A DNA stretch of 64,000 nucleotides from Candidatus Saccharicenans sp. (GTDB lineage: Bacteria; Acidobacteriota; Aminicenantia; Aminicenantales; Saccharicenantaceae), in NCBI GenBank assembly GCA_030017715.1, contig JASEIU010000002.1:360915-424914 (forward strand), read 5' to 3'. Below, piece after piece: positions 1 through 64,000 of this stretch; the first letter of the stretch is position 1; each line of letters starts with the position of its first letter. The position numbers were made by a program, and so were the translations under genes. The notes below the pieces were generated by a model. The model saw only the letters and a list, made by a program, of their open reading frames with translations, was not told the origin of the DNA and searched no databases.

Positions 1-262
1 GCAAGACCCCCTCTCTTCCGAACATTTCTGCAGTGATCGAATTGTTCAGGTAGACGACATATTTGCCGAGCGGCCGGTCCGAGAGAAAGTGATAGAAACT
101 GATAACGCCTTCAACTTCGGCCGTGGAGAGGCCCAGATTTTCGACCACAGCCGGGACGGCTTTTCCGGGGATGAACCCTTCCGCCCGCTGGATTTCTTTC
201 AGGATGTCAATCAGCCGGGTTCTGTCTTTTTTGTATTTTCTCAGTATGTCTCTATAACTCAT
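1..262 (-). CDS. NuoE/HoxE-like NADH dehydrogenase 24 kDa (thioredoxin-like [2Fe-2S]) subunit, partial
   Basis: Reverse-strand translation from ATG at 262: MSYRDILRKYKKDRTRLIDILKEIQRAEGFIPGKAVPAVVENLGLSTAEVEGVISFYHFLSDRPLGKYVVYLNNSI...; typical NuoE N-terminus; runs off the window edge. Confidence 0.85.
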   Translation of the reverse strand, partial: MSYRDILRKYKKDRTRLIDILKEIQRAEGFIPGKAVPAVVENLGLSTAEVEGVISFYHFLSDRPLGKYVVYLNNSITAEMFGREGVL

Positions 263-553
263 ATAAATCCCCTTTATTAAATAGAATTATTTATATCATA
301 AATTTATTAATTTATAAACTTAAAAAGAAGCCTGTTTTTACGCCGGCGGGGATAATTACTGGTCGAATATCTCCGTTCCCGGCCTCTTTGGGCCCGCCGG
401 GCGACAATTTTGCCGCCGGCGATGGGGACAGCGATGGTCGAGGCAGAAGCCGGCGGCAGCCGCCCCCTCCATATTAGCCAGCGCAAAAACAGATTGGCCG
501 TATCGACAGGGGTTATCTTGTGGAATTCCGGCTTATTTTCTATAATGCTAAGC

Positions 554-835
554 ATGAAAGTTGACCTTGAACATCTCAGCCGCCTGGCCTGTCTGGAGCT
601 GACAGAGGAAGAAAAAGACCTTCTGCCCGCTCAGATGGAAAAGATAATTGACTGGGTCGGGCAGCTTTCCAGTCTGGCCACCGGCGAGGAAGAAGAAGAG
701 GCCTCGCCGGGTTTTACTCTGCGGCTGCAGGAAGACGAGATTCAACCATCCCTGCCCCAGGCCGAGGTTCTGGTAATGGCCCCGGATAAACAGGGGGATT
801 TCGTCAAAGTGCCGAGGGTGTTAAAAGAAAAATGA
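554..835 (+). CDS. gatC: Asp-tRNA(Asn)/Glu-tRNA(Gln) amidotransferase subunit C
   Basis: VDLEHLSRLACLELTEEEKDLLPAQMEKII...; ATGA overlap with gatA; start may be 545 or 554. Confidence 0.88.
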   Translation: MKVDLEHLSRLACLELTEEEKDLLPAQMEKIIDWVGQLSSLATGEEEEEASPGFTLRLQEDEIQPSLPQAEVLVMAPDKQGDFVKVPRVLKEK

Positions 836-2304
836 ACTACCCTGAACTTGGCCTGAGGGAAGCGGTTGACCTGGTCAGGCAAGGCCAGCTTAAAGCCGCA
901 GAAATAGTCGAATCCTACATCAGCCATATAGAATCGACCGACGGAAAAATCAGAGCTTTCCTGACTACCACCTTTGACCGGGCGCTGGCCCGGGCCAGAG
1001 AAATTGACGGCAAAAAAGAAAAAGGCCGACTGGCCGGGGCGGTGGTGGCCGTCAAGGACAACATCGTCACCCGGGGCATCAGGACGACCTGCGGCTCCAG
1101 AATCCTGGAGAACTTTGTGCCGCCGTACGATGCCACGGTGGTCGAGCGCCTGGAAGCTGAAGATGCCATCATCATCGGAAAAACCAACCTGGATGAGTTT
1201 GCCATGGGCTCTTCGACCGAAAACTCAGCCTTTTTCCCCACCAGGAATCCCTGGGACCCGGAAAGAGTGCCGGGTGGTTCCAGCGGCGGGTCGGCCGCGG
1301 CAGTGGCTGCGCTGGAGGCCATGGCGGCTCTGGGCTCTGATACCGGCGGCTCGGTCCGGCAACCGGCCGCTTTTTGCGGGATCGTCGGATTGAAGCCTAC
1401 CTACGGGCGGGTTTCAAGGTACGGTCTGGTGGCTTTCGCCTCGTCCCTGGACCAGATCGGGCCGCTGACCCGTTCGGTCGAAGACTGCGCTCTAATAACC
1501 TCGGTCATGGCCGGTTTTGATGCCCGGGATTCAACCTGTGCCGAGATTCCCGTCCCCGATTATTCAGCTGACCTGCGGGAGATTCCGGGCAGGATAAAGG
1601 TCGGTCTGCTGGGCGAGACTTCTTTGAAAGGCCTTCATCCCGAAGTTGCCGCCAGCTACCTCCGGATTCAGGAGATGCTTGCCGGACTGGGCCTGGAAAT
1701 TGTTCATCTGGATTTTCCGTCCTGGGAAGTAGCCCTGCCCTGCTATTACATAATTGCTCCTTCTGAAGCCAGCTCAAACCTGGCCAGGTACGATGGCGTC
1801 CGCTATGGCTTGCGGATTGAAGCCGGAGAACTGGCTGACATGTATGTCAAAACCAGGACCGCCGGTTTTGGCAGCGAAGTTAAGAGAAGAATTCTGCTGG
1901 GCACATTTGCCCTCAGTTCCGGCTACTACGACGCTTATTATGTGAAAGCTTCCAGAGCCCGCCGGGCCATCGCCGGGGAACTAAAAGCGGCTTTTGACCG
2001 GGTTGACTTTATCCTGACCCCGACCACTCCGGAGCCGGCATTCAGGCTGGGAGAAAAGCAGGACCCGCTGGCCATGTATCTTCAGGACTATTTCACGGTG
2101 GGTGCCAGCCTGGCCGGAATTCCCGGGCTGTCCATACCATGCGGCTTGACTACAGACGGCCTGCCTCTGGGGCTCCAGATATTATCGCCTCATTTTTCCG
2201 AGGCCCGTTTATTTAAATTTGCTTTTTTGCTTGAAAATAATATAAAATTCAAAAATAATATGTATGGAATTAATAACCGAGGAAGGAGGAAGAATGAAAA
2301 TTAA
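832..2304 (+). CDS. gatA: Asp-tRNA(Asn)/Glu-tRNA(Gln) amidotransferase subunit A
   Basis: Amidase signature GSSTENSAFFPTRNPWDPERVPGGSSGGSAAAVAA, GSDTGGSVRQPAAFCGIVGLKPTYGRVSRYGL. Confidence 0.97.
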   Translation: MNYPELGLREAVDLVRQGQLKAAEIVESYISHIESTDGKIRAFLTTTFDRALARAREIDGKKEKGRLAGAVVAVKDNIVTRGIRTTCGSRILENFVPPYDATVVERLEAEDAIIIGKTNLDEFAMGSSTENSAFFPTRNPWDPERVPGGSSGGSAAAVAALEAMAALGSDTGGSVRQPAAFCGIVGLKPTYGRVSRYGLVAFASSLDQIGPLTRSVEDCALITSVMAGFDARDSTCAEIPVPDYSADLREIPGRIKVGLLGETSLKGLHPEVAASYLRIQEMLAGLGLEIVHLDFPSWEVALPCYYIIAPSEASSNLARYDGVRYGLRIEAGELADMYVKTRTAGFGSEVKRRILLGTFALSSGYYDAYYVKASRARRAIAGELKAAFDRVDFILTPTTPEPAFRLGEKQDPLAMYLQDYFTVGASLAGIPGLSIPCGLTTDGLPLGLQILSPHFSEARLFKFAFLLENNIKFKNNMYGINNRGRRKNEN

Positions 2305-2989
2305 AAGCCTTTGGTTGATCGGTCTTATCACAGTTGCCGTCCTGATTTACGCAGCCTGCACCTCCGCGCCGGAAAAAACTCTGCTGGATAAATATTTCCA
2401 TGCCGTTTCCATGAAGGATAATCAGACCATGGCCGCCATGGCCTGGAAACCGCTGGAGATTGACTACGCCAGCTTTGCCATTATCGAGACCAGTCCGGAG
2501 AAGGTCGAACCCGTAAGTCTGCCCGCCCTGAATGAAAAAGAAGCCGAAGCCAAGAAGAAAGTCGATGACCACATCGGGCCGGTGGTGGACGCCAAGGACG
2601 CTCTGGATGCGGCCAAAGACGACCTGGACAATGCCAGAACCTCGGCGGCCAGGGCGGCCCTCAAGAAAAAAGTTGAACAGCTGCAGGCCAAGTATGACGA
2701 AGAATACAACGTCCATAAAGAGCTGCAGAAAATGTACGGCGAGGCCAAGGATGCCGCGGCCAAAGAAGAACAGATTACCCTCTTCTCCCTGGGTTTGAAA
2801 AATCTCCCCGGAATCCGGAGCCTGAACGGCGACGTTCATATCAAGGAACTGGTTATCAGCGTTAAGAACAAAGCCGGGGCCGAGCGGAAGTATAAAGTCG
2901 AGATGAGGAAGTACGTGCTGAAGGATGAAACCGGCAAGACTGCCTATAACGGGCAGTGGAAGATCATCGACTTCGTGCCGGTCAGTTAA
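2294..2989 (+). CDS. putative lipoprotein with coiled-coil segment
   Basis: Signal peptide plus lipobox (YAAC), RBS ggaggaag upstream of ATG 2294, Lys/Glu/Ala-rich coiled-coil middle. Confidence 0.65.
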   Translation: MKIKSLWLIGLITVAVLIYAACTSAPEKTLLDKYFHAVSMKDNQTMAAMAWKPLEIDYASFAIIETSPEKVEPVSLPALNEKEAEAKKKVDDHIGPVVDAKDALDAAKDDLDNARTSAARAALKKKVEQLQAKYDEEYNVHKELQKMYGEAKDAAAKEEQITLFSLGLKNLPGIRSLNGDVHIKELVISVKNKAGAERKYKVEMRKYVLKDETGKTAYNGQWKIIDFVPVS

Positions 2990-3035
2990 AAGATCAGAAG
3001 ACCGAACGGATTTTTAGAATCGTCGTCGGTCGTTA

Positions 3036-3063
3036 TTGACTTTTTGCAATTTTCAGCTATAAA
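3036..3063 (+). promoter_or_regulatory. sigma70-type promoter upstream of tRNA-Lys
   Basis: TTGACT (3036-3041), 16 nt, TATAAA (3058-3063). Confidence 0.6.
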
Positions 3064-3088
3064 TAATCTTTCCTGCGGTCTGGAAAAG

Positions 3089-3160
3089 GGGCCGTTAGCT
3101 CAGAGGGAGAGCACCGGCCTTTTAAGCCGGGTGTCGCTGGTTCGAGTCCAGCACGGCTCA
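3089..3160 (+). tRNA. tRNA-Lys(TTT)
   Basis: Acceptor GGGCCGT/ACGGCTC, anticodon loop CTTTTAA, GGTTCGAGTCC T arm. Confidence 0.93.
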
Positions 3161-3165
3161 TTTGC

Positions 3166-3240
3166 GCCCCTGTCGTCTAGCCCGGCCTAGGACATCGCCC
3201 TTTCAAGGCGGCAACACGGGTTCGAATCCCGTCGGGGGCG
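3166..3240 (+). tRNA. tRNA-Glu(TTC)
   Basis: Acceptor GCCCCTG/CGGGGGC, anticodon loop CTTTCAA, GGTTCGAATCC T arm. Confidence 0.93.
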
Positions 3241-3452
3241 CTTTTTTATTTTTGGTTCATCTCCCGATTAGTTGGTCAAAAGAAAAATATCTGGTTGAAT
3301 GACTATAAGATTTAATTGGACCGGGAGCGGCCTTTAGAAGCACAGCCTCAAAGAGAGATTAAAAGAGGTGTCTTCGCAGCCTTTTGATCAGCCCCGGCTC
3401 CAACCAAACGAGGAAGCCTCTCTATTTCCTTGACCGGCGGTAATAAAGGCAG

Positions 3453-3502
3453 GAGGGTGGCACGGGGTGTCTCCGAACCGCCCGCAGCGGAAGGGGTTTC
3501 CC
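3453..3502 (+). repeat. partial copy of interspersed palindromic repeat
   Basis: gagggtggcacggggtgtctccgaaccgcccgcagcggaaggggtttccc matches the half element seen at 54997 and the reverse complement of 16405-16508 and 25775-25878. Confidence 0.75.
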
Positions 3503-3672
3503 GAATTTCAGCCAAAAAGGAAACGGCGAGGCTATCACAAAAAGAAAAATTCATTAATTTTCTCTCATTTAATAGATATAGCATTTTGTCAACTAATTTG
3601 GAGAAGATTCTTATTTTTAAATTATCCGGCAGGGGTAAATGCTGATGGGGTGGGGCAGCCAGGCAGAAAAAA

Positions 3673-5016
3673 TTATTCGAGGGAAAATCCTTTTTGCTCG
3701 ATTAATTTCACACAGGCGTCGACCTCATCGGGACCGTAAAGCCGGCCGCGGTTGAGCTTGATTTCCTCAAGCGCCCGGTCAAGGCCGAAGGCCGGGCGAT
3801 AAGGACGGTGAGAAGCCATTGCTTCCACCACGTCGGCCACCGCCAGGATGCGGGCTTCAAGCAGTATCTGGCCGTTTTTCAGCCCGCGGGGGTAACCGGA
3901 GCCATCGATTCTTTCATGATGCTGGAGCACAATCTCGGCAATCGGCCAGGGGAATTCAATGGTCTTCAGGATTTCATGTCCTGCCTGGGGATGGGTTTTA
4001 ATGATGGTGTATTCCAGTTCGGTGAGCTTGGTCGGTTTGCTAAGAATTTCTGAGGGCACATAAATCTTACCGATGTCATGAATTTCGGCCGCCAGCTTCA
4101 GCCCTTCCAGCTGGGCTTCCGACATTCCCAGTTCCTTTCCGATGGCTTCGGCCAGCTTGGCCACCCGGCGCTGGTGGCCAGCGGTGTAGGGGTCCCGCAT
4201 TTCAATGGTGATGGAAATAGCCTGGATGGTACCCTGCAGGGCGCGCTGCAGCCTGGCCCAGCTGTCCTGGAGTTCCCGCTCTGCTTTTTTGCGGGCGGTT
4301 ATATCGCGAAAAACGATGACCTGACCGGGGCCGACTGCCATGTCCGGGGGCAGAGGGGCGACGGTTTGTTCGATTGGAATTTCCTGCCCGTCTTTGGAAA
4401 TCAGAACAGACTCCCGGAGCGAAAAAGGTTCGAAGTCAGCGGGTTGTCGGTTTTGGTCTTTCAGGCGGAAAACCTGTTCGAATTTCCGGCCCAGGGCTTG
4501 CTTTTCATCCAGGCCCGTCATCCTCTGGGCCACCGGGTTTATGAACGATATTAATCCTTCAGAATTAAGAACTATTATCCCATCGCCGATGCTTCTAAGA
4601 ATGGTTGACAGCCATTGTTCTTTCTCTCTCAGCAGCAGCTGCATTCTGGCTTTGTAGAGGGCGGTCTCGATGGTCAGCTCCAGCTCCCTCTCTTCAAAGG
4701 GCTTGATCAGGTAACCGAAGGGCTCGGTCAGCTTGGCCCGCTCGAAAGTCAGGTCGTCGGCAAACGAGGTTATGTAAACCACAGGAATGCAATATTCTTC
4801 CCAGACAACCGCGGCCACCGATATACCGTCAAGTTTGCCCTTCAGGACGATGTCCATCAAAACCAGGTCCGGCTTTTTCTGGTTGAGGCTGGCGATGACT
4901 TCTTCCCCGGTCTGAACCACACCGGTAACTTCGTAGCCGAGAAGCCTGACCATGTTATGGAGGTCCCTGGCCACCAGGTTTTCGTCTTCGACAATCAGCA
5001 CTCTGGCCTTGCTCAT
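3673..5016 (-). CDS. response regulator: REC-PAS-HD-GYP (c-di-GMP phosphodiesterase family)
   Basis: N-terminal REC (VLIVEDENLVARDL, LVLMDIVL), PAS, HDIGKIYVP and HHERIDGSGYPRGL HD-GYP motifs. Confidence 0.93.
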   Translation of the reverse strand: MSKARVLIVEDENLVARDLHNMVRLLGYEVTGVVQTGEEVIASLNQKKPDLVLMDIVLKGKLDGISVAAVVWEEYCIPVVYITSFADDLTFERAKLTEPFGYLIKPFEERELELTIETALYKARMQLLLREKEQWLSTILRSIGDGIIVLNSEGLISFINPVAQRMTGLDEKQALGRKFEQVFRLKDQNRQPADFEPFSLRESVLISKDGQEIPIEQTVAPLPPDMAVGPGQVIVFRDITARKKAERELQDSWARLQRALQGTIQAISITIEMRDPYTAGHQRRVAKLAEAIGKELGMSEAQLEGLKLAAEIHDIGKIYVPSEILSKPTKLTELEYTIIKTHPQAGHEILKTIEFPWPIAEIVLQHHERIDGSGYPRGLKNGQILLEARILAVADVVEAMASHRPYRPAFGLDRALEEIKLNRGRLYGPDEVDACVKLIEQKGFSLE

Positions 5017-5082
5017 CTTGACCTCAAAAGCCTGATATCATAAGCGGACAGCAGCACGAGCATAATCTTATTATTTTGGTGG

Positions 5083-6948
5083 TCAATTTTCAAACTGTTT
5101 AGAGCCGGGAGCGGGGAAAGATACCGTAGCCAGGGTTCCCCCGCCGGTTAAGCCGCTGATAGCGAATTCTCCTCCCAGCTGAGCCGAGAGCAGCCGGACG
5201 ATTTCCAGGCCAAATCGGCTGCCGGCCCCCGGTTCATATCCCCGGCCGTCGTCCCTGACCCTCAGCACCAGCTTTTCCCCCTCAGGCTCAAGGGAAACCA
5301 CAATCGTGCCTCTCTGCCCGGGATGGAAAGCGTGCTGCAGGCTGTTGGAAACCAGCTCGGTCAGGATGAGTCCCAGCGGGATGGCCAGATCGACGGTCAA
5401 GAACGGGGCCTCAACCCTGACGGAAAAGCTTACCCCCTCGCTCCTCGGAATATGCACCTGGAACAGGTGAACCAGCAATTTTTCGGCGTAATCTCCGAAG
5501 TCGATCGAGGCCAGATCCTTTTCCCGGTAGAGTTTATCATGGACCAGGGCCATGGAATAGATTCGGCTCTGGCACTCCTTGAGGGCGGCGCGGGCTTCCG
5601 GGTCCTTCAGATAACTTGATTGCAGGTTGAGCAGGGAAGAAATGATTTGCATGTTGTTTTTGACCCGGTGGTGGACTTCTTTCAAAAGAATTTCTTTTTC
5701 TTTAAGCGAGGCCAGCATGGCGTCCTGGGCTTTTTTTCTCTCGGTAATATCCCGGACATATTCAATTACGCCTTTTAACCGGCCGGTGTTGTGGTCGATC
5801 AGGGGGAAAGAAAAGAGTTCCAGCCAGCCGGTAACCTGTCCGCCCGGCCCGGTTTTAGGGACAATTTCGCAGGCCGGTTTCATGGTTCGCAGAGTCTCAA
5901 GGCTCGGGCAATTGTTACAGAAATCATCCCTCCCGTGATAGGCCAGGTAGCATTTCTTTCCCACCAGCGGCAGGGCATGGGCATACCATTTTTCCATGAC
6001 CGGGTTCACCCGGACTATCTTCAGCTCCAGGTCCAGGATGGAAATTCCGTCCTGAATGGAAGCAAACGAGTCGGTCAGCAGGCGCTCTGTTTCTTTCCTC
6101 AGCTCCTCGGCCAGATTCTTTTTTATCACCAGGGCGGCCTGGCTAGCCACAAAGGATAGCACCCGGAGATGTTCTTCGGTGTATCTTACTCCGCCGGTAT
6201 AGCTTTGAACGACCATTACTCCGAAGACTTCATCCTGAACTTTAAGCGGGACTCCCAGCCAGTCAATGGAGGGAGCGCCGACCGATTCCACCTGGCCCTC
6301 GCTTTCCAGCCTCGAAAAAACCTCCGGAGAAGCCAGGAGGGGAACGCCTGTCCTGAGCACGTACTCGGTAAGCCCGCGGCCGGCCTTCTGTGGCGAGGGA
6401 GGCTGGTCGTACTCATCGACGAAGTAAGGAAAGGAAACGATACCACTGTTTTTATCGAACAGGGCGATATAAAAATTCTCGGCTGGCATCAGGTTCCTGA
6501 TGGTGAGGTGAATGGCCTGGAGCAATTCTTCCAATTTCTCTTTTTCAACGCTCATCCTGGCGATCTCATAGAGCGCTTCCTGAACCCTGAGCGATTTGCG
6601 CCCGGCTTCGGCCGGGACCAGAAATCCCTGGACGAGCTTTTTCCCGCTGACCTCAACGGCTATTTCCTGTCTGAAATCTTCCACCTCAAAGTATTCCGAC
6701 TCAGAGCGTCTTAACCGGTAAGTCAAGCTGCCGGCAGGCTGGCCGGTTATTTTCCTGGCCGCTATTTCTGCCCTCTGCCGGTCATCGGGATGCACCAGAT
6801 TCAGCCATTTTTTGTATTCAAGCCAGAGGGGGCCCGGTTCGGGCAGCCTCAGTAGCTGCACCAGGTCTTCGGACAGCCAGATTTTCTTGAAAGAAGGCCT
6901 AAGGATATATGAATAGATTTTCATATTTTGGTTGGCGGTTGAAACCAA
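5083..6948 (-). CDS. sensor histidine kinase (PAS-GAF-PAS, HisKA_2/HWE-like, HATPase)
   Basis: KEVHHRVKNNMQIISSLLNLQSSYLKDPEARAALKECQSRIYSMALVHDKLY dimerisation domain; GLILTELVSNSLQHAF, DDGRGYEPG ATPase motifs. Confidence 0.93.
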   Translation of the reverse strand: MVSTANQNMKIYSYILRPSFKKIWLSEDLVQLLRLPEPGPLWLEYKKWLNLVHPDDRQRAEIAARKITGQPAGSLTYRLRRSESEYFEVEDFRQEIAVEVSGKKLVQGFLVPAEAGRKSLRVQEALYEIARMSVEKEKLEELLQAIHLTIRNLMPAENFYIALFDKNSGIVSFPYFVDEYDQPPSPQKAGRGLTEYVLRTGVPLLASPEVFSRLESEGQVESVGAPSIDWLGVPLKVQDEVFGVMVVQSYTGGVRYTEEHLRVLSFVASQAALVIKKNLAEELRKETERLLTDSFASIQDGISILDLELKIVRVNPVMEKWYAHALPLVGKKCYLAYHGRDDFCNNCPSLETLRTMKPACEIVPKTGPGGQVTGWLELFSFPLIDHNTGRLKGVIEYVRDITERKKAQDAMLASLKEKEILLKEVHHRVKNNMQIISSLLNLQSSYLKDPEARAALKECQSRIYSMALVHDKLYREKDLASIDFGDYAEKLLVHLFQVHIPRSEGVSFSVRVEAPFLTVDLAIPLGLILTELVSNSLQHAFHPGQRGTIVVSLEPEGEKLVLRVRDDGRGYEPGAGSRFGLEIVRLLSAQLGGEFAISGLTGGGTLATVSFPAPGSKQFEN

Positions 6949-7116
6949 CTTTCTATTTTACTCCATCCAGGCTTTTTCCTATTCTACAGAAAACCGGAGC
7001 TGCAAACAAATTATTTTTTTTCTGCCGCTGTGGGCGGCAGGAGAGGGACCCGGCTACTCCTGGACCGTCGCGGTCAACAATCATGGAAACTAAATGGTTT
7101 CATTGACGATTATTTA

Positions 7117-8394
7117 TCAAATTTTTTCGGAATAAAGGTGAACCCGATTCCGGCCGGCGTCTTTGGCCGCGTAGAGGGCCAGGTCGGCCTGTTTCAGCAG
7201 CTCTTCCGGCTCCTGACCATGGTCCGGGAAGAAGGCCAGGCCCAGGCTGGCGGTTATCACCATTTTTCTGTTATCGACGGTCATCGGCAGGTTGAAGGCC
7301 TGAACAATTCTTTCCGCTATCTGAAGGCCGGTCTCGGCTGTCTGCAGTTCCCCCAGAAGCACGGTAAACTCATCGCCGCCGAAACGAGCTACGGTGTCGG
7401 TTTTTCTGGTCAGTTGTTTTAATATCTTCCCGGCTTCTATGAGCACCAGGTCGCCAAAGGAGTGCCCGTATGTGTCGTTGATTACCTTAAAGAAATCCAG
7501 GTCCAGCATGATGACCCCGAGCATCAGGTTTTTCCGCCGGGCCTGTTCCAGGCCGATTCTCAACCGGTCATTGAACAGCAGGCGGTTGGGCAGGTTGGTC
7601 AGGGCATCGTGGATGGCCAGGTAATTAAGACGTTCTTCCTGAAGTTTTCGCTGGGTAATGTCCCTGAAGACCAGGACCAGGCCCGCCAGCCCGCCGGCTT
7701 CGTCCCGAATCAGGGAGCTGCGGAGCTCAACCGGCAGCCGGTCTTCCCCCCGAAGCAGGTAAAAATCCTGTTCGTTCGAGAAACCCGAGCTAAGAGATTC
7801 GAGATTAAGACCCAAGGTTCTGCCGACCGACCCTTCCTGGACCAGAAAAATTTTTTCCAGCGGCTGGCCGACCGCGGCCTCAGAGCTTTTGCCAAGCAGT
7901 TTTTCGGCCACCGGGTTGATAAAGTTGATTATTCCCGCCCGGTCGGTGGAAATAACCCCGTCGGTGATGCTGGACAGGATGGCGTTCAGCCAGCGCCTCT
8001 TCTCTTTGTTTTCAGTCTCCACCTGGTGTTTGTAAAAAGCCAGTTCGATGGCCACCAGAAGCTCTTTTTCGTCAAAGGGCTTGATCAGGTAACCGAACGG
8101 CTCGGCCAGGGTGGCCTTTATCAGCGTATCCTCATCGGCATAGGCCGTCAGGTAGACTATCGGGATGGAGTGCTGCTTCCAGATTCTGGCGGCGGCCTCA
8201 ATCCCGTCGAGCTGGCCCTTTAACCTGATATCCATAAGAACCAGGTCGGGCGATTTTTCTCCGGCCAGTTGAATAGCCCGCTCGCCGCTTTCCACCACCT
8301 CTTCCACCTGATAGCCCAGATTCTTGACCATCTGTTCAATGTGGCGGGCTATCAGCAGTTCGTCTTCGACCAGCAGGATCTTTTTGCCTTTCAT
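7117..8394 (-). CDS. response regulator: REC-PAS-GGDEF (diguanylate cyclase)
   Basis: REC (ILLVEDELLIARHI), PAS, DALTNLPNRLLF and FGGDEFTVLL motif. Confidence 0.94.
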   Translation of the reverse strand: MKGKKILLVEDELLIARHIEQMVKNLGYQVEEVVESGERAIQLAGEKSPDLVLMDIRLKGQLDGIEAAARIWKQHSIPIVYLTAYADEDTLIKATLAEPFGYLIKPFDEKELLVAIELAFYKHQVETENKEKRRWLNAILSSITDGVISTDRAGIINFINPVAEKLLGKSSEAAVGQPLEKIFLVQEGSVGRTLGLNLESLSSGFSNEQDFYLLRGEDRLPVELRSSLIRDEAGGLAGLVLVFRDITQRKLQEERLNYLAIHDALTNLPNRLLFNDRLRIGLEQARRKNLMLGVIMLDLDFFKVINDTYGHSFGDLVLIEAGKILKQLTRKTDTVARFGGDEFTVLLGELQTAETGLQIAERIVQAFNLPMTVDNRKMVITASLGLAFFPDHGQEPEELLKQADLALYAAKDAGRNRVHLYSEKI

Positions 8395-8432
8395 CCCCTT
8401 CCTCGCTGCTCGTTCCCATGGCAGTGAGATGG

Positions 8433-8504
8433 TGGGCGGTACTGGGTTCGAACCAGTGGCCTCCGGTTTGTAAGACCGACACTCTGCCCCTGAGCTAACC
8501 GCCC
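8433..8504 (-). tRNA. tRNA-Val(TAC)
   Basis: Reverse strand: GGGCGGT/ACCGCCC acceptor, anticodon loop CTTACAA, GGTTCGAACC T arm. Confidence 0.9.
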
Positions 8505-8685
8505 TGGTTGACTATAACTTAAGAGAAAGAAAGCGGATTGTCAAGAATCGGCCCGTCTCCTGGCCGGGAAAAATTACGGCGGCGGCCGGGACGAGGATTT
8601 TTTGTGTTAAGATTCCCCTCCCCTGAAAGATGCAAAGTCAGGTTTTGGTGCGGTCATGAAACCGGTGACGCTAACCTGACCGAGG

Positions 8686-8714
8686 TTGACATAAATAGCC
8701 ATATATGTTAAATT
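8686..8714 (+). promoter_or_regulatory. sigma70-type promoter upstream of rplU
   Basis: TTGACA (8686-8691), 17 nt, TGt-TAAATT extended -10 (8709-8714). Confidence 0.55.
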
Positions 8715-8752
8715 TAAGCTCCAATTTTTATCTTCCTGGAAGGTGAAATCCA

Positions 8753-9229
8753 ATGTTTGCGGTAATCAAGACAGGCGGAAAACAGTATCGAATTAAAGAG
8801 GGCGATATCCTCTCCATCGAGAAACTTGAGGCGGAAAAAGGACAGGTGGTTTATTTTAACCAGGTTCTGCTGCTGGAAGATGGCCAGCAGGTCCAGGTCG
8901 GCACTCCCCTTCTGGAGAAAGCCAGAGTGGCGGCTGAGGTCCTGGATGATTATAAAGGTGAAAAAGTAATTGTTTTCAAAAAGAAAAGACGCAAAGGTTA
9001 CCGTCGCAAAAAAGGACATCGTCAATTGCTGACCAGGGTCAGAATTTCCGGAATTTACCCCGAGGGACAGGCTGTTGAAGGCGAAAAACCGGCTGCCGAA
9101 CCGGCTCCCGGAAAGGCCAGGAAAAAAGAAACAACTGCTAAAGCCGAAAAACCGACCGGCGGCAAGACTGCTTCAACCGCCAGGAAGACAGCTAAAAAAG
9201 AAACAACCGGCAAATCCAAGGAGAAATGA
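8753..9229 (+). CDS. rplU: 50S ribosomal protein L21 with Lys/Ala-rich C-terminal extension
   Basis: [25 protein letters not shown]...[24 protein letters not shown]. Confidence 0.97.
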
Positions 9230-9231
9230 CC

Positions 9232-9501
9232 ATGGCTCATAAAAGGTCAGGCGTAAACGGCAGAGATTCCAATCCCAAACGTCTGGGTGTAAAGAGATTC
9301 GGCGGCCAGCTGGTCAAAGCCGGCTCAATCCTGGTGCGCCAGCGGGGCACGCCTTTCCGGCCCGGCCTGAACGTTGGCCGGGGCAGCGATGACACTCTAT
9401 TTGCCCTGGTTACCGGCGTGGTCCGATTTGAAGATAAAGGAAGGATGGGCAAGTACGTCTCGGTTATCCCCGTGGAGGAGTCGACCGGGACAGCCTCTTG
9501 A
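9232..9501 (+). CDS. rpmA: 50S ribosomal protein L27
   Basis: [45 protein letters not shown]. Confidence 0.97.
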
Positions 9502-9605
9502 GATGGGACGAGTTCCCGATAGGACCTTTTTTTCGACGGAAGTTTACCACAGTTTTGCTGTCCCCCCGGTTGACTTGACCGATTCCCGGTCAGACAGGTG
9601 ATAAA

Positions 9606-10664
9606 TTGTTCGTTGACCAGGTCCGTGTGATTCTGATTGCCGGAAAGGGCGGGGACGGCTGCGTCAGCTTTCGGCGGGAATACCGGGTTCCGAAGGGCGG
9701 CCCGGACGGCGGCCGCGGGGGAGACGGCGGAAGCGTTTACCTGGTGAGCGACTCCAACCTCAATAGCCTTTCCTATTTCAGGTATCATCCGATTAACAGG
9801 GCCAGAAAGGGGGCCCCGGGCCAGGGTTCTAATAAACAAGGCAAGAGAGGGCGGGACCTGTATCTAAAAGTTCCGGTGGGGACAATGGTTCGGGATGCCG
9901 CCAGCGGAAAGGTACTCCACGACTTCTTAAAGCCGGGAGAGATATTTCTGGCGGCCAGGGGCGGCCGGGGCGGTCGGGGGAACGCTTCCTTCGCCACCTC
10001 CACCCATCAGGTGCCCAGGGAATTCGAAAAAGGAAAGCCGGGAGAAGAGAAAGAACTGATCCTGGAGTTGAAATTGATAGCCGACGTGGGGCTGGTGGGC
10101 TTTCCCAACACCGGCAAATCCACCCTGATTTCCAGGATTTCCGCGGCCCGGCCGGAGATAGCCGATTATCCCTTTACCACTCTGACCCCCAAGCTGGGAG
10201 TGGTGGATGTGGACCAGGAGAGGAGTTTCGTGGTAGCCGACATACCGGGTTTGATTGAGGGAGCTCATCAGGGGCATGGACTTGGCATCCAGTTTTTAAG
10301 GCATGTCGAAAGAACCAGAATACTGGTGCATCTGGTCGATGTTTCCCCGTTAAGCGGTCGCGACCCGGTTAAAGATTACCGCATCATTCAGGCTGAGCTT
10401 GAGGCCTTCAACCCGGAATTGGCTCAGAGAAAACAGGTGATTGTGGCCAATAAGATCGACCTGCTGGCTGAAGACAGGAAAAGGCTCCAGGCAGTCAGAC
10501 GGCTGGCGGCCAGGGAGAAGAAACCGTTTCTGGCTATTTCCGCCCTGACAGGCGAAGGTTTAAGAGAACTGGTCGGTTTGCTGGCCGCCCTTCTGGCGGA
10601 AACGAAGTCTGAGCCCTGCCCGGAGAAAATAACTGAGGAAGAAGTAAAGAGGCCCAGGCGATGA
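9606..10664 (+). CDS. obgE: Obg family GTPase
   Basis: Gly-rich OBG domain; [40 protein letters not shown]. Confidence 0.97.
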
Positions 10665-11311
10665 GTTTGACCGGTCTGTTCGGCGGAACTTTTAATCCCG
10701 TCCACCTCGGGCACCTGAAAGTTGCGGAAGAGGTCATCAGGCGGTTTCCTCTGGACCGGATTCTGTTCATCCCGTCTTATATCCCTCCGCACAAAAGCCC
10801 GGGAGAGGTGGTCCCGGTCAGGCATCGTCTGAAAATGTTAGCAATCGCCTGCCAGGCTCACCCGTCTTTTGAGGTTTCAGAGGTTGAGGCCCGTCGCCCC
10901 GGGCCCTCGTACTCCATAGTTACTCTGAGAAGATTAAAGCGCGCCAGGCCTGAAGACCGGTTTTTTTTCATCGTCGGGTCGGACGCTTTCCTGGAGATTG
11001 AAACCTGGAAAGATTATGAGCGGCTCCTGACAGAATGTTCATTTATTGTTGTCAGCCGACCCGGATTCGGGATAAAATTGGTGGAGAAAGTGATAGCCAG
11101 AATCAATCTGACCGCCTTACCGATCCCGGGCCGCCGAACTGCCATCAAATCCGAGAACCTGAAGCCGGGCAGCCTCTTTCTGCTGGAGGTCAGGACGCCG
11201 GATATCTCGTCCACCGAGGTCAGGAGGCGGATTAAGGCCGGGTTGCCCGTTACCGGCCTGGTACCGCCGGGAGTGGAGCAATACATGGCAAAACATAAAC
11301 TTTATAGCTGA
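10661..11311 (+). CDS. nadD: nicotinate-nucleotide adenylyltransferase
   Basis: [36 protein letters not shown]. Confidence 0.95.
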
Positions 11312-11318
11312 GGAGAAA

Positions 11319-11696
11319 ATGGCCGACAAGCAAGAGAAACCGAAAAAATTCAGCAAAAGAAGTCTGCCCGCTGAAGTTCGAAAATCGATCAAGGCCGCGC
11401 TGGCCAAAAAAGCCGAAGAGCTGTGTGTGCTGGACCTCCGCGAGCTCACCAGCTTCACCGATTTTTTTGTCATCATGCACGGCAATTCATCCCGCCAGAA
11501 CGTGGCCATTTATGAGAGCATTGAGGAAGAGCTGGCCGGGGATAAAATTAAACCCTTCGGCATAGAAGGCCTGGAAACGGCCGAATGGATACTCCTGGAT
11601 TATGGCAGCTTTGTGGTTCATATTTTCTCCCGGAGAGCCCGGGATTTTTACGGGCTGGAGAAACTCTGGGCCGATGCCCCACGGCTGGATTACTGA
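11319..11696 (+). CDS. rsfS: ribosomal silencing factor RsfS
   Basis: LDLRELTSFTDFFVIMHGNSSRQ...EGLETAEWILLDYGSFVVHIFSRRARDFYGLEKLWADAP. Confidence 0.95.
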   Translation: MADKQEKPKKFSKRSLPAEVRKSIKAALAKKAEELCVLDLRELTSFTDFFVIMHGNSSRQNVAIYESIEEELAGDKIKPFGIEGLETAEWILLDYGSFVVHIFSRRARDFYGLEKLWADAPRLDY

Positions 11697-11764
11697 ATCT
11701 GAAAAATTCCAAAAAAATCTCTTGACTTTTTTGCCGTAATCCATTTAATTAAATCCCGTTTCTG

Positions 11765-12232
11765 ATGGAACTGGTTTTTTTATGGCCTGGAAAAACTAAG
11801 AATCGACACCTGCGGGCGTTACAGGAGGAATTTCTGTCCAGACTGCAGTTTTTCTGCCGGGCCCGGATAGTGGAAACGGCCGAGGCCAGGGGGGTCAGAG
11901 AAAACCAGCCCGGCCGGGTTCTGGAGGCGGAAGCCAGGGGGCTTGAAAAACATCTCCAGGATGGCTATATTATCTGCCTTTCAGATAAAGGAAAAATGAT
12001 GACTTCGGAAGAACTGGCTGGATTGCTGGAGAAGCAGGCCATGTTTTCTGCCAGGAAAATCGTATTCCTGGTCGGAGGCTTTCTGGGACTGTCTCCCGAC
12101 CTCCTTAAGAGAGCCGACCTGCAGTTATCGTTATCCAGGCTGACTTTTTCGCACGAACTGGCCAGAGTGGTTCTGCTGGAGCAGGTCTACCGGGCCATGA
12201 ACCTGATTAAGGGATATTCTTATCCAAAATGA
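11765..12232 (+). CDS. rlmH: 23S rRNA (pseudouridine1915-N3)-methyltransferase
   Basis: IICLSDKGKMMTSEELAGLLEKQ, VFLVGGFLGLS, LSLSRLTFSHELARVVLLEQVYRA. Confidence 0.92.
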   Translation: MELVFLWPGKTKNRHLRALQEEFLSRLQFFCRARIVETAEARGVRENQPGRVLEAEARGLEKHLQDGYIICLSDKGKMMTSEELAGLLEKQAMFSARKIVFLVGGFLGLSPDLLKRADLQLSLSRLTFSHELARVVLLEQVYRAMNLIKGYSYPK

Positions 12233-12243
12233 GAGGGGGTTAA

Positions 12244-12621
12244 ATGCCGGCTAAAGCCAAACTGAGCAAGAAAGAGAAAGAAGAACTCAAAAAATTACTG
12301 CTGGAAAAAAAGAACAGCATCGTCAAAAAGCTGAGCCAGTATTACAATGACAGCAAGGAAATCGAAACTGACGAAGCTCTGGACCTGGTGGACAAAGCCG
12401 AAACTTCTTATACCAAGGAGTTCTTGCTGGGGCTGACCGACAGCGAACGGGAACAGCTGTCTCTGATTGACCAGGCGCTGGAGAGACTTCAGAAAAGTGA
12501 ATTCGGTTTGTGCCTGGTCTGCCATAAAGAAATCAGCAAAAAGAGATTGAAAATCATTCCCTGGGCTCCGTATTGCATTGAGTGTCAGGAAAAGAAAGAG
12601 GGCGAGTCAAAGGAGCGGTGA
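12244..12621 (+). CDS. TraR/DksA family C4 zinc-finger protein
   Basis: GLCLVCHKEISKKRLKIIPWAPYCIECQEK. Confidence 0.88.
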   Translation: MPAKAKLSKKEKEELKKLLLEKKNSIVKKLSQYYNDSKEIETDEALDLVDKAETSYTKEFLLGLTDSEREQLSLIDQALERLQKSEFGLCLVCHKEISKKRLKIIPWAPYCIECQEKKEGESKER

Positions 12622-13358
12622 AACTGCGCTTCCGTCTGAGCCGGGCGTTTCACCCGGTGACCGTTACTGTCTTCCCTTCCTTCTGCCGGCTGTGCGGCCG
12701 GGCTCTGGATGATCCGGACGAAAAAATAATCTGCGCCCGCTGCCTGGAGACGGTAGAAATCCATCGCGGCCCCGTCTGTCCGGTCTGCGGCCGTTTTTAT
12801 CAGCAGGCGGCGGCTTCGGGTCAGCCCTGCGGCCAGTGCCTGGAACGGGCCCCTGAATTTTCCCGGCACCGCTCGCTCGGTCCCTATTCGGGTCGGCTGA
12901 AAGAGGTTATCCTGCTTTTCAAGTATAGAAGCTATGAAATTCTCAGCCGGCCGCTGTCGGCCATGGCCTTCCGGCATTTTGCCGGCGGCGACCTGTTTGA
13001 AGGCCTGGATTACATAGTGCCGGTTCCGCTTCACCGGAAAAGGGAAAAGCAACGCGGTTTCAACCAGGCTGAACTGCTGGGACGAGGGCTGTCCGACCTG
13101 AGCGGCCTGCCTTTGCTCTCGGGAGTTCTGGTTAAAATCAGAAATACCCCGCCCCAGGTTTCACTGGAGGCGGCCGAAAGGGAAACGAACCTCCGGAAGG
13201 CCTTCATGGTAAAAAAGGCCGGGAAGATCGCCGGCCGGAGGGTCTTGCTGGTTGATGACGTTTTCACCACCGGCTCGACCCTGAGAGAATGCGCCGCCAG
13301 GCTCCGAGCGGCGGGAGCCATAGAAATCCGGGCACTGACCCTGGCCAGGGCAGCTTAA
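12618..13358 (+). CDS. ComF family phosphoribosyltransferase
   Basis: N-terminal Cys-rich domain (CRLCGRAL, CARC, CPVCGRFY) and VLLVDDVFTTGSTLRECAARL; GTG start overlaps the upstream stop, RBS aaaggag. Confidence 0.9.
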   Translation: MKLRFRLSRAFHPVTVTVFPSFCRLCGRALDDPDEKIICARCLETVEIHRGPVCPVCGRFYQQAAASGQPCGQCLERAPEFSRHRSLGPYSGRLKEVILLFKYRSYEILSRPLSAMAFRHFAGGDLFEGLDYIVPVPLHRKREKQRGFNQAELLGRGLSDLSGLPLLSGVLVKIRNTPPQVSLEAAERETNLRKAFMVKKAGKIAGRRVLLVDDVFTTGSTLRECAARLRAAGAIEIRALTLARAA

Positions 13359-13366
13359 AATAAAAA

Positions 13367-13388
13367 GCCCCCGTCAGGAGACGGGGGC
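13367..13388 (-). terminator. intrinsic terminator (for the minus-strand hsp20 transcript)
   Basis: Perfect 9-bp stem GCCCCCGTC-AGGA-GACGGGGGC; on the minus strand followed by TTTTTATTTTAA. Confidence 0.8.
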
Positions 13389-13403
13389 GGGACTGGCGAC
13401 CTG

Positions 13404-13889
13404 TTATTTAGTGTTTTTTTCGCCGGATTTTTCGGCTGTCTGAGGCTTTACTATTTTGACCTTGCGGGGTTTGACTTCGGCTTTCTTGGGCATATGGACC
13501 TTGAGCAGTCCGTTTTCATACTCGGCGCTGATCTTCTCCTGGTCAACGTAGTTCGGCAGGCTGAAGGACCGGTAGAAGGAGCCGTAGGCCCGCTCGATTC
13601 GGTGGTAATTCTCTTCCCTGGTCTCCTTTTCGAATTTTCTTTCACCCCGCAGGCTCAGGGTGTTATCCTCAACCTTGATCTCAACGTCTTTTTCCTCGAC
13701 GCCCGGAAGCTCGGCCGTCAGAACCAGCTCGTTCTCGGTTTCGTAGATATCGACAGCCGGAGACCAGGTGCTCTGGATGATGTCCGAGTCTTCGAACTTG
13801 GGGGAAGAAACCAGGTCCTCAAACAGCCGATTCATCCTGTCGCGCAAAACCATGATGTCCCTGAAAGGATCCCATTTAGTGATGGCCAC
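13404..13889 (-). CDS. Hsp20/alpha-crystallin small heat shock protein
   Basis: WSPAVDIYETENELVLTAELPGVEEKDVEIKVEDNTLSLRGERKFE; GTG start behind AGGAGGT. Confidence 0.95.
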   Translation of the reverse strand: MAITKWDPFRDIMVLRDRMNRLFEDLVSSPKFEDSDIIQSTWSPAVDIYETENELVLTAELPGVEEKDVEIKVEDNTLSLRGERKFEKETREENYHRIERAYGSFYRSFSLPNYVDQEKISAEYENGLLKVHMPKKAEVKPRKVKIVKPQTAEKSGEKNTK

Positions 13890-13925
13890 GATATCACCTC
13901 CTATCAAAATATTTAGTGCATTATT

Positions 13926-13954
13926 AATATATATGTTGAGTATGTTTTTGTCAA
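13926..13954 (-). promoter_or_regulatory. sigma70-type promoter of hsp20
   Basis: Minus strand TTGACA (13954-13949), 17 nt, TATATT (13931-13926). Confidence 0.65.
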
Positions 13955-13971
13955 GTCTTTTTTAAAAAAAT

Positions 13972-14649
13972 TTATTTTCCCCTTATCAGGATGGTGGATT
14001 CACCCCTGAATCTGTCTTCTGTCACGGCTTCGCCCAGGGTTTCCAGAGTCCCCCGGACAAACTCTTCGTGGAGCTTGGTCAATTCTCTGGCCAGTACGGC
14101 TTCTCTTGGTCCCAGAACATCCTTCGCGACCTCAAGGAATTGTTTCAGCTTGCGCATCGGTAGAAAAAAGACCAGGGTCCCTTCCACCTCTCGTAACTTT
14201 GCCAGAAAATTCTTAAGGCTCCCTCTTTTGGGTGGGGGGAAACCGGCAAAAACGACCCGATGGGTGGGTAGGCCAGAGGCCGATAGGGCGGCGGTCAGGG
14301 CGCTCGGGCCAGGTATTGGGATTACGTTTATGTTTCTTCTGATGGCTTCTCTTATCAACGGGAATCCGGGGTCGGAAACCCCGGGTGTGCCGGCGTCGGA
14401 CACCAGGGCCACATCCCGTCCTGCTTCCAACCAGGACAGGATTTCAGGAAGCCTCTGATTTTCCCGGGGATGGAAATATGAGATTAGACGTTTCTTGAGG
14501 CCGTAGGCATTGAGGAGTTTTAACGTCTGTCGGGTATCTTCGCAGGCAATGATTTCGACTTCCTTCAGAATTCTCAGGGCCCGAAGGGTAATGTCTTCCA
14601 GATTGCCAATGGGAGTGCCGACCACATAAAGAGAGCCTTTCTGCTTCAT
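13972..14649 (-). CDS. rsmI: 16S rRNA (cytidine1402-2'-O)-methyltransferase
   Basis: GSLYVVGTPIGNLEDITLRALRILKEVEIIACEDTRQT, ALVSDAGTPGVSDPG. Confidence 0.96.
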   Translation of the reverse strand: MKQKGSLYVVGTPIGNLEDITLRALRILKEVEIIACEDTRQTLKLLNAYGLKKRLISYFHPRENQRLPEILSWLEAGRDVALVSDAGTPGVSDPGFPLIREAIRRNINVIPIPGPSALTAALSASGLPTHRVVFAGFPPPKRGSLKNFLAKLREVEGTLVFFLPMRKLKQFLEVAKDVLGPREAVLARELTKLHEEFVRGTLETLGEAVTEDRFRGESTILIRGK

Positions 14650-14692
14650 TTTTTATGTCCGCTTTCAGCTGGCTCGCGGGCCGGCCGCCTGT

Positions 14693-15505
14693 CTATTTAT
14701 CCCAATCATATGGATAAAGAAAATCGTGACCGACCGTCCGGGCGGAGATCTTGGCGACAGGCGGCATTTTTCTCTTGAACTCGGACTTCTTGATCATCTC
14801 CACGATCCGCCAGACCTTTTTCCGCTCAAATCCGGCCTTAATTATCTCTTCGGGCTTCCGGCGGCGGTCGACCAGGAGATAAAGTATCCGGTCCAGCTCC
14901 TCGTAGGTCAGGCCAATTTCTCCCTCGTCGGTCTGTCCCGGCCACAATCCGGCGGTCGGCTTCTTGGCCAGTATTTCTTCCGGGATTTTGAGCTGACGGC
15001 CGAGCTCCCGGACCTGGGTCTTGTAAAGGTCGCCCATGGGATTAATGCCGCAGGCCATATCGCCGTGTATCGTTCCGTAGCCTATGAGCAATTCGGTTTT
15101 GTTGCTGGTTCCCAGGATCAGGGCCTTCTCCCGGGCTGAAAAATCGTAGAGAATGGACATCCTTTCCCTGGCCATCTTGTTTCCCTTGAGGACCGGGTTA
15201 TCGGTTGGATAAGCGGCAAAATAGGTGTCAATCTGGGGAGAGATATCTATTTCTCTGGATTTAACCTTCAGCAGGCCCGCCACCATTCGGGCCTGGCTCA
15301 CCCCTTCTTTATCCAGGTCGCCGTAAGGCATGATGAGCGTCAGCACTTTTTCAGGCTTAAGGGCCATGACCGCCAGGTAGGCGCAGACTGTCGAGTCCAG
15401 ACCACCGGAGAGTCCGAGGATGACCTGGTGGAAGCCGGCCTTTCTGGTTTCTTCCCTTATAAAACCGGTTAAGGCTTTAATGGCCAGAGAAACGTTAATC
15501 TTCAT
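14693..15505 (-). CDS. nadE: NAD+ synthetase, synthetase (ammonia-dependent) domain
   Basis: VILGLSGGLDSTVCAYLA P-loop, LGTSNKTELLIGYGTIHGDMACGINPMGDLYKTQVRELGR. Confidence 0.95.
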   Translation of the reverse strand: MKINVSLAIKALTGFIREETRKAGFHQVILGLSGGLDSTVCAYLAVMALKPEKVLTLIMPYGDLDKEGVSQARMVAGLLKVKSREIDISPQIDTYFAAYPTDNPVLKGNKMARERMSILYDFSAREKALILGTSNKTELLIGYGTIHGDMACGINPMGDLYKTQVRELGRQLKIPEEILAKKPTAGLWPGQTDEGEIGLTYEELDRILYLLVDRRRKPEEIIKAGFERKKVWRIVEMIKKSEFKRKMPPVAKISARTVGHDFLYPYDWDK

Positions 15506-16358
15506 GGCTATCTCTTATTATTTTCTCCAGAGACTGCCAGATAACTTCAGGCCGCTCGTCGCGCCTGAAAGGCCAGCTTTTTCTGGCCCGGGTGATTTCT
15601 GCCAGTTCAACTTCCAGCACCGCGAAATCTTCTTCCAGGTAGGGCAGCCGGGCTATCAGTTTACCGAAGGGATTATAGATGAAGGAGCCGCCGGCAAAGA
15701 CTGCTCCGTCTTCGTAGCCCACCCGGTTGTTGTAGACAACCACGGCGCTGGAGAAAAAGGATACCGACTCGCCCATCAATTCCCACATCCGGCTGGTCTC
15801 GAATCCCTGGGCCTGAGGGTCATCTATTCCCCGTCCCGGGGCGGCTGAGATGGTAATTATCATTCCGGCTCCGCCGGCAAAATGACAGTAGCTCGAGCCA
15901 TAATGCAGAAAATCCCGGCAGACCAGTAATCCGGTCTTGACCCGCCCGGTGTTAAAGGGCCTGAACTGTCGGCCGGCGGCAAAGAACCGGCCCTCCTCAA
16001 ACATGCCGGAAGTCGGCAGGAACACTTTCCGGTGGATATGGAGAATACGCCCGCGGGAGAGATAGGCGGCCGAGTTGTAAACCAGGCCCGGGTCGTCAGT
16101 CGCCTCTTCCACGAAACCGAAAACCAGGTCTATCCTCCGGGAAGCCTCGAGTAGTTTCTTGAAGACCGACGATTTCCTCGGGTTGATGGCGATTTCGACC
16201 GCCAGGTCTTTAAGGTTATAGCCGGTCAGGCTGAGCTCGGGGAACACGATCAGGTCTGCCTTTCTGGACACGGCTTTCCTGATATAGTCCAGATGAAGCT
16301 TGAGGTTTCGTTCCGCGTTGCCGAGAATTGGTGAAATCTGGGCCAGAGCAATTTTCAT
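15495..16358 (-). CDS. nitrilase-superfamily glutaminase (probable amidase half of a split NAD synthetase)
   Basis: MKIALAQISPILGNAERNL..., FPELSLTGYNLKDL (Glu), HRKVFLP (Lys), LLVCRDFLHY (Cys); overlaps nadE by 11 bp. The track ORF start (16664) extends into a repeat and is not used. Confidence 0.88.
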   Translation of the reverse strand: MKIALAQISPILGNAERNLKLHLDYIRKAVSRKADLIVFPELSLTGYNLKDLAVEIAINPRKSSVFKKLLEASRRIDLVFGFVEEATDDPGLVYNSAAYLSRGRILHIHRKVFLPTSGMFEEGRFFAAGRQFRPFNTGRVKTGLLVCRDFLHYGSSYCHFAGGAGMIITISAAPGRGIDDPQAQGFETSRMWELMGESVSFFSSAVVVYNNRVGYEDGAVFAGGSFIYNPFGKLIARLPYLEEDFAVLEVELAEITRARKSWPFRRDERPEVIWQSLEKIIRDSHED

Positions 16359-16404
16359 AAGTTGAAAATAGCACAAATCAGGATGTTCTGTCCAATCCGG
16401 GGGA

Positions 16405-16508
16405 GAGGGTCCTGTCGCGGCGCGCCCCCTCCCGTCCTCGCTCCACCCATCCCCCCGTGGGGAACCCCTTCCGCTGCGGGCGGTTCGGAGACACGCCGCG
16501 CCACCCTC
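16405..16508. repeat. interspersed palindromic (MITE/REP-like) element, copy B
   Basis: 104 bp with imperfect terminal inverted repeats GAGGGT..CGCGGCG / CGCCGCG..ACCCTC; about 2 mismatches to 25775-25878 by eye. Confidence 0.85.
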
Positions 16509-16771
16509 TGAAAAAGCCTGGCTTGCCGATTCCTGATTGGCCCGGGTTAGAAAAAACGTCATGCGGGGCTGTGTGGCGCTCGGGACATCGCATTCTCGCC
16601 GGTTCAATGGTGGCTGAAATTGTAAAGGGGGGCCTGTCGCGGCGTGCCACCCTCCGTCTATCACAACGGCAAATTATTGCCACAGGGGCGCTTACACAAA
16701 AAAAGGACAGGGGTTGAAAAATCGGTGGTGATTATATAAATTAGTAAAAGAATTCTATAAAGGGCCTGATT

Positions 16772-18229
16772 GTGAGTTCAATAAACCATATTGGCGTTTT
16801 CCTGAAGGAAATCTTTTTCGGCAACCGGACAGGCCGTCTGTCATTCAAGCGTCAGGAAGTAGAAAAACATTTTTTCTTTGTCAAGGGAAAGCCAATCAAG
16901 GTCATGACCAACGTCAGGTCCGAAAGACTGGGCGAAATCCTTTTCAAGCTTCAGAAGATACAGGCCCAGACATTCAACAACATAGAAGATTTCATCCAGG
17001 TCAACCAGCCTCTGGGAGAATCGCTGAAACGGGGCGGAGTCATCAAGGAAAGTGACCTCAGGGAGGCCCTGAGCTTCCAGATCCGCGAAGCCCTGCTGGG
17101 AATCTTTTCCTATTTTGACGGCGAGCTAAACTTTCAGGAGAAGGAGATCCCGCCCCTGGCTGAAGAAATGCCGGTAGTCGACATCCCCTTCGTCATCGAT
17201 TACGGGCTGCGGCGAATGAAGTACGATTCCAACCTGCAGAAGTATTTCTCCGGCCGCAAGGTGGTCCTGAAAAACATCCGCTATGCCTATTTCCTGACCG
17301 AGGAAGAAAAGACCCTGCTGGAGAGGTTTTCCACCGCCCAGGTTATAGACCGGATGGCTGTGCCGGCCCGGTTCAGCAACGAGAATTTTTTCCGCTGTCT
17401 GTACCTTTTTTACTGCCTGGACATGGTAGAAATTTCAACCGCCGACAGCAGTTATAAGAAAGACGATTACGCTTCCGAGAGCCGCAAAAAGCTGGAGCTG
17501 GACGAACTTGAAGCCCGGATTGAAGAGCTAAAGGAAATAAAATCCCAGCTCCGGACGCGGAATTACTACGAGTTGCTGGGCGTTTCAAGAGTAGCCAACG
17601 AGGAAGAAATAAAAAGAGCTTATTTCAACCTGGCCAGAAAGTACCATCCCGACCGGTTCAACGCCGCTCTGGCCGACCACAGCCTGGTCAATGAGGTTTT
17701 CAACGCTATCACTACTGCCTACCGGACGTTGAGCGAGCCCGACAAGAGAAAGCAGTATGACCAGCAGCTGATGGCCCCATCCCAGGAGACGGCCGACGAC
17801 CTGGCCAAAAAGGCTGAGATTAAGTACCGGCAGGGTCGGACCCTCTACAACCAGGGCATGTATGAAGAGGCGATCATATTTCTGGAAGAAGCTCTTCGCC
17901 TGAAAAAAGCCAAGGCGGATTATTATTTGCTCCTGGCCATGGCCGAATCCAAACTTCCGGCCTACAAGAAAAAAGCCGAGGAAGATTTCCTGCGGGCTAT
18001 TGAGATGGAGCCCTGGAACGCCGAAGGCTATGTCGGCTTGGGTTTGCTCTACCTGGGAGAGGGCTTGAAGGTCAGGGCCAAAAAACATCTGCTGAAGGCT
18101 CTGGAAATTGACCCTGACCACAATCAGGCCCGGGCGGCGCTGGAAGAGCTGGAAAAAGGTGAGAAAAAGACCGGCCTCAAGGGCCTGATGGGTCTGGATA
18201 TATCAAAACTCTTTAAGAAAAATAAATAG
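16772..18229 (+). CDS. DUF4388/PATAN-like domain - DnaJ (J) domain - TPR fusion protein
   Basis: N-term GNRTGRLSFKRQEVEKHFFFVKGKPIKV; RNYYELLGVSRVANEEEIKRAYFNLARKYHPDRF J-domain with HPD; C-terminal TPRs. GTG start. Confidence 0.85.
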   Translation: MSSINHIGVFLKEIFFGNRTGRLSFKRQEVEKHFFFVKGKPIKVMTNVRSERLGEILFKLQKIQAQTFNNIEDFIQVNQPLGESLKRGGVIKESDLREALSFQIREALLGIFSYFDGELNFQEKEIPPLAEEMPVVDIPFVIDYGLRRMKYDSNLQKYFSGRKVVLKNIRYAYFLTEEEKTLLERFSTAQVIDRMAVPARFSNENFFRCLYLFYCLDMVEISTADSSYKKDDYASESRKKLELDELEARIEELKEIKSQLRTRNYYELLGVSRVANEEEIKRAYFNLARKYHPDRFNAALADHSLVNEVFNAITTAYRTLSEPDKRKQYDQQLMAPSQETADDLAKKAEIKYRQGRTLYNQGMYEEAIIFLEEALRLKKAKADYYLLLAMAESKLPAYKKKAEEDFLRAIEMEPWNAEGYVGLGLLYLGEGLKVRAKKHLLKALEIDPDHNQARAALEELEKGEKKTGLKGLMGLDISKLFKKNK

Positions 18230-18230
18230 T

Positions 18231-20270
<2,040 letters not shown>

Positions 20271-20342
20271 TTAGGAGAAAAGACGGATGGTGTGAAGCGA
20301 AACTGAGTTAATCCGACGGCTGTGGAATTAAGCGGCTGCCGA

Positions 20343-21518
20343 TTATTTGCCCAGCCGGCGCTTGGTTTCTTCCATCAGCTGGTTGAACTTGGCGATGGCC
20401 GCCTCCTGCTGTTTTTTGAGCTTTTCGATTTCGGCCTGGATGGCGTCGATGTCGGCCTGGAATTCCTTCATCTTCTTCTTGTCCTTATCGGTCAGCTCGT
20501 CTTCGCTCTTGCCGCCGAACCGCTCATTGAATATCTTGGTCAGCTCCTCCAGTTCTTTGACCTTGTTCTGGATGGCCAGCACCGTTTCGTTGTACTTCAG
20601 CTCCTTGTTCATGGTAAAGAACAGGCCCTCGGCCATCTCCCTGGCTTTTTCGGAGTTGGGGTTGGGCAGAAAGGCAGCCTCCAGGGAGTAACGGACAGCT
20701 TCGTTAACCACCGACGGGTCGGTCTTGGCCTTGTTGGCCAGGATAACGGCAATGGAGAAAGCCACCTCCCCGGCCTTCTTCTTGCCATAAGCTTCTTTGA
20801 GCAGAGCCAGGGCTTCGTCGTTCTTTCCGGCCCTGTTCAGAAGCTGACCCAGGATTATGGCATCGTTGGGGTCCTTGGTCAGGTTGTAGATGGCCCGGTA
20901 GACTTTTTCCGCCTCGGCAAAATTTTTGGCGTCGGCGTAGGTCTTGCCCATCTTGCGGACTGAAGCCATTATGCTCTTATCTTTACTCAGGGAGTATGCG
21001 TTGAGATAGGCTTCGACCGCGGCCGCCGTGTCCTTTGATTTTTCGGCGGCGTTGCCCAGGATATAATATCCGGCCGCGGTTATTTTGTTCCATTTGTCGG
21101 GGTTAGCCCCCTCCTTGGATTTTTCGGTCCTGGCGATTTCGATCAGCTGGTTGCCATAGTTTCGGGCCTTATCCAGGTTCTGCCCCTGGTTGACATAGTT
21201 ATTGGCCAGAAAAACCATCAGCGAAACCCTGACCTCGGCATCCAGCCCGCCGGCAGAAAGAGCTTTCTCTCCGTAATTAAGAGATTCCTGAAGGCTCTTG
21301 CTCGGACACGGAATCAAACAGAGATAAGCGTAAGCATAATTTTCGTACTGCGAACCTTTGCCAGCGTACTGATTTATGAATTCTTTCAGCAACTTGACCT
21401 TCTCGCAGTTGTCCTGGACGGTCATAGCCTTGATGTAGGCTTCATCAGCCGGGTTCTGGGCCCAGACCGTTCCGGCCGCCAGCAGTATTAATAGTGAAAA
21501 CAGTAAAGTTTTTTTCAT
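20343..21518 (-). CDS. secreted TPR-repeat protein with C-terminal coiled coil
   Basis: Signal peptide MKKTLLFSLLILLAAGTVWAQ; TPR-like helical repeats; Lys/Glu-rich C-term. Confidence 0.75.
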   Translation of the reverse strand: MKKTLLFSLLILLAAGTVWAQNPADEAYIKAMTVQDNCEKVKLLKEFINQYAGKGSQYENYAYAYLCLIPCPSKSLQESLNYGEKALSAGGLDAEVRVSLMVFLANNYVNQGQNLDKARNYGNQLIEIARTEKSKEGANPDKWNKITAAGYYILGNAAEKSKDTAAAVEAYLNAYSLSKDKSIMASVRKMGKTYADAKNFAEAEKVYRAIYNLTKDPNDAIILGQLLNRAGKNDEALALLKEAYGKKKAGEVAFSIAVILANKAKTDPSVVNEAVRYSLEAAFLPNPNSEKAREMAEGLFFTMNKELKYNETVLAIQNKVKELEELTKIFNERFGGKSEDELTDKDKKKMKEFQADIDAIQAEIEKLKKQQEAAIAKFNQLMEETKRRLGK

Positions 21519-21688
21519 CTCTGACCTCGCTCAAAAAATTAATTTGCTCAATATCTTGCCCGTTAACAGAAAAAATGTCAATAGAGGATTTTTTATTTTA
21601 AGCCCTCTATTATTGTCTGCTGCAATTAATGTGCCAGATAGCCAGTTAGACTTAATCTTAGCTATTCAATATAATATATATGTAATAT

Positions 21689-22633
21689 ATGGAAGAGTTT
21701 CAAGACTTCAGCCGACACTTTTTTGAGGAGACAGGCCTGTCCCTCAGCCGGCAGGTTCTGCTGGCCGACTATTCGAGCTTCCGCATCGGAGGCCCGGCCG
21801 ATTATTTTCTTGAGGTCCGGGGGCTGGGCGACCTGGCCAGGGCCGTGCAGGCTGCACGTAAATTCAGATGTCCATTTTATATGATCGGCGGAGGTTACAA
21901 CCTTCTTTTTGACGATGCCGGTTATCGGGGGTTGATAATCAGGAATTCGGCCGCCGGCCTGCGTTTCCGGCCTGAGAGGGGCTGCCTGGAAGCCGACAGC
22001 GGCACCCATCTTTCTGACCTGGTCGAGCAGGCCCTTAAAGACGGCCTGACCGGGCTGGAGTTTCTGGCCGGGATTCCCGGCACCGTGGGCGGAGCCGTTT
22101 TTGGCAATGCCGGAGCTTTCGGGCAGGCGATAGGAGACCGGGTAGTTGAGGTGACCGTGCTGTCCGATGGGGGGCGGGAACAATCGCTGGGCCCGGAAAA
22201 ACTGAATTTCGAATATCGCCATTCTTCCTTGAAAACGGAGCATAAAATCATACTCAGGGTTGCCCTTAAGGTCGAGCCCGGTTCCAGGGCGGAGATCCTC
22301 AAAAAGATGGAAGATTATCTAAATCAACGGGCCAGGAAACATCCTCCCGGCGAAACTCCTTGCGCCGGCAGTTACTTTAAGAATCCGATTCTGCCGGGGG
22401 GCCGAAAGATTCCGGCCGGTCAGCTGCTGGAACAGGCTGGGGCCAGGGGGATGAGAGTTGGCCAGGCAGCTGTTTATCCGGGACACTGTAATTTTATCAT
22501 CAACCTGGGTGGGGCTACCGCCCGTCAGGTGCTGACCCTGGCGGCGGAACTAAAAGAAAAAGTCTGGCAGACTTCAGGCCTCAGGCTGGAAGAAGAAGTC
22601 ATCTTCGTTCCAGAAGACGCTTCAATGCTCTGA
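21689..22633 (+). CDS. murB: UDP-N-acetylenolpyruvoylglucosamine reductase
   Basis: SSFRIGGPADYFLEV, IGGGYNLLF, GLEFLAGIPGTVGGAVFGNAGAFG, PCAGSYFKNP. Confidence 0.97.
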   Translation: MEEFQDFSRHFFEETGLSLSRQVLLADYSSFRIGGPADYFLEVRGLGDLARAVQAARKFRCPFYMIGGGYNLLFDDAGYRGLIIRNSAAGLRFRPERGCLEADSGTHLSDLVEQALKDGLTGLEFLAGIPGTVGGAVFGNAGAFGQAIGDRVVEVTVLSDGGREQSLGPEKLNFEYRHSSLKTEHKIILRVALKVEPGSRAEILKKMEDYLNQRARKHPPGETPCAGSYFKNPILPGGRKIPAGQLLEQAGARGMRVGQAAVYPGHCNFIINLGGATARQVLTLAAELKEKVWQTSGLRLEEEVIFVPEDASML

Positions 22634-23483
22634 TTTTTTCCCGGCTCAAACCTCTTTTCTCAGCCAGTTTCAGAGCTTCGAGAGCCATTGCCCGGTAGAG
22701 CCTATCCAGCCCCGGCTTCCGAGCGGTTACGGCCAGATGTTTTTCCACTGTTTTCAGGTCCCCGCGAACTACGGGCCCGGTCAGGCCTGGCTCGACACCA
22801 AGGTTTTTTACGTTCTGTAAAGTTTTGTTTAGAAGGGGAGTCAGAATGTCCAGAACGGCTGCTTCCTCCAGCCCGACAGCCGCCAGGATTTCCTTTACCT
22901 CGTGGAGCAGAACCACCAGAAAGTTGGAGGAAATGGACAGGGCCAGATGATAGAGCGGTTTTTCCGCGGCCGACAGCAATAGAGCCTGAGCTCCCAGCCG
23001 GGCGGCCAGCCGTTTCCCGAACTCGACAGCCTCCGGCTGGCCTTCAAGGCCTATGTAGATTCCTTTGAAGATTTCGGGTGGGCTCAGGGAGCCGGCGAAA
23101 GTCTGGATGGGGTGAAAGGAAGCTATCCGGGCTCCCTTTTCGGCCAGGGGGAGGAGCAATTCCGAAGAGCAGGCGCCGCTGGTATGAAAGACAAATTTGC
23201 CTTTCAGGTCAAGGACCGATATTTCCCTGACCACTTCCGGTATGCGGTCATCCGGGACGCAGATAAAAATCAATCTGGCCGAGCCGGCGGCCAGCCGGTT
23301 ATCGGTTGTGGCTCGCCCCCGGCCTACTAATTTCCTGGCCAGCCTGGCCCGGGCCGACGAGCTATCGGCCAGGTATTTCAGCTCCAGGCCTTTTCGGCAG
23401 AGAGCCAGAGCCAGGGCCGTACCCACGCTTCCGGAACCGATAACCGAATAGTCTTTCATTTTTTCCTGAACAGCTCGGTCCAC
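22599..23483 (-). CDS. Rossmann-like/DUF2520 domain protein
   Basis: YSVIGSGSVGTALALALCRKG, FICVPDDRIPEVV, HTSGACSSELLLPLAEKGARIASFHPIQTF. Confidence 0.88.
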   Translation of the reverse strand: MDRAVQEKMKDYSVIGSGSVGTALALALCRKGLELKYLADSSSARARLARKLVGRGRATTDNRLAAGSARLIFICVPDDRIPEVVREISVLDLKGKFVFHTSGACSSELLLPLAEKGARIASFHPIQTFAGSLSPPEIFKGIYIGLEGQPEAVEFGKRLAARLGAQALLLSAAEKPLYHLALSISSNFLVVLLHEVKEILAAVGLEEAAVLDILTPLLNKTLQNVKNLGVEPGLTGPVVRGDLKTVEKHLAVTARKPGLDRLYRAMALEALKLAEKRGLSREKIRALKRLLERR

Positions 23484-23929
23484 AGAGATATTTCCAGGGG
23501 AGTGGAATCGTCGGTTTGCTTTTGCAGTTCCCGCTCCAGTCGGTTGTCTTTAAGGGTCTGCTTCAGCTGTTTTAAAAATTCGGGCGTGCCGATCGACCTG
23601 GCTCCATGGACCCGGGCGATTTCCCGGAGACCCCGGTCGGAGCTGACCACCAGAAAATAGCGCCGGTCTCTTTTTCCGGAAAGCATTTCCTCGATCAGGC
23701 TGTCGGCCGTCTGACCCGGTTCGGGGAAAATAACGGTGAATTTCGGGTTGAGTTTTATCCGGCGTTCATCGAGAGGCGGCCGGCCGTCGAACACCAGAAA
23801 AATTCTGGAGCGGGTTATCTTCTGGAAAAGAAGCAACCGGGCCACCAGCTGGTTGCGGCTGGTCGGGTCAAACTTGAAATAAGGGTCAGCCTGTCCCATC
23901 AGGTTGTTGCCGTCAATCAAATAAGCCAT
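23456..23929 (-). CDS. NYN-domain (YacP-like) nuclease-fold protein
   Basis: MAYLIDGNNLMGQ, RIFLVFDGRPP, YFLVVSSDRGLREIARVHGA. Confidence 0.85.
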   Translation of the reverse strand: MAYLIDGNNLMGQADPYFKFDPTSRNQLVARLLLFQKITRSRIFLVFDGRPPLDERRIKLNPKFTVIFPEPGQTADSLIEEMLSGKRDRRYFLVVSSDRGLREIARVHGARSIGTPEFLKQLKQTLKDNRLERELQKQTDDSTPLEISLWTELFRKK

Positions 23930-23978
23930 AGCGAAAAATTGTCTTCCCTGGAAACCTTCGCCCTGAAAATCTGGGCGA

Positions 23979-24323
23979 TTACCCCGGCGGCCAGCCCAGC
24001 CGTCGTCCTCCCAGCAGATGAAAATGGATGTGGTAAACTTCCTGCCCGGAATCGGGGCCGGTATTGACCACCACCCGGTAGCCGCTGCTGTCTATACCCT
24101 TGAGGCCGGCGATTTCCCTGGCCCGGATGAGGATTTTTCCCAGAAGCCCGGCCTGGTCGAGTTCGGCTTCTTTCAGGCTGCTCAGGTGGGTTTTGGGAAT
24201 TATCAGCGTATGAACCGGCGCTTGCGGCCGGATGTCATCGAAGGCCAGGATGTCCTCGTCTTCGTAAACGATTCGGGCCGGAATTTCCTTGCGGATAATT
24301 TTGCAGAAAATACAATCGCTCAT
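23979..24323 (-). CDS. HIT family (histidine triad) protein
   Basis: CIFCKIIRKEIPARIVYEDEDILAFDDIRPQAPVHTLIIPKTH, QEVYHIHFHLLGGR. Confidence 0.97.
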   Translation of the reverse strand: MSDCIFCKIIRKEIPARIVYEDEDILAFDDIRPQAPVHTLIIPKTHLSSLKEAELDQAGLLGKILIRAREIAGLKGIDSSGYRVVVNTGPDSGQEVYHIHFHLLGGRRLGWPPG

Positions 24324-25612
24324 TTTTTGTCCCCCGCCCTGTGATTATTGTTGTTTTTCAGTCGCTCGATCTTTACCCCGAGCTTTATCAACTTGTCTTC
24401 AATCTTTTCATAGCCGCGGTCTAAGTGTTCAATATCATTGATGGTCGTCTGCCCGGAAGCCACCAGGCCGGCCAGCACCAGGCTGGCTGAGGCCCTGAGG
24501 TCAGTAGCCATCACTTCGGCTCCCGACAGCGGGGTGCGGCCCCGGATTATGGCTTTGTCTCCCTGGATTTCTATGCTGGCTCCGAGTCTTATGAGTTCGT
24601 TAGCATGGGCGAAACGGCGGTCGAATATGGTTTCGGTGATGATGGAAGTCCCGTCAGCCTGGGTCATGAGGACCATGAACTGGGCCTGCATGTCGGTGGG
24701 GAAACCGGGGTAAGGGGCAGTGGTTACGTCCTGCGGTTTTATTTCCTGGCTGCCGATAACCCTCAGTGAGCGTTTGCTGATTTTTTCGATTCTGGCCCCG
24801 GAAATCATAAGCTTGTCGATCAGGGCTCCCAGGTGAGCCGGCTCTACCTCATTTATGATCAGGTCGCCCTGAGTCAGAGCGGCGGCCACCATGAAAGTTC
24901 CGGCTTCAATCCGGTCGGGGATGATCCTGAAGGCGGCCGGGCCCAGTTCCTCCACACCCCTGATGCGGATTGTTTCTTCTCCTATCCCCTCAATTTTGGC
25001 GCCCATTTTCACCAGCAATTCGCACAGACTGCTGACTTCGGGTTCCAGGGCGCAGTTTTTGAGTATGGTTTCGCCCCGGGCCAGGGCGGCGGCCATCACC
25101 AGGTTTTCCGTTCCGGTGACCGTCTTCTTCTCAAATTCAAATTCTGCTCCTTTAAGCTTTTTAGCCTTAGCAAGTATGTAGCCGTGTTCTATTTTGATGT
25201 CGGCCCCGAGTTTCTGCAGCCCGTTTATATGCAGGTCGACCGGCCGGGTTCCTATGGCGCAGCCTCCCGGAAGGGCCACCGCGGCCTTGCCCTTCCTGGC
25301 CAGCAGCGGACCCAGCACCAGGATTGAAGCCCTCATGGCCCGGACCAGCTGGTAGGGAGCCCGCTCGGAGGCAATTTTCTCGACCCTTATTCTCAGGGAT
25401 TTCTTCTTAAGCTCGTATTCCGCCCCCAGTTCGGACAGCAGGGTCAGCATCGTCTGGACATCTTTGACCAGAGGGATGTTGCTGAGGGCGATTTCTCCGG
25501 AAGTTAAAAGTGTGGCCGCCAGCGCCGGCAGGACGGCATTTTTGGCGCCGCTGATGGTCACCTGGCCGCGAAGCTGATAGGGTTTTTCGGTGTAGATCCG
25601 CAACGATTCCAT
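24320..25612 (-). CDS. murA: UDP-N-acetylglucosamine 1-carboxyvinyltransferase
   Basis: [49 protein letters not shown]. Confidence 0.98.
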
Positions 25613-25732
25613 GCCCTGATTTTAGTTTACCCCCTGCGAAAATTCAAATGCCCTGAATTTATGGTTTGAGGCTCCGTCTTCATGAGGGCCCGGATTGGAT
25701 TTAGGGAGTCATTGCGTCGTGCCGGTTTCCAG

Positions 25733-25810
25733 AAATCCATCCCTCTCCGTTCCGTTGCAGGCTTGAATTAGCAAGAGGGTCCTGTCACGGCGCGCCCCCT
25801 CCCGTCCTCG
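25733..25810 (+). repeat. 78-bp direct repeat, copy 1
   Basis: aaatccatccctctccgttccgttgcaggcttgaattag(c/a)aagagggtcctgtcacggcgcgccccctcccgtcctcg; one mismatch to 26028-26105. Confidence 0.93.
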
Positions 25811-25878
25811 CTCCACCCATCCCCCCGTGGGAAACCCCTTCCGCTGCGGGCGGTTCGGAGACACGCCGCGCCACCCTC
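25775..25878. repeat. interspersed palindromic (MITE/REP-like) element, copy C
   Basis: 104 bp, nearly identical to 16405-16508. Confidence 0.87.
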
Positions 25879-26027
25879 CTGAAAACCCCGTCCCTCCGAT
25901 TCTTTATTGGCCCGGATGGAAAAGAACTTTCTGCCGGGCTGGGCCGCGCTCCGGACATCGGATCCTGGCCGTTTCTTTGCCGGTTGAAATCATAGGCCCG
26001 GACCTGTCGGGTCCTGCCGCCCTTCCG

Positions 26028-26105
26028 AAATCCATCCCTCTCCGTTCCGTTGCAGGCTTGAATTAGAAAGAGGGTCCTGTCACGGCGCGCCCCCTCCCGT
26101 CCTCG
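26028..26105 (+). repeat. 78-bp direct repeat, copy 2 (ends with a truncated palindromic element at 26070-26105)
   Basis: 295-bp offset from 25733-25810, one mismatch. Confidence 0.93.
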
Positions 26106-26252
26106 GTCACCGATCCTCAGGCAGGAAACTTCTATCTCCTTACTCCGGGGCGGAACAAGGCCGGGGGCCGGCCACCCTGCTGCCGCCATTGTTGCCAGTG
26201 AAGAAAAGAGAGACGCTTCAGAATATAAAATCAGCCCGGTCCCGGCGATTAA

Positions 26253-27659
26253 TCAGAGCGAATTAAGGGCCTGGTTGAGGTCTTCTATGATGTCGTCCGG
26301 GTTTTCGGCTCCCACGCACAGCCTGATGAGCTGAGGCGGAATGTCGGCCATACGCCGGGCTTCTTCGCCCTGCTGCTGGTGGGTGGAGATGGCCGGAATG
26401 GTGGCCACGCTCTTTATGCGGCCGAGGTCGGTCGCCCGAAATATAATCTTAAAGCGGTCAAAAACCTTTCTGGCATTTTCTGGCGGGCCGTCGACCCGGA
26501 AACTCATCAGATGCCCGTAGCGGTTGACTTCCTGACCGGTGCCGTCGTCGGAGTCCACCAGCTTCATATATTTTTTAGCCAGGGAATGAAGTTTGTAGCT
26601 GGGCAGCCCGAGATAATCCACCTGATAGACGCGGGGATGCTTTTCTAAAAATTCAGCCACTTTCTGACAGTTCTGACTGACGATGTCCATTCTCATTCTG
26701 AGGGTGCGCAGGTCATTCAGGGCCATCAGGGCGTTGAAGGGAGAAGCGGCCGGGCCGTTGTCGCGGTAAGGCCAGAATTTAACATATTCGGCGAAGCTGG
26801 CCTTAAAATTGGGGTCATCATTTTTAATCTTGGTGACTATCGGTTTCTTGCTGATGAGCGCTCCACCGATGGCCAGTCCGCCGGTGGTTATCGATTTGGT
26901 GAGGGAGTGGACCACTATGTCGGCGCCGTGAGCAATGGGCCGCATCAGGGCCGGGGTGGCGCAGGTGGCGTCAAAGATCAACGGAATTTCCCAGGAGTGG
27001 GCCAGGTCGGCTAAGGCTTTCACCTCGCAGAAAGATTGCTGGGGATTGCTGGGAGCTTCCACATACAGGAAACGGGTGCTTTCGTCGATTTTCTCTTTCC
27101 ACTCATCGATGTTTTCCGGGCGCAGCACCCAGCGGACCTCAATCCCTCTTTCTTTCATTTTCCGAACTGAAAAATGCTGAAAGGTTCCGCCGTAAAGCTG
27201 GATTGAGGAAACAAAATTAATCTTTTCCGGTCCCTCTTTCTGTTTTACCAGAAACGGGTCGACGGCCATCATTATGGCAGCCATGCCGGAGGCGGTGACG
27301 ACACAGGAAGTATCGAAGCCAGTCTTATAACCTTCGAGCAGGGCCAGGACATATTCCAGATAGTAGGTAGTGGGGTTAGCGATTCTGGTGTAGCACCAGG
27401 TCGGAATGAGGTAAGCTAAAGCCGCTTCCAGCTCATCGGAATCCCGGTAGCCCTGCGAGGTGGCTAAATACATGGGTTCGACTATTGCTCCCTGGTTCCG
27501 GTCGAGGGCTTCCTCAAGCGAGTATAGCCCGTGAACGGCGATGGTGTCGAACTTCATCCGCTGCATCCGGCCTTTGATTTCTTGTTGCTGGGCTAAAAAG
27601 AGCCGGGCTTGCTGAATGTACTTTTCTACTCCAGGAGAATATTTTTTGTCTTCAGACAT
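26253..27659 (-). CDS. Cys/Met metabolism PLP-dependent enzyme (cystathionine gamma-synthase/O-acetylhomoserine sulfhydrylase family)
   Basis: CYTRIANPTTYYLE, ASGMAAIMMAV, FDATCATPALMRPIAHGADIVVHSLTKSITTGG (PLP Lys). Confidence 0.88.
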   Translation of the reverse strand: MSEDKKYSPGVEKYIQQARLFLAQQQEIKGRMQRMKFDTIAVHGLYSLEEALDRNQGAIVEPMYLATSQGYRDSDELEAALAYLIPTWCYTRIANPTTYYLEYVLALLEGYKTGFDTSCVVTASGMAAIMMAVDPFLVKQKEGPEKINFVSSIQLYGGTFQHFSVRKMKERGIEVRWVLRPENIDEWKEKIDESTRFLYVEAPSNPQQSFCEVKALADLAHSWEIPLIFDATCATPALMRPIAHGADIVVHSLTKSITTGGLAIGGALISKKPIVTKIKNDDPNFKASFAEYVKFWPYRDNGPAASPFNALMALNDLRTLRMRMDIVSQNCQKVAEFLEKHPRVYQVDYLGLPSYKLHSLAKKYMKLVDSDDGTGQEVNRYGHLMSFRVDGPPENARKVFDRFKIIFRATDLGRIKSVATIPAISTHQQQGEEARRMADIPPQLIRLCVGAENPDDIIEDLNQALNSL

Positions 27660-27863
27660 GATGCCTCCCTTGCGGCTAAAGGTTTATTATGGTTATTTTG
27701 TGATATGGCTCAGGCGGGAAAATAGCGGCTCCGGGCCGCATCAGGTATTCTAAGCTGGAACTCATGAAGAGATAAGCATATCACAGGGGCGGTATGGTCA
27801 GTCAAGCCCGATTTTTTTGGTTAGGAGATGGCATCAGGTTAATTAATCAGACCATCCCGCAAA

Positions 27864-28403
27864 TTAAAACGGACCTCTCTTCTGCCCCCGGCTCCGGCTC
27901 CAGGAAGGGAAGCCGCGGCGATCTCTCAGAGTGATGGTCTGGTTGTTGATTCTTACCTCCCGGGCGACCACCACCTTTTTCCCGTCCTTCTGGTCTTCGG
28001 AGAGCGAACCTATCAGCCTGATTTTCTCGCCTTTATGAATGTCAGATCTGAAAAACCAGGCCGGAGCTGTTTCCACCTCCAGAAGCTCCTGACTGTTCTT
28101 ATCCCTGACCAGCAGAACCAGAAAGGACCCTTTCCCCTCATACCTGGCTTCAATTTTCAGGTCTTCAATCTGTCCTTCGACTTTAATTTCCCGGTCGACG
28201 TTATAATAACGTGCTTGAGCCTGATCGGCCTGATTCTCCGAGCCCGGGCTGAACCAGGAACCCTCGGCGGCAGTCAGCGCTGTCGCTAAGAAAAGGACGG
28301 CAATGGACCGGAAGAATTGTCCGCCCGATCTCCGGTCTGGCTTTGATTTCCTGCCCCGGTATTTCCTTTTTTTAATCTTTTCATTTTTATTCGGCGCCTT
28401 CAT
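27864..28403 (-). CDS. hypothetical secreted/anchored protein with possible OB-fold
   Basis: N-terminal basic then hydrophobic segment; IRLIGSLSEDQKDGKKVVVAREVRIN resembles OB-fold strands. Confidence 0.45.
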   Translation of the reverse strand: MKAPNKNEKIKKRKYRGRKSKPDRRSGGQFFRSIAVLFLATALTAAEGSWFSPGSENQADQAQARYYNVDREIKVEGQIEDLKIEARYEGKGSFLVLLVRDKNSQELLEVETAPAWFFRSDIHKGEKIRLIGSLSEDQKDGKKVVVAREVRINNQTITLRDRRGFPSWSRSRGQKRGPF

Positions 28404-28415
28404 AGCTATACTCCA

Positions 28416-29798
28416 TTACTTAGATGGAGAAACCTGAAGATTCCAGACCAGCCCTCCACTTATGATATTGCCGTTCCAGGTAAACCACGGGTCGGTGGAA
28501 GAATTTTTCAGGTATGAATAATTTATGAAAAAGGAAACCTGGCGCAGGTCAAGCTGAATCCGGGCACTGAACTGATGCCTTTTATCCTGCCTGCCCAGGC
28601 CCAGGCTGTTGCCTTCCAGGTCGAGGCTGTCGATTCCGGGAAATTTTCTGGAAAAATAATCATACTGAAAGGCAGAGTTCAGATTTTCAGACAGCAGAGC
28701 CGTCAATCTGGCGGTCAGAGAATAACCTTCCCAGCTGAACTGATCATAAGTCGGGTTTTCAACCATGAACAATTCGTCGCTGGAAGCGAATGGGTTTTCC
28801 CCTCTGAGGTTCCACTGCTTGAGGGCGCTCAGGCTCAGGCCAAAGCGGTCGCCGATCCCCTGGGCCAGGAGGCCGCTCAGGGAGACGATCTGGATGTTTT
28901 GACTGCCGGTGTAATAGATGGTCTGGTAGGGGATGCCCCTGATGCTGTAACTCCCGCCCATCTCATAATTCTGCCCGGGCCCTCCGTGGTTGCCGGGGCC
29001 TCCCTGGAGGGTGGCCAGGGGCAAAAGGATTGGTCGACGGTAAGCCAGAACACCCAGGCCGGTTCCGGAAAAAGCTTCCGAAACAACAGGCGGAGTCTCT
29101 TCCCCGGCAGATGAAATTATCCCGGGGTGAAAATAAAGTTTGTAACCGTATCCGGCCTCGATTTTTATGGTAGTTTTTGAGGGAAAGAAATGGTCAAGAG
29201 AAAGGGTCAGGTTTTCTGAAAAATAATCAAATATGGAATATTTGTAGTCCCTTAGCTGGCTGATGGTATCGAGCCGGAGAATGGTGGAAGCATCAAGATA
29301 ACTCTTAAAATTGGCCACCAGCCGGATGGTGCCATGATTGAAGTAGTTGTACAGGCTTCTGAACAGGACGCCCTCTCCCTCCAGGGCAAAATAAAAGGCG
29401 CTCCTGGAACCGGCCGGGACTAAGTAGTCGGCCCCGAGCTTTCCGGAGAACGAACTCAAGCCAGAGTACTTATAAAGAAAACTCAGGTTGAAATCTCCGT
29501 ACAGGGATATTGGTTCCGAATCGCCTCCGAAGGAAAAAGAGGCGTTGGTCAACTGGTCGGAAAGCGGCTGGTAGGATTGAAAGATGTTGCTGGTGGCGTT
29601 GTGGGCCAGGGAGAACTGGACGGTTGACCCGGCTGAATAGCCGACCAGAAAAAGCGACAATAACCACGTGGTCAACCACAAGCCGCAACGCTTTTCCATA
29701 ACCATGTTTCTGCTTGTAGACCCTATCTTAATTATATGATTTTTTGACCTGATACTTAAATCCGCCATTGTCCCCTCCTGTCTTATTTCGGGTATCAA
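28416..29798 (-). CDS. hypothetical outer-membrane beta-barrel-like protein
   Basis: Signal peptide followed by many alternating amphipathic, aromatic-rich strands; start may be internal (MVMEKRCGLW). Confidence 0.55.
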   Translation of the reverse strand: MIPEIRQEGTMADLSIRSKNHIIKIGSTSRNMVMEKRCGLWLTTWLLSLFLVGYSAGSTVQFSLAHNATSNIFQSYQPLSDQLTNASFSFGGDSEPISLYGDFNLSFLYKYSGLSSFSGKLGADYLVPAGSRSAFYFALEGEGVLFRSLYNYFNHGTIRLVANFKSYLDASTILRLDTISQLRDYKYSIFDYFSENLTLSLDHFFPSKTTIKIEAGYGYKLYFHPGIISSAGEETPPVVSEAFSGTGLGVLAYRRPILLPLATLQGGPGNHGGPGQNYEMGGSYSIRGIPYQTIYYTGSQNIQIVSLSGLLAQGIGDRFGLSLSALKQWNLRGENPFASSDELFMVENPTYDQFSWEGYSLTARLTALLSENLNSAFQYDYFSRKFPGIDSLDLEGNSLGLGRQDKRHQFSARIQLDLRQVSFFINYSYLKNSSTDPWFTWNGNIISGGLVWNLQVSPSK

Positions 29799-29894
29799 TC
29801 ATCTTGTTCCTGTCCAGCGACTGGAAAGATGGCCATTTAAAACAGGAAAGAACCGGGCCTGACATCCCGGTTCTCCCCTGGCTTCCGACACCTG

Positions 29895-30746
29895 TTACCG
29901 GTTTCCTTTTCTGGACACTGCCCCTTTCGGACCGGTGCCGTCACAGATTCTGGCCGCCAGGCTGGTCTGGGTTCTAAAGGCCTGTCTGGACATGGTCATG
30001 TTTCTGTTCATGGACTTATTCATAACCTGACCGGAACCGCTGCTTTCAGGAGAGCCTTTATATCCGGTGCCGTCCTTGGGGGCGGTCCAATCCGGATCCT
30101 GGCAGTTGGGAATTCCGTCGCCGTCATGATCCCGGTAAAAATCATTGATACCATCTCCGTCTTCATCCACGAACGGTCCGCCCTTTTTCACTCTGTTTCT
30201 GGGCTGCTCTTTGATCTGGTTCTGAACCCTGTTTCTTTCTTCGTTGCGAACCTGGTTTTTGGTCTGATTCTGTTCTTTTGCCTTGACCTGCAGATTATGC
30301 TCTGTCACCGGCTTTCCTTCACCCTCTTTATTAATGGAAATCTGATTTTCGACAGCCTGGTTCTGAACCTGATGCTGAATCTGCAGCTGTTGCTTCATTT
30401 CAACCTGACCCTGTTCGTTTTCCTGTCTTTCTACCCGGTTCTGGATCTCGTTTCGCACCTGAGTCTGGGACTTTGAATTTTCGCCGGCCTGGTTCTCGAT
30501 AGTTTTCTGAACCTCGGCCCTGACCTGTTCCTGTTCTCGGTTTTGTTCTCTCTGCTGGGTCTGAGGCTGCTCCTGGCCTTTGTTCTGGACCTGGGCCGTC
30601 TCCTGGTTCTTCACCTGTTCCTTCTGCTCGGTCTTCGCCTTTTCTTTATTCTGTTCGGTGTTTTCCTGAGCGAAGGAATAGGAAGCAACCAGGACGACCG
30701 CCAGTAATCCGATGGCGACCGCCATCAACATTTTTTTAATTCTCAT
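29895..30746 (-). CDS. secreted Q/N/E/K-rich low-complexity protein with Asp-rich calcium-binding-like repeats
   Basis: MRIKKMLMAVAIGLLAVVLVASYSFAQ signal peptide with RBS AGGAGG; ~150 aa QNKEQ/QVQNQ-rich; DEDGDGINDFYRDHDGDGIPNCQDPDW. Confidence 0.75.
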   Translation of the reverse strand: MRIKKMLMAVAIGLLAVVLVASYSFAQENTEQNKEKAKTEQKEQVKNQETAQVQNKGQEQPQTQQREQNREQEQVRAEVQKTIENQAGENSKSQTQVRNEIQNRVERQENEQGQVEMKQQLQIQHQVQNQAVENQISINKEGEGKPVTEHNLQVKAKEQNQTKNQVRNEERNRVQNQIKEQPRNRVKKGGPFVDEDGDGINDFYRDHDGDGIPNCQDPDWTAPKDGTGYKGSPESSGSGQVMNKSMNRNMTMSRQAFRTQTSLAARICDGTGPKGAVSRKGNR

Positions 30747-31293
30747 GTTTAACCTCCTATCATGAGTCTCGTCCTTAATAATTGCAAACATCGTGCCAAT
30801 TTTTAACTTATTGATTATAAGCAATTTATATTCGCACCCCGGCTATTTTCACTGACAAATTTGTTTGGCACCCGACAATTTTGTAGGATCTTTTGAGATA
30901 TCCATGATGAAAACAATCAAGGAACCACTGGCCCGTTGTAAAGAGTTTGAATTTTACCAGACGGAGATATGAGAGATTCAAATTCATAGCTTCTTTCTTC
31001 TAAGTCAGCCAGAATAGAAAGGCCTGACGGGAGAGAGTAAAGGTGTCATTTTACTTCAGAGCGCGTTTAGTATCACAGTTGCCGAATGAGAATGAATGAG
31101 ATTAGCCCCGGATTCAATCCGAAAAGTAATTCTTCTTGTGGTTATAATCAGCGACTATTTTCTTTTTTTCTGCTATTAATGATCAGGAATTGAAATTATA
31201 ACCACAAACTGGAAAAAGCTCCCGGGCCGGGTTCTTCCGTTTTGCAGCGGGTAATTTTTGTCGGAAGAGCCTTCACTGGAAGTCTGCTTTTTT

Positions 31294-32343
31294 CTATCTG
31301 GCAGCGCAGCGAGCGATGGCCAGCATATCGGACAGTATCGAAAAGCCGGTTTCGATTCTCCCGGCGCCGGCGCCCTGTATCGTCACCTTGCCCATCAGGT
31401 CGGTCTCGAAAGTCAGAGCGTTCTGGGCTCCCATCACCCCGGCCAGAGGGTCGGTGAGTGGCAGCTTCTCCGGGGCGACGCTGGCTTCAATTTTCTGACC
31501 GTCTTTTTTGACGCTGGCAATCAGTTTATATCTCAGGCCGGCTTCCCGGGCTTCCTGGATATCTTTCTTTCTCAAATGCGAAATGCCCTGACGCCTGACG
31601 TCATCTGGTTTGATTTTTCCACCCATCAGGGCGTTGGCCAGGATAACCACCTTGGCCACGGCGTCAAATCCTTCCACATCGGCCGTGGGGTCGGCTTCAG
31701 CGTAGCCGAGCTGCTGGGCTAATTTCAGGGCTTCATCGTATTCCATTCCGTCGAGTTCCATCTTGCTGAGTATGAAATTGGTGGTGCCGTTCAGGATTCC
31801 CTTAACCTGATTCAGGTCGTTGCCGGCCAGACCGTTTTCAAACAGATGAAAGACCGGAGTCCCGCTCATGACCGTGCCTTCGATCCGGAAATGACGGCGG
31901 TTTAGGCGGGCCAGTTCTTGCAGCTCGGCGTAATGCAGGGCCGCCGGGCCCTTATTGGAAGTAACCACGTGCTTTCCGGTGCGCAGGGCTTTTTTGATAT
32001 AGGAAGTGGCCGGTTCTCCGGTTTTAATGTCGGTATAGGTCATCTCGGCCAGGATATCGGCTTCGACCTGTTCAATCAGGTCGAGCGGCTCAAGGTAATC
32101 TTCAGTCTTTTCTTTGGGTCCCGGGTAATCGTTAAGTTTTTTGCCTTCTTTCAGGGTGTCCAGCAGGAGTTTAATCTGCAGCCCTTCGGGCCAGATAACC
32201 GTTCCCTTCAGCTTATCGGTTATGGCCACGACTCTGGGCTCGAAATCGTGACAATCCCGAAGAAATTCGGCCTTTTTCTGAAGAATTTCCAGGAGTCCCT
32301 GTCCGACTGTTCCGCAGCCGATCAAAATAATTTTATATTCCAT
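31294..32343 (-). CDS. homoserine dehydrogenase
   Basis: MEYKIILIGCGTVGQGLLEIL, VTSNKGPAALHYAEL, IEGTVMSGTPV, GILNGTTNFILSKM, LGYAEADPTADVEGFDAVAK. Confidence 0.93.
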   Translation of the reverse strand: MEYKIILIGCGTVGQGLLEILQKKAEFLRDCHDFEPRVVAITDKLKGTVIWPEGLQIKLLLDTLKEGKKLNDYPGPKEKTEDYLEPLDLIEQVEADILAEMTYTDIKTGEPATSYIKKALRTGKHVVTSNKGPAALHYAELQELARLNRRHFRIEGTVMSGTPVFHLFENGLAGNDLNQVKGILNGTTNFILSKMELDGMEYDEALKLAQQLGYAEADPTADVEGFDAVAKVVILANALMGGKIKPDDVRRQGISHLRKKDIQEAREAGLRYKLIASVKKDGQKIEASVAPEKLPLTDPLAGVMGAQNALTFETDLMGKVTIQGAGAGRIETGFSILSDMLAIARCAAR

Positions 32344-32615
32344 GATGACCTCCCATCGTGCCTGAAATGTTATCACAAAAATATTTTTCTTAAAAGAAGT
32401 CAATCGGCCCGCCTTCCTGACCGGGTCTTTCCGTCTCGCGGCCGGGGTAATCTTAAAGACTGTTCTTCCAGTATCAGTCAGAACAAAACTCGGATGGCTC
32501 CGGCCGGTTGGGGGCGGCGGTCGGCAGGCGTTAGTTATCAGGATGAAAGGTCGGGCCGGACCCGGAATTCCGGCCGGCTGTCAGTCTTGTTTTTAAATTA
32601 ATAATAAAATAAAAA

Positions 32616-32637
32616 GGGCTGCCCCGGAGGGCAGCCC
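32616..32637 (-). terminator. intrinsic terminator downstream of citrate synthase
   Basis: 9-bp stem GGGCTGCCC-CGGA-GGGCAGCCC; minus-strand tail TTTTTATTTTATTATT. Confidence 0.82.
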
Positions 32638-32662
32638 CTTGCTCGATTCAACTTACAGCTTC

Positions 32663-33985
32663 TCAGGCTTTGGGGGCCTGCTGGGAAGCGATGAACTGCT
32701 CGACCCACTCGGTGGTGACACTCTTGGGTCTCTCGATCGGCAGTCCAAGAGCTCTATCCCAGATCAACTGGGCCAGAACACCCATGGCTCTGGAAACGCC
32801 GAAGAACACGGTGTAGAAGTCATATTCTGTTACGCCGTAGTGCCAGAGCAGGCAGCCGGAATGAGCGTCCACATTGGGCCAGGGGTTCTTGGCCTTGCCG
32901 TGCTGGGTCAGGATGTCGGGAGCCACTTCAAAGACCTTGCTGACCACCTTGAAAATCGGGTCCTCAGGCAGGTGCTTGAGGGCGAATTCTCTCTGAGCGA
33001 TGAACCGCGGGTCGGTCTTGCGCAGAACGGCATGTCCGTAGCCGGGAACAACTTTGCCTCCGTTCAGGGTGTCCCAGATGTACTGACTGATCTGTTCTTT
33101 GGTCGGCTCCTGTCCGATCTTCTCCATCATTTCCATGATCCAGCGGAGAACTTCCTGATTAGCCAGGCCGTGCAGTGGACCGGCCAGTCCATCCATTGAG
33201 GCCGACAGGGAATAATAGGCGTCGGACAGGGCTGAACCGACCAGATGGCAGGTGTGAGCGGAGACATTGCCGCCTTCGTGGTCGCAGTGCAGCACCAGGT
33301 AGAGCCTCATCAAATCTTTGAAAGCCGGGTCGTCGGTGACTCCGAGCATGTGGGCGAAGTTTCCGCCCCAGTCCAGTTTGGGGTCAGCCGGGATGTGCTT
33401 TCCGCCCTTGTAGCTCCGGCGGTAGATGTAAGCGGCGATGGCCGGGAGCTTGGCCAGGATGTTCATGACATCCTCGTACATCGGGTCCCAGTAATCCAGC
33501 TTGTGCATGCCCAGGCGGTATCTCTCGGCAAAAACTGATTCCTTCTGCAGCTGCAGGATGGCCAGGGCGAACTGGGTCATCGGATGGGTGTCGGCGGGCA
33601 CGGTGTTCAGAACATCGATCAGATACCTGGGTAGTTCACTTCTCTTGCGCCATTCTTCGGTGATGGCCAGGCAATCTTCGTAGGTGGGGATATCACCTGT
33701 CAGGAGCAGATAGAACATGCCTTCGGGCAGCGGTTCTTCAGTTCCCGGGGCCTTGGGAAGTTTTTCCCTGACTTCCGGAATGGTATAGCCGCGGAAGCGG
33801 ATACCTTCGTTGGGGTCAAGGGCGGAACATTCCCACATCATGCACTTGACGCTGCGCATGCCACCATAACACTGGGCTATGGTCACATCCGAAATTTTCA
33901 GTTCCCCATGTTCTTTGAGAATCTTCTGGATTCTCTCCCTCATGGGCAGCATTTTGGAGACAAACTTTTCCTTTAATGTAGCCAT
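32663..33985 (-). CDS. citrate synthase, eukaryote-like (Si) type
   Basis: GPLHGLANQEVLRWIMEM, VPGYGHAVLRKTDPRFIAQREFALKHLPEDP, NVDAHSGCLLWHYGVTEYDFYTVFFGVSRAMGVLAQLIWDRALGLPIERPKS. Confidence 0.96.
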   Translation of the reverse strand: MATLKEKFVSKMLPMRERIQKILKEHGELKISDVTIAQCYGGMRSVKCMMWECSALDPNEGIRFRGYTIPEVREKLPKAPGTEEPLPEGMFYLLLTGDIPTYEDCLAITEEWRKRSELPRYLIDVLNTVPADTHPMTQFALAILQLQKESVFAERYRLGMHKLDYWDPMYEDVMNILAKLPAIAAYIYRRSYKGGKHIPADPKLDWGGNFAHMLGVTDDPAFKDLMRLYLVLHCDHEGGNVSAHTCHLVGSALSDAYYSLSASMDGLAGPLHGLANQEVLRWIMEMMEKIGQEPTKEQISQYIWDTLNGGKVVPGYGHAVLRKTDPRFIAQREFALKHLPEDPIFKVVSKVFEVAPDILTQHGKAKNPWPNVDAHSGCLLWHYGVTEYDFYTVFFGVSRAMGVLAQLIWDRALGLPIERPKSVTTEWVEQFIASQQAPKA

Positions 33986-34099
33986 TCAGAAACCTCCTTT
34001 AGGCTATTGATTGCGATTTTAGGTTCTTAAAAAAGAACAAGTTGAGAAAAAAATATAACACGTTTGCGGAAAGCAAGTCAATTTATTTTTTGGGAGACA

Positions 34100-34275
34100 G
34101 GAGACACACCGCGCTACCCTCCTGTAATTATCCATCCCGGTCAGGTTACGACCTGGAATTCGGTAAATATTTTGTGTTTCTTCCGGATAAATACGGCGTT
34201 GATTTTATTTATTTCGTTATGGTTGATGTCGCGCGGCCGGGCCGGTCGCGGCGTGCCAGCCGCCGATTATCATTG
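34100..34275. repeat. degenerate remnant of the palindromic repeat family (left 34100-34124, right 34243-34275)
   Basis: ggagacacaccgcgctaccctcctg and gccggtcgcggcgtgccagccgccgattatca; spacing resembles copies B and C. Confidence 0.5.
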
Positions 34276-34404
34276 CCGCCCATGACGGCAACGGATGTCT
34301 TTACCGCGGAGTGTCCGATAAAAGGGCTTGATTTTTGAGGGCCGGGCTTATATTCTTAAAAGAAGCTCAATCCTGCGAGCAGGATTATAGGAAAGGAGAG
34401 AAAA

Positions 34405-34959
34405 ATGGGAGCGCTCATTGTATTGCTGATAATCATAGGCGTGCTGGTCGTAATTGCCATCGGCATTTACAACAGCCTGGTGGTTCTCAGAAACCGTTGC
34501 GACAATGCCTGGGCGCAGGTGGATGTCCAGTTGCGTCGCCGCTATGACCTGATTCCCAATCTGGTGGAAACGGTCAAGGGTTACGCCAAGCATGAGAGGG
34601 AAGTGTTCGAGAAAGTAACCGAAGCCCGGGCCAGGGCGATCAACGCTCAAACAGTGAAAGAGCAGGGGCAGGCCGAGAACATGCTGACCGGAGCCCTGAA
34701 GTCGCTCTTTGCGGTCGTGGAAAATTATCCAGAACTGAAAGCCAACCAGAACTTCCTGATGTTGCAGGAAGAGCTCGCCGGCACCGAGAGCAAAATCGCT
34801 TTTGCCAGACAGTTCTACAACGACACGGTCATGAAATTCAACATGAAGCAGCAGGTTTTTCCTTCCAACATAATTGCCAATATGTTTGGCTTTAAGGAAA
34901 GAGATTATTTTGAGATTGAAGAACCCGAGGCCAGGGGCCCGGTTAGGGTTTCATTTTAA
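34405..34959 (+). CDS. lemA: LemA family protein
   Basis: [43 protein letters not shown]. Confidence 0.96.
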
Positions 34960-35003
34960 GAGGCGCCGAACTTTCTAAACACGATTTTCAGAAAACACCG
35001 GTT

Positions 35004-35909
35004 ATGTATGAACAGATAACCAGCAACAAGGTCAAGTCTTTCCTGCTGGTTTTGTTTTTTGTGGCCTTTGTTTTTCTGCTGGTCTGGGTTTTTGAGGAAC
35101 TGACCGGCTGGGGAAAGGGCGGCTTTATCCTGGCTGTGGTCATAGCTTCGGTAATGGCCATCGGCAGCTATTATTACAGCGACCGGATTGTCCTGGCCAT
35201 CAGCCGGGCCCGGCCTGTCAGCCGGGAAGAGTTCCCGTATCTTTATCATACAGTCGAAGGTCTGGCCATAGCCGCCGGCCTGCCGGCTCCTCGCTGTTAT
35301 GTGATTGAAGACACGGCTCCCAATGCTTTTGCCACCGGCAGAAACCCGAAAAATTCGGTTATCTGCGTCACCACCGGATTGCTGCAGAAGATGAACCGCC
35401 TGGAACTCGAAGGCGTCATCGCCCACGAGATGTCCCACATCAAGAATTATGATGTGCTTCTCCAGACGGTGGCCGTGGTGATGGTCGGAACCGTGGCCCT
35501 GCTGAGCGACTGGCTGCTGCGCAGTTTCTGGTGGGGCGGCGGCCGCAGGAGAAGCCGCGAGCGGTCGGGCAACGCCGGAGCCGTTCTGCTGCTGGTGGGA
35601 ATTGTCCTGGCCATTCTGTCGCCCCTGATAGCCCAGCTGATGCAACTGGCCATTTCCCGGCGGCGCGAATACCTGGCTGATGCCAGCGCGGCTATGCTGA
35701 CCAGATATCCGGCCGGCCTGGCTTCGGCCCTGCGAAAAATAGCCGCCGACCCGGAACCGCTGGAAGCGGCCAATAAAGCCACCGCCCATCTTTACATAGT
35801 CAATCCCTTGAAAAATGTGGGCGGAAAGGTTAATAAGCTTTTCAGCACCCATCCTCCCATCGAAGAACGCATCGCCGCCCTGGAGAAAATGTCTTTCGAA
35901 AGGGTTTAA
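35004..35909 (+). CDS. htpX: M48 family membrane metalloprotease (HtpX-like)
   Basis: GVIAHEMSHIKNYDVL (HExxH), SRRREYLADASAAMLTRYP, STHPPIEERIAALE. Confidence 0.93.
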   Translation: MYEQITSNKVKSFLLVLFFVAFVFLLVWVFEELTGWGKGGFILAVVIASVMAIGSYYYSDRIVLAISRARPVSREEFPYLYHTVEGLAIAAGLPAPRCYVIEDTAPNAFATGRNPKNSVICVTTGLLQKMNRLELEGVIAHEMSHIKNYDVLLQTVAVVMVGTVALLSDWLLRSFWWGGGRRRSRERSGNAGAVLLLVGIVLAILSPLIAQLMQLAISRRREYLADASAAMLTRYPAGLASALRKIAADPEPLEAANKATAHLYIVNPLKNVGGKVNKLFSTHPPIEERIAALEKMSFERV

Positions 35910-35968
35910 TCTCCCAGAGCAATTAGATTTTCCTGAGAAATTCTGAAGAGTGCAGGCGGTTCGGTCTC

Positions 35969-35997
35969 TTGCAACTTAAATGGTCTTTGTCTATAAT
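35969..35997 (+). promoter_or_regulatory. promoter of tRNA-Asp
   Basis: TTGCAA, 17 nt, TATAAT. Confidence 0.65.
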
Positions 35998-36012
35998 TTA
36001 GCTACCCCGGGC

Positions 36013-36089
36013 GGGGTCGTAGTTCAGCTGGTTAGAACGCCGGCCTGTCACGCCGGAGGTCGCGAGTTCGAGTCTCGTCGGCCCCGCCA
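36013..36089 (+). tRNA. tRNA-Asp(GTC), CCA encoded
   Basis: GGGGTCG/CGGCCCC acceptor, anticodon loop CTGTCAC, GAGTTCGAGTCTC T arm, GCCA 3' end. Confidence 0.95.
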
Positions 36090-36266
36090 TTTTATGTTTT
36101 TCTACCTTATTTCAAGGCGTCAATTTCTCGCCATCTCCAAGGCTGCCCCGAACCAGCGAGCGGTTCTCTTGATCAGGGCGGTAACCGCCGGCAGGCTGAG
36201 GCCTCTAAAGTTCTTTAATTGAAGCCGATTGTATGGTATAAATTAAGCTAATATAATCAGGAGGAA

Positions 36267-36647
36267 TTGATGTCTGAACAAACTAAAGTCCTGGTAATAG
36301 ATGACGACCCGGCTATCTGCATCTCGGTGAAAGCCATACTGGAGGCCAGCGGCTATCAAACCTTTACCGCCCTGAGCGGAAAAGAAGGACTGGACCTCTT
36401 CAGGCAGATCAACCCGGACCTCGTCCTGTGTGACATGATGATGGAAGACATCGATGCCGGAGCCAAAGTGGCTAAGGTCATCAAGGAAGAACGGCCTGAA
36501 CTCCCGGTTTTTTTGCTGAGCACCATAGGAGAAGCCACCGCCAGAACAATCGGTCTGGACGAGCTGGGCTTTAACGGAGTCTTTCAAAAGCCAGTCAATT
36601 TTGACCTTCTGCTGAGTGTTCTCGACAAACACCGAAAGAAGAGCTGA
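36267..36647 (+). CDS. stand-alone response regulator receiver protein
   Basis: VLVIDDDPAICISVKAILEASGY, LVLCDMMMEDIDAG. Confidence 0.88.
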   Translation: MMSEQTKVLVIDDDPAICISVKAILEASGYQTFTALSGKEGLDLFRQINPDLVLCDMMMEDIDAGAKVAKVIKEERPELPVFLLSTIGEATARTIGLDELGFNGVFQKPVNFDLLLSVLDKHRKKS

Positions 36648-36675
36648 GCTTAATTTCTGCCCAGAATTCACACCG

Positions 36676-37188
36676 ATGGATAAATCCCTGGCCGAAATAT
36701 TCCGCCTCCATTCTGACATTAATGGTTTTTTCCAGGAAGTGTTGCAGCTCGACGGGCTGTTCAGTCTTAACCGGGATGACATGGAAGCGCTGGGACAGGC
36801 TTATTTTGAAAAATACCCGGAAAAATTTGTCCAGAGAAATCTGGAAGAGGTCAGGCTGGGCTATCGGATAACGCGGTTTTGCCTTCTGGAAAAAGCCCTG
36901 GCCGGGATGACTGCGGAGACAAAAGAGTTTTTCCGGAAGGCTTTTGAACGGCCGGAAACGATTGCCGGTCAGATGAAAGAGTCCGTCGCCCCGGAAGTTC
37001 TGCCGGAGCTGGTTTCCGGCTTCGAACGTCTTCAGGCAACCCTTAATGAGTTGAAGGCGGCCGTCGACGAGTTGCCCAGGGGCATGATTAAAGAACGTTT
37101 TCTCGGTGGCCTGTCCACCCTGTTTAACGTTTCTTATCTTTTAAACATCCTGCTGGCTAAAAGCGGTCAGAATAGTTTACAAGAATAA
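36676..37188 (+). CDS. hypothetical alpha-helical protein
   Basis: MDKSLAEIFRLHSDINGFFQEVLQLDG...; no family recognised. Confidence 0.6.
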   Translation: MDKSLAEIFRLHSDINGFFQEVLQLDGLFSLNRDDMEALGQAYFEKYPEKFVQRNLEEVRLGYRITRFCLLEKALAGMTAETKEFFRKAFERPETIAGQMKESVAPEVLPELVSGFERLQATLNELKAAVDELPRGMIKERFLGGLSTLFNVSYLLNILLAKSGQNSLQE

Positions 37189-37269
37189 ATATTTCTGGTA
37201 TTTTGCCATCTAAAAGCAGGGGAGCAAGAGCTTTAGACTCTCCAGAACCGGCCTGTTGAGGAGAGAGAA

Positions 37270-39288
37270 GTGTCTTATCATCGCGGCATCTGCAATTTCT
37301 GCGGAACCGGTTGCGGACATCTGTTGCTGGTGGAAAACAACCGGGCCCGCGGAGTCTATCCTCTTCCGGGACATCCCTTAAGCCGGGGACGGCTCTGTGT
37401 CCGGGGCTGGCATATACATGAACTTCTGCAGACTGATGAACGGATTATCAGGCCCATGGTCAGAGAGGGTGAAACCTTCCGAACGGTTTCCTATCAGGAA
37501 GCCATCGATTATACCGCCCGGGAGCTTAAAAAGTTTTCTGGCCGGGAAGTGGCCTTTCTCGGGTCGCCCCGGGCCTCCAACGAAGAAAATTATCTATTCG
37601 GCAAGTTTGCCCGGGCAGTAATGAAGAGCAACAATATTAGTCTTTCTTCGGACGCAGGCCTGGAAGAAAGCGCCCGGGTATTGCTGGAAGGCTGCGGCTG
37701 GCCGGCGATGACCGGCTCCCTTTCGGGTTTAAGGCAGGCGGATTTTATTCTGGTGCTTGGCGGGGACCTCACCAGACAGAATCCCATCATAGCCAGCGAA
37801 ATTCATTTTGCCCGACGAGCGGGCGCCTTCCTGGTCACCATCTCGCCCCGGAAAACCCAGATGGCCAGGTTGAGTCGGATTCATCTCAGACCCAGGCCCG
37901 GCACTTTATCGATGTTGCTTCTGGCCATGGCCAGAGTGCTGGCGGATGAAGACCTGATAGACAGAGAGTCTCTTGCCGGCCTGGTTGAAAACTGGCAGGC
38001 CTATTCTGAATACTTAGATTCGGTGGACAGAGATGAAATCTTCCGATTAACAGGGGTGGAGGAGAAAGAAGTAATTTCTCTGGCCAGAAAGCTGACCGCA
38101 GCAAAATCGGCCTTCGCCTTTTATCCAGTAGGAATTCAGAGCCTCGACCGGCAGTCTATGGCCGCTCTGTTCAATCTCTTCCTGCTGGCCGGAAAGGTCG
38201 GAAGGCCAGGCTGCGGGCTCTGTCCGCTAACCGGAATCAGCAATCTTCTCGGGAGTCTGGATATGGGGCTTTCCCCTTCCTTTCTGCCCGGTTATTTCCC
38301 GGCCGACCGCGAAGGCAGCTGGAAGAGGCTGGAAGAACTCTGGCCGGTTCGACTCGAACGGTGGCCGGGGAAAAACGCGGCCGCCTGTTTGCTGGAGGAT
38401 AATCCGGTCAAGGCGCTTCTGGTCGTCGACCACGACGAAGAAATCATCCGCAACCTAAACAGAATAAAAAAGCTGGAGCTGGTGGTTTATTTCGGCGCTT
38501 ACCAGAATGCTTTCTCCCGGCTGGCCAAAGTGATTTTCCCCAGGACCACGTACATTGAAGGAGACGGTACTTACACCAATTCTGAAAGACGGGTGCAGCT
38601 GAGTCAGAAAAAGGTCGACCCGCCGGGGGAAGTCCGTCCGCTCTGGGAAATCTTAAGCCGGCTGGCCGGGTCTCTCGGGCACGACTGGAATTATCGGTCG
38701 GCTGAAGATATTATGAGCGAAATAAGCCGGGTGGTACCTCAATATGCCGGGCTCAGTCACCTGAAACTCAAAGACCGCCTGGGGATTAAATGGCCGGCCG
38801 ACGAAAGACACCCTGAGGGAACAGATTGTCTTCTGGCCGAAGAAGCCAGCCAAAAATTCAGGTTTGTTCTGGACGATCGGGAAAGTTCTGACCGGCCCCG
38901 GCAATCGAGCCCGGGCCAGGAATTCCCGTTCCAGCTGGTAATCGGAAGGAGCAATTATTTCTGGCACCAGAATTCCATCATGAAGAGAACCTTTATCCCC
39001 AGAAGAGAGTACAACGCTCTACTGCTCCTGTACCCGAAAGGTTTTGTGGAAGTCTCGGAAGAAGATGCCCGGGCCCTGGGCTTGAGAGAAAAACAGACGG
39101 TGAAAATCATTTCAGAAAAAGCCGAGGTCAGGCTGGCCGTGCGGATTTCTCCCGACATTCTGCCCGGGATGCTTTACATCCCGTATTTTGTGGATGACAT
39201 GATTCCAGAATTTCTCCACCGTCAGGTGGCCGAACTGGAGAAATACGAAGAATTCTTCCTGCCGGTCCGGCTGGAAAAGGTGGCTTGA
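37270..39288 (+). CDS. FdhF-like molybdopterin oxidoreductase with altered active site
   Basis: CNFCGTGCG...C [4Fe-4S] motif, MopB domains, GRSNYFWHQNSIMKRT and C-terminal MPT-binding domain; catalytic Cys/Sec position is Gly130. Confidence 0.88.
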   Translation: MSYHRGICNFCGTGCGHLLLVENNRARGVYPLPGHPLSRGRLCVRGWHIHELLQTDERIIRPMVREGETFRTVSYQEAIDYTARELKKFSGREVAFLGSPRASNEENYLFGKFARAVMKSNNISLSSDAGLEESARVLLEGCGWPAMTGSLSGLRQADFILVLGGDLTRQNPIIASEIHFARRAGAFLVTISPRKTQMARLSRIHLRPRPGTLSMLLLAMARVLADEDLIDRESLAGLVENWQAYSEYLDSVDRDEIFRLTGVEEKEVISLARKLTAAKSAFAFYPVGIQSLDRQSMAALFNLFLLAGKVGRPGCGLCPLTGISNLLGSLDMGLSPSFLPGYFPADREGSWKRLEELWPVRLERWPGKNAAACLLEDNPVKALLVVDHDEEIIRNLNRIKKLELVVYFGAYQNAFSRLAKVIFPRTTYIEGDGTYTNSERRVQLSQKKVDPPGEVRPLWEILSRLAGSLGHDWNYRSAEDIMSEISRVVPQYAGLSHLKLKDRLGIKWPADERHPEGTDCLLAEEASQKFRFVLDDRESSDRPRQSSPGQEFPFQLVIGRSNYFWHQNSIMKRTFIPRREYNALLLLYPKGFVEVSEEDARALGLREKQTVKIISEKAEVRLAVRISPDILPGMLYIPYFVDDMIPEFLHRQVAELEKYEEFFLPVRLEKVA

Positions 39289-39291
39289 ATT

Positions 39292-40350
39292 ATGTACTGG
39301 CTGGAGAAAGATCAGGTTGTCAAACTGACAGGAAAACTGGCCCGGGATTATGCTCTCTTCGGCCCGAGGCGGGATGAGGTTTCGGGCCAGGTGATTTTTG
39401 ACCGGCTGGATGAGCCGGGTCGGCTTGACCTCCAGGCCGCCATTCCTTACAACCCGCCGAAATTTGTGCTTTTTCCACATTATGAAGAAATCCTAAAATA
39501 CCGCTACCAGAAGCAAACCAGGAAAGTAACCATCGAGAAAATAGATAAGCTCCAGCCGAAAGCCCTGGTCGGGCTGCGCTCCTGCGACCTGACCGGAATT
39601 CTCTGTCTGGACCGTTTTTTCCTCGGGCAGGAATTTGTGGATGAGTTCTATCTTGAGCACCGAAAAAAATTGTTCCTGATTTCCAGCACCTGTGTCCGGC
39701 CTTTTCCCCAGTGCTTCTGCGTCTGCACCGATAGCGGGCCGGCCGCCCGGGAAGGCTTCGACCTGGACCTGACCTTCACCGGAGAGGGCTATCTGGTTCT
39801 GGTCGGTTCAAAAAAGGGACAGAAGCTGGTTGAAGAGTTGCAACTGAAGACGGCGGGTCCGGAAGCTGCGGCCCTGAGAAAAAAGATGGTTGATGAGTCC
39901 GTGTCTTCTTTTGATAGTTTTGCTCTGGAGAATAAAGCCTGGATTTCCCGGGCCACCAACCGCTTGACCACCGGATTTGTAAAACCTGAAGTCTGGGAGT
40001 ATATCGGCCATCAGTGTTTCGAGTGCGGCGCCTGCTCTTTTGTCTGTCCGACCTGTTCCTGCTTTAACGTGGAAGATGTAAACGATAACGACGGCCATAC
40101 CGACCGGGTCCGGACCTGGGATTCCTGCTCGTTCGAGGGTTACACCAGGATGGCCGGGGACCATAATCCCAGAAAACCGGTTGAAGACCGACGCAACAAG
40201 AGATTTTTCTGCAAGCTTTCTTATTCCCAGTCGAAAAAATATCTTCGGCCGGGCTGTGTCGGCTGCGGCCGCTGCGCCCGCGTCTGTCCGGGCGATATCG
40301 GCCTGCCGAATGTGGTGACCTATATTCGCAGGGAAGTTACCGGAGAATAA
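39292..40350 (+). CDS. sulfhydrogenase beta / AsrA-like 4Fe-4S electron-transfer subunit
   Basis: LVGLRSCDLTGILCLDRFF, CFECGACSFVCPTCSCF, CVGCGRCARVCPGDIGLPNVV. Confidence 0.9.
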   Translation: MYWLEKDQVVKLTGKLARDYALFGPRRDEVSGQVIFDRLDEPGRLDLQAAIPYNPPKFVLFPHYEEILKYRYQKQTRKVTIEKIDKLQPKALVGLRSCDLTGILCLDRFFLGQEFVDEFYLEHRKKLFLISSTCVRPFPQCFCVCTDSGPAAREGFDLDLTFTGEGYLVLVGSKKGQKLVEELQLKTAGPEAAALRKKMVDESVSSFDSFALENKAWISRATNRLTTGFVKPEVWEYIGHQCFECGACSFVCPTCSCFNVEDVNDNDGHTDRVRTWDSCSFEGYTRMAGDHNPRKPVEDRRNKRFFCKLSYSQSKKYLRPGCVGCGRCARVCPGDIGLPNVVTYIRREVTGE

Positions 40351-40355
40351 GGAGA

Positions 40356-41195
40356 ATGGAGAACAAATTGGTGCCCATAATTACCGTGCCGGAAGCGGCC
40401 ACGGTGACGGAAATTCGCGACGAAATCGATGAAGTCAAGACTTTCTTTTTCACCTTTGACCGGCCGGAAATAGAGGAAGCCTTCAGAATTCGCTCCGGCC
40501 AGTTCATCATGGGCACGGTTTTCGGGGCCGGGGAATTTGCCGTTTCCCTGCCCTTCAGCCCGGAATCCGACCGGAAACATATTTCTGTCAGAAGAGTCGG
40601 TAAGGTAACGGCTGCCCTCCATGAGCTTCAACCCGGGGACAAAATCGGCATCCGCGGTCCTTTCGGCAATGGTTTTCCTTTCGAGGAAATAAAAGGGAAA
40701 AATATGGTCTATGTGGCCGGTGGAATCGGACTTATTCCGCTTCGTTCCTCCATAGTTCATGTGCTGCAGCACCGCCAGGAATTCGGCCGGGTGATTCTGG
40801 TGTACGGCGCCAGGAGTTCAAAGGACCTGATGTATAAAGAATCGATTCGTGACTGGAAGGCCACCAGCGGTTTTGAGACGTATTTTACCATTGACCGGCC
40901 GGAACCCGGCTGGAACGGCGAGGTCGGTTTTGTCAATCAGCTGGTGGCCAGAATTGACCTGCCGGTCGAGAACACCGTGGCTTTCGTCTGCGGTCCGCCG
41001 GTGATGTTCAATTCGGTGATTAAAGAATTAAAAATAAAAGGAATAAAAGAACAGAATATTTATTCAACGCTCGAAAGACACATGAAGTGCGGTATCGGCA
41101 AATGCCAGCACTGCGCCATCGGCCGGACGCTGGTCTGCGTCGACGGGCCGGTCTATACCTATAAGCAAATCAAAACTCTGGGAGAACAGATTTAA
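40356..41195 (+). CDS. sulfhydrogenase gamma / AsrB-like FAD/NAD(P)-binding subunit
   Basis: GPFGNGFPFEEIKGKNMVYVAGGIGLIPLRS, RHMKCGIGKCQHCAIG [2Fe-2S] motif. Confidence 0.92.
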   Translation: MENKLVPIITVPEAATVTEIRDEIDEVKTFFFTFDRPEIEEAFRIRSGQFIMGTVFGAGEFAVSLPFSPESDRKHISVRRVGKVTAALHELQPGDKIGIRGPFGNGFPFEEIKGKNMVYVAGGIGLIPLRSSIVHVLQHRQEFGRVILVYGARSSKDLMYKESIRDWKATSGFETYFTIDRPEPGWNGEVGFVNQLVARIDLPVENTVAFVCGPPVMFNSVIKELKIKGIKEQNIYSTLERHMKCGIGKCQHCAIGRTLVCVDGPVYTYKQIKTLGEQI

Positions 41196-41196
41196 G

Positions 41197-41733
41197 ATGG
41201 AATCGCTGGACCTGCTGCGGAAATTGCTGGCCGAGAAAATCTGCCTGGTCGGCATCGGCAATCATCTTCGCGGCGACGATGGCTTCGGTCCTTATTTTAT
41301 AGAAAAAATCAGGGAGAAGTCGCTTCTGCCGGAAGAGAATCTTATGACGGTTGAAGATGTGCCCGAAAATTACGCTTTCCCCATCTCGCGGAAGGACGTG
41401 GGCAGCGTGGTTTTTGTCGACGCCGTAATTCTGGAGGCGCCTCCCGGCACGGTGGTGCTGGGTCCGCTGGAAGAACTGGAAGAGGTCGGACAGATTGCTT
41501 CCACCCACAAACTATCTCTGCGTCTGACGGCCAGGGTGATTGAAGAGGCGGGCAAGAGAGTCTATCTGCTGGGAATGGTGCCCGAGACCATGGAGTTTGG
41601 CCGGGAACTGTCTCCGAAAATCAGGCGGGTTACCGACGAACTCGTTGGCCTGCTGGAAGGAATGATAAAAGATTTGAATCTGCCGGGCGCCGGCGGCCGG
41701 GGTCTGAAGCCGACAGGGAGAAAAAGCCAATGA
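41197..41733 (+). CDS. hydrogenase maturation protease (HycI family)
   Basis: LVGIGNHLRGDDGFGPYFIE, VVFVDAVILEAPPGTVVL, STHKLSLR. Confidence 0.9.
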   Translation: MESLDLLRKLLAEKICLVGIGNHLRGDDGFGPYFIEKIREKSLLPEENLMTVEDVPENYAFPISRKDVGSVVFVDAVILEAPPGTVVLGPLEELEEVGQIASTHKLSLRLTARVIEEAGKRVYLLGMVPETMEFGRELSPKIRRVTDELVGLLEGMIKDLNLPGAGGRGLKPTGRKSQ

Positions 41734-43625
41734 CCGGGGCTGAGGGTTTCTGGCTGAGTCTGATCAGCCTGGGCTTATCTTTTCTGATGGCCATCGTTCT
41801 GAGAAAAAAGGCCGGGCTTCTGCGAACAGGCGGGACTCTGCTGGTCTCTCTGAGCTGCCTGTTTCTGGCCTGGCAGTCGGTTATAATTCTCGGAGGCGGG
41901 CAGCCGGTTGAACTGGAAATCAAGACGGGAGTCTTTCATCTTCCTGTTCTCATCGACGGCCTATCGGCTCTTTTCCTGTTGCTGCTTTCGGTCTTAACCC
42001 TGGCTTCGGCCATGTTTGCTTATGGCTACTTTGAGAGAATGCCAGCCGAAAGAATCCGGAAAATTTACCTGGTCTTTCCTGTTTTCATTTTCGGGCTGAT
42101 CGGGCTCCTGACTGTTGATGACCTGGGCCCGGGCTTTGCCCTGGCCTGGCAGATGATGGCCGTTTCCTCCTATTTCCTGGTGAGATGGGGAAGGGATGAG
42201 AAATTGTCAACCAGGCCGGCCCTGACTTACCTGGGCTTTATGGAACTGGCCTGGCTGCTGGTGGCCGGGTCGGCTTTTCTGGCGCCAGGGTATCATTTTG
42301 GCGATTCCCTGGCGGTAATAGGAGAAAAGTTGAACGGCAGCAGTCCCGCAGCCGCGGCGGTGTTCTTCGGTCTTCTGTTGCTGGGCTTTGGGTTGAAGAC
42401 CGGCGTTTTTCCCCTCGGGCAGCTCTGGATACCGGGTGCCTACTCCACGGCCTCGCCCCCGGTTTCGGCTCTTCTGGCCGGAATCCTGGAAAAAACCGGG
42501 GTATTTGGACTGATCCGAGTCTTTTTCTTCGTGGCCAGAGAAGCCGGAACCGTTTTTGAGGCCCGACTGTGGGGCAGAGCGCTGCTGGTCGCCGGAACCC
42601 TGACCCTTTTCATCGGGACGGTTCAGGCGATAAAACAGAGCGATTACTTAAAACTTCTGGCCTACAGCTCGATCGGACAGGTTGGTTATATCCTGTTCGC
42701 TCTTGGCAGCAGCCTGGTGGCCCTGGCTTCAGACTCGATGCCGGCTCGCTCGCTGGCCACGGTCATTTTTATAGGCGCTATTTACCACTCTCTCAACCAC
42801 GGGGTTTTCAAAAGTCTGCTTTTCCTGACAGGAGGAAGCCTGCTCTATGCCACCGGGAGCCGCGACTTAAACCGGCTGGGCGGGCTCCTGGCCGCGATGC
42901 CGGTGACCGGAATCCTGGCGGCCCTGGCCTCCTATTCGATCGCCGGGATGCCGGCTTCCAGCGGCTTTACGAGCAAGTGGCTGATGATTTCCGGAAATTT
43001 TCTGGCCGGGCGGAGCGATCTGTTGTTAACTTTCTCCGGCATCGTGGCTCTGTTCACGGCCGCTTTCACCCTCGCCTGTTACGTGAAATTTTTCGGGCTG
43101 GCTTTCACCTCAGCCGGAGCCGGCTGGAAATTGAAAAAAGAAATAAGAGAAGTCCCATCCTCCCTGCTGGTGCCCAAGGTATTTCTGATGCTGATCTGTC
43201 TGAGCCAGGCCTTTTGGCCGCAGTTTTATGTAAAGCTCATTAACCGTTCGCTTCTTGCTGCTCAAGACTTCCTGCTGGCCGGTTCGGCGGTTGAGGCCCT
43301 TCAGGGCGACCGGTCCGGGTTGAAAATTGTTAAAAATTCAGGGGTTCTGGCTGCTGCCTCTCCGCTCCTGATGCTGCTCCTGATTCTGGCTCTGGTTCTT
43401 CTGGCCCGCTGGTTGAGGCAGGCCGGCGGTTCAGGCCAGGTCCGGGTCCCGGCCTGGCTGTGCGGCTATCAGGAATTGAATCAGGACAATGTTTATGCCG
43501 ACCGGAACATGTTTTCTGACCTGAAGAAATTTTTCAGGTGGACCGGAGCCAACGATAATCGGGTAGTTGAGGACGATGAAAGTATTGACCGGGCTTCTCC
43601 GGAGGAAAAAGAGGTAATTACATGA
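41730..43625 (+). CDS. proton-conducting (NuoL/HycC/HyfB-type) hydrogenase membrane subunit
   Basis: Polytopic; IKQSDYLKLLAYSSIGQVGYILFALG, YHSLNHGVFKSLLFLTGGSLLY, GMPASSGFTSKW. Confidence 0.93.
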   Translation: MTGAEGFWLSLISLGLSFLMAIVLRKKAGLLRTGGTLLVSLSCLFLAWQSVIILGGGQPVELEIKTGVFHLPVLIDGLSALFLLLLSVLTLASAMFAYGYFERMPAERIRKIYLVFPVFIFGLIGLLTVDDLGPGFALAWQMMAVSSYFLVRWGRDEKLSTRPALTYLGFMELAWLLVAGSAFLAPGYHFGDSLAVIGEKLNGSSPAAAAVFFGLLLLGFGLKTGVFPLGQLWIPGAYSTASPPVSALLAGILEKTGVFGLIRVFFFVAREAGTVFEARLWGRALLVAGTLTLFIGTVQAIKQSDYLKLLAYSSIGQVGYILFALGSSLVALASDSMPARSLATVIFIGAIYHSLNHGVFKSLLFLTGGSLLYATGSRDLNRLGGLLAAMPVTGILAALASYSIAGMPASSGFTSKWLMISGNFLAGRSDLLLTFSGIVALFTAAFTLACYVKFFGLAFTSAGAGWKLKKEIREVPSSLLVPKVFLMLICLSQAFWPQFYVKLINRSLLAAQDFLLAGSAVEALQGDRSGLKIVKNSGVLAAASPLLMLLLILALVLLARWLRQAGGSGQVRVPAWLCGYQELNQDNVYADRNMFSDLKKFFRWTGANDNRVVEDDESIDRASPEEKEVIT

Positions 43626-45313
43626 GCCGCGCCGAAGAACTCAGCCGCCGCCTGAGAGAAGAACTGGGCAATCTGGTGCTGGACCTGGAGACCGGCACTC
43701 CGGGCCGTCTCTTTATTGATGTCAGTAAAGAGGCCTTGGGGAAAGTTGCCGCCAGCCTGAAAAACCAGGGGGCCAGGTATCAGGCGGCCGTGGCTTACGA
43801 TGCCAGAAAAACAGGTCAGGGATTTGGGCTGATCCATACTTTTGCTTTTGACAGGGATTCTCTGCTGGTGGCCGTCAGGACTTTTGCTCCAGAAGACGAC
43901 CCGGAGTTTGAATCGATAACGCCTTTAATTCCCGGCGCCGGCTGGTCAGAAAGAGAATACATCGACCTGCTGGGGCTGAAGTTTAAGAATCATCCCGAAC
44001 CCAGGCGGCTGGTTCTCTCCGATGACTGGCCGGAAGGCATTCATCCTCTTCGCCGGGATGTGCCCCACGACCTGATGCCCCCCGCGGCCGAAGAGGTGGC
44101 CTTCAGGCTGGAGAAAGCGCCGGCCGGCACGTCGATCATTCCCTTCGGGCCCTTCCACGCCAGCCTGCATGAACCGGCGCATTTTTCGGTCTATGTCGAC
44201 GGTGAGGACATCAAAGGCTGTGAATACCGCGGTTTTATGACTCATCGCGGTATAGAGAAGCTGGCCCAGACCGAGCTGACTTATAATGAAGTGCCCTTTG
44301 TGGCCGAAAGAATCTGCGGAATCTGCGGTTCGGTGCATTCAGTGAATTATGCCCAGGCTGTGGAAGCGGCGGCCGGTTTGAAGATTCCCCGCCGGGCGGA
44401 ATTCATCAGAACGGTGATGCTGGAAATAGAAAGGTTGCACTCCCACCTTCTCTGGCTGGGGGTGGCCGGCCATCTGATCGGCTTTGACACGGTTTTCATG
44501 CAGAGCTGGCGGATAAGAGAAAAAATCATGTGGCTGGCCGAGAAGATAACCGGAAACCGCAAAACCTACGGAATGGTAATCATCGGCGGAGTTCGCCGGG
44601 ATATCGAGCGGCAGAGGGCGTCGGAAATCAGGGTCGTCCTGACCGAAGTGGAAAAAGAGATGCTGGCGCTGGAGAAAGCCATACTTAAAGATAAAGCAAT
44701 CCACAAAAGGACAAAAGGTGTCGGCCATCTTTCAAAAGAAGCAGCCGTTAGCTGGAATCTGGTCGGCCCGGTGGCCAGGGCCCGCGGACTGGCCATCGAC
44801 GTCAGAAAAGACCATCCCTATGCGGCTTATGATGAAGTTGACTTTGAGGTGGTGACGGCCGACAGCTGCGATGTCTGGGGCACTCTGGTGGTAAGGGTGA
44901 AAGAAGTCTATGAGGCCATCAGAATAATTAATCAGTGCCTGGATAAACTGGGCCGGTTGCCTGAACACGAGCCGCTCTCCCTGGTCCTGGAAGGTCCGGT
45001 TCCTTCCGGTCGCCAGGGCCTGTCGGTGGTTGAAGCTCCAAGGGGCGAAGCCGTCCATTATGTGCTCACCGGCGACGATAACCGGCCGGAACGCTGGCGG
45101 GTGAGGGCGCCCACCTATGCCCATCTTCAGGCCGTTCCGGACATGCTCCTCAACAACAAGCTGGCCGACTTCCCGATCATAGTCGGGCAGATTGACCCGT
45201 GCATTTCCTGCACCGATCGGGTGCTGGTGATCAAGCTGGGCCAGGGAAGAGCAGAGCTGCTTCAAAAGCAGGAACTGGAGAGAATTTCCAGGAGCAGGAG
45301 GAAGGAAAGATGA
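43622..45313 (+). CDS. group 4 [NiFe] hydrogenase large subunit (HycE-like; NuoC+NuoD fusion)
   Basis: ERICGICGSVHSVNY (L1) and DPCISCTDR (L2) Ni-ligating Cys pairs; N-terminal NuoC-like domain. Confidence 0.95.
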   Translation: MSRAEELSRRLREELGNLVLDLETGTPGRLFIDVSKEALGKVAASLKNQGARYQAAVAYDARKTGQGFGLIHTFAFDRDSLLVAVRTFAPEDDPEFESITPLIPGAGWSEREYIDLLGLKFKNHPEPRRLVLSDDWPEGIHPLRRDVPHDLMPPAAEEVAFRLEKAPAGTSIIPFGPFHASLHEPAHFSVYVDGEDIKGCEYRGFMTHRGIEKLAQTELTYNEVPFVAERICGICGSVHSVNYAQAVEAAAGLKIPRRAEFIRTVMLEIERLHSHLLWLGVAGHLIGFDTVFMQSWRIREKIMWLAEKITGNRKTYGMVIIGGVRRDIERQRASEIRVVLTEVEKEMLALEKAILKDKAIHKRTKGVGHLSKEAAVSWNLVGPVARARGLAIDVRKDHPYAAYDEVDFEVVTADSCDVWGTLVVRVKEVYEAIRIINQCLDKLGRLPEHEPLSLVLEGPVPSGRQGLSVVEAPRGEAVHYVLTGDDNRPERWRVRAPTYAHLQAVPDMLLNNKLADFPIIVGQIDPCISCTDRVLVIKLGQGRAELLQKQELERISRSRRKER

Positions 45314-46209
45314 AGGTGGCGGCAGTTTTCATCAACCTCCTTTATTTCCTTCTGCTGGCGCCCTTGCTTGAAGGAGTAATGCGAAAAATCACCGCCAGAA
45401 TTCAGTCCAGACAGGGACCGCCGCTCTATCAGCCCTACCTTGACCTTATCAAGCTTCTCGGCAAGGAAAATCTGAATGCCGCCGGGCACCGGGCTTTCCG
45501 GCTGGCGCCGCTGCTGGCTTTCGCTTCCATCCTGGCGGTGGTGGCTCTCCTGCCCTTCGGGGGCGGCTCCAATTTTCTGGCTCATTCCTCGGACCTGATG
45601 ACCCTGATTTACTTTCTGACTCTGAGCGGCTTCGCCGTCCTGCTGGGGGCCCTGGCCAGCGGCAATCCTTTTGCCAGCGTGGGGGCCAGCCGGGAGATGA
45701 TGACCATCATCATGTTGGAGCCGGTTCTGGCTATGACCTTGATTCTGGGCGCTGTAAGGAGCGGAAGTTTCAGCCTGGCGGAGGCCCTCGGGGGAGTGGC
45801 TGCCCCCGGAGAGCTTTCTTACTTTTTGATGCTGGCGGTTTTTCTCGTGGCTCTGCAGGCTTTTGTTTCCAGACAGCCTTTTGATATTCCAGAAGCCGAA
45901 GTTGAGATTCTGGAGGGCCCTTATATGGAATACAGCGGACCCGATTATGCCCTGTTTCGTTATGCTCTTAATATAAAAAGAATGTTTTACGGCTGGCTGC
46001 TGGCGGCCGGATTCCTGGGGTCCTGGCTTCCCGGCAACCTGATTCTGAGCTGGCTGGTGCAGACGATCCTGATTCTTCTGATATTCGTGGCCATATCGGT
46101 GGTCGGGGCTACCCACCCGCGCTACCGGATGGACCAGGCCTTGAAATATTATGCGGTTCTGATGATTCTGGCCCTGATAGCGGTCGGATTCGGGGTGAAG
46201 GGCTGGTGA
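45310..46209 (+). CDS. NuoH/HycD-like hydrogenase membrane subunit
   Basis: LEGVMRKITARIQSRQGPPLYQPYLDLIKLLGKE, RQPFDIPEAEVEILEGPYMEYSGPDYALFR. Confidence 0.94.
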   Translation: MKVAAVFINLLYFLLLAPLLEGVMRKITARIQSRQGPPLYQPYLDLIKLLGKENLNAAGHRAFRLAPLLAFASILAVVALLPFGGGSNFLAHSSDLMTLIYFLTLSGFAVLLGALASGNPFASVGASREMMTIIMLEPVLAMTLILGAVRSGSFSLAEALGGVAAPGELSYFLMLAVFLVALQAFVSRQPFDIPEAEVEILEGPYMEYSGPDYALFRYALNIKRMFYGWLLAAGFLGSWLPGNLILSWLVQTILILLIFVAISVVGATHPRYRMDQALKYYAVLMILALIAVGFGVKGW

Positions 46210-46241
46210 AATGAGCAATAAACTGGCATGGGAAGAAGAAA

Positions 46242-46787
46242 ATGTGGCTCTGGAATAAAATCAAACAACTGGCGATTTCCTTCAGGGCGGGCAAGGTGAC
46301 CCTGGGTTATCCCTTTGAGCCCAGGCCGGCGCCTGAAGGTTTCCGCGGCCAGCCGGTCTGGGATCATACCAGGTGCATAGGCTGCGCCGGCTGCGCCAAT
46401 CACTGCCCGGCCCGGACGATTTTTCTCAGGGATATCTGCCAGGAGGTCAGGATTCTTCTTTATGATTCATCCCGGTGCACTTACTGCGGCCGCTGCGCCG
46501 ACCTCTGTCCGGAGAAGGCGATAACCATGAGCCAGAATTTCGAGCTGGCCACCGATAACCGGCAGGACATCACCCAGACCATTGAACTGTTCATGATGAC
46601 CTGCCAGCGCTGCGGCCGCTGCTACGACCTGGAGATTAAGAATTACCTGGATAAACTGAGTTCGCTCGGTTACCGTTACGATTGCCTGGAAGTAAGGAAG
46701 GTAATTCACCGGGCCACAGCCGACTTCTCCCCGGATATGCTGGAAAAAACCAGTTCGTACCAGAGACCTGATAGCCTGGAGAAATGA
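46242..46787 (+). CDS. NuoI/HycF-like 2[4Fe-4S] ferredoxin subunit
   Basis: CIGCAGCANHCPARTI, CTYCGRCADLCPEKAI, plus an extra CQRCGRC. Confidence 0.92.
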   Translation: MWLWNKIKQLAISFRAGKVTLGYPFEPRPAPEGFRGQPVWDHTRCIGCAGCANHCPARTIFLRDICQEVRILLYDSSRCTYCGRCADLCPEKAITMSQNFELATDNRQDITQTIELFMMTCQRCGRCYDLEIKNYLDKLSSLGYRYDCLEVRKVIHRATADFSPDMLEKTSSYQRPDSLEK

Positions 46788-47374
46788 CCATGTTGAAAAA
46801 GCTATCCCGGAGAGCCTTCCGCCGTTCCCTCTGGGTTTACCACTGCAACAGCGGAGCCTGCAACGGCTGCGACATAGAGATTCTTAATGTGCTTACCCCG
46901 TATTATGATGTGGAAAGATTTGGCATCAGGCTGGTCGGCTCCCCCCGCCACGCTGACGCTATTCTCCTGTCCGGGGCAGTAACCAGGCCGACGCTGCCGC
47001 TGGTCAAAAAAGTTTATCAGGCAGTGCCGGCTCCCAAGCTGGTCTTTGCCGTCGGTTCCTGCGCCATCGGCGGCGGCTGCTGGTATGATACCTACAACGT
47101 AACCGGAGGCGGGGAAAAAGCCATTCCGGTAAATTATTTTATACCGGGCTGCCCGCCCCGGCCGGAGGCCATTATTTATGGGGTGGCCCTGGCCCTCGGG
47201 CTGGTGGACAAGAAAGTGGTTCCGGTAGAGCTCAAGCAGATGGAGTTTCCGGTGGATATGTACCGATGGCAGCGTCTGCTGGAAACCAACAATGTAATTT
47301 ATAAATTGTTGGGCGAAGAGGATGACCGTCTGAATTTCGGAGGAAAGCGAGATGGCCAGGATTCTGCTGGTTGA
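46784..47374 (+). CDS. NuoB/HycG-like hydrogenase small subunit
   Basis: NSGACNGCDIEIL, GSCAIGGG, GCPPRPEAI. Confidence 0.95.
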   Translation: MTMLKKLSRRAFRRSLWVYHCNSGACNGCDIEILNVLTPYYDVERFGIRLVGSPRHADAILLSGAVTRPTLPLVKKVYQAVPAPKLVFAVGSCAIGGGCWYDTYNVTGGGEKAIPVNYFIPGCPPRPEAIIYGVALALGLVDKKVVPVELKQMEFPVDMYRWQRLLETNNVIYKLLGEEDDRLNFGGKRDGQDSAG

Positions 47375-47762
47375 CGACGACCGGGACCTGACCGAAAGTC
47401 TCGGCCAGGTTCTCCGGGTTGCGGGTTATCAAGTCGAAGTAGCCCACAGCGCGGCGGAAGGCTTGAAAAAATTGCCGGAGGTTAAGCCGGACCTGATGGT
47501 CCTGGACGTCATGATGGAGACCGACACCGCCGGTTTTGAGGCGGTCTATAAAATCAGGAGTGAACGACCGGATTCAAAATACAGAGAATTCAGGGACATT
47601 CCCATCATCATTCTGACAGCCATCGACCAGGTTACCAATTCCCGCTTCTCCCTTGACCAGGAAGAGAGCTTTCTACCCGGTCACAATGAATTTCTGACCA
47701 AGCCGGTTGAAGTCGAAGAACTGCTGGAGAAAATTAAGTTGGCCCTGGAACAGAGAAAATGA
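47352..47762 (+). CDS. stand-alone response regulator receiver protein
   Basis: ARILLVDDDRDLTESLG, LMVLDVMMETDTAGFEAV; overlaps the hydrogenase small-subunit gene. Confidence 0.92.
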   Translation: MARILLVDDDRDLTESLGQVLRVAGYQVEVAHSAAEGLKKLPEVKPDLMVLDVMMETDTAGFEAVYKIRSERPDSKYREFRDIPIIILTAIDQVTNSRFSLDQEESFLPGHNEFLTKPVEVEELLEKIKLALEQRK

Positions 47763-49702
47763 GACTGGAAAAGTGGTTAAAAAAAATCGACCACCTCAGG
47801 TCAACCCTGAGGTTCAAGCTGATTTTCGGGTTGCTGACTATAGTTTTTCTTATGGGTGCTCTCTCTATCTATCTCGGGGTCAGTTCGATAAACCGGAATG
47901 TCATCAGGGAAGCCTATGATAATGTCAGAAACAGTCTTAAAGCCATCTCGGACCTCTATCAGGAAGAAATCAGAAATAGAGCCGGCCTGATTGAATATCT
48001 GGCCCGGACCTCGGAAATAGTCAACGCCACGGCCTCAGGCCAGCGAGACTACCTATACGAAAAGCTGATCCAGATAAAAGAAGAGTTCGGTTTTGATATA
48101 GTCAACGTGGTCAAACCGGACGGCACCATCCTGGTCAGGGCCAATAATTTTGAAGCTTACGGAGACAGTGTTATCGATTATAAATATATAAAATGGGTCC
48201 TGACCAACAGGAAACCGGCGGCTGGCACCGGCATTCTGGGCTATGAGAACGTAAGAAGAGAAGGACCGGAACTGGCCGAGAGAACTCTGATCAATATAGT
48301 TCCCACTCCGAAAGCTCGAACCCGGCGGCATGAAATGGAAGAAAGAGCCCTGGTCATGAAAACCGTCTCGCCGATTTTTCAGCGCGGCCGCCTGGTGGGG
48401 GTTCTTTACGCGGCCGTGGTTCTGAATAACAACGACCGGTTCGTCGACCGCTTCAAAAAGCTGATTTTCAAAGAAGAAAAGATTGAGGGCAAAGACGTCG
48501 GCACCATAACCATTTTTATAGATGACGTGAGAGTGGCCACCAACGTGGTCGACCTGACCGGCCGGCGGGCCGTCGGCACCCTGGTTTCCGAGGAAGTTTT
48601 CCGGGAGGTCTTCGAGCAGGGAAAAGACTGGCTGGGACGGGCCTTTGTGGTCAGCGACTACTATCTTTCTGGTTACACCCGCCTGACCGATATCGAAAAC
48701 CAGCCCGTTGGCATGCTCTACGTGGGCATTCTGGAAGACAAGTTTACGCGGCTGCTGTGGCGGACAGCCATCCTTTATTTTCTGCTGATTTTCTTGATGA
48801 CCGGGCTGGCTTTCTATATCTCCACCAAACTGGTGAATCTCTATACCCGACCGATAAACCACCTGATTGAAGCCACGGCCGAGATCGCCCGCGGCAATTA
48901 TCACCTGGTGGACGTTTCGCCCGGAGAAAGCGCGGAAATCAGAGAAGTGGCAGAATATTTTAATGAGATGGTCAGGGCCATTGAAGACCGGGACCGGCGG
49001 CTTAAAGAGCTGGCCGAGAAGACGATTCTGAGGTCGGAAAAGCTGGCCTCGGTCGGCCGGCTGGCTTCGGGCATTGCCCACGAAATCAACAATCCCCTGA
49101 CCGGGATTCTAACCTACAGCAGCCTGCTGCTGGAGGAAATGAAGGGCTCTCCTTACGAGGAAGATTTGAAAACGATCAAAGAAGAGACCCTGCGCTGCCG
49201 CAAAATCGTCAGGGGCCTGCTGGATTTTGCCAGGGATTACAAGCCGGAAAGGCTATCGGTCAATCTGAATTCCCTGATCGAAGAGGTCCTGGGCCTTCTG
49301 GAGAAACATGTCAATTTTCATAATATTAAAATCATAAAGAATTTTGACCCGGTGCTGCCAGAAGTTAAGGTGGATGCCGACGAGTTTCGTTCGGTGATCA
49401 ACAACCTGGCGGTGAACGCCGCCGACGCCATGCCCGAAGGAGGTCGGCTGACCGTATCTACTGCTTATGACCGCGAGCAGAATCAGGTGGTCATAAGGGT
49501 GGCCGATACCGGTGTCGGCATCAGTGAGGAGAATTTGAAAAGAATTTTTGAGCCCTTTTTCACCACCAAGGAGAAAGGAAAGGGAACCGGTTTGGGTCTG
49601 GCCATGGCTTACGGAGTGATCAAGAGGCATAACGGGACCATTGAAGTCAGGAGCCAGGTGGGCGAAGGGACCGAATTTATAATGAAACTGCCGGTCGAAT
49701 GA
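47759..49702 (+). CDS. membrane sensor histidine kinase (Cache-like sensor, HAMP, HisKA, HATPase)
   Basis: Two TM segments with periplasmic domain; [51 protein letters not shown]. Confidence 0.94.
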
Positions 49703-49723
49703 CCGCCGGCAGAAGGGAAAAAC

Positions 49724-50788
49724 ATGAGCAAACCAAGAATATTATTCATCGACGACGAGGAGATCGTCCTGCGGAGCTGTCGCCGGATCTTTGCCGGCGC
49801 GGACTATGAAATTGACACCGCCCTGTCCGGAGAAGAGGGCTTGAGCAAGGCTATCAACCAGGACTATGACCTCGTGGTCACCGACCTTAAGATGCCGGGA
49901 ATCGGCGGGATGGAAGTCTTGACCAGGCTGAGGAAAGTCAGGCCCGACACCACGGTCATCATCTTTACCGGCTATGCCAGCGTGGACACGGCCAGAGAAG
50001 CCCTGAAAAACGGTGCCTTTGATTACATTCCCAAACCTTTCACTCCGGAGGAGATAAGGGAAGTCATCAAAAATGCCCTGGAAGCCCGGGCCGGCAAACA
50101 GAGGACCATGCTGGACCTGATGGCCATCGTCTCCCACGAGCTCAAGAGCCCGGTCTCGGCCCTGCATACCACCGCCTCCACCCTTTATAAGGGCTATTTC
50201 GGGCAGCTTTCGCCCGAGCAGATGAAGATTCTGGAGACCATCATCCGCAACTGTGAATATCTGGAAGATATCATCCGCAGCTATCTGGACCTTTCCAGGA
50301 TGGAGTTGAACCAGCTCGATTCCTTCAAGGAAGAAATATTTTTTGTCAAGGATGTGGTGGAAGAAGTGCTGACTCTTCCGGAAATCGCCGACAACACCAA
50401 AAAGATGACCATTGTCAGGAATTTTTCTGGAGATGTCAGGATAAACGGCGATCCGCGGCTGCTGAAAATCCTGGTCAGAAATCTAATCAGCAACGCCATA
50501 AAGTACGGTAACGAAGGCACTGAAGTGAAACTTGGCCTGGAAGCAAAAAATTCCGAGATGATTTTTTCCGTTTACAACCAGGGGGTGGGCATTAATCCGG
50601 AAGACGGCCAGAGGCTCTTCCGCAAGTTTGAAAGGCTCAAACAAAAAGGAACCGAGGGCGTTAAAGGGTCGGGTCTCGGACTTTACATCTGCAAAAAGAT
50701 AGTCGACAGCCACGGTGGCCGGATCTGGTTCGAATCGGAGCCCGGCCGCTGGGTGACGTTTTATGTTAGCCTGGCGCTGGCTGCCTGA
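49724..50788 (+). CDS. REC-histidine kinase hybrid protein
   Basis: REC (ILFIDDEEIVLRSCR, LVVTDLKMPG, FDYIPKPFTPEE) then DLMAIVSHELKSPVSALHTTAS and GSGLGLYICKKIVDSHGG. Confidence 0.93.
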   Translation: MSKPRILFIDDEEIVLRSCRRIFAGADYEIDTALSGEEGLSKAINQDYDLVVTDLKMPGIGGMEVLTRLRKVRPDTTVIIFTGYASVDTAREALKNGAFDYIPKPFTPEEIREVIKNALEARAGKQRTMLDLMAIVSHELKSPVSALHTTASTLYKGYFGQLSPEQMKILETIIRNCEYLEDIIRSYLDLSRMELNQLDSFKEEIFFVKDVVEEVLTLPEIADNTKKMTIVRNFSGDVRINGDPRLLKILVRNLISNAIKYGNEGTEVKLGLEAKNSEMIFSVYNQGVGINPEDGQRLFRKFERLKQKGTEGVKGSGLGLYICKKIVDSHGGRIWFESEPGRWVTFYVSLALAA

Positions 50789-51085
50789 CCGGATAGCAAA
50801 TAATTTATCAGCTTTGGTGGAATACAGTCTCAATAATTATTTCTTTATGATTTCCGTTTCCCGGTTTTTCCAGGCTCCGCACCTTGCGGCCGGGGAACTT
50901 AATTGATAGCTCTCATTTTCCATGATTGACGGCCATAATCGCAGGTTGGTGCGACTTCGGTATTCTCAGGCCCGGGCAAGAGTTCCCCGGGCGGCTCTGT
51001 TAATGGGTATGGCAGGAGACGCGCCGTCAAAGGGTCCTCTCAACAATCTGAATCATTATGGGAACACAACCGCGATCAAGCTCAA

Positions 51086-51115
51086 TTGACAATTTAACCT
51101 TATCTTCCATATAAT
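51086..51115 (+). promoter_or_regulatory. consensus sigma70 promoter of tmRNA
   Basis: TTGACA, 18 nt, TATAAT immediately upstream of ssrA. Confidence 0.75.
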
Positions 51116-51125
51116 AATCATTGTC

Positions 51126-51477
51126 GGGGGCGAAATGGACTCGACGGAGGTAGTGAAGCAGAAGCTGCAGGCCGAGGTCCCATCAACCTCGTTAAACAGG
51201 TGGGAAACAATTAACTGCAGAACCTGTTGCAGTCGCTGCCTGATAGAAAGTGCAGCCGTCTCTTGAGGCCTCTCCTGCGGGCCTGAAGAGACGCCGACCA
51301 GCAGGATAGCCTGCCGGGCGTGCTCAGGGTCCGGCGGGCGAAGTTCCACTTGAGCTGGTTGAGCGATACTCTTCCTCTTCGAGAAGCGCTCAATGAGATG
51401 CAATGAGGAGGATAAGCCTGTAGAGGCTGGCTGTGGAATGCCTTCGGACGCGGGTTCGATTCCCGCCGCCTCCACCA
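51126..51477 (+). ncRNA. ssrA: tmRNA
   Basis: 5' GGGGGCGAAATGGACTCGACGG, 3' GGTTCGATTCCCGCCGCCTCCACCA; GGGGGCG/CGCCTCC acceptor; tag reading frame ending ...AVAA-stop at 51202-51243. Confidence 0.96.
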
Positions 51478-51508
51478 TTTTTTTATACCGGGAAATGAAG
51501 AAGACAAG

Positions 51509-52726
51509 ATGCTCAAAGCAGACAGAGTCATAATAGGAGTCCTATTACCGGTCTTTTTGTTATCCTGCCTGATAGTTGTCCCGGTTCTGGCGCAGAAAAA
51601 AAATCAGACGGTGCCGACGATCAGGGTTGAGGTGCAGGACCATAATGCCGGAACCCGCCTTAAAATCAGTTCCGGTTCCACCCTCAATTTCAGCCTGAGA
51701 AAATCTGGAAATATTTTGACCGTCTCCTTCCGTTCCTCAAGCGGCATTCGTTACGACCGGACGCCGTTCACCAGCCGCCTGGTCCAGTCCATTGACCTGG
51801 CCAAGTCTCCGGAAGCCTACCTGTTGCTGATCAAGACCGTGACTGCCGATTTTGCCTACACTCAATCGGCCCGCTGGGATCCTTTTGAGCTGACGGTCGA
51901 GCTCAAGACCGGAGGCACCAGAAGAGTCGCCGCCGAGCCCGGAGCCACAACTCCTGACAACCCGGCCGAAGCCCAGGTTCAGCCCCAGACAACGGCCGCC
52001 GGCGGGCAGCCCGGAGCCGCGGTTCCCGGCGGGAAAAAGCAGGTTAAAACGATTGTCATCGACCCGGGCCACGGTGGAAACGAAGTCGGAGCCAAGGGAG
52101 TATACGGAACGCTGGAAAAAGACGTGACGCTGGCCGTTTCCAGAAAACTGAAAGAGGCTATTGAACGAGGGCTGAAATACCGGGTGGTCATGACCAGAGA
52201 GGCCGACCTCTCGGTGCCGCTGGAAAGGCGGGCGGCCATCGCCAACAACAATAAAGCTGATTTATTCATCAGCATTCACGCTAATGGTTCACGGCGGGCA
52301 AAAGCCACAGGTTCGGAAACTTTTTTTCTGAGCCTGAATGCCAGCGACGAAGAATCGAGGCGACTGGCCTACTTCGAAAACAATACGGAAGAGCTGGAAA
52401 CCCGGGTGCCGGAAAAAGATTTCGACGACCTGAAGCTTATTCTCTGGGATATGGCTCAGTCAGCCTATCTAAAGCAGAGCAGCCAGCTGGCCGAGTTTGT
52501 GCAGCAGGAACTCAACGAACTGCTGAATACCAGAAACCGTGGGGTCAAGCAGGCCCCTTTCAAGGTCCTGACCGGCGCCGCCTGCCCGGCCATTCTGGTT
52601 GAAGTGGCTTTCATCACCAACCCGGAAGAGGAAAAACAGCTGCAGTCGGAAGAGTTCCAGGCCAGAGTAGCCGAGGCCATTTACCGCGGCCTGAACCGTT
52701 TCCTGCAGCTTTACGAAAAACCATGA
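51509..52726 (+). CDS. N-acetylmuramoyl-L-alanine amidase with AMIN-like N-terminal domain
   Basis: IVIDPGHGGNEVGAKGVYGTLEKDVTLAVSRKL, FISIHANGS, ILVEVAFITNPEEEKQL. Confidence 0.94.
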   Translation: MLKADRVIIGVLLPVFLLSCLIVVPVLAQKKNQTVPTIRVEVQDHNAGTRLKISSGSTLNFSLRKSGNILTVSFRSSSGIRYDRTPFTSRLVQSIDLAKSPEAYLLLIKTVTADFAYTQSARWDPFELTVELKTGGTRRVAAEPGATTPDNPAEAQVQPQTTAAGGQPGAAVPGGKKQVKTIVIDPGHGGNEVGAKGVYGTLEKDVTLAVSRKLKEAIERGLKYRVVMTREADLSVPLERRAAIANNNKADLFISIHANGSRRAKATGSETFFLSLNASDEESRRLAYFENNTEELETRVPEKDFDDLKLILWDMAQSAYLKQSSQLAEFVQQELNELLNTRNRGVKQAPFKVLTGAACPAILVEVAFITNPEEEKQLQSEEFQARVAEAIYRGLNRFLQLYEKP

Positions 52727-53307
52727 AGCGCAAAAAGAAAAAGCTGACCACTCTGTTCGTCCTGCTGGCCATACTGGCCCTGGTGGTGCTGGTTTTCTTC
52801 TTCGGAGGCCGTCGGGAGAAAATAAAGCACGGCGCCGGCCCGGCGGTTTCGGCCACCGGGAGCGGCGGGCAGACCCAGCCGATCAGAATGAAGACGGTGA
52901 CTCTTTTCTTTTTATCAGAGAGCGACAATCTCCTTCACCCGGAAGAAAGGGAGATTCAGGCCGGGACTCTGAACGAGGAAGCCCGGGAAGTGGTGAAAGA
53001 ATTAATCCGGGGACCCAGGTCCGGGCTGTTGAGCACCCTGCCTGAAACCACCCGCCTCAGGCAGGTTTTTGTGGCTGCCGACGGGACAGCCTACGTTGAC
53101 CTGAGCCGTCAAATACTGGAGGCCAGTTATTACGGCTCCTCCGGCGAAATGGCCGCCGTCTATTCCATCGTCAACTCGCTCACCTACAATTTCAAGAACG
53201 TCAAGAGAGTCAGCCTGCTGGTGGAGGGCAACGAGAGGGAAACCCTGGGCGGCCATATCGACCTGTCGCGTCCCTTCAACCCGGATTATTCGCTGGTCGC
53301 CAGGTAA
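52723..53307 (+). CDS. GerMN-domain membrane-anchored protein
   Basis: TM segment; VTLFFLSESDNLLHPEEREI...VVKELIRGPRSGLLSTLPETTRLRQVFVAADGTAYVDLS. Confidence 0.85.
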   Translation: MKRKKKKLTTLFVLLAILALVVLVFFFGGRREKIKHGAGPAVSATGSGGQTQPIRMKTVTLFFLSESDNLLHPEEREIQAGTLNEEAREVVKELIRGPRSGLLSTLPETTRLRQVFVAADGTAYVDLSRQILEASYYGSSGEMAAVYSIVNSLTYNFKNVKRVSLLVEGNERETLGGHIDLSRPFNPDYSLVAR

Positions 53308-53333
53308 ACATCTTTCAGGCATAAATTCCGGAA

Positions 53334-54665
53334 ATGAAGAACAGGAAACTTCCTCGCGTGGTCATTCTCGGTTACCCCAACGCCGGAAAATCTACCCTTT
53401 TTAATCGGCTGCTGGGTCAGAAAAAAGCTCTGGTCCACTCTCTTCCCGGGATGACCCGCGACCTGATTACGGGCGTGGCCAGGATAGATGACCGCGAGTT
53501 TCTGCTGGTGGATACCGGCGGTTTTGCCGACGGCCGGGTGGACCCGATTTCTTCCCAGGTCAGAGCCAAGGCCCTGCAGGCTGCCCGGTCGGCCGACCTG
53601 CTGATTTTCCTTTTTGACAGCAAGCGGCCGCTGACCGGGGGCGAAGAAGAACTTTTCCTGGAGATAAAAAAATACGGTCGGCCGTTGTTGCCAGTGGTCA
53701 ACAAGGTGGACACGCCGGAGACGGAACCTGACCTATCCGAATATTACCGTCTGGGGATAAAGGATTTCATAGTCATATCGGCCGAACACAAGCTCAACCT
53801 GGAATACCTGAGGGAGAAAATCCGGGAAGCTTTGCCGGCCGGACCGGGAGAGAGCCGGCCTTCCGAACCGGCTCTGGCGCCGTTAAAAATCGCCATCGTC
53901 GGCCGGATAAACGTCGGTAAATCTTCTCTGGTCAACCGGCTGTGCGGCGAGGACAGACTCCTGGTGTCGGAAATCCCGGGCACCACCAGAGACAGCGTCG
54001 ATACCCTCATCACCCGGAATAAAAAAACTTATTGCCTGGTTGACACTGCCGGCATCAGGAAGTTCGGCGGGACCAAAGATTCCAGGGAAAAAGCCGGGAT
54101 AATCAGGGCCCAGAGAAACATTGAAGAAGCGGACGTCATCTGCCTGGTGCTCGATATTCAGGAATTCCCCACCCGCCAGGATGCTCACATCGCCGGGCTG
54201 GCCCATAAATCAGGAAAACCGATGTTAATAGCGCTGAACAAATGGGACCTGGCGGAAAAGCAGCGGGTTAATCCGAAGGAAGTTCAGGCCCATGTTTTCA
54301 GCCGCCTCAATTTTGTCGATTACGCCCCGCTGGTTTTTATCTCGGCCTTAACCGGGCAGCGGGTGACAAAGATTCTGGACCTGGCCGAAGAAGTCCACCG
54401 TTCGGCTTCCAGGACGGTGGAGACGTCGGTTCTCAACCGTTTCTGGGAAAGGTTTTCCCGGGAGCATCCCCCAAAAACCAGGGATGGGTCGACCCTCAAG
54501 GTAAAGTACATAGTGCAGAAAGGGGTCAGACCCCCGACTTTCGCGCTTTTTGGCCACAGCCGGGCTCCGCTGCTTCCAGCCTACGAAAAGTTCCTGACCG
54601 ACGCGTTTCGCCGGGAGTTTGGTTTCGTCGGCACCCCCCTCAGGTTTTATCTGAGAAAAAGCTGA
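53334..54665 (+). CDS. der: ribosome-associated GTPase Der (EngA)
   Basis: Two G domains: GYPNAGKSTLFNRLLGQ, GRINVGKSSLVNRLCGE; KH-like C-term. Confidence 0.97.
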   Translation: MKNRKLPRVVILGYPNAGKSTLFNRLLGQKKALVHSLPGMTRDLITGVARIDDREFLLVDTGGFADGRVDPISSQVRAKALQAARSADLLIFLFDSKRPLTGGEEELFLEIKKYGRPLLPVVNKVDTPETEPDLSEYYRLGIKDFIVISAEHKLNLEYLREKIREALPAGPGESRPSEPALAPLKIAIVGRINVGKSSLVNRLCGEDRLLVSEIPGTTRDSVDTLITRNKKTYCLVDTAGIRKFGGTKDSREKAGIIRAQRNIEEADVICLVLDIQEFPTRQDAHIAGLAHKSGKPMLIALNKWDLAEKQRVNPKEVQAHVFSRLNFVDYAPLVFISALTGQRVTKILDLAEEVHRSASRTVETSVLNRFWERFSREHPPKTRDGSTLKVKYIVQKGVRPPTFALFGHSRAPLLPAYEKFLTDAFRREFGFVGTPLRFYLRKS

Positions 54666-54996
54666 ATTGCTGGCTGCGGACTGGTGGAGGGGTTACAGGC
54701 AGGTAAGATGAGGGTCGGATTGCTCCCCGGCCTTAAGAATAAGGATGCCGAAACAAACCCGGACTGGGCGCCGGACGTTGGTGGCAGATTCTTTGTTTTT
54801 ATAATTGGAAGCTAAGACTTCGGAACGTTATAAGCAAGGCCCCTCTCCCCTCGGCTCCTCGGATGGGGTTAAGCGGGGAGGGCGTGTTGTCAGGCTAATG
54901 GAACCCTTTTCCTCAAACAGCCCATGAATTCAACTGTCACCAGATGTTCCTTTCAGAAAAAATTTCGATTTCTCAGAATAGCGGAAACAAGGGAGG

Positions 54997-55098
54997 GAGG
55001 GTGGCACGGCTGGTCTCCGAACCGCCCGGAGCGGAAGGGGTTCCCCCGGGGGATGGGTGGAGCGAGGACGGGAGGGGGCGCGCCGCGACAGGCTCCTC
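54997..55098. repeat. interspersed palindromic element, copy D (inverted relative to B and C)
   Basis: gagggtggcacggctggtctccgaaccgcccggagcggaaggggttccc...gggagggggcgcgccgcgacaggctcctc. Confidence 0.82.
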
Positions 55099-55222
55099 GT
55101 TCATTACCCTCGGGGGCTGAAACTGAGATGCTATAAAGTTCCATTTTTTCTTGACTTTATGGTCTTAATCTTATATAAAATATTTCTAATTGTCTGAAGA
55201 CCAGATGTTTAAGGAGGTCATG

Positions 55223-56233
55223 ATGACTCGTCGGAGGATAAACGGCTTGGCAGTTATCCTTTTAGCCTTGGCTGTTCTTGTGACCGCCACCAGTTGCGAG
55301 AAGCTTAAGGTTAACAATTTACAGGCTAATTTTCATTTCAAAAAAGCCAACAATCTGTTCAGGGAGGGTAAATACCGGAACGCGGTGGCCGAGTATGAGC
55401 TGGCCCTGAAATACAAGCCCGATTTGGTTCAGGCTTACCGCTATATCGGTGAGAGCTATAAACAGCTCTATAAACCCGGGGTGGAATCGGCGCTGAACAA
55501 AGAGTTAGAAAAGAAGGCCCTGGAAGCCCTGAACAAAGCTCTGGAAATCGAGCCCAACAACAAGGACATAATCTATTCGCTGGGCGATATGTACGACAAG
55601 CTGAGAAAATTCGCCGAAGCAGAAAAGCTCTACCTGAGGATTCTGGAACTCGACCCCCAGAACATGGACAACTTCTATGTGGTGGCTGAATTTTACAGCC
55701 GCTATGCCGGCGAAATTCCGGATGCCGCCAAGAAAGCTGAAACCATGTATCTGCGCCGAATTGAGGCCGACCCGGAAAATCCGATGGGTTATGCCTACGC
55801 GGCCAACTATTATGAGCACCTGCCGGTTTCGGATCAGAACCTGGAGGGGGCCATCGAAAATTTTGACAAGGCCAACATGTTCTGGGAGAAGCGAATCGTC
55901 CTCGACCCGGAAAATCCTCAGGCCTGGCTGGCCAAGGGTGTTAACCGCTGGAGCCGGGCTTACCGATTCCAGGTGGTGTCAGAGGCCGAACGGCTGGCCA
56001 TTGCCCGCGATGCCCTGCAGGCCATAGAAAAGGCCAGGGACCTCGACCCCAACTATCCTGAACCCTACAGCTGGCTGAGCGTTCTCTACCAGTCAGTTCT
56101 GGCCAAGCTGGAGCCGGACAAAGCCGCCAGGTACACGGCTGAGGGCCAGAAGAATATCGAAAAGTTCCAGGAGTTGAGAAAGAGAGCGGCCGAGAAAAAG
56201 AAACTGGAAGAAGAACTCAAGGGCGTGAAATAA
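55223..56233 (+). CDS. TPR-repeat lipoprotein
   Basis: Lipobox-like VTATSC; repeated TPR helices (YRNAVAEYELALKYKPDLVQAYRYIGESYKQL). Confidence 0.82.
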   Translation: MTRRRINGLAVILLALAVLVTATSCEKLKVNNLQANFHFKKANNLFREGKYRNAVAEYELALKYKPDLVQAYRYIGESYKQLYKPGVESALNKELEKKALEALNKALEIEPNNKDIIYSLGDMYDKLRKFAEAEKLYLRILELDPQNMDNFYVVAEFYSRYAGEIPDAAKKAETMYLRRIEADPENPMGYAYAANYYEHLPVSDQNLEGAIENFDKANMFWEKRIVLDPENPQAWLAKGVNRWSRAYRFQVVSEAERLAIARDALQAIEKARDLDPNYPEPYSWLSVLYQSVLAKLEPDKAARYTAEGQKNIEKFQELRKRAAEKKKLEEELKGVK

Positions 56234-56249
56234 CAGCTTTGATTCCAGC

Positions 56250-56285
56250 GGGGCAGACGGCGGTGAGCCTCTGCCCCTTTTTTTT
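56250..56285 (+). terminator. intrinsic terminator
   Basis: GGGGCAGA...TCTGCCCC followed by TTTTTTTT. Confidence 0.88.
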
Positions 56286-56291
56286 GCTTAA

Positions 56292-56963
56292 ATGTTCATT
56301 CCGCTAAAAGATGAGAATCCCACCCTCAGGTTTCCTCTGGTCACTATTTTCCTGATTGCGGTCAACTGCCTGATGTTTCTCTATCAGGTTGTCTCTCCCC
56401 AGGGTCTGGAGTACCATGTTCTGAAATTCGGCATCATACCCTATGAGATTACTCACTGGGCAGCCACGGCCGCAGTGCCCAGGGTGTTCTGGCCGCTGAG
56501 CCTGCTCACCGGAATGTTTCTTCACGGCAGCCTGCTGCACCTGGTCGGGAACATGCTTTACCTCTGGATATTCGGCAACAACATCGAGGATTTTCTGGGG
56601 TCGGTCAAATTTGTGTTCTTCTACCTGGCCTGCGGAGTGACGGCCTCGTTGCTTCAGGTAGCCGTCTACCCGAATTCAAAGGTTCCGATGATCGGGGCCA
56701 GCGGAGCGATCGCCGGGCTGCTCGGAGCCTACCTGGTGCTTTTCCCCTCGGCCCGGGTTAAAACCCTGGTGTTCCTCTTTTTCTATATTACTGTCATCTA
56801 CGTTCCGGCCTGGGTGCTGCTGGGCCTGTGGTTTTTTCTCCAGGTTTCCAACGTTGGCCTGGGGGGAGGGGTGGCCTGGTTTGCCCATATCGGCGGTTTT
56901 CTGGCCGGTCTGTCGATGGTGCTGCCGGCTGCCCGCAGACGGCGGAAATACTACTATGTTTAA
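56292..56963 (+). CDS. rhomboid family intramembrane serine protease
   Basis: FLHGSLLHLVGNMLYLWIFGNNIED, MIGASGAIAGLLGAYL (GxSG), WFAHIGGFLAG (His). Confidence 0.94.
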   Translation: MFIPLKDENPTLRFPLVTIFLIAVNCLMFLYQVVSPQGLEYHVLKFGIIPYEITHWAATAAVPRVFWPLSLLTGMFLHGSLLHLVGNMLYLWIFGNNIEDFLGSVKFVFFYLACGVTASLLQVAVYPNSKVPMIGASGAIAGLLGAYLVLFPSARVKTLVFLFFYITVIYVPAWVLLGLWFFLQVSNVGLGGGVAWFAHIGGFLAGLSMVLPAARRRRKYYYV

Positions 56964-57015
56964 TGTAAACTTGAATTTACAGGTCAAAAAGGCTACAATT
57001 AATAGCCTCGGCAGG

Positions 57016-57044
57016 TTGACAATTTAAGCGTTATTTAGTATCTT
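57016..57044 (+). promoter_or_regulatory. sigma70-type promoter upstream of rplM
   Basis: TTGACA, 17 nt, TATCTT. Confidence 0.5.
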
Positions 57045-57089
57045 TATTCATCAAATTAGCCATATTTTTTCATAAGGCAAGGTTGGAAA

Positions 57090-57518
57090 ATGAAGACTTA
57101 TCATCCAAAAAAAGACGAAATTCAACAGAGGTGGTGGCTGATAAACGCCGACGGCCGGATTCTGGGTCGCCTGGCGACCGAAATTGCCGTTCTGTTGAGA
57201 GGCAAGAATAAGCCTCAGTTTGCTCCCAGCGCTGACGTCGGCGATTTTGTGGTTGTGATCAATGCCGAGAAGGTGGCCGTGACCGGCAATAAGCTGGAAG
57301 ATAAGATGTATTATCATCATTCCCAGTATCCGGGCGGAATCAAGGAGAAAAAGCTCAAAGAAATGCTCGAGACCAAGCCGGAAGAAGTTATCAGGAAGGC
57401 GGTCTGGGGCATGATACCCAAGAATAAGCTGGGCCGGGCCATTATCAAGAAACTTAAAGTCTACCGGGGTTCCGAACATCCCCATCAGGCCCAGAATCCT
57501 GAGGAATATAAGTTTTAG
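57090..57518 (+). CDS. rplM: 50S ribosomal protein L13
   Basis: [28 protein letters not shown]. Confidence 0.98.
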
Positions 57519-57526
57519 GAGGCACC

Positions 57527-57931
57527 TTGAGTCTGATTCAGTACTATGGAACTGGCAAAAGAAAAAACGCCATTGCCCGGATTTTCTTAAGGTCGGGCAA
57601 GGGCGATATCACTCTGGTGGTCAATAAAAAACTCCGTCCCTTTGAAGATTATTTCAAGCTGGAGTCGCTGCGCTACCTCATCCGCCAGCCGCTGATGGTA
57701 ACCGAGACGGAGAATAAGTTTGATATTTTCATGAGAGTGGAGGGCGGCGGGCTCCGGGGTCAGGCTGAAGCGGTCCGGCTGGGCATATCCAGAGCCCTGG
57801 TGGAATTCAACCGGGAGTTGAGGGCGACGCTGAGGACTGCCAGCCTGCTGACCAGAGATTCCAGGATCAAAGAACGGAAAAAGTACGGCCTGCTGGCAGC
57901 CAGAAAGGCGCCGCAGTATCATAAGAGATAA
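57527..57931 (+). CDS. rpsI: 30S ribosomal protein S9
   Basis: [21 protein letters not shown]...[27 protein letters not shown]. Confidence 0.98.
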
Positions 57932-57955
57932 AGTCCGGGAAAGGGAGGAAATCCT

Positions 57956-58741
57956 TTGGTTTCAGTAACAATGAAAGAGCTCTTGGAAGCTGGCGTTCAC
58001 TTCGGTCATCAAACCAGGCGCTGGAATCCGAAGATGAAGGAATACATCTTCGGTCAGAGAAATGGGATTTACATCATCGACCTGCAGAAGACAATAAAAA
58101 GCTTTAAGGAAGCCCTGCAGTTTGTGAAAGGCGTGGCCGAAAGCGGCCGGCAGATTCTGTTTGTGGGCACCAAAAAGCAAGCTCAGGATATCATCCGGGA
58201 TTACGCCCTGAAGTGCGAATCAAGCTACGTCAACCAGCGCTGGCTGGGCGGCCTGCTGACCAATTTCAAGGTCATTCGGAACAGTGTGGAGAAGCTGGTG
58301 GAGATGGAGGAGATGAGGGAAGACGGCCGCTGGGAACTCCTATCCAAGAAAGAACAATCCCGGAAGGAAAAGGTTTTCCGCAAGCTCCAGAAAAACCTGG
58401 GGGGGCTGAAAACCCTGACAGAACTCCCCGGGGCCGTTTTCATCATTGATTCTTCCAAAGAAGAAATTGCCATCGCTGAAGCCAGGAAGATGAGAATTCC
58501 CATTGTGGCCGTGGTCGATACCAACGGCGACCCGGAAGACATCAATTACCCCATTCCCGGAAACGATGACGCCGTTCGGGCCATCGAGCTTTTTGCCTCC
58601 AAGGTAGCCGAGGCCATAATCGAGGGAAAGAAAGCCAGGCTGGCTCAGGGAATGATGGAAGAAAAAACTGAAGAAGCGCCGGCCGAAACTCAGTCGGCTG
58701 CGGCTGAGCCCCTGACCGAACCCGGCAGCGAGAACGAATAA
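57956..58741 (+). CDS. rpsB: 30S ribosomal protein S2
   Basis: [31 protein letters not shown] start 6 nt after GGGAGGAA. Confidence 0.98.
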
Positions 58742-58763
58742 TCGTCCGGTGAAGGAGATAGAC

Positions 58764-59363
58764 ATGGCGGAAATAAAAGCTGAACTGGTTAAAGCCCTGA
58801 GGGATAGAACCGGAATCGGGATGATGGAATGCAAGGAAGCCCTGCAGGAAGCCGGCGGTGACATTGACAAGGCCATCGAAATCCTGCGGAAGAAGGGGCA
58901 TGCCCGGGCCCAGGATAAGGCCGAGCGGACTGCGGCCGATGGGGCCGTGGGGGCTTATGTCCATGCCACCAATCGCATCGGCGTTCTGATCGAGGTTAAC
59001 TGCGAGACGGACTTCGTGGCCAGGAACGAAGAATTTAAGGAACTGGTCAAGAATCTGGCCATGCAGGTGGCCGCTTCCAACCCCCGGTACATTGCCCCCG
59101 AAGACGTTCCGGCCGAGGTGGTGGACAGAGAAAAAGAAATAATCCGGGCCCAGATCCAGGATGCCAAGAAACCGCCCCAGATTATTGAAAAGATTGTCGA
59201 GGGCAAACTTGGCAAATTTTTTGAGGAAGTCTGCCTGCTTGACCAACCCTATATCAGGGATGATAAAATGAAGGTTAGAGATCTGGTTAACAGCCACATC
59301 TCCAAGTTTGGCGAGAACATCAGGGTCAGGCGTTTTGTCCGTTTTGAAATCGGCAAATATTAA
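58764..59363 (+). CDS. tsf: elongation factor Ts
   Basis: VKALRDRTGIGMMECKEALQEAGGDIDKAIEILRKKG. Confidence 0.98.
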   Translation: MAEIKAELVKALRDRTGIGMMECKEALQEAGGDIDKAIEILRKKGHARAQDKAERTAADGAVGAYVHATNRIGVLIEVNCETDFVARNEEFKELVKNLAMQVAASNPRYIAPEDVPAEVVDREKEIIRAQIQDAKKPPQIIEKIVEGKLGKFFEEVCLLDQPYIRDDKMKVRDLVNSHISKFGENIRVRRFVRFEIGKY

Positions 59364-59378
59364 AGAGCGATAAAGAGA

Positions 59379-60098
59379 ATGGACGAGGGCAAACCGGCTT
59401 ACAGGCGAGTGCTGCTGAAGTTATCGGGTGAAGCCCTGCTGGGAGAACTTCCCTACGGCATAGATTTCAAAAGAGCCATGGTCATCGCCCGGGAAATCAA
59501 ACAGGTTCACGAACTGGGCGTGGATATGGCCATCATGATCGGAGGTGGCAATATCTTTCGTGGCTCCCGGGGCGTGGCCGAGGGGATGGACCGGGTAGCT
59601 GCCGACCATATCGGTCTGCTCAGCACGGTCATCAACGGGCTGGCCCTGCAGGATGCCCTGGAAACGGAAGGCGTCAACACCCGCTTGATATCCGCCATTG
59701 AAATCAGGTCCGTGGCCGAGCCCTTTATCCGGCGCCGGGTTCTCCGGCACCTGGAGAAAAGACGGGTGATTATCTTCACTGCCGGACTGGGCAGTCCCTA
59801 TTTCACCACCGACACCGCCGCCGTTCTCCGGGCCCTGGAAATCAAAGCCGAAGTCATCCTGAAAGCCACCAAAGTGGATGGGGTGTACAGCGCCGACCCG
59901 ATGCTTGAAGCCGGGGCTACCAGGTTCGACAGTATTAAGTTTCTGGAAGTAATCCAGCAGGAACTCAAAGTGATGGATAGCACGGCCATCACTCTCTGCA
60001 GGGACAATAACCTGCCGATCATAGTCTTTAATCTAAATGTTCCCGGCAACATCAAGAAGGCCGTCCTGGGCGAGAGTGTCGGGACCAGAGTGTCCTGA
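59379..60098 (+). CDS. pyrH: UMP kinase
   Basis: [45 protein letters not shown]. Confidence 0.98.
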
Positions 60099-60131
60099 AA
60101 ACCATTCCAGTTTCTATCAAGGAGGAGCCTC

Positions 60132-60689
60132 ATGGTTAAGGATGTTCTTAAGGACCTGGAAAAAAAGATGAAGACCTCGATAGAACATTTCCGCAAGGAA
60201 ATCAGCAAGCTTCGCACCGGCCGGGCCAATATCAGCATCTTTGAGGATATCAAGGTCATGTACTACGGGACACCAACCCCGGTCAACCAGGTGGCTACGA
60301 TCGGAGTTCCCGACCCGACCCTGATCACCGTTCAGCCCTGGGACCCTACCCTTATGGAAGCGGTCGAAAAGGCCATCCGCTCTTCCGATTTCGGTTTTAA
60401 TCCCATCAATGACGGTCGGGTGATAAAGGTTCCCGTTCCACCGCTGGATGAAGAAAGACGCAAAGAACTGGCCAAGAAAGTCAGCAAGATGCTGGAAGAA
60501 GAAAAAACTGCCCTGAGAAACATGCGCCGGGAGAGCAAAGAATACATCGAGAAGCTGGAAAAGGACAAGAAGATCACCGAGGACGATAAGTTTCAGGGAT
60601 TGGAAAAATTGCAGGAGCTGTTGGACCAGTACATCAAGCAAGCGGAGGAAGTGGCCGCGGCCAAAGAAAAGGAAATTATGCAGCTCTGA
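60132..60689 (+). CDS. frr: ribosome recycling factor
   Basis: LRTGRANISIFEDIKVMYYGTPTPVNQVATI, PPLDEERRKELAKK. Confidence 0.98.
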   Translation: MVKDVLKDLEKKMKTSIEHFRKEISKLRTGRANISIFEDIKVMYYGTPTPVNQVATIGVPDPTLITVQPWDPTLMEAVEKAIRSSDFGFNPINDGRVIKVPVPPLDEERRKELAKKVSKMLEEEKTALRNMRRESKEYIEKLEKDKKITEDDKFQGLEKLQELLDQYIKQAEEVAAAKEKEIMQL

Positions 60690-60804
60690 GGCCGGTCGGC
60701 TGACCGGTTTTTCGCCCCAGGCTGGTAATCAGGCCCTCACCCGGGTTGCCCGACTGGATTTGAATTTAATCCGCTTAACTAATTTAATTCTGTCCATTTT
60801 CTTT

Positions 60805-61767
60805 TTAACCCTGGTTGCGGGCGAACCAATTGTCCAGGGTTCCGAACCTGGTCCTGATGGCTACTCCCCAGCCGGTCAGACTGACGACCAGAGAGAAGAT
60901 AAGGCCAATTACCGGAATAAGACCCAGGAAAGTCACGATGACCAGCCCTGTGACCGCGATCCAGATAATGTGGGGCATTTTCTTTACTCCCAGTGCTTTC
61001 AGGAAAGATTCACCGAAGAAACAGGAGAAAGCAGTGCCGCCAAAAACTTTTAAGATGATTCCGGCGAAAAGAAACATGAAAAGAAGCGGAATGCCAATAA
61101 TCAGGAAAATTAGCAGGGAGGAAAGAATAATCAGACTGGCATAGATTATCATCGCCAGGAACCCGGTTCCCAGAACTGGCCAGAAATCGGTGCGAATCTT
61201 TTCGGCCGCAAAATAAACCTGCCGGGGGAATATTCCGGCCACAAAAATGGTAAGAAGAATGCCAAAAAACAGGGATATCAGTTTCAGGGCCAGGAAGAAT
61301 GCTCCCAGCGGGAAGAAAATACCCTTGCGGAAGATTTCCGAGATAAATTTTCCACTCGTGGGGATGTAAACCGTGTCCTTGCCGATCGTACAACCGGGTT
61401 CTTTCTCCAGGGTTCCGCCCATGACCACCAGGTCTTCCTTGATGGCGGCTGTAGATTTTATGATTACCCGGCTTCCGAAGCCAACGACTGATTGGCCGAC
61501 CTCACCGCTGACCGTGATCTCGCCTCCGAAAGCCACCACGCTTTCCTCAACTCTTCCTTCCACCACCACCCGGCTGCCGAAAGCCAGAACATTCTTCTGG
61601 GTTTCGCCGGAGGAAATGATGATTTCTTCCTTGAAGGTGGGCTGAGCCGTCCGGTCGAATCTATACCAGGCGGCCGAAGCTTTTCCGGTCAGCATTATGA
61701 CCATGGCCAGTATAAACGCCAGTCTGATGGCGGTGTACGAATTTCCTGGTTTTGTCATTTTTTTCAT
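60805..61767 (-). CDS. bactofilin/polymer-forming-like membrane protein
   Basis: Repeated beta-helix-like strands (FGSRVVVEGRVEESVVAFGGEITVSGEVGQSVVGFGSRVIIKSTAAIKEDLVVMGG) followed by several TM segments. Confidence 0.75.
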   Translation of the reverse strand: MKKMTKPGNSYTAIRLAFILAMVIMLTGKASAAWYRFDRTAQPTFKEEIIISSGETQKNVLAFGSRVVVEGRVEESVVAFGGEITVSGEVGQSVVGFGSRVIIKSTAAIKEDLVVMGGTLEKEPGCTIGKDTVYIPTSGKFISEIFRKGIFFPLGAFFLALKLISLFFGILLTIFVAGIFPRQVYFAAEKIRTDFWPVLGTGFLAMIIYASLIILSSLLIFLIIGIPLLFMFLFAGIILKVFGGTAFSCFFGESFLKALGVKKMPHIIWIAVTGLVIVTFLGLIPVIGLIFSLVVSLTGWGVAIRTRFGTLDNWFARNQG

Positions 61768-61770
61768 TTC

Positions 61771-62370
61771 TCATCTCCTGTCTGATAATTTGACCTGTCT
61801 CAGCATTGACCAGAGCAGAGCCAGGCTCCCGGCACCTCCCAGAATCAGGGCGGCCAGTCCCAGGCTGGTTGACGGGAAAATGTTGGACAGAAGTCCGCCC
61901 ACCACTTCTATAAATATGCGCAGGGCTTTGGCTAATCCGTAAGCCTGTTGAATAAGCCTGAAGATGAAGCTGCTGAGATCGGCGGCCAGATTAAAGAGGC
62001 TCTTGAAAATTTTCAGGCAGACAGGAAAAAGAGCAGTCCCGGTGCCCAGGGCCAGAATTGTCACCAGCAGGCTGAATAAAAGATAAGCGCCGCCGGCCAG
62101 CCACAGCCAGAACCTGGCCGAAGACTTAAGGGACGGCAGGCTGGCCATCACCCGGTCGGAGAAGTCGGGCGGCAGCGCCGGCTCCGGCAGGCCGGAAATG
62201 GACTTTAGGTAGAGACAACGGTCGGCCAGCAACCGCCGGCAACGGGAGCAGGCAACGAGATGTTCTTCTACCCGGGCCCGGCCTTCGCCAGGCAACACCT
62301 GCTCCAGGTAAGAGTAAATTTCATTCAGGTCGGGACAGCTCATTTTTCCTCCAGCCAGGAGCGAAGCCAT
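61771..62370 (-). CDS. zinc-finger anti-sigma factor-like membrane protein
   Basis: HLVACSRCRRLLAD zinc-binding motif, two TM segments, overlaps the ECF sigma gene. Confidence 0.82.
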   Translation of the reverse strand: MASLLAGGKMSCPDLNEIYSYLEQVLPGEGRARVEEHLVACSRCRRLLADRCLYLKSISGLPEPALPPDFSDRVMASLPSLKSSARFWLWLAGGAYLLFSLLVTILALGTGTALFPVCLKIFKSLFNLAADLSSFIFRLIQQAYGLAKALRIFIEVVGGLLSNIFPSTSLGLAALILGGAGSLALLWSMLRQVKLSDRR

Positions 62371-62924
62371 TCCCGGGCTTGAAACACCCGGTTTTTGACC
62401 GTGCCCACCGGCAGATGCTTGATGGCTGCGATCTCTTCATATGAAAAATCATTCATATGTCTGAGGACAAACAACTCTTTCAGGCTCTCCGGAAGCCGGC
62501 TTATGGCCTGTTCAATCTTCTCCAGGAGTTCCCTTTTTTCAAAGTTTTCAGAAACCGGCGGCTCGTAATCGGGAACCTGCAGCGGCCGGCGGTCTTCGTC
62601 CTCAGATTGGCTATCGATTGACATCAGGGGCAATTTCTTCTTTCTCCAGTGGTCGATCAGCAGGTTGGAGGCTATCCGGAAAAGCCAGGTGGAAAACTGG
62701 TATTTTTCACGGTAAGTGTGAAGAGCGGCATAGGCTCTCAGGAAAACTTCCTGGGTAAAGTCCAGACTCAATTCTCTCTCCTGCAGCAGCCGGCCGAAAT
62801 AGTTGAACAGCGGCTGCTGGTATTTTTTGACCAGAAGCTCGAAAGACTGCCTGTCTCCTTTGAGACTCTGACGCACCAGAATTCTGTCCTCATCGGGCAC
62901 CATCTTGGGCTTCTGCATATTCAT
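62340..62924 (-). CDS. ECF (sigma-70 family) RNA polymerase sigma factor
   Basis: YFGRLLQERELSLDFTQEVFLRAYAALHTYREKYQFSTWLFRIASNLLIDHWRKK; YEEIAAIKHLPVGTVKNRVFQAREWL. Confidence 0.95.
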   Translation of the reverse strand: MNMQKPKMVPDEDRILVRQSLKGDRQSFELLVKKYQQPLFNYFGRLLQERELSLDFTQEVFLRAYAALHTYREKYQFSTWLFRIASNLLIDHWRKKKLPLMSIDSQSEDEDRRPLQVPDYEPPVSENFEKRELLEKIEQAISRLPESLKELFVLRHMNDFSYEEIAAIKHLPVGTVKNRVFQAREWLRSWLEEK

Positions 62925-62961
62925 ACGAAAAATCGACCGGCGGGTTTAAGAACCCTGAGGG

Positions 62962-63684
62962 CTACTTAATGGAGCCGGTCTCGATTATCTCGCAGTCCGG
63001 CGGGACCCGGAGGTTGAAAATTTCCTCCGGTATTTTTCGGTCGGTTACGATCCGTCTGAAATGATATTCCAGTTTTCCCCCTGCCGGTTCAAAAAAAACG
63101 GCCTTGGTGATAAGCCAGCTATCCCGGTCTATTTCCAGCAGCAGATAGGAGAACTGGCCATCCTCGACGGGGATGAGGCGGAGCTGGTAGACGTTTTTTC
63201 GTTCGCTGGGGAAGGGATTGAACTCAACCCGGTAGCGCTCGGACAGGGATAAATTGCCCGACAGGAGTCCCAGGATTTCCGATTCCTGAACTTCGGACCG
63301 GGCGGCATTCTTGATAAGTTGCTTATCCTCGGGGAAATATAGCCAGAAGTTGCCGTCCTTGACCAGAAAAATCTGTTTTTCGGGGGAGTTGTATTCCCAG
63401 CGCATCCGGTCCGGGCGGCTTATGAAAAGCTGGCCCTGTCCCGTCATGGGCTCGGGCGTGCTGGAGGAATAGTAGAACTGCCGGAACTCGGCTCTCAGGG
63501 TAACGACTGCCTTCAGCCTGTTCTCCAGGCGGCGGGCGACCTGGTCGGCCGTGAGGTCGGCGGCAGCGGTTAAGAGGGGCTGAATAGCGACACAGGCCAG
63601 CAGAACCAGCCGCCGCAGCGGCCTGGCCGAGAAAAGCCCGGCCCTTATCCCGGCCGGAACGGCCTTATAAAATGACATGGTCAA
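62962..63684 (-). CDS. lolA: LolA-like outer membrane lipoprotein carrier
   Basis: LKAVVTLRAEFRQFYYSSSTPEPMTGQGQLFISRPDRMRWEYNSPEKQIFLVKDGNFWLYFPEDKQ. Confidence 0.9.
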   Translation of the reverse strand: MTMSFYKAVPAGIRAGLFSARPLRRLVLLACVAIQPLLTAAADLTADQVARRLENRLKAVVTLRAEFRQFYYSSSTPEPMTGQGQLFISRPDRMRWEYNSPEKQIFLVKDGNFWLYFPEDKQLIKNAARSEVQESEILGLLSGNLSLSERYRVEFNPFPSERKNVYQLRLIPVEDGQFSYLLLEIDRDSWLITKAVFFEPAGGKLEYHFRRIVTDRKIPEEIFNLRVPPDCEIIETGSIK

Positions 63685-63824
63685 ACCTCGATTTAAGACA
63701 GGTTAACCTTATTTTCTCCGAGCCTGCGGTCAATGTCAATCAACCCGGCCGGGCAGAATTCTTCTTGACAAGGGTGGAGAAAGCGGATAAAAGATAAGGG
63801 CAAAATATTCAAGGAGGGAACGGA

Positions 63825-64000
63825 TGTCCACAAAAAGCTTGAGAACAATTCTGACGCTGGTTATAGGCCTCGGTCTGCTGGCCGGTTTCTCTCTGGCCCA
63901 GACAGCTGAGGAGCTTATTAAGAGTGGCGACGAATATTATTCTAAATGGGAAGACCAGAAAGCGCTGGCCGAGTACCTGAAAGCCCTGGAAATAGAACCC
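63825..64000 (+). CDS. secreted TPR protein, partial (runs off window)
   Basis: MSTKSLRTILTLVIGLGLLAGFSLAQTAEELIKSGDEYYSKWEDQKALAEYLKALEIEP; RBS AGGAGGG. Confidence 0.75.

Follow-up and report, generated by a model that had tools for sequence, protein, structure and literature searches.

In E. coli formate hydrogenlyase 1 (FHL-1; HycBCDEFG-FdhF, group 4 [NiFe]), FdhF docks on HycF and HycB (PMC9474812). A region of Saganbacteria RX5A, mentioned in 2019 as an "enigmatic" group 4 [NiFe] region and left unexplained, encodes antiporter-like subunits, a molybdopterin oxidoreductase that is called a formate dehydrogenase (FDH) by HMMs but not by phylogeny, and asrA and asrB; the main text contains no active-site analysis and takes the mechanism no further than "similar to Mbh" (PMC6349859). 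A catalytically dead FdhA, HydBG and a group 4 hydrogenase are combined in no system described in PMC8965080.

The window analysed here is a 64,000-nucleotide stretch of a Candidatus Saccharicenans sp. contig. It carries nine contiguous plus-strand genes at 37270-47374, the position given in the original prediction; neighbouring genes lie 1-32 bp apart or overlap slightly. Pfam, NCBIfam and PDB matches led us to the same gene assignments as before, except that the HycD start was moved from the mechanical ORF start at 45199 to 45310, and they bear out the description of the locus as a composite of an FHL-like group 4 membrane module and a soluble-hydrogenase NAD(P)H module. The nine genes are part of a longer conserved unit, 36270-50788, with RR0 and orfX upstream and RR1, HK1 and RR2HK downstream (Table 1). 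RR0 is preceded by a GGAGG Shine-Dalgarno sequence, and its orthologues, 62-90% identical, occupy the same place in relatives. No Pfam family was found for orfX; its AF2 model is confident (pLDDT 90.7), and a Foldseek comparison of this model with the PDB gave no fold match (best E 0.5), so that no function could be obtained from structure. A terminator scan gave 22 sites where shuffling predicts 21.0, and the modest excess of promoter-like sites (15 found, 8.5 expected) is uninformative for the operon.

Table 1. Genes of the conserved unit, in window coordinates.
Gene product	Position	Strand	Basis
RR0, stand-alone receiver-domain protein, 125 aa; first gene of block	36270..36647	+	sequence and synteny
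orfX, 170-aa all-helical protein	36676..37188	+	position in relatives and AF2 model
MopB, FdhF-fold protein	37270..39288	+	domain, family, PDB matches
HydB/AsrA-like iron-sulfur subunit	39292..40350	+	domain, family, PDB matches
HydG/AsrB-like FAD / NAD(P) / [2Fe-2S] subunit	40356..41195	+	domain, family, PDB matches
HycI-type [NiFe] hydrogenase maturation protease	41197..41733	+	PF01750, TIGR00072 above cut-off
NuoL/HyfB/HycC-type antiporter-like membrane subunit	41730..43625	+	PF00361; invariant Lys/His common to HycC, HyfB
HycE-type [NiFe] large subunit, NuoC-NuoD fusion	43622..45313	+	domain and PDB match, motifs
HycD/NuoH-type membrane subunit	45310..46209	+	domain match; most E-channel glutamates retained
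HycF/NuoI-type 2x[4Fe-4S] subunit, extra CxxCxxC motif	46242..46787	+	domain match, ligand conservation
HycG/NuoB-type small subunit, proximal cluster ligands present	46784..47374	+	domain match, ligand conservation
RR1, stand-alone receiver	47352..47762	+	PF00072; synteny
HK1, Cache-HAMP-HisKA-HATPase sensor kinase	47759..49702	+	domains; synteny
RR2HK, receiver and histidine kinase hybrid	49724..50788	+	domains; synteny

The hydrogenase half has the features of a group 4 energy-converting [NiFe] hydrogenase, namely two CxxC motifs together with NuoB-like small, NuoH-like and antiporter-like subunits. HycE matches its counterpart in E. coli FHL (7z0s) with an E value of 1e-125 and MBH with 2e-73, and carries the motifs L1 (RICGIC) and L2 (DPCISCTDR, with a C-terminal extension). 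The E. coli protein is the best PDB match of the large subunit, and a small tree, with too few references and long branches, gave it no firm place within group 4. The NiFe-binding residues C232, C235, C527 and C530 are present in all 18 single-pump members (17 clade members and G191), as are the cluster or metal ligands of HycE, HycF and HycG and the extra CxxCxxC motif of HycF; the E-channel glutamates of HycD and the pump lysine are mostly conserved.

There is no gene for a HycB-type linker in the cluster; HydB and HydG are there instead. These match the beta (E 9e-39) and gamma (E 2.5e-57) subunits of P. furiosus sulfhydrogenase I (9nez), and 16 of the 18 HydB cysteines and the cluster and cofactor ligands of HydG occur in 18/18 homologues. 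Both proteins score below the equivalog cut-offs for group 3b sulfhydrogenase (HydB 149.9 against 750 bits, HydG 200.3 against 650), and the large subunit at this locus is HycE-type. They also score below the cut-offs for anaerobic sulfite reductase (AsrA 148.6 against 323 bits, AsrB 188.5 against 288.6); the siroheme subunit AsrC is absent from the cluster.

The fold of MopB is that of a formate dehydrogenase (TM 0.89 to FdhH, 0.68 to complex I subunit G), and its [4Fe-4S] cysteines (C8, C11, C15 and C43) are all kept in 18/18 members. The catalytic Sec/Cys, His and Arg are missing: the loop reads SDAGLEES (about 37651-37674), and T321 (codon 38230-38232) replaces Arg333. The same holds for every one of the 18 single-pump homologues, in which Sec/Cys140, His141 and Arg333 are either absent or not conserved, and for G376, a three-pump variant that has lost all three; the three-pump variant G032 keeps Cys-His and has lost Arg. 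Selenocysteine was considered and rejected, as neither the window gene nor the matched homologues have an in-frame stop and the ligand loop is without Cys or Sec. MopB scores 410 bits against TIGR01591 (formate dehydrogenase alpha; curated cut-off 666) and 124.5 bits against TIGR01973 (complex I NuoG; cut-off 470). In a tree of 17 rows the degenerate proteins are split from the FDHs by a branch with 100/100 support; inclusion of the long rows L131 and L132 lowers this to 87/74. The gene is under purifying selection (dN/dS 0.09-0.35), and the clade shares K44>R and N176>D with NuoG. Judged from its sequence, MopB is not a working formate dehydrogenase, and it probably acts as a scaffold or wire only. 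The suggestion in the original prediction that it might turn over formate or another MopB substrate is not supported, given the clade-wide loss of the triad and the absence of FdhD, for which no gene was found in this genome or in any complex-bearing genome of the order searched; FdhD occurs in 4 of the 94 genomes searched, none with the MopB-hydrogenase complex.

It is unlikely that MopB has retained bis-MGD and works with a rebuilt active site at which some other substrate is oxidised or reduced, although much of the fold remains: out of 100 columns invariant in eight FDHs the clade keeps about 57, which lie outside the FeS domain, compared with 92-94 in two held-out FDHs and 28-29 in E. coli NuoG, and it has a conserved motif of its own, WHxNxxMKxTxIPxRE. 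Set against this, the metal-ligand loop is unconserved within the clade, Gln335 is lost and Gln428 mostly so. Molybdenum cofactor (Moco) genes are present in this genome and would suit a rebuilt site, but they can equally serve the aldehyde ferredoxin oxidoreductases that it encodes. Searches for MoaC and MoaA gave no matches in six complex-bearing genomes (G046, G088, G089, G080, G082 and G032). We rejected this absence as proof of a cofactor-free MopB; it probably reflects assembly gaps or divergence, since the same genomes carry pterin-needing aldehyde ferredoxin oxidoreductases and G088 carries an intact-looking FDH.

The block was found whole in genomes from two Aminicenantales families and from two further families of Acidobacteriota, and in one MAG labelled Spirochaetes; G191, G358 and L071 are among its carriers. 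MopB and HycE occur together in 26 of 27 genomes of the order Aminicenantales, and both are absent from 67. Because gene order is kept in many genomes and the protein-identity matrices are in accord with that of MopB or HycE (r 0.90-0.97), the assembly is conserved far beyond chance. A break in synteny between the MopB/HydB/HydG and hydrogenase blocks, named in advance as the refuting observation, was seen in one genome, G060, which retains the first half and has lost the hydrogenase half. This exception, together with the existence of HydBG as a soluble module elsewhere (9nez), would fit a model in which MopB-HydB-HydG works on its own as a soluble NAD(P)H oxidoreductase and shares no more than a transcript with a group 4 hydrogenase of the ordinary ferredoxin-dependent sort. 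We consider this improbable: co-occurrence and order are otherwise perfect, other families of the phylum included, the HycI of the hydrogenase sits between the two halves, and the FdhF of FHL is docked on HycF and HycB (PMC9474812).

We hold with fair confidence that the cluster encodes a single energy-converting [NiFe] hydrogenase, bound to the membrane and built like FHL, in which an NAD(P)H dehydrogenase module would take the place of the formate-oxidising input through FdhF and HycB. MopB would serve as a NuoG-like scaffold or FeS wire, a role at which it would have arrived on its own, starting from an ancestral FDH. We infer the assembly into one complex, the electron route, NAD(P)H as donor (and the choice between NADH and NADPH), the direction and the ion. 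NAD(P)H would reduce the FAD and [2Fe-2S] cluster of HydG, from which electrons would pass to the [4Fe-4S] clusters of HydB, then to that of the disabled MopB and/or to HycF, and through HycG to the [NiFe] site of HycE, with HycD and the NuoL-type subunit coupling this flow to ion movement. At low H2 the potentials of NADH and H2 nearly coincide, and the enzyme is for this reason probably reversible; in one direction an ion gradient would be spent, or ferredoxin electrons also taken, to vent NADH as H2, and in the other energy would be conserved when H2 is high.

The low driving force from NADH to H2 would also suit confurcation or bifurcation, with NAD(P)H and ferredoxin both in use; the extra HycF motif and the MopB cluster could provide a second entry point among several FeS branches. 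There is only one flavin-binding subunit and no recognised bifurcation motif, and we regard this reading as rather doubtful. It is very improbable that MopB oxidises formate to feed HycE, with some electrons leaving to NAD(P) through HydBG: the FDH-like fold and TIGR01591 score, the FHL-like membrane module and the Cys-His pair of G032 speak for it, and the loss of the triad, the sub-threshold score and the absence of FdhD and HycB speak against it.

Returning to the NAD(P)H-fed hydrogenase, we propose tentatively, as an idea whose chances fall a little short of even, that it is a hydrogen-forming analogue of complex I, an ion-coupled NAD(P)H:H+ oxidoreductase. Evolution may here have repeated the making of NuoG, with an FDH disarmed and kept as an FeS scaffold between HydBG and a group 4 [NiFe] module; G032 would represent a less advanced stage of the same decay.

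Several observations count against the NAD(P)H-fed hydrogenase. Many pterin-fold residues remain in MopB, so that bis-MGD or another substrate is possible; a Hox-type group 3 hydrogenase encoded by the same organism already provides an NAD(H)-H2 link; NADH to H2 leaves little driving force for pumping, and with one NuoL subunit alone pumping may be weak or absent. The sub-threshold NCBIfam scores of HydB and HydG for named sulfhydrogenase and Asr subunits and the hydrogenase-free half in G060 belong here as well.

If the proposal is true, it provides a living counterpart, in an enzyme still making H2, of a disputed stage in how complex I arose, the passage from a molybdopterin enzyme to the inert NuoG. 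Widespread uncultured fermenters (Aminicenantes and other Acidobacteriota) would gain a direct connection between NAD(P)H and H2 that is coupled to ions, and this is relevant to their disposal of NADH at low H2. For annotation, the MopB gene scores as a formate dehydrogenase, and no formate metabolism should be credited on its account.

Compared with E. coli FHL-1, the locus has counterparts of HycC, HycD, HycE, HycF and HycG, in which the [NiFe] and FeS ligands are conserved, and it also encodes a HycI-type protease and a protein with the FdhF fold. It differs in having HydB and HydG and no HycB, in an FdhF-like subunit without the triad, in a lysine at HycC Glu391, as in other group 4 hydrogenases, and in the kinases and receivers that belong to the unit; a competent FdhF (Sec/Cys, His, Arg), a HycB-type linker and FdhD, the features of FHL membership, are lacking. 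Most of the length of HydB and HydG is homologous to the corresponding subunits of P. furiosus sulfhydrogenase I (group 3b), and the FeS and FAD/NAD(P) motifs are conserved, but the two are joined here to a group 4 membrane hydrogenase rather than to the soluble alpha-delta hydrogenase. With respiratory complex I the locus shares a membrane arm, homologues of NuoB, C, D, H, I and L, a flavoprotein for NAD(P)H oxidation and a MopB subunit that is catalytically dead and keeps its [4Fe-4S] cluster, whereas a [NiFe] site stands in place of quinone and HydB/HydG in place of NuoE/F; MopB itself is nearer FDH (410 bits) than NuoG (124 bits), and its NuoG-like work is a proposal only. Thermococcus onnurineus Fdh3 and Fdh2-Mbh resemble it in joining FdhA with an NAD(P) flavoprotein and FeS proteins, and an FDH with a group 4 hydrogenase, but the W-dependent Fdh3A keeps Cys133-His134-Arg324 (PMC8965080). 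The three-pump (Hyf-like) Acidobacteriota relatives, G032 and G376, also place MopB, HydB and HydG beside a HycE-type hydrogenase, but with three NuoL-type subunits and another gene order. The earlier view of the assembly as undescribed stands only in part: by gene content in the published text, RX5A likewise has an unclassifiable MopB, AsrA, AsrB and a group 4 hydrogenase, mentioned there without explanation, but its region differs from ours in having cooF and Mrp-like subunits (PMC6349859).

The nine contiguous genes of the original prediction are present on one strand, with gaps of 1–32 bp or short overlaps, in a source genome of 2.9 Mb (18 contigs, 92.6% complete) where the window lies at G000:C11:360915-424914. 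Among named organisms, Candidatus Saccharicenans and other Aminicenantes MAGs (phylum Acidobacteriota) are closest to this genome. The Pfam assignments agree along the block: Molybdopterin oxidoreductase with a Molybdop_Fe4S4 domain for the FdhF-fold protein MopB, Fer4_22 for HydB, NAD_binding_1 and DHODB_Fe-S_bind for HydG, HycI for the protease, Proton_antipo_M for the NuoL-type subunit, Complex1_49kDa and 30kDa for HycE, NADHdh for HycD, Fer4 for HycF, and Oxidored_q6 for HycG. In comparisons with solved structures, HydB and HydG match the beta and gamma subunits of P. furiosus sulfhydrogenase I (9nez), and HycE matches its namesake in E. coli formate hydrogenlyase. The genes are thus as predicted; the unit itself is larger, with two further genes 5' and three 3'. 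Both stand-alone receivers, the Cache-HAMP kinase and the receiver-kinase hybrid are constant members of the hydrogenase block, and Pfam recognised no DNA-binding output domain in the three downstream signalling proteins. In those relatives whose intact flanks were read, orfX is a conserved neighbour of MopB; AF2 predicts its product to be all-helical with high confidence (pLDDT 90.7), and the fold had no match in the PDB.

Coordinates of the gene block and flanking features in the window.
Feature	Position	Placement
Receiver protein (RR0)	36270-36647	first gene, 5' of orfX
orfX, 170-aa protein without known family	36676-37188	between RR0 and MopB
Nine-gene block, MopB to HycG	37270-47374	
Receiver, then Cache-HAMP histidine kinase (HK1), then receiver-kinase hybrid	47352-50788	3' of HycG
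Perfect TTGACA-18-TATAAT promoter-like site	51086-51115	ahead of tmRNA gene
tmRNA gene	51126-51477	just 3' of operon

Judged by its residues, MopB is disarmed as a formate dehydrogenase (FDH). Aligned with the F420-dependent FDH, FdhF of HDCR and other FDHs, it reads SDAGLEES at the loop of the catalytic Sec/Cys and His, and PLTG in place of PLRG at the catalytic Arg; the exact loop pairing differs among alignments, and the ligand position is without Cys or Sec in every version. Across the clade of single-pump members the catalytic Cys is replaced by G, W, H or T, and the catalytic Arg by T, A, P or V; the His position is not conserved, and all four [4Fe-4S] cysteines are present in 18 of 18 homologues. 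For 100 columns that lie outside the FeS domain and do not vary among eight FDHs, two FDHs held out of that set retain 92 and 94; the clade retains about 57 and NuoG of E. coli 28-29. The substitutions K44>R and N176>D are common to the clade and NuoG. Trees of 17 rows place the degenerate MopBs on one side of a branch separating the FDHs, with support of 100/100, or 87/74 once the long-branched L131 and L132 are added. In the AF2 model (pLDDT 84) MopB adopts the FDH fold, with a TM of 0.89 to FdhH and 0.68 to complex I subunit G. MopB is not a pseudogene, since its dN/dS of 0.09-0.35 is similar to that of neighbouring genes.

FDHs, as in E. coli, normally need FdhD, which was not found in the source genome or in any complex-bearing genome of the order. 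This absence is supportive, not decisive, because G088 has an intact-looking FDH without FdhD. The molybdopterin-synthesis genes were confounded as a test of MopB and were set aside. The MoaA, MoaC and MoeA genes are located close to an aldehyde ferredoxin oxidoreductase (G000:C14:111765-122085), an enzyme with several matches in this genome.

Everything else required for electron flow is retained. The FAD/NAD(P) motifs of HydG are present, as are its four [2Fe-2S] cysteines. In HydB, 16 of 18 cysteines occur in every one of the 18 homologues. Both HycF clusters are retained along with a conserved CxxCxxC, and so is the proximal cluster of HycG. The four Ni-Fe cysteines of HycE are all present, together with the C-terminal extension for the protease. 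Most E-channel glutamates of HycD are present, R108 and E189 excepted. The NuoL-type subunit retains its lysines and has Lys where HycC has Glu391; Lys is what other group 4 hydrogenases usually carry there (PMC9474812). The HydG dinucleotide stretch VYGARSSKDLMY resembles WYGARSLREMFY of NADH-using NqrF, a faint hint of NADH.

Gene order is kept in all fully read Saccharicenans relatives bar G060. It also holds for further genera of the same family, for a second family within the order and, in the one named-genome scan outside Acidobacteriota, for a MAG labelled Spirochaetes; HycI had no match at its block position in G046 or the second family. In the rest of the phylum, G191 carries this block together with the three signalling genes that follow it, and G358 carries it next to hypA/hypB-like genes. 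MopB and HycE-type genes are both present in 26 genomes of the order (among them G032, whose MopB is a variant outside the clade type) and both absent from 67 (Fisher P = 2e-22, kinship ignored). Subunit identity matrices correlate with that of MopB or HycE at r 0.90-0.97. G060 is the only genome of the order with MopB and without HycE: a deletion from mid-NuoL into HK1 (L038/L062) takes out the hydrogenase half, so that RR0-orfX-MopB-HydB-HydG-HycI remains, through either real loss or a MAG artefact.

At L050 (G032) and L132 (G376), in other Acidobacteriota, MopB, HydB and HydG neighbour a Hyf-like hydrogenase that has three NuoL-type subunits. The G376 MopB lacks all three catalytic residues and keeps 42 of the 100 FDH-invariant columns; that of G032 keeps 85, with Cys and His present and Ile for Arg333. 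FDH active-site loss therefore recurs in HydB/HydG-linked MopBs of differing architecture.

The most economical reading is a complex I-like NAD(P)H:H+ oxidoreductase, in which HydG and HydB would stand in for NuoE/NuoF and the N-terminal clusters of NuoG, MopB for the C-terminal part of NuoG, and the Hyc proteins for NuoB/C/D/H/I/L. Assembly as one complex, the route via MopB, the direction and the ion are all inferred. NADH and H2 at low pressure have almost the same potential, so such a complex would more probably work as a reversible gradient-to-redox converter than as a strong pump.

The genome encodes other hydrogenases. A Hox-type group 3 cluster (L085; G000:C11 ~355.1-361.2 kb, extending into window 1-263, minus strand) comprises a NuoE-NuoF fusion, HoxU-, HoxY- and HoxH-like proteins, a protease and HypA. 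A second group 4 [NiFe] hydrogenase (L084; G000:C11 ~216-226 kb) has several NuoL-type subunits and a large subunit 42-43% identical to HycE. L086 (G000:C10 ~174-184 kb) adds a group 1-like [NiFe] large subunit, with a protease and an HdrD-like FeS protein, and so brings the [NiFe] hydrogenases to four.

We found no description in the open-access literature searched of a disarmed FdhF joined to HydB/HydG and a group 4 hydrogenase, and the Aminicenantes literature found mentions group 4 hydrogenases in general terms only. FdhF and NDUFS1 of complex I are homologous, and each probably came to be associated with its complex independently (PMC9474812). By gene content, a set of the same kind occurs in Saganbacteria RX5A, where a group 4 hydrogenase region that includes asrA, asrB and a molybdopterin oxidoreductase that defied classification was termed enigmatic (PMC6349859). 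T. onnurineus Fdh3 likewise pairs FdhA with an NAD(P) flavoprotein (PMC8965080); its FdhA, with Cys133-His134-Arg324, is functional, unlike the disarmed MopB described here.
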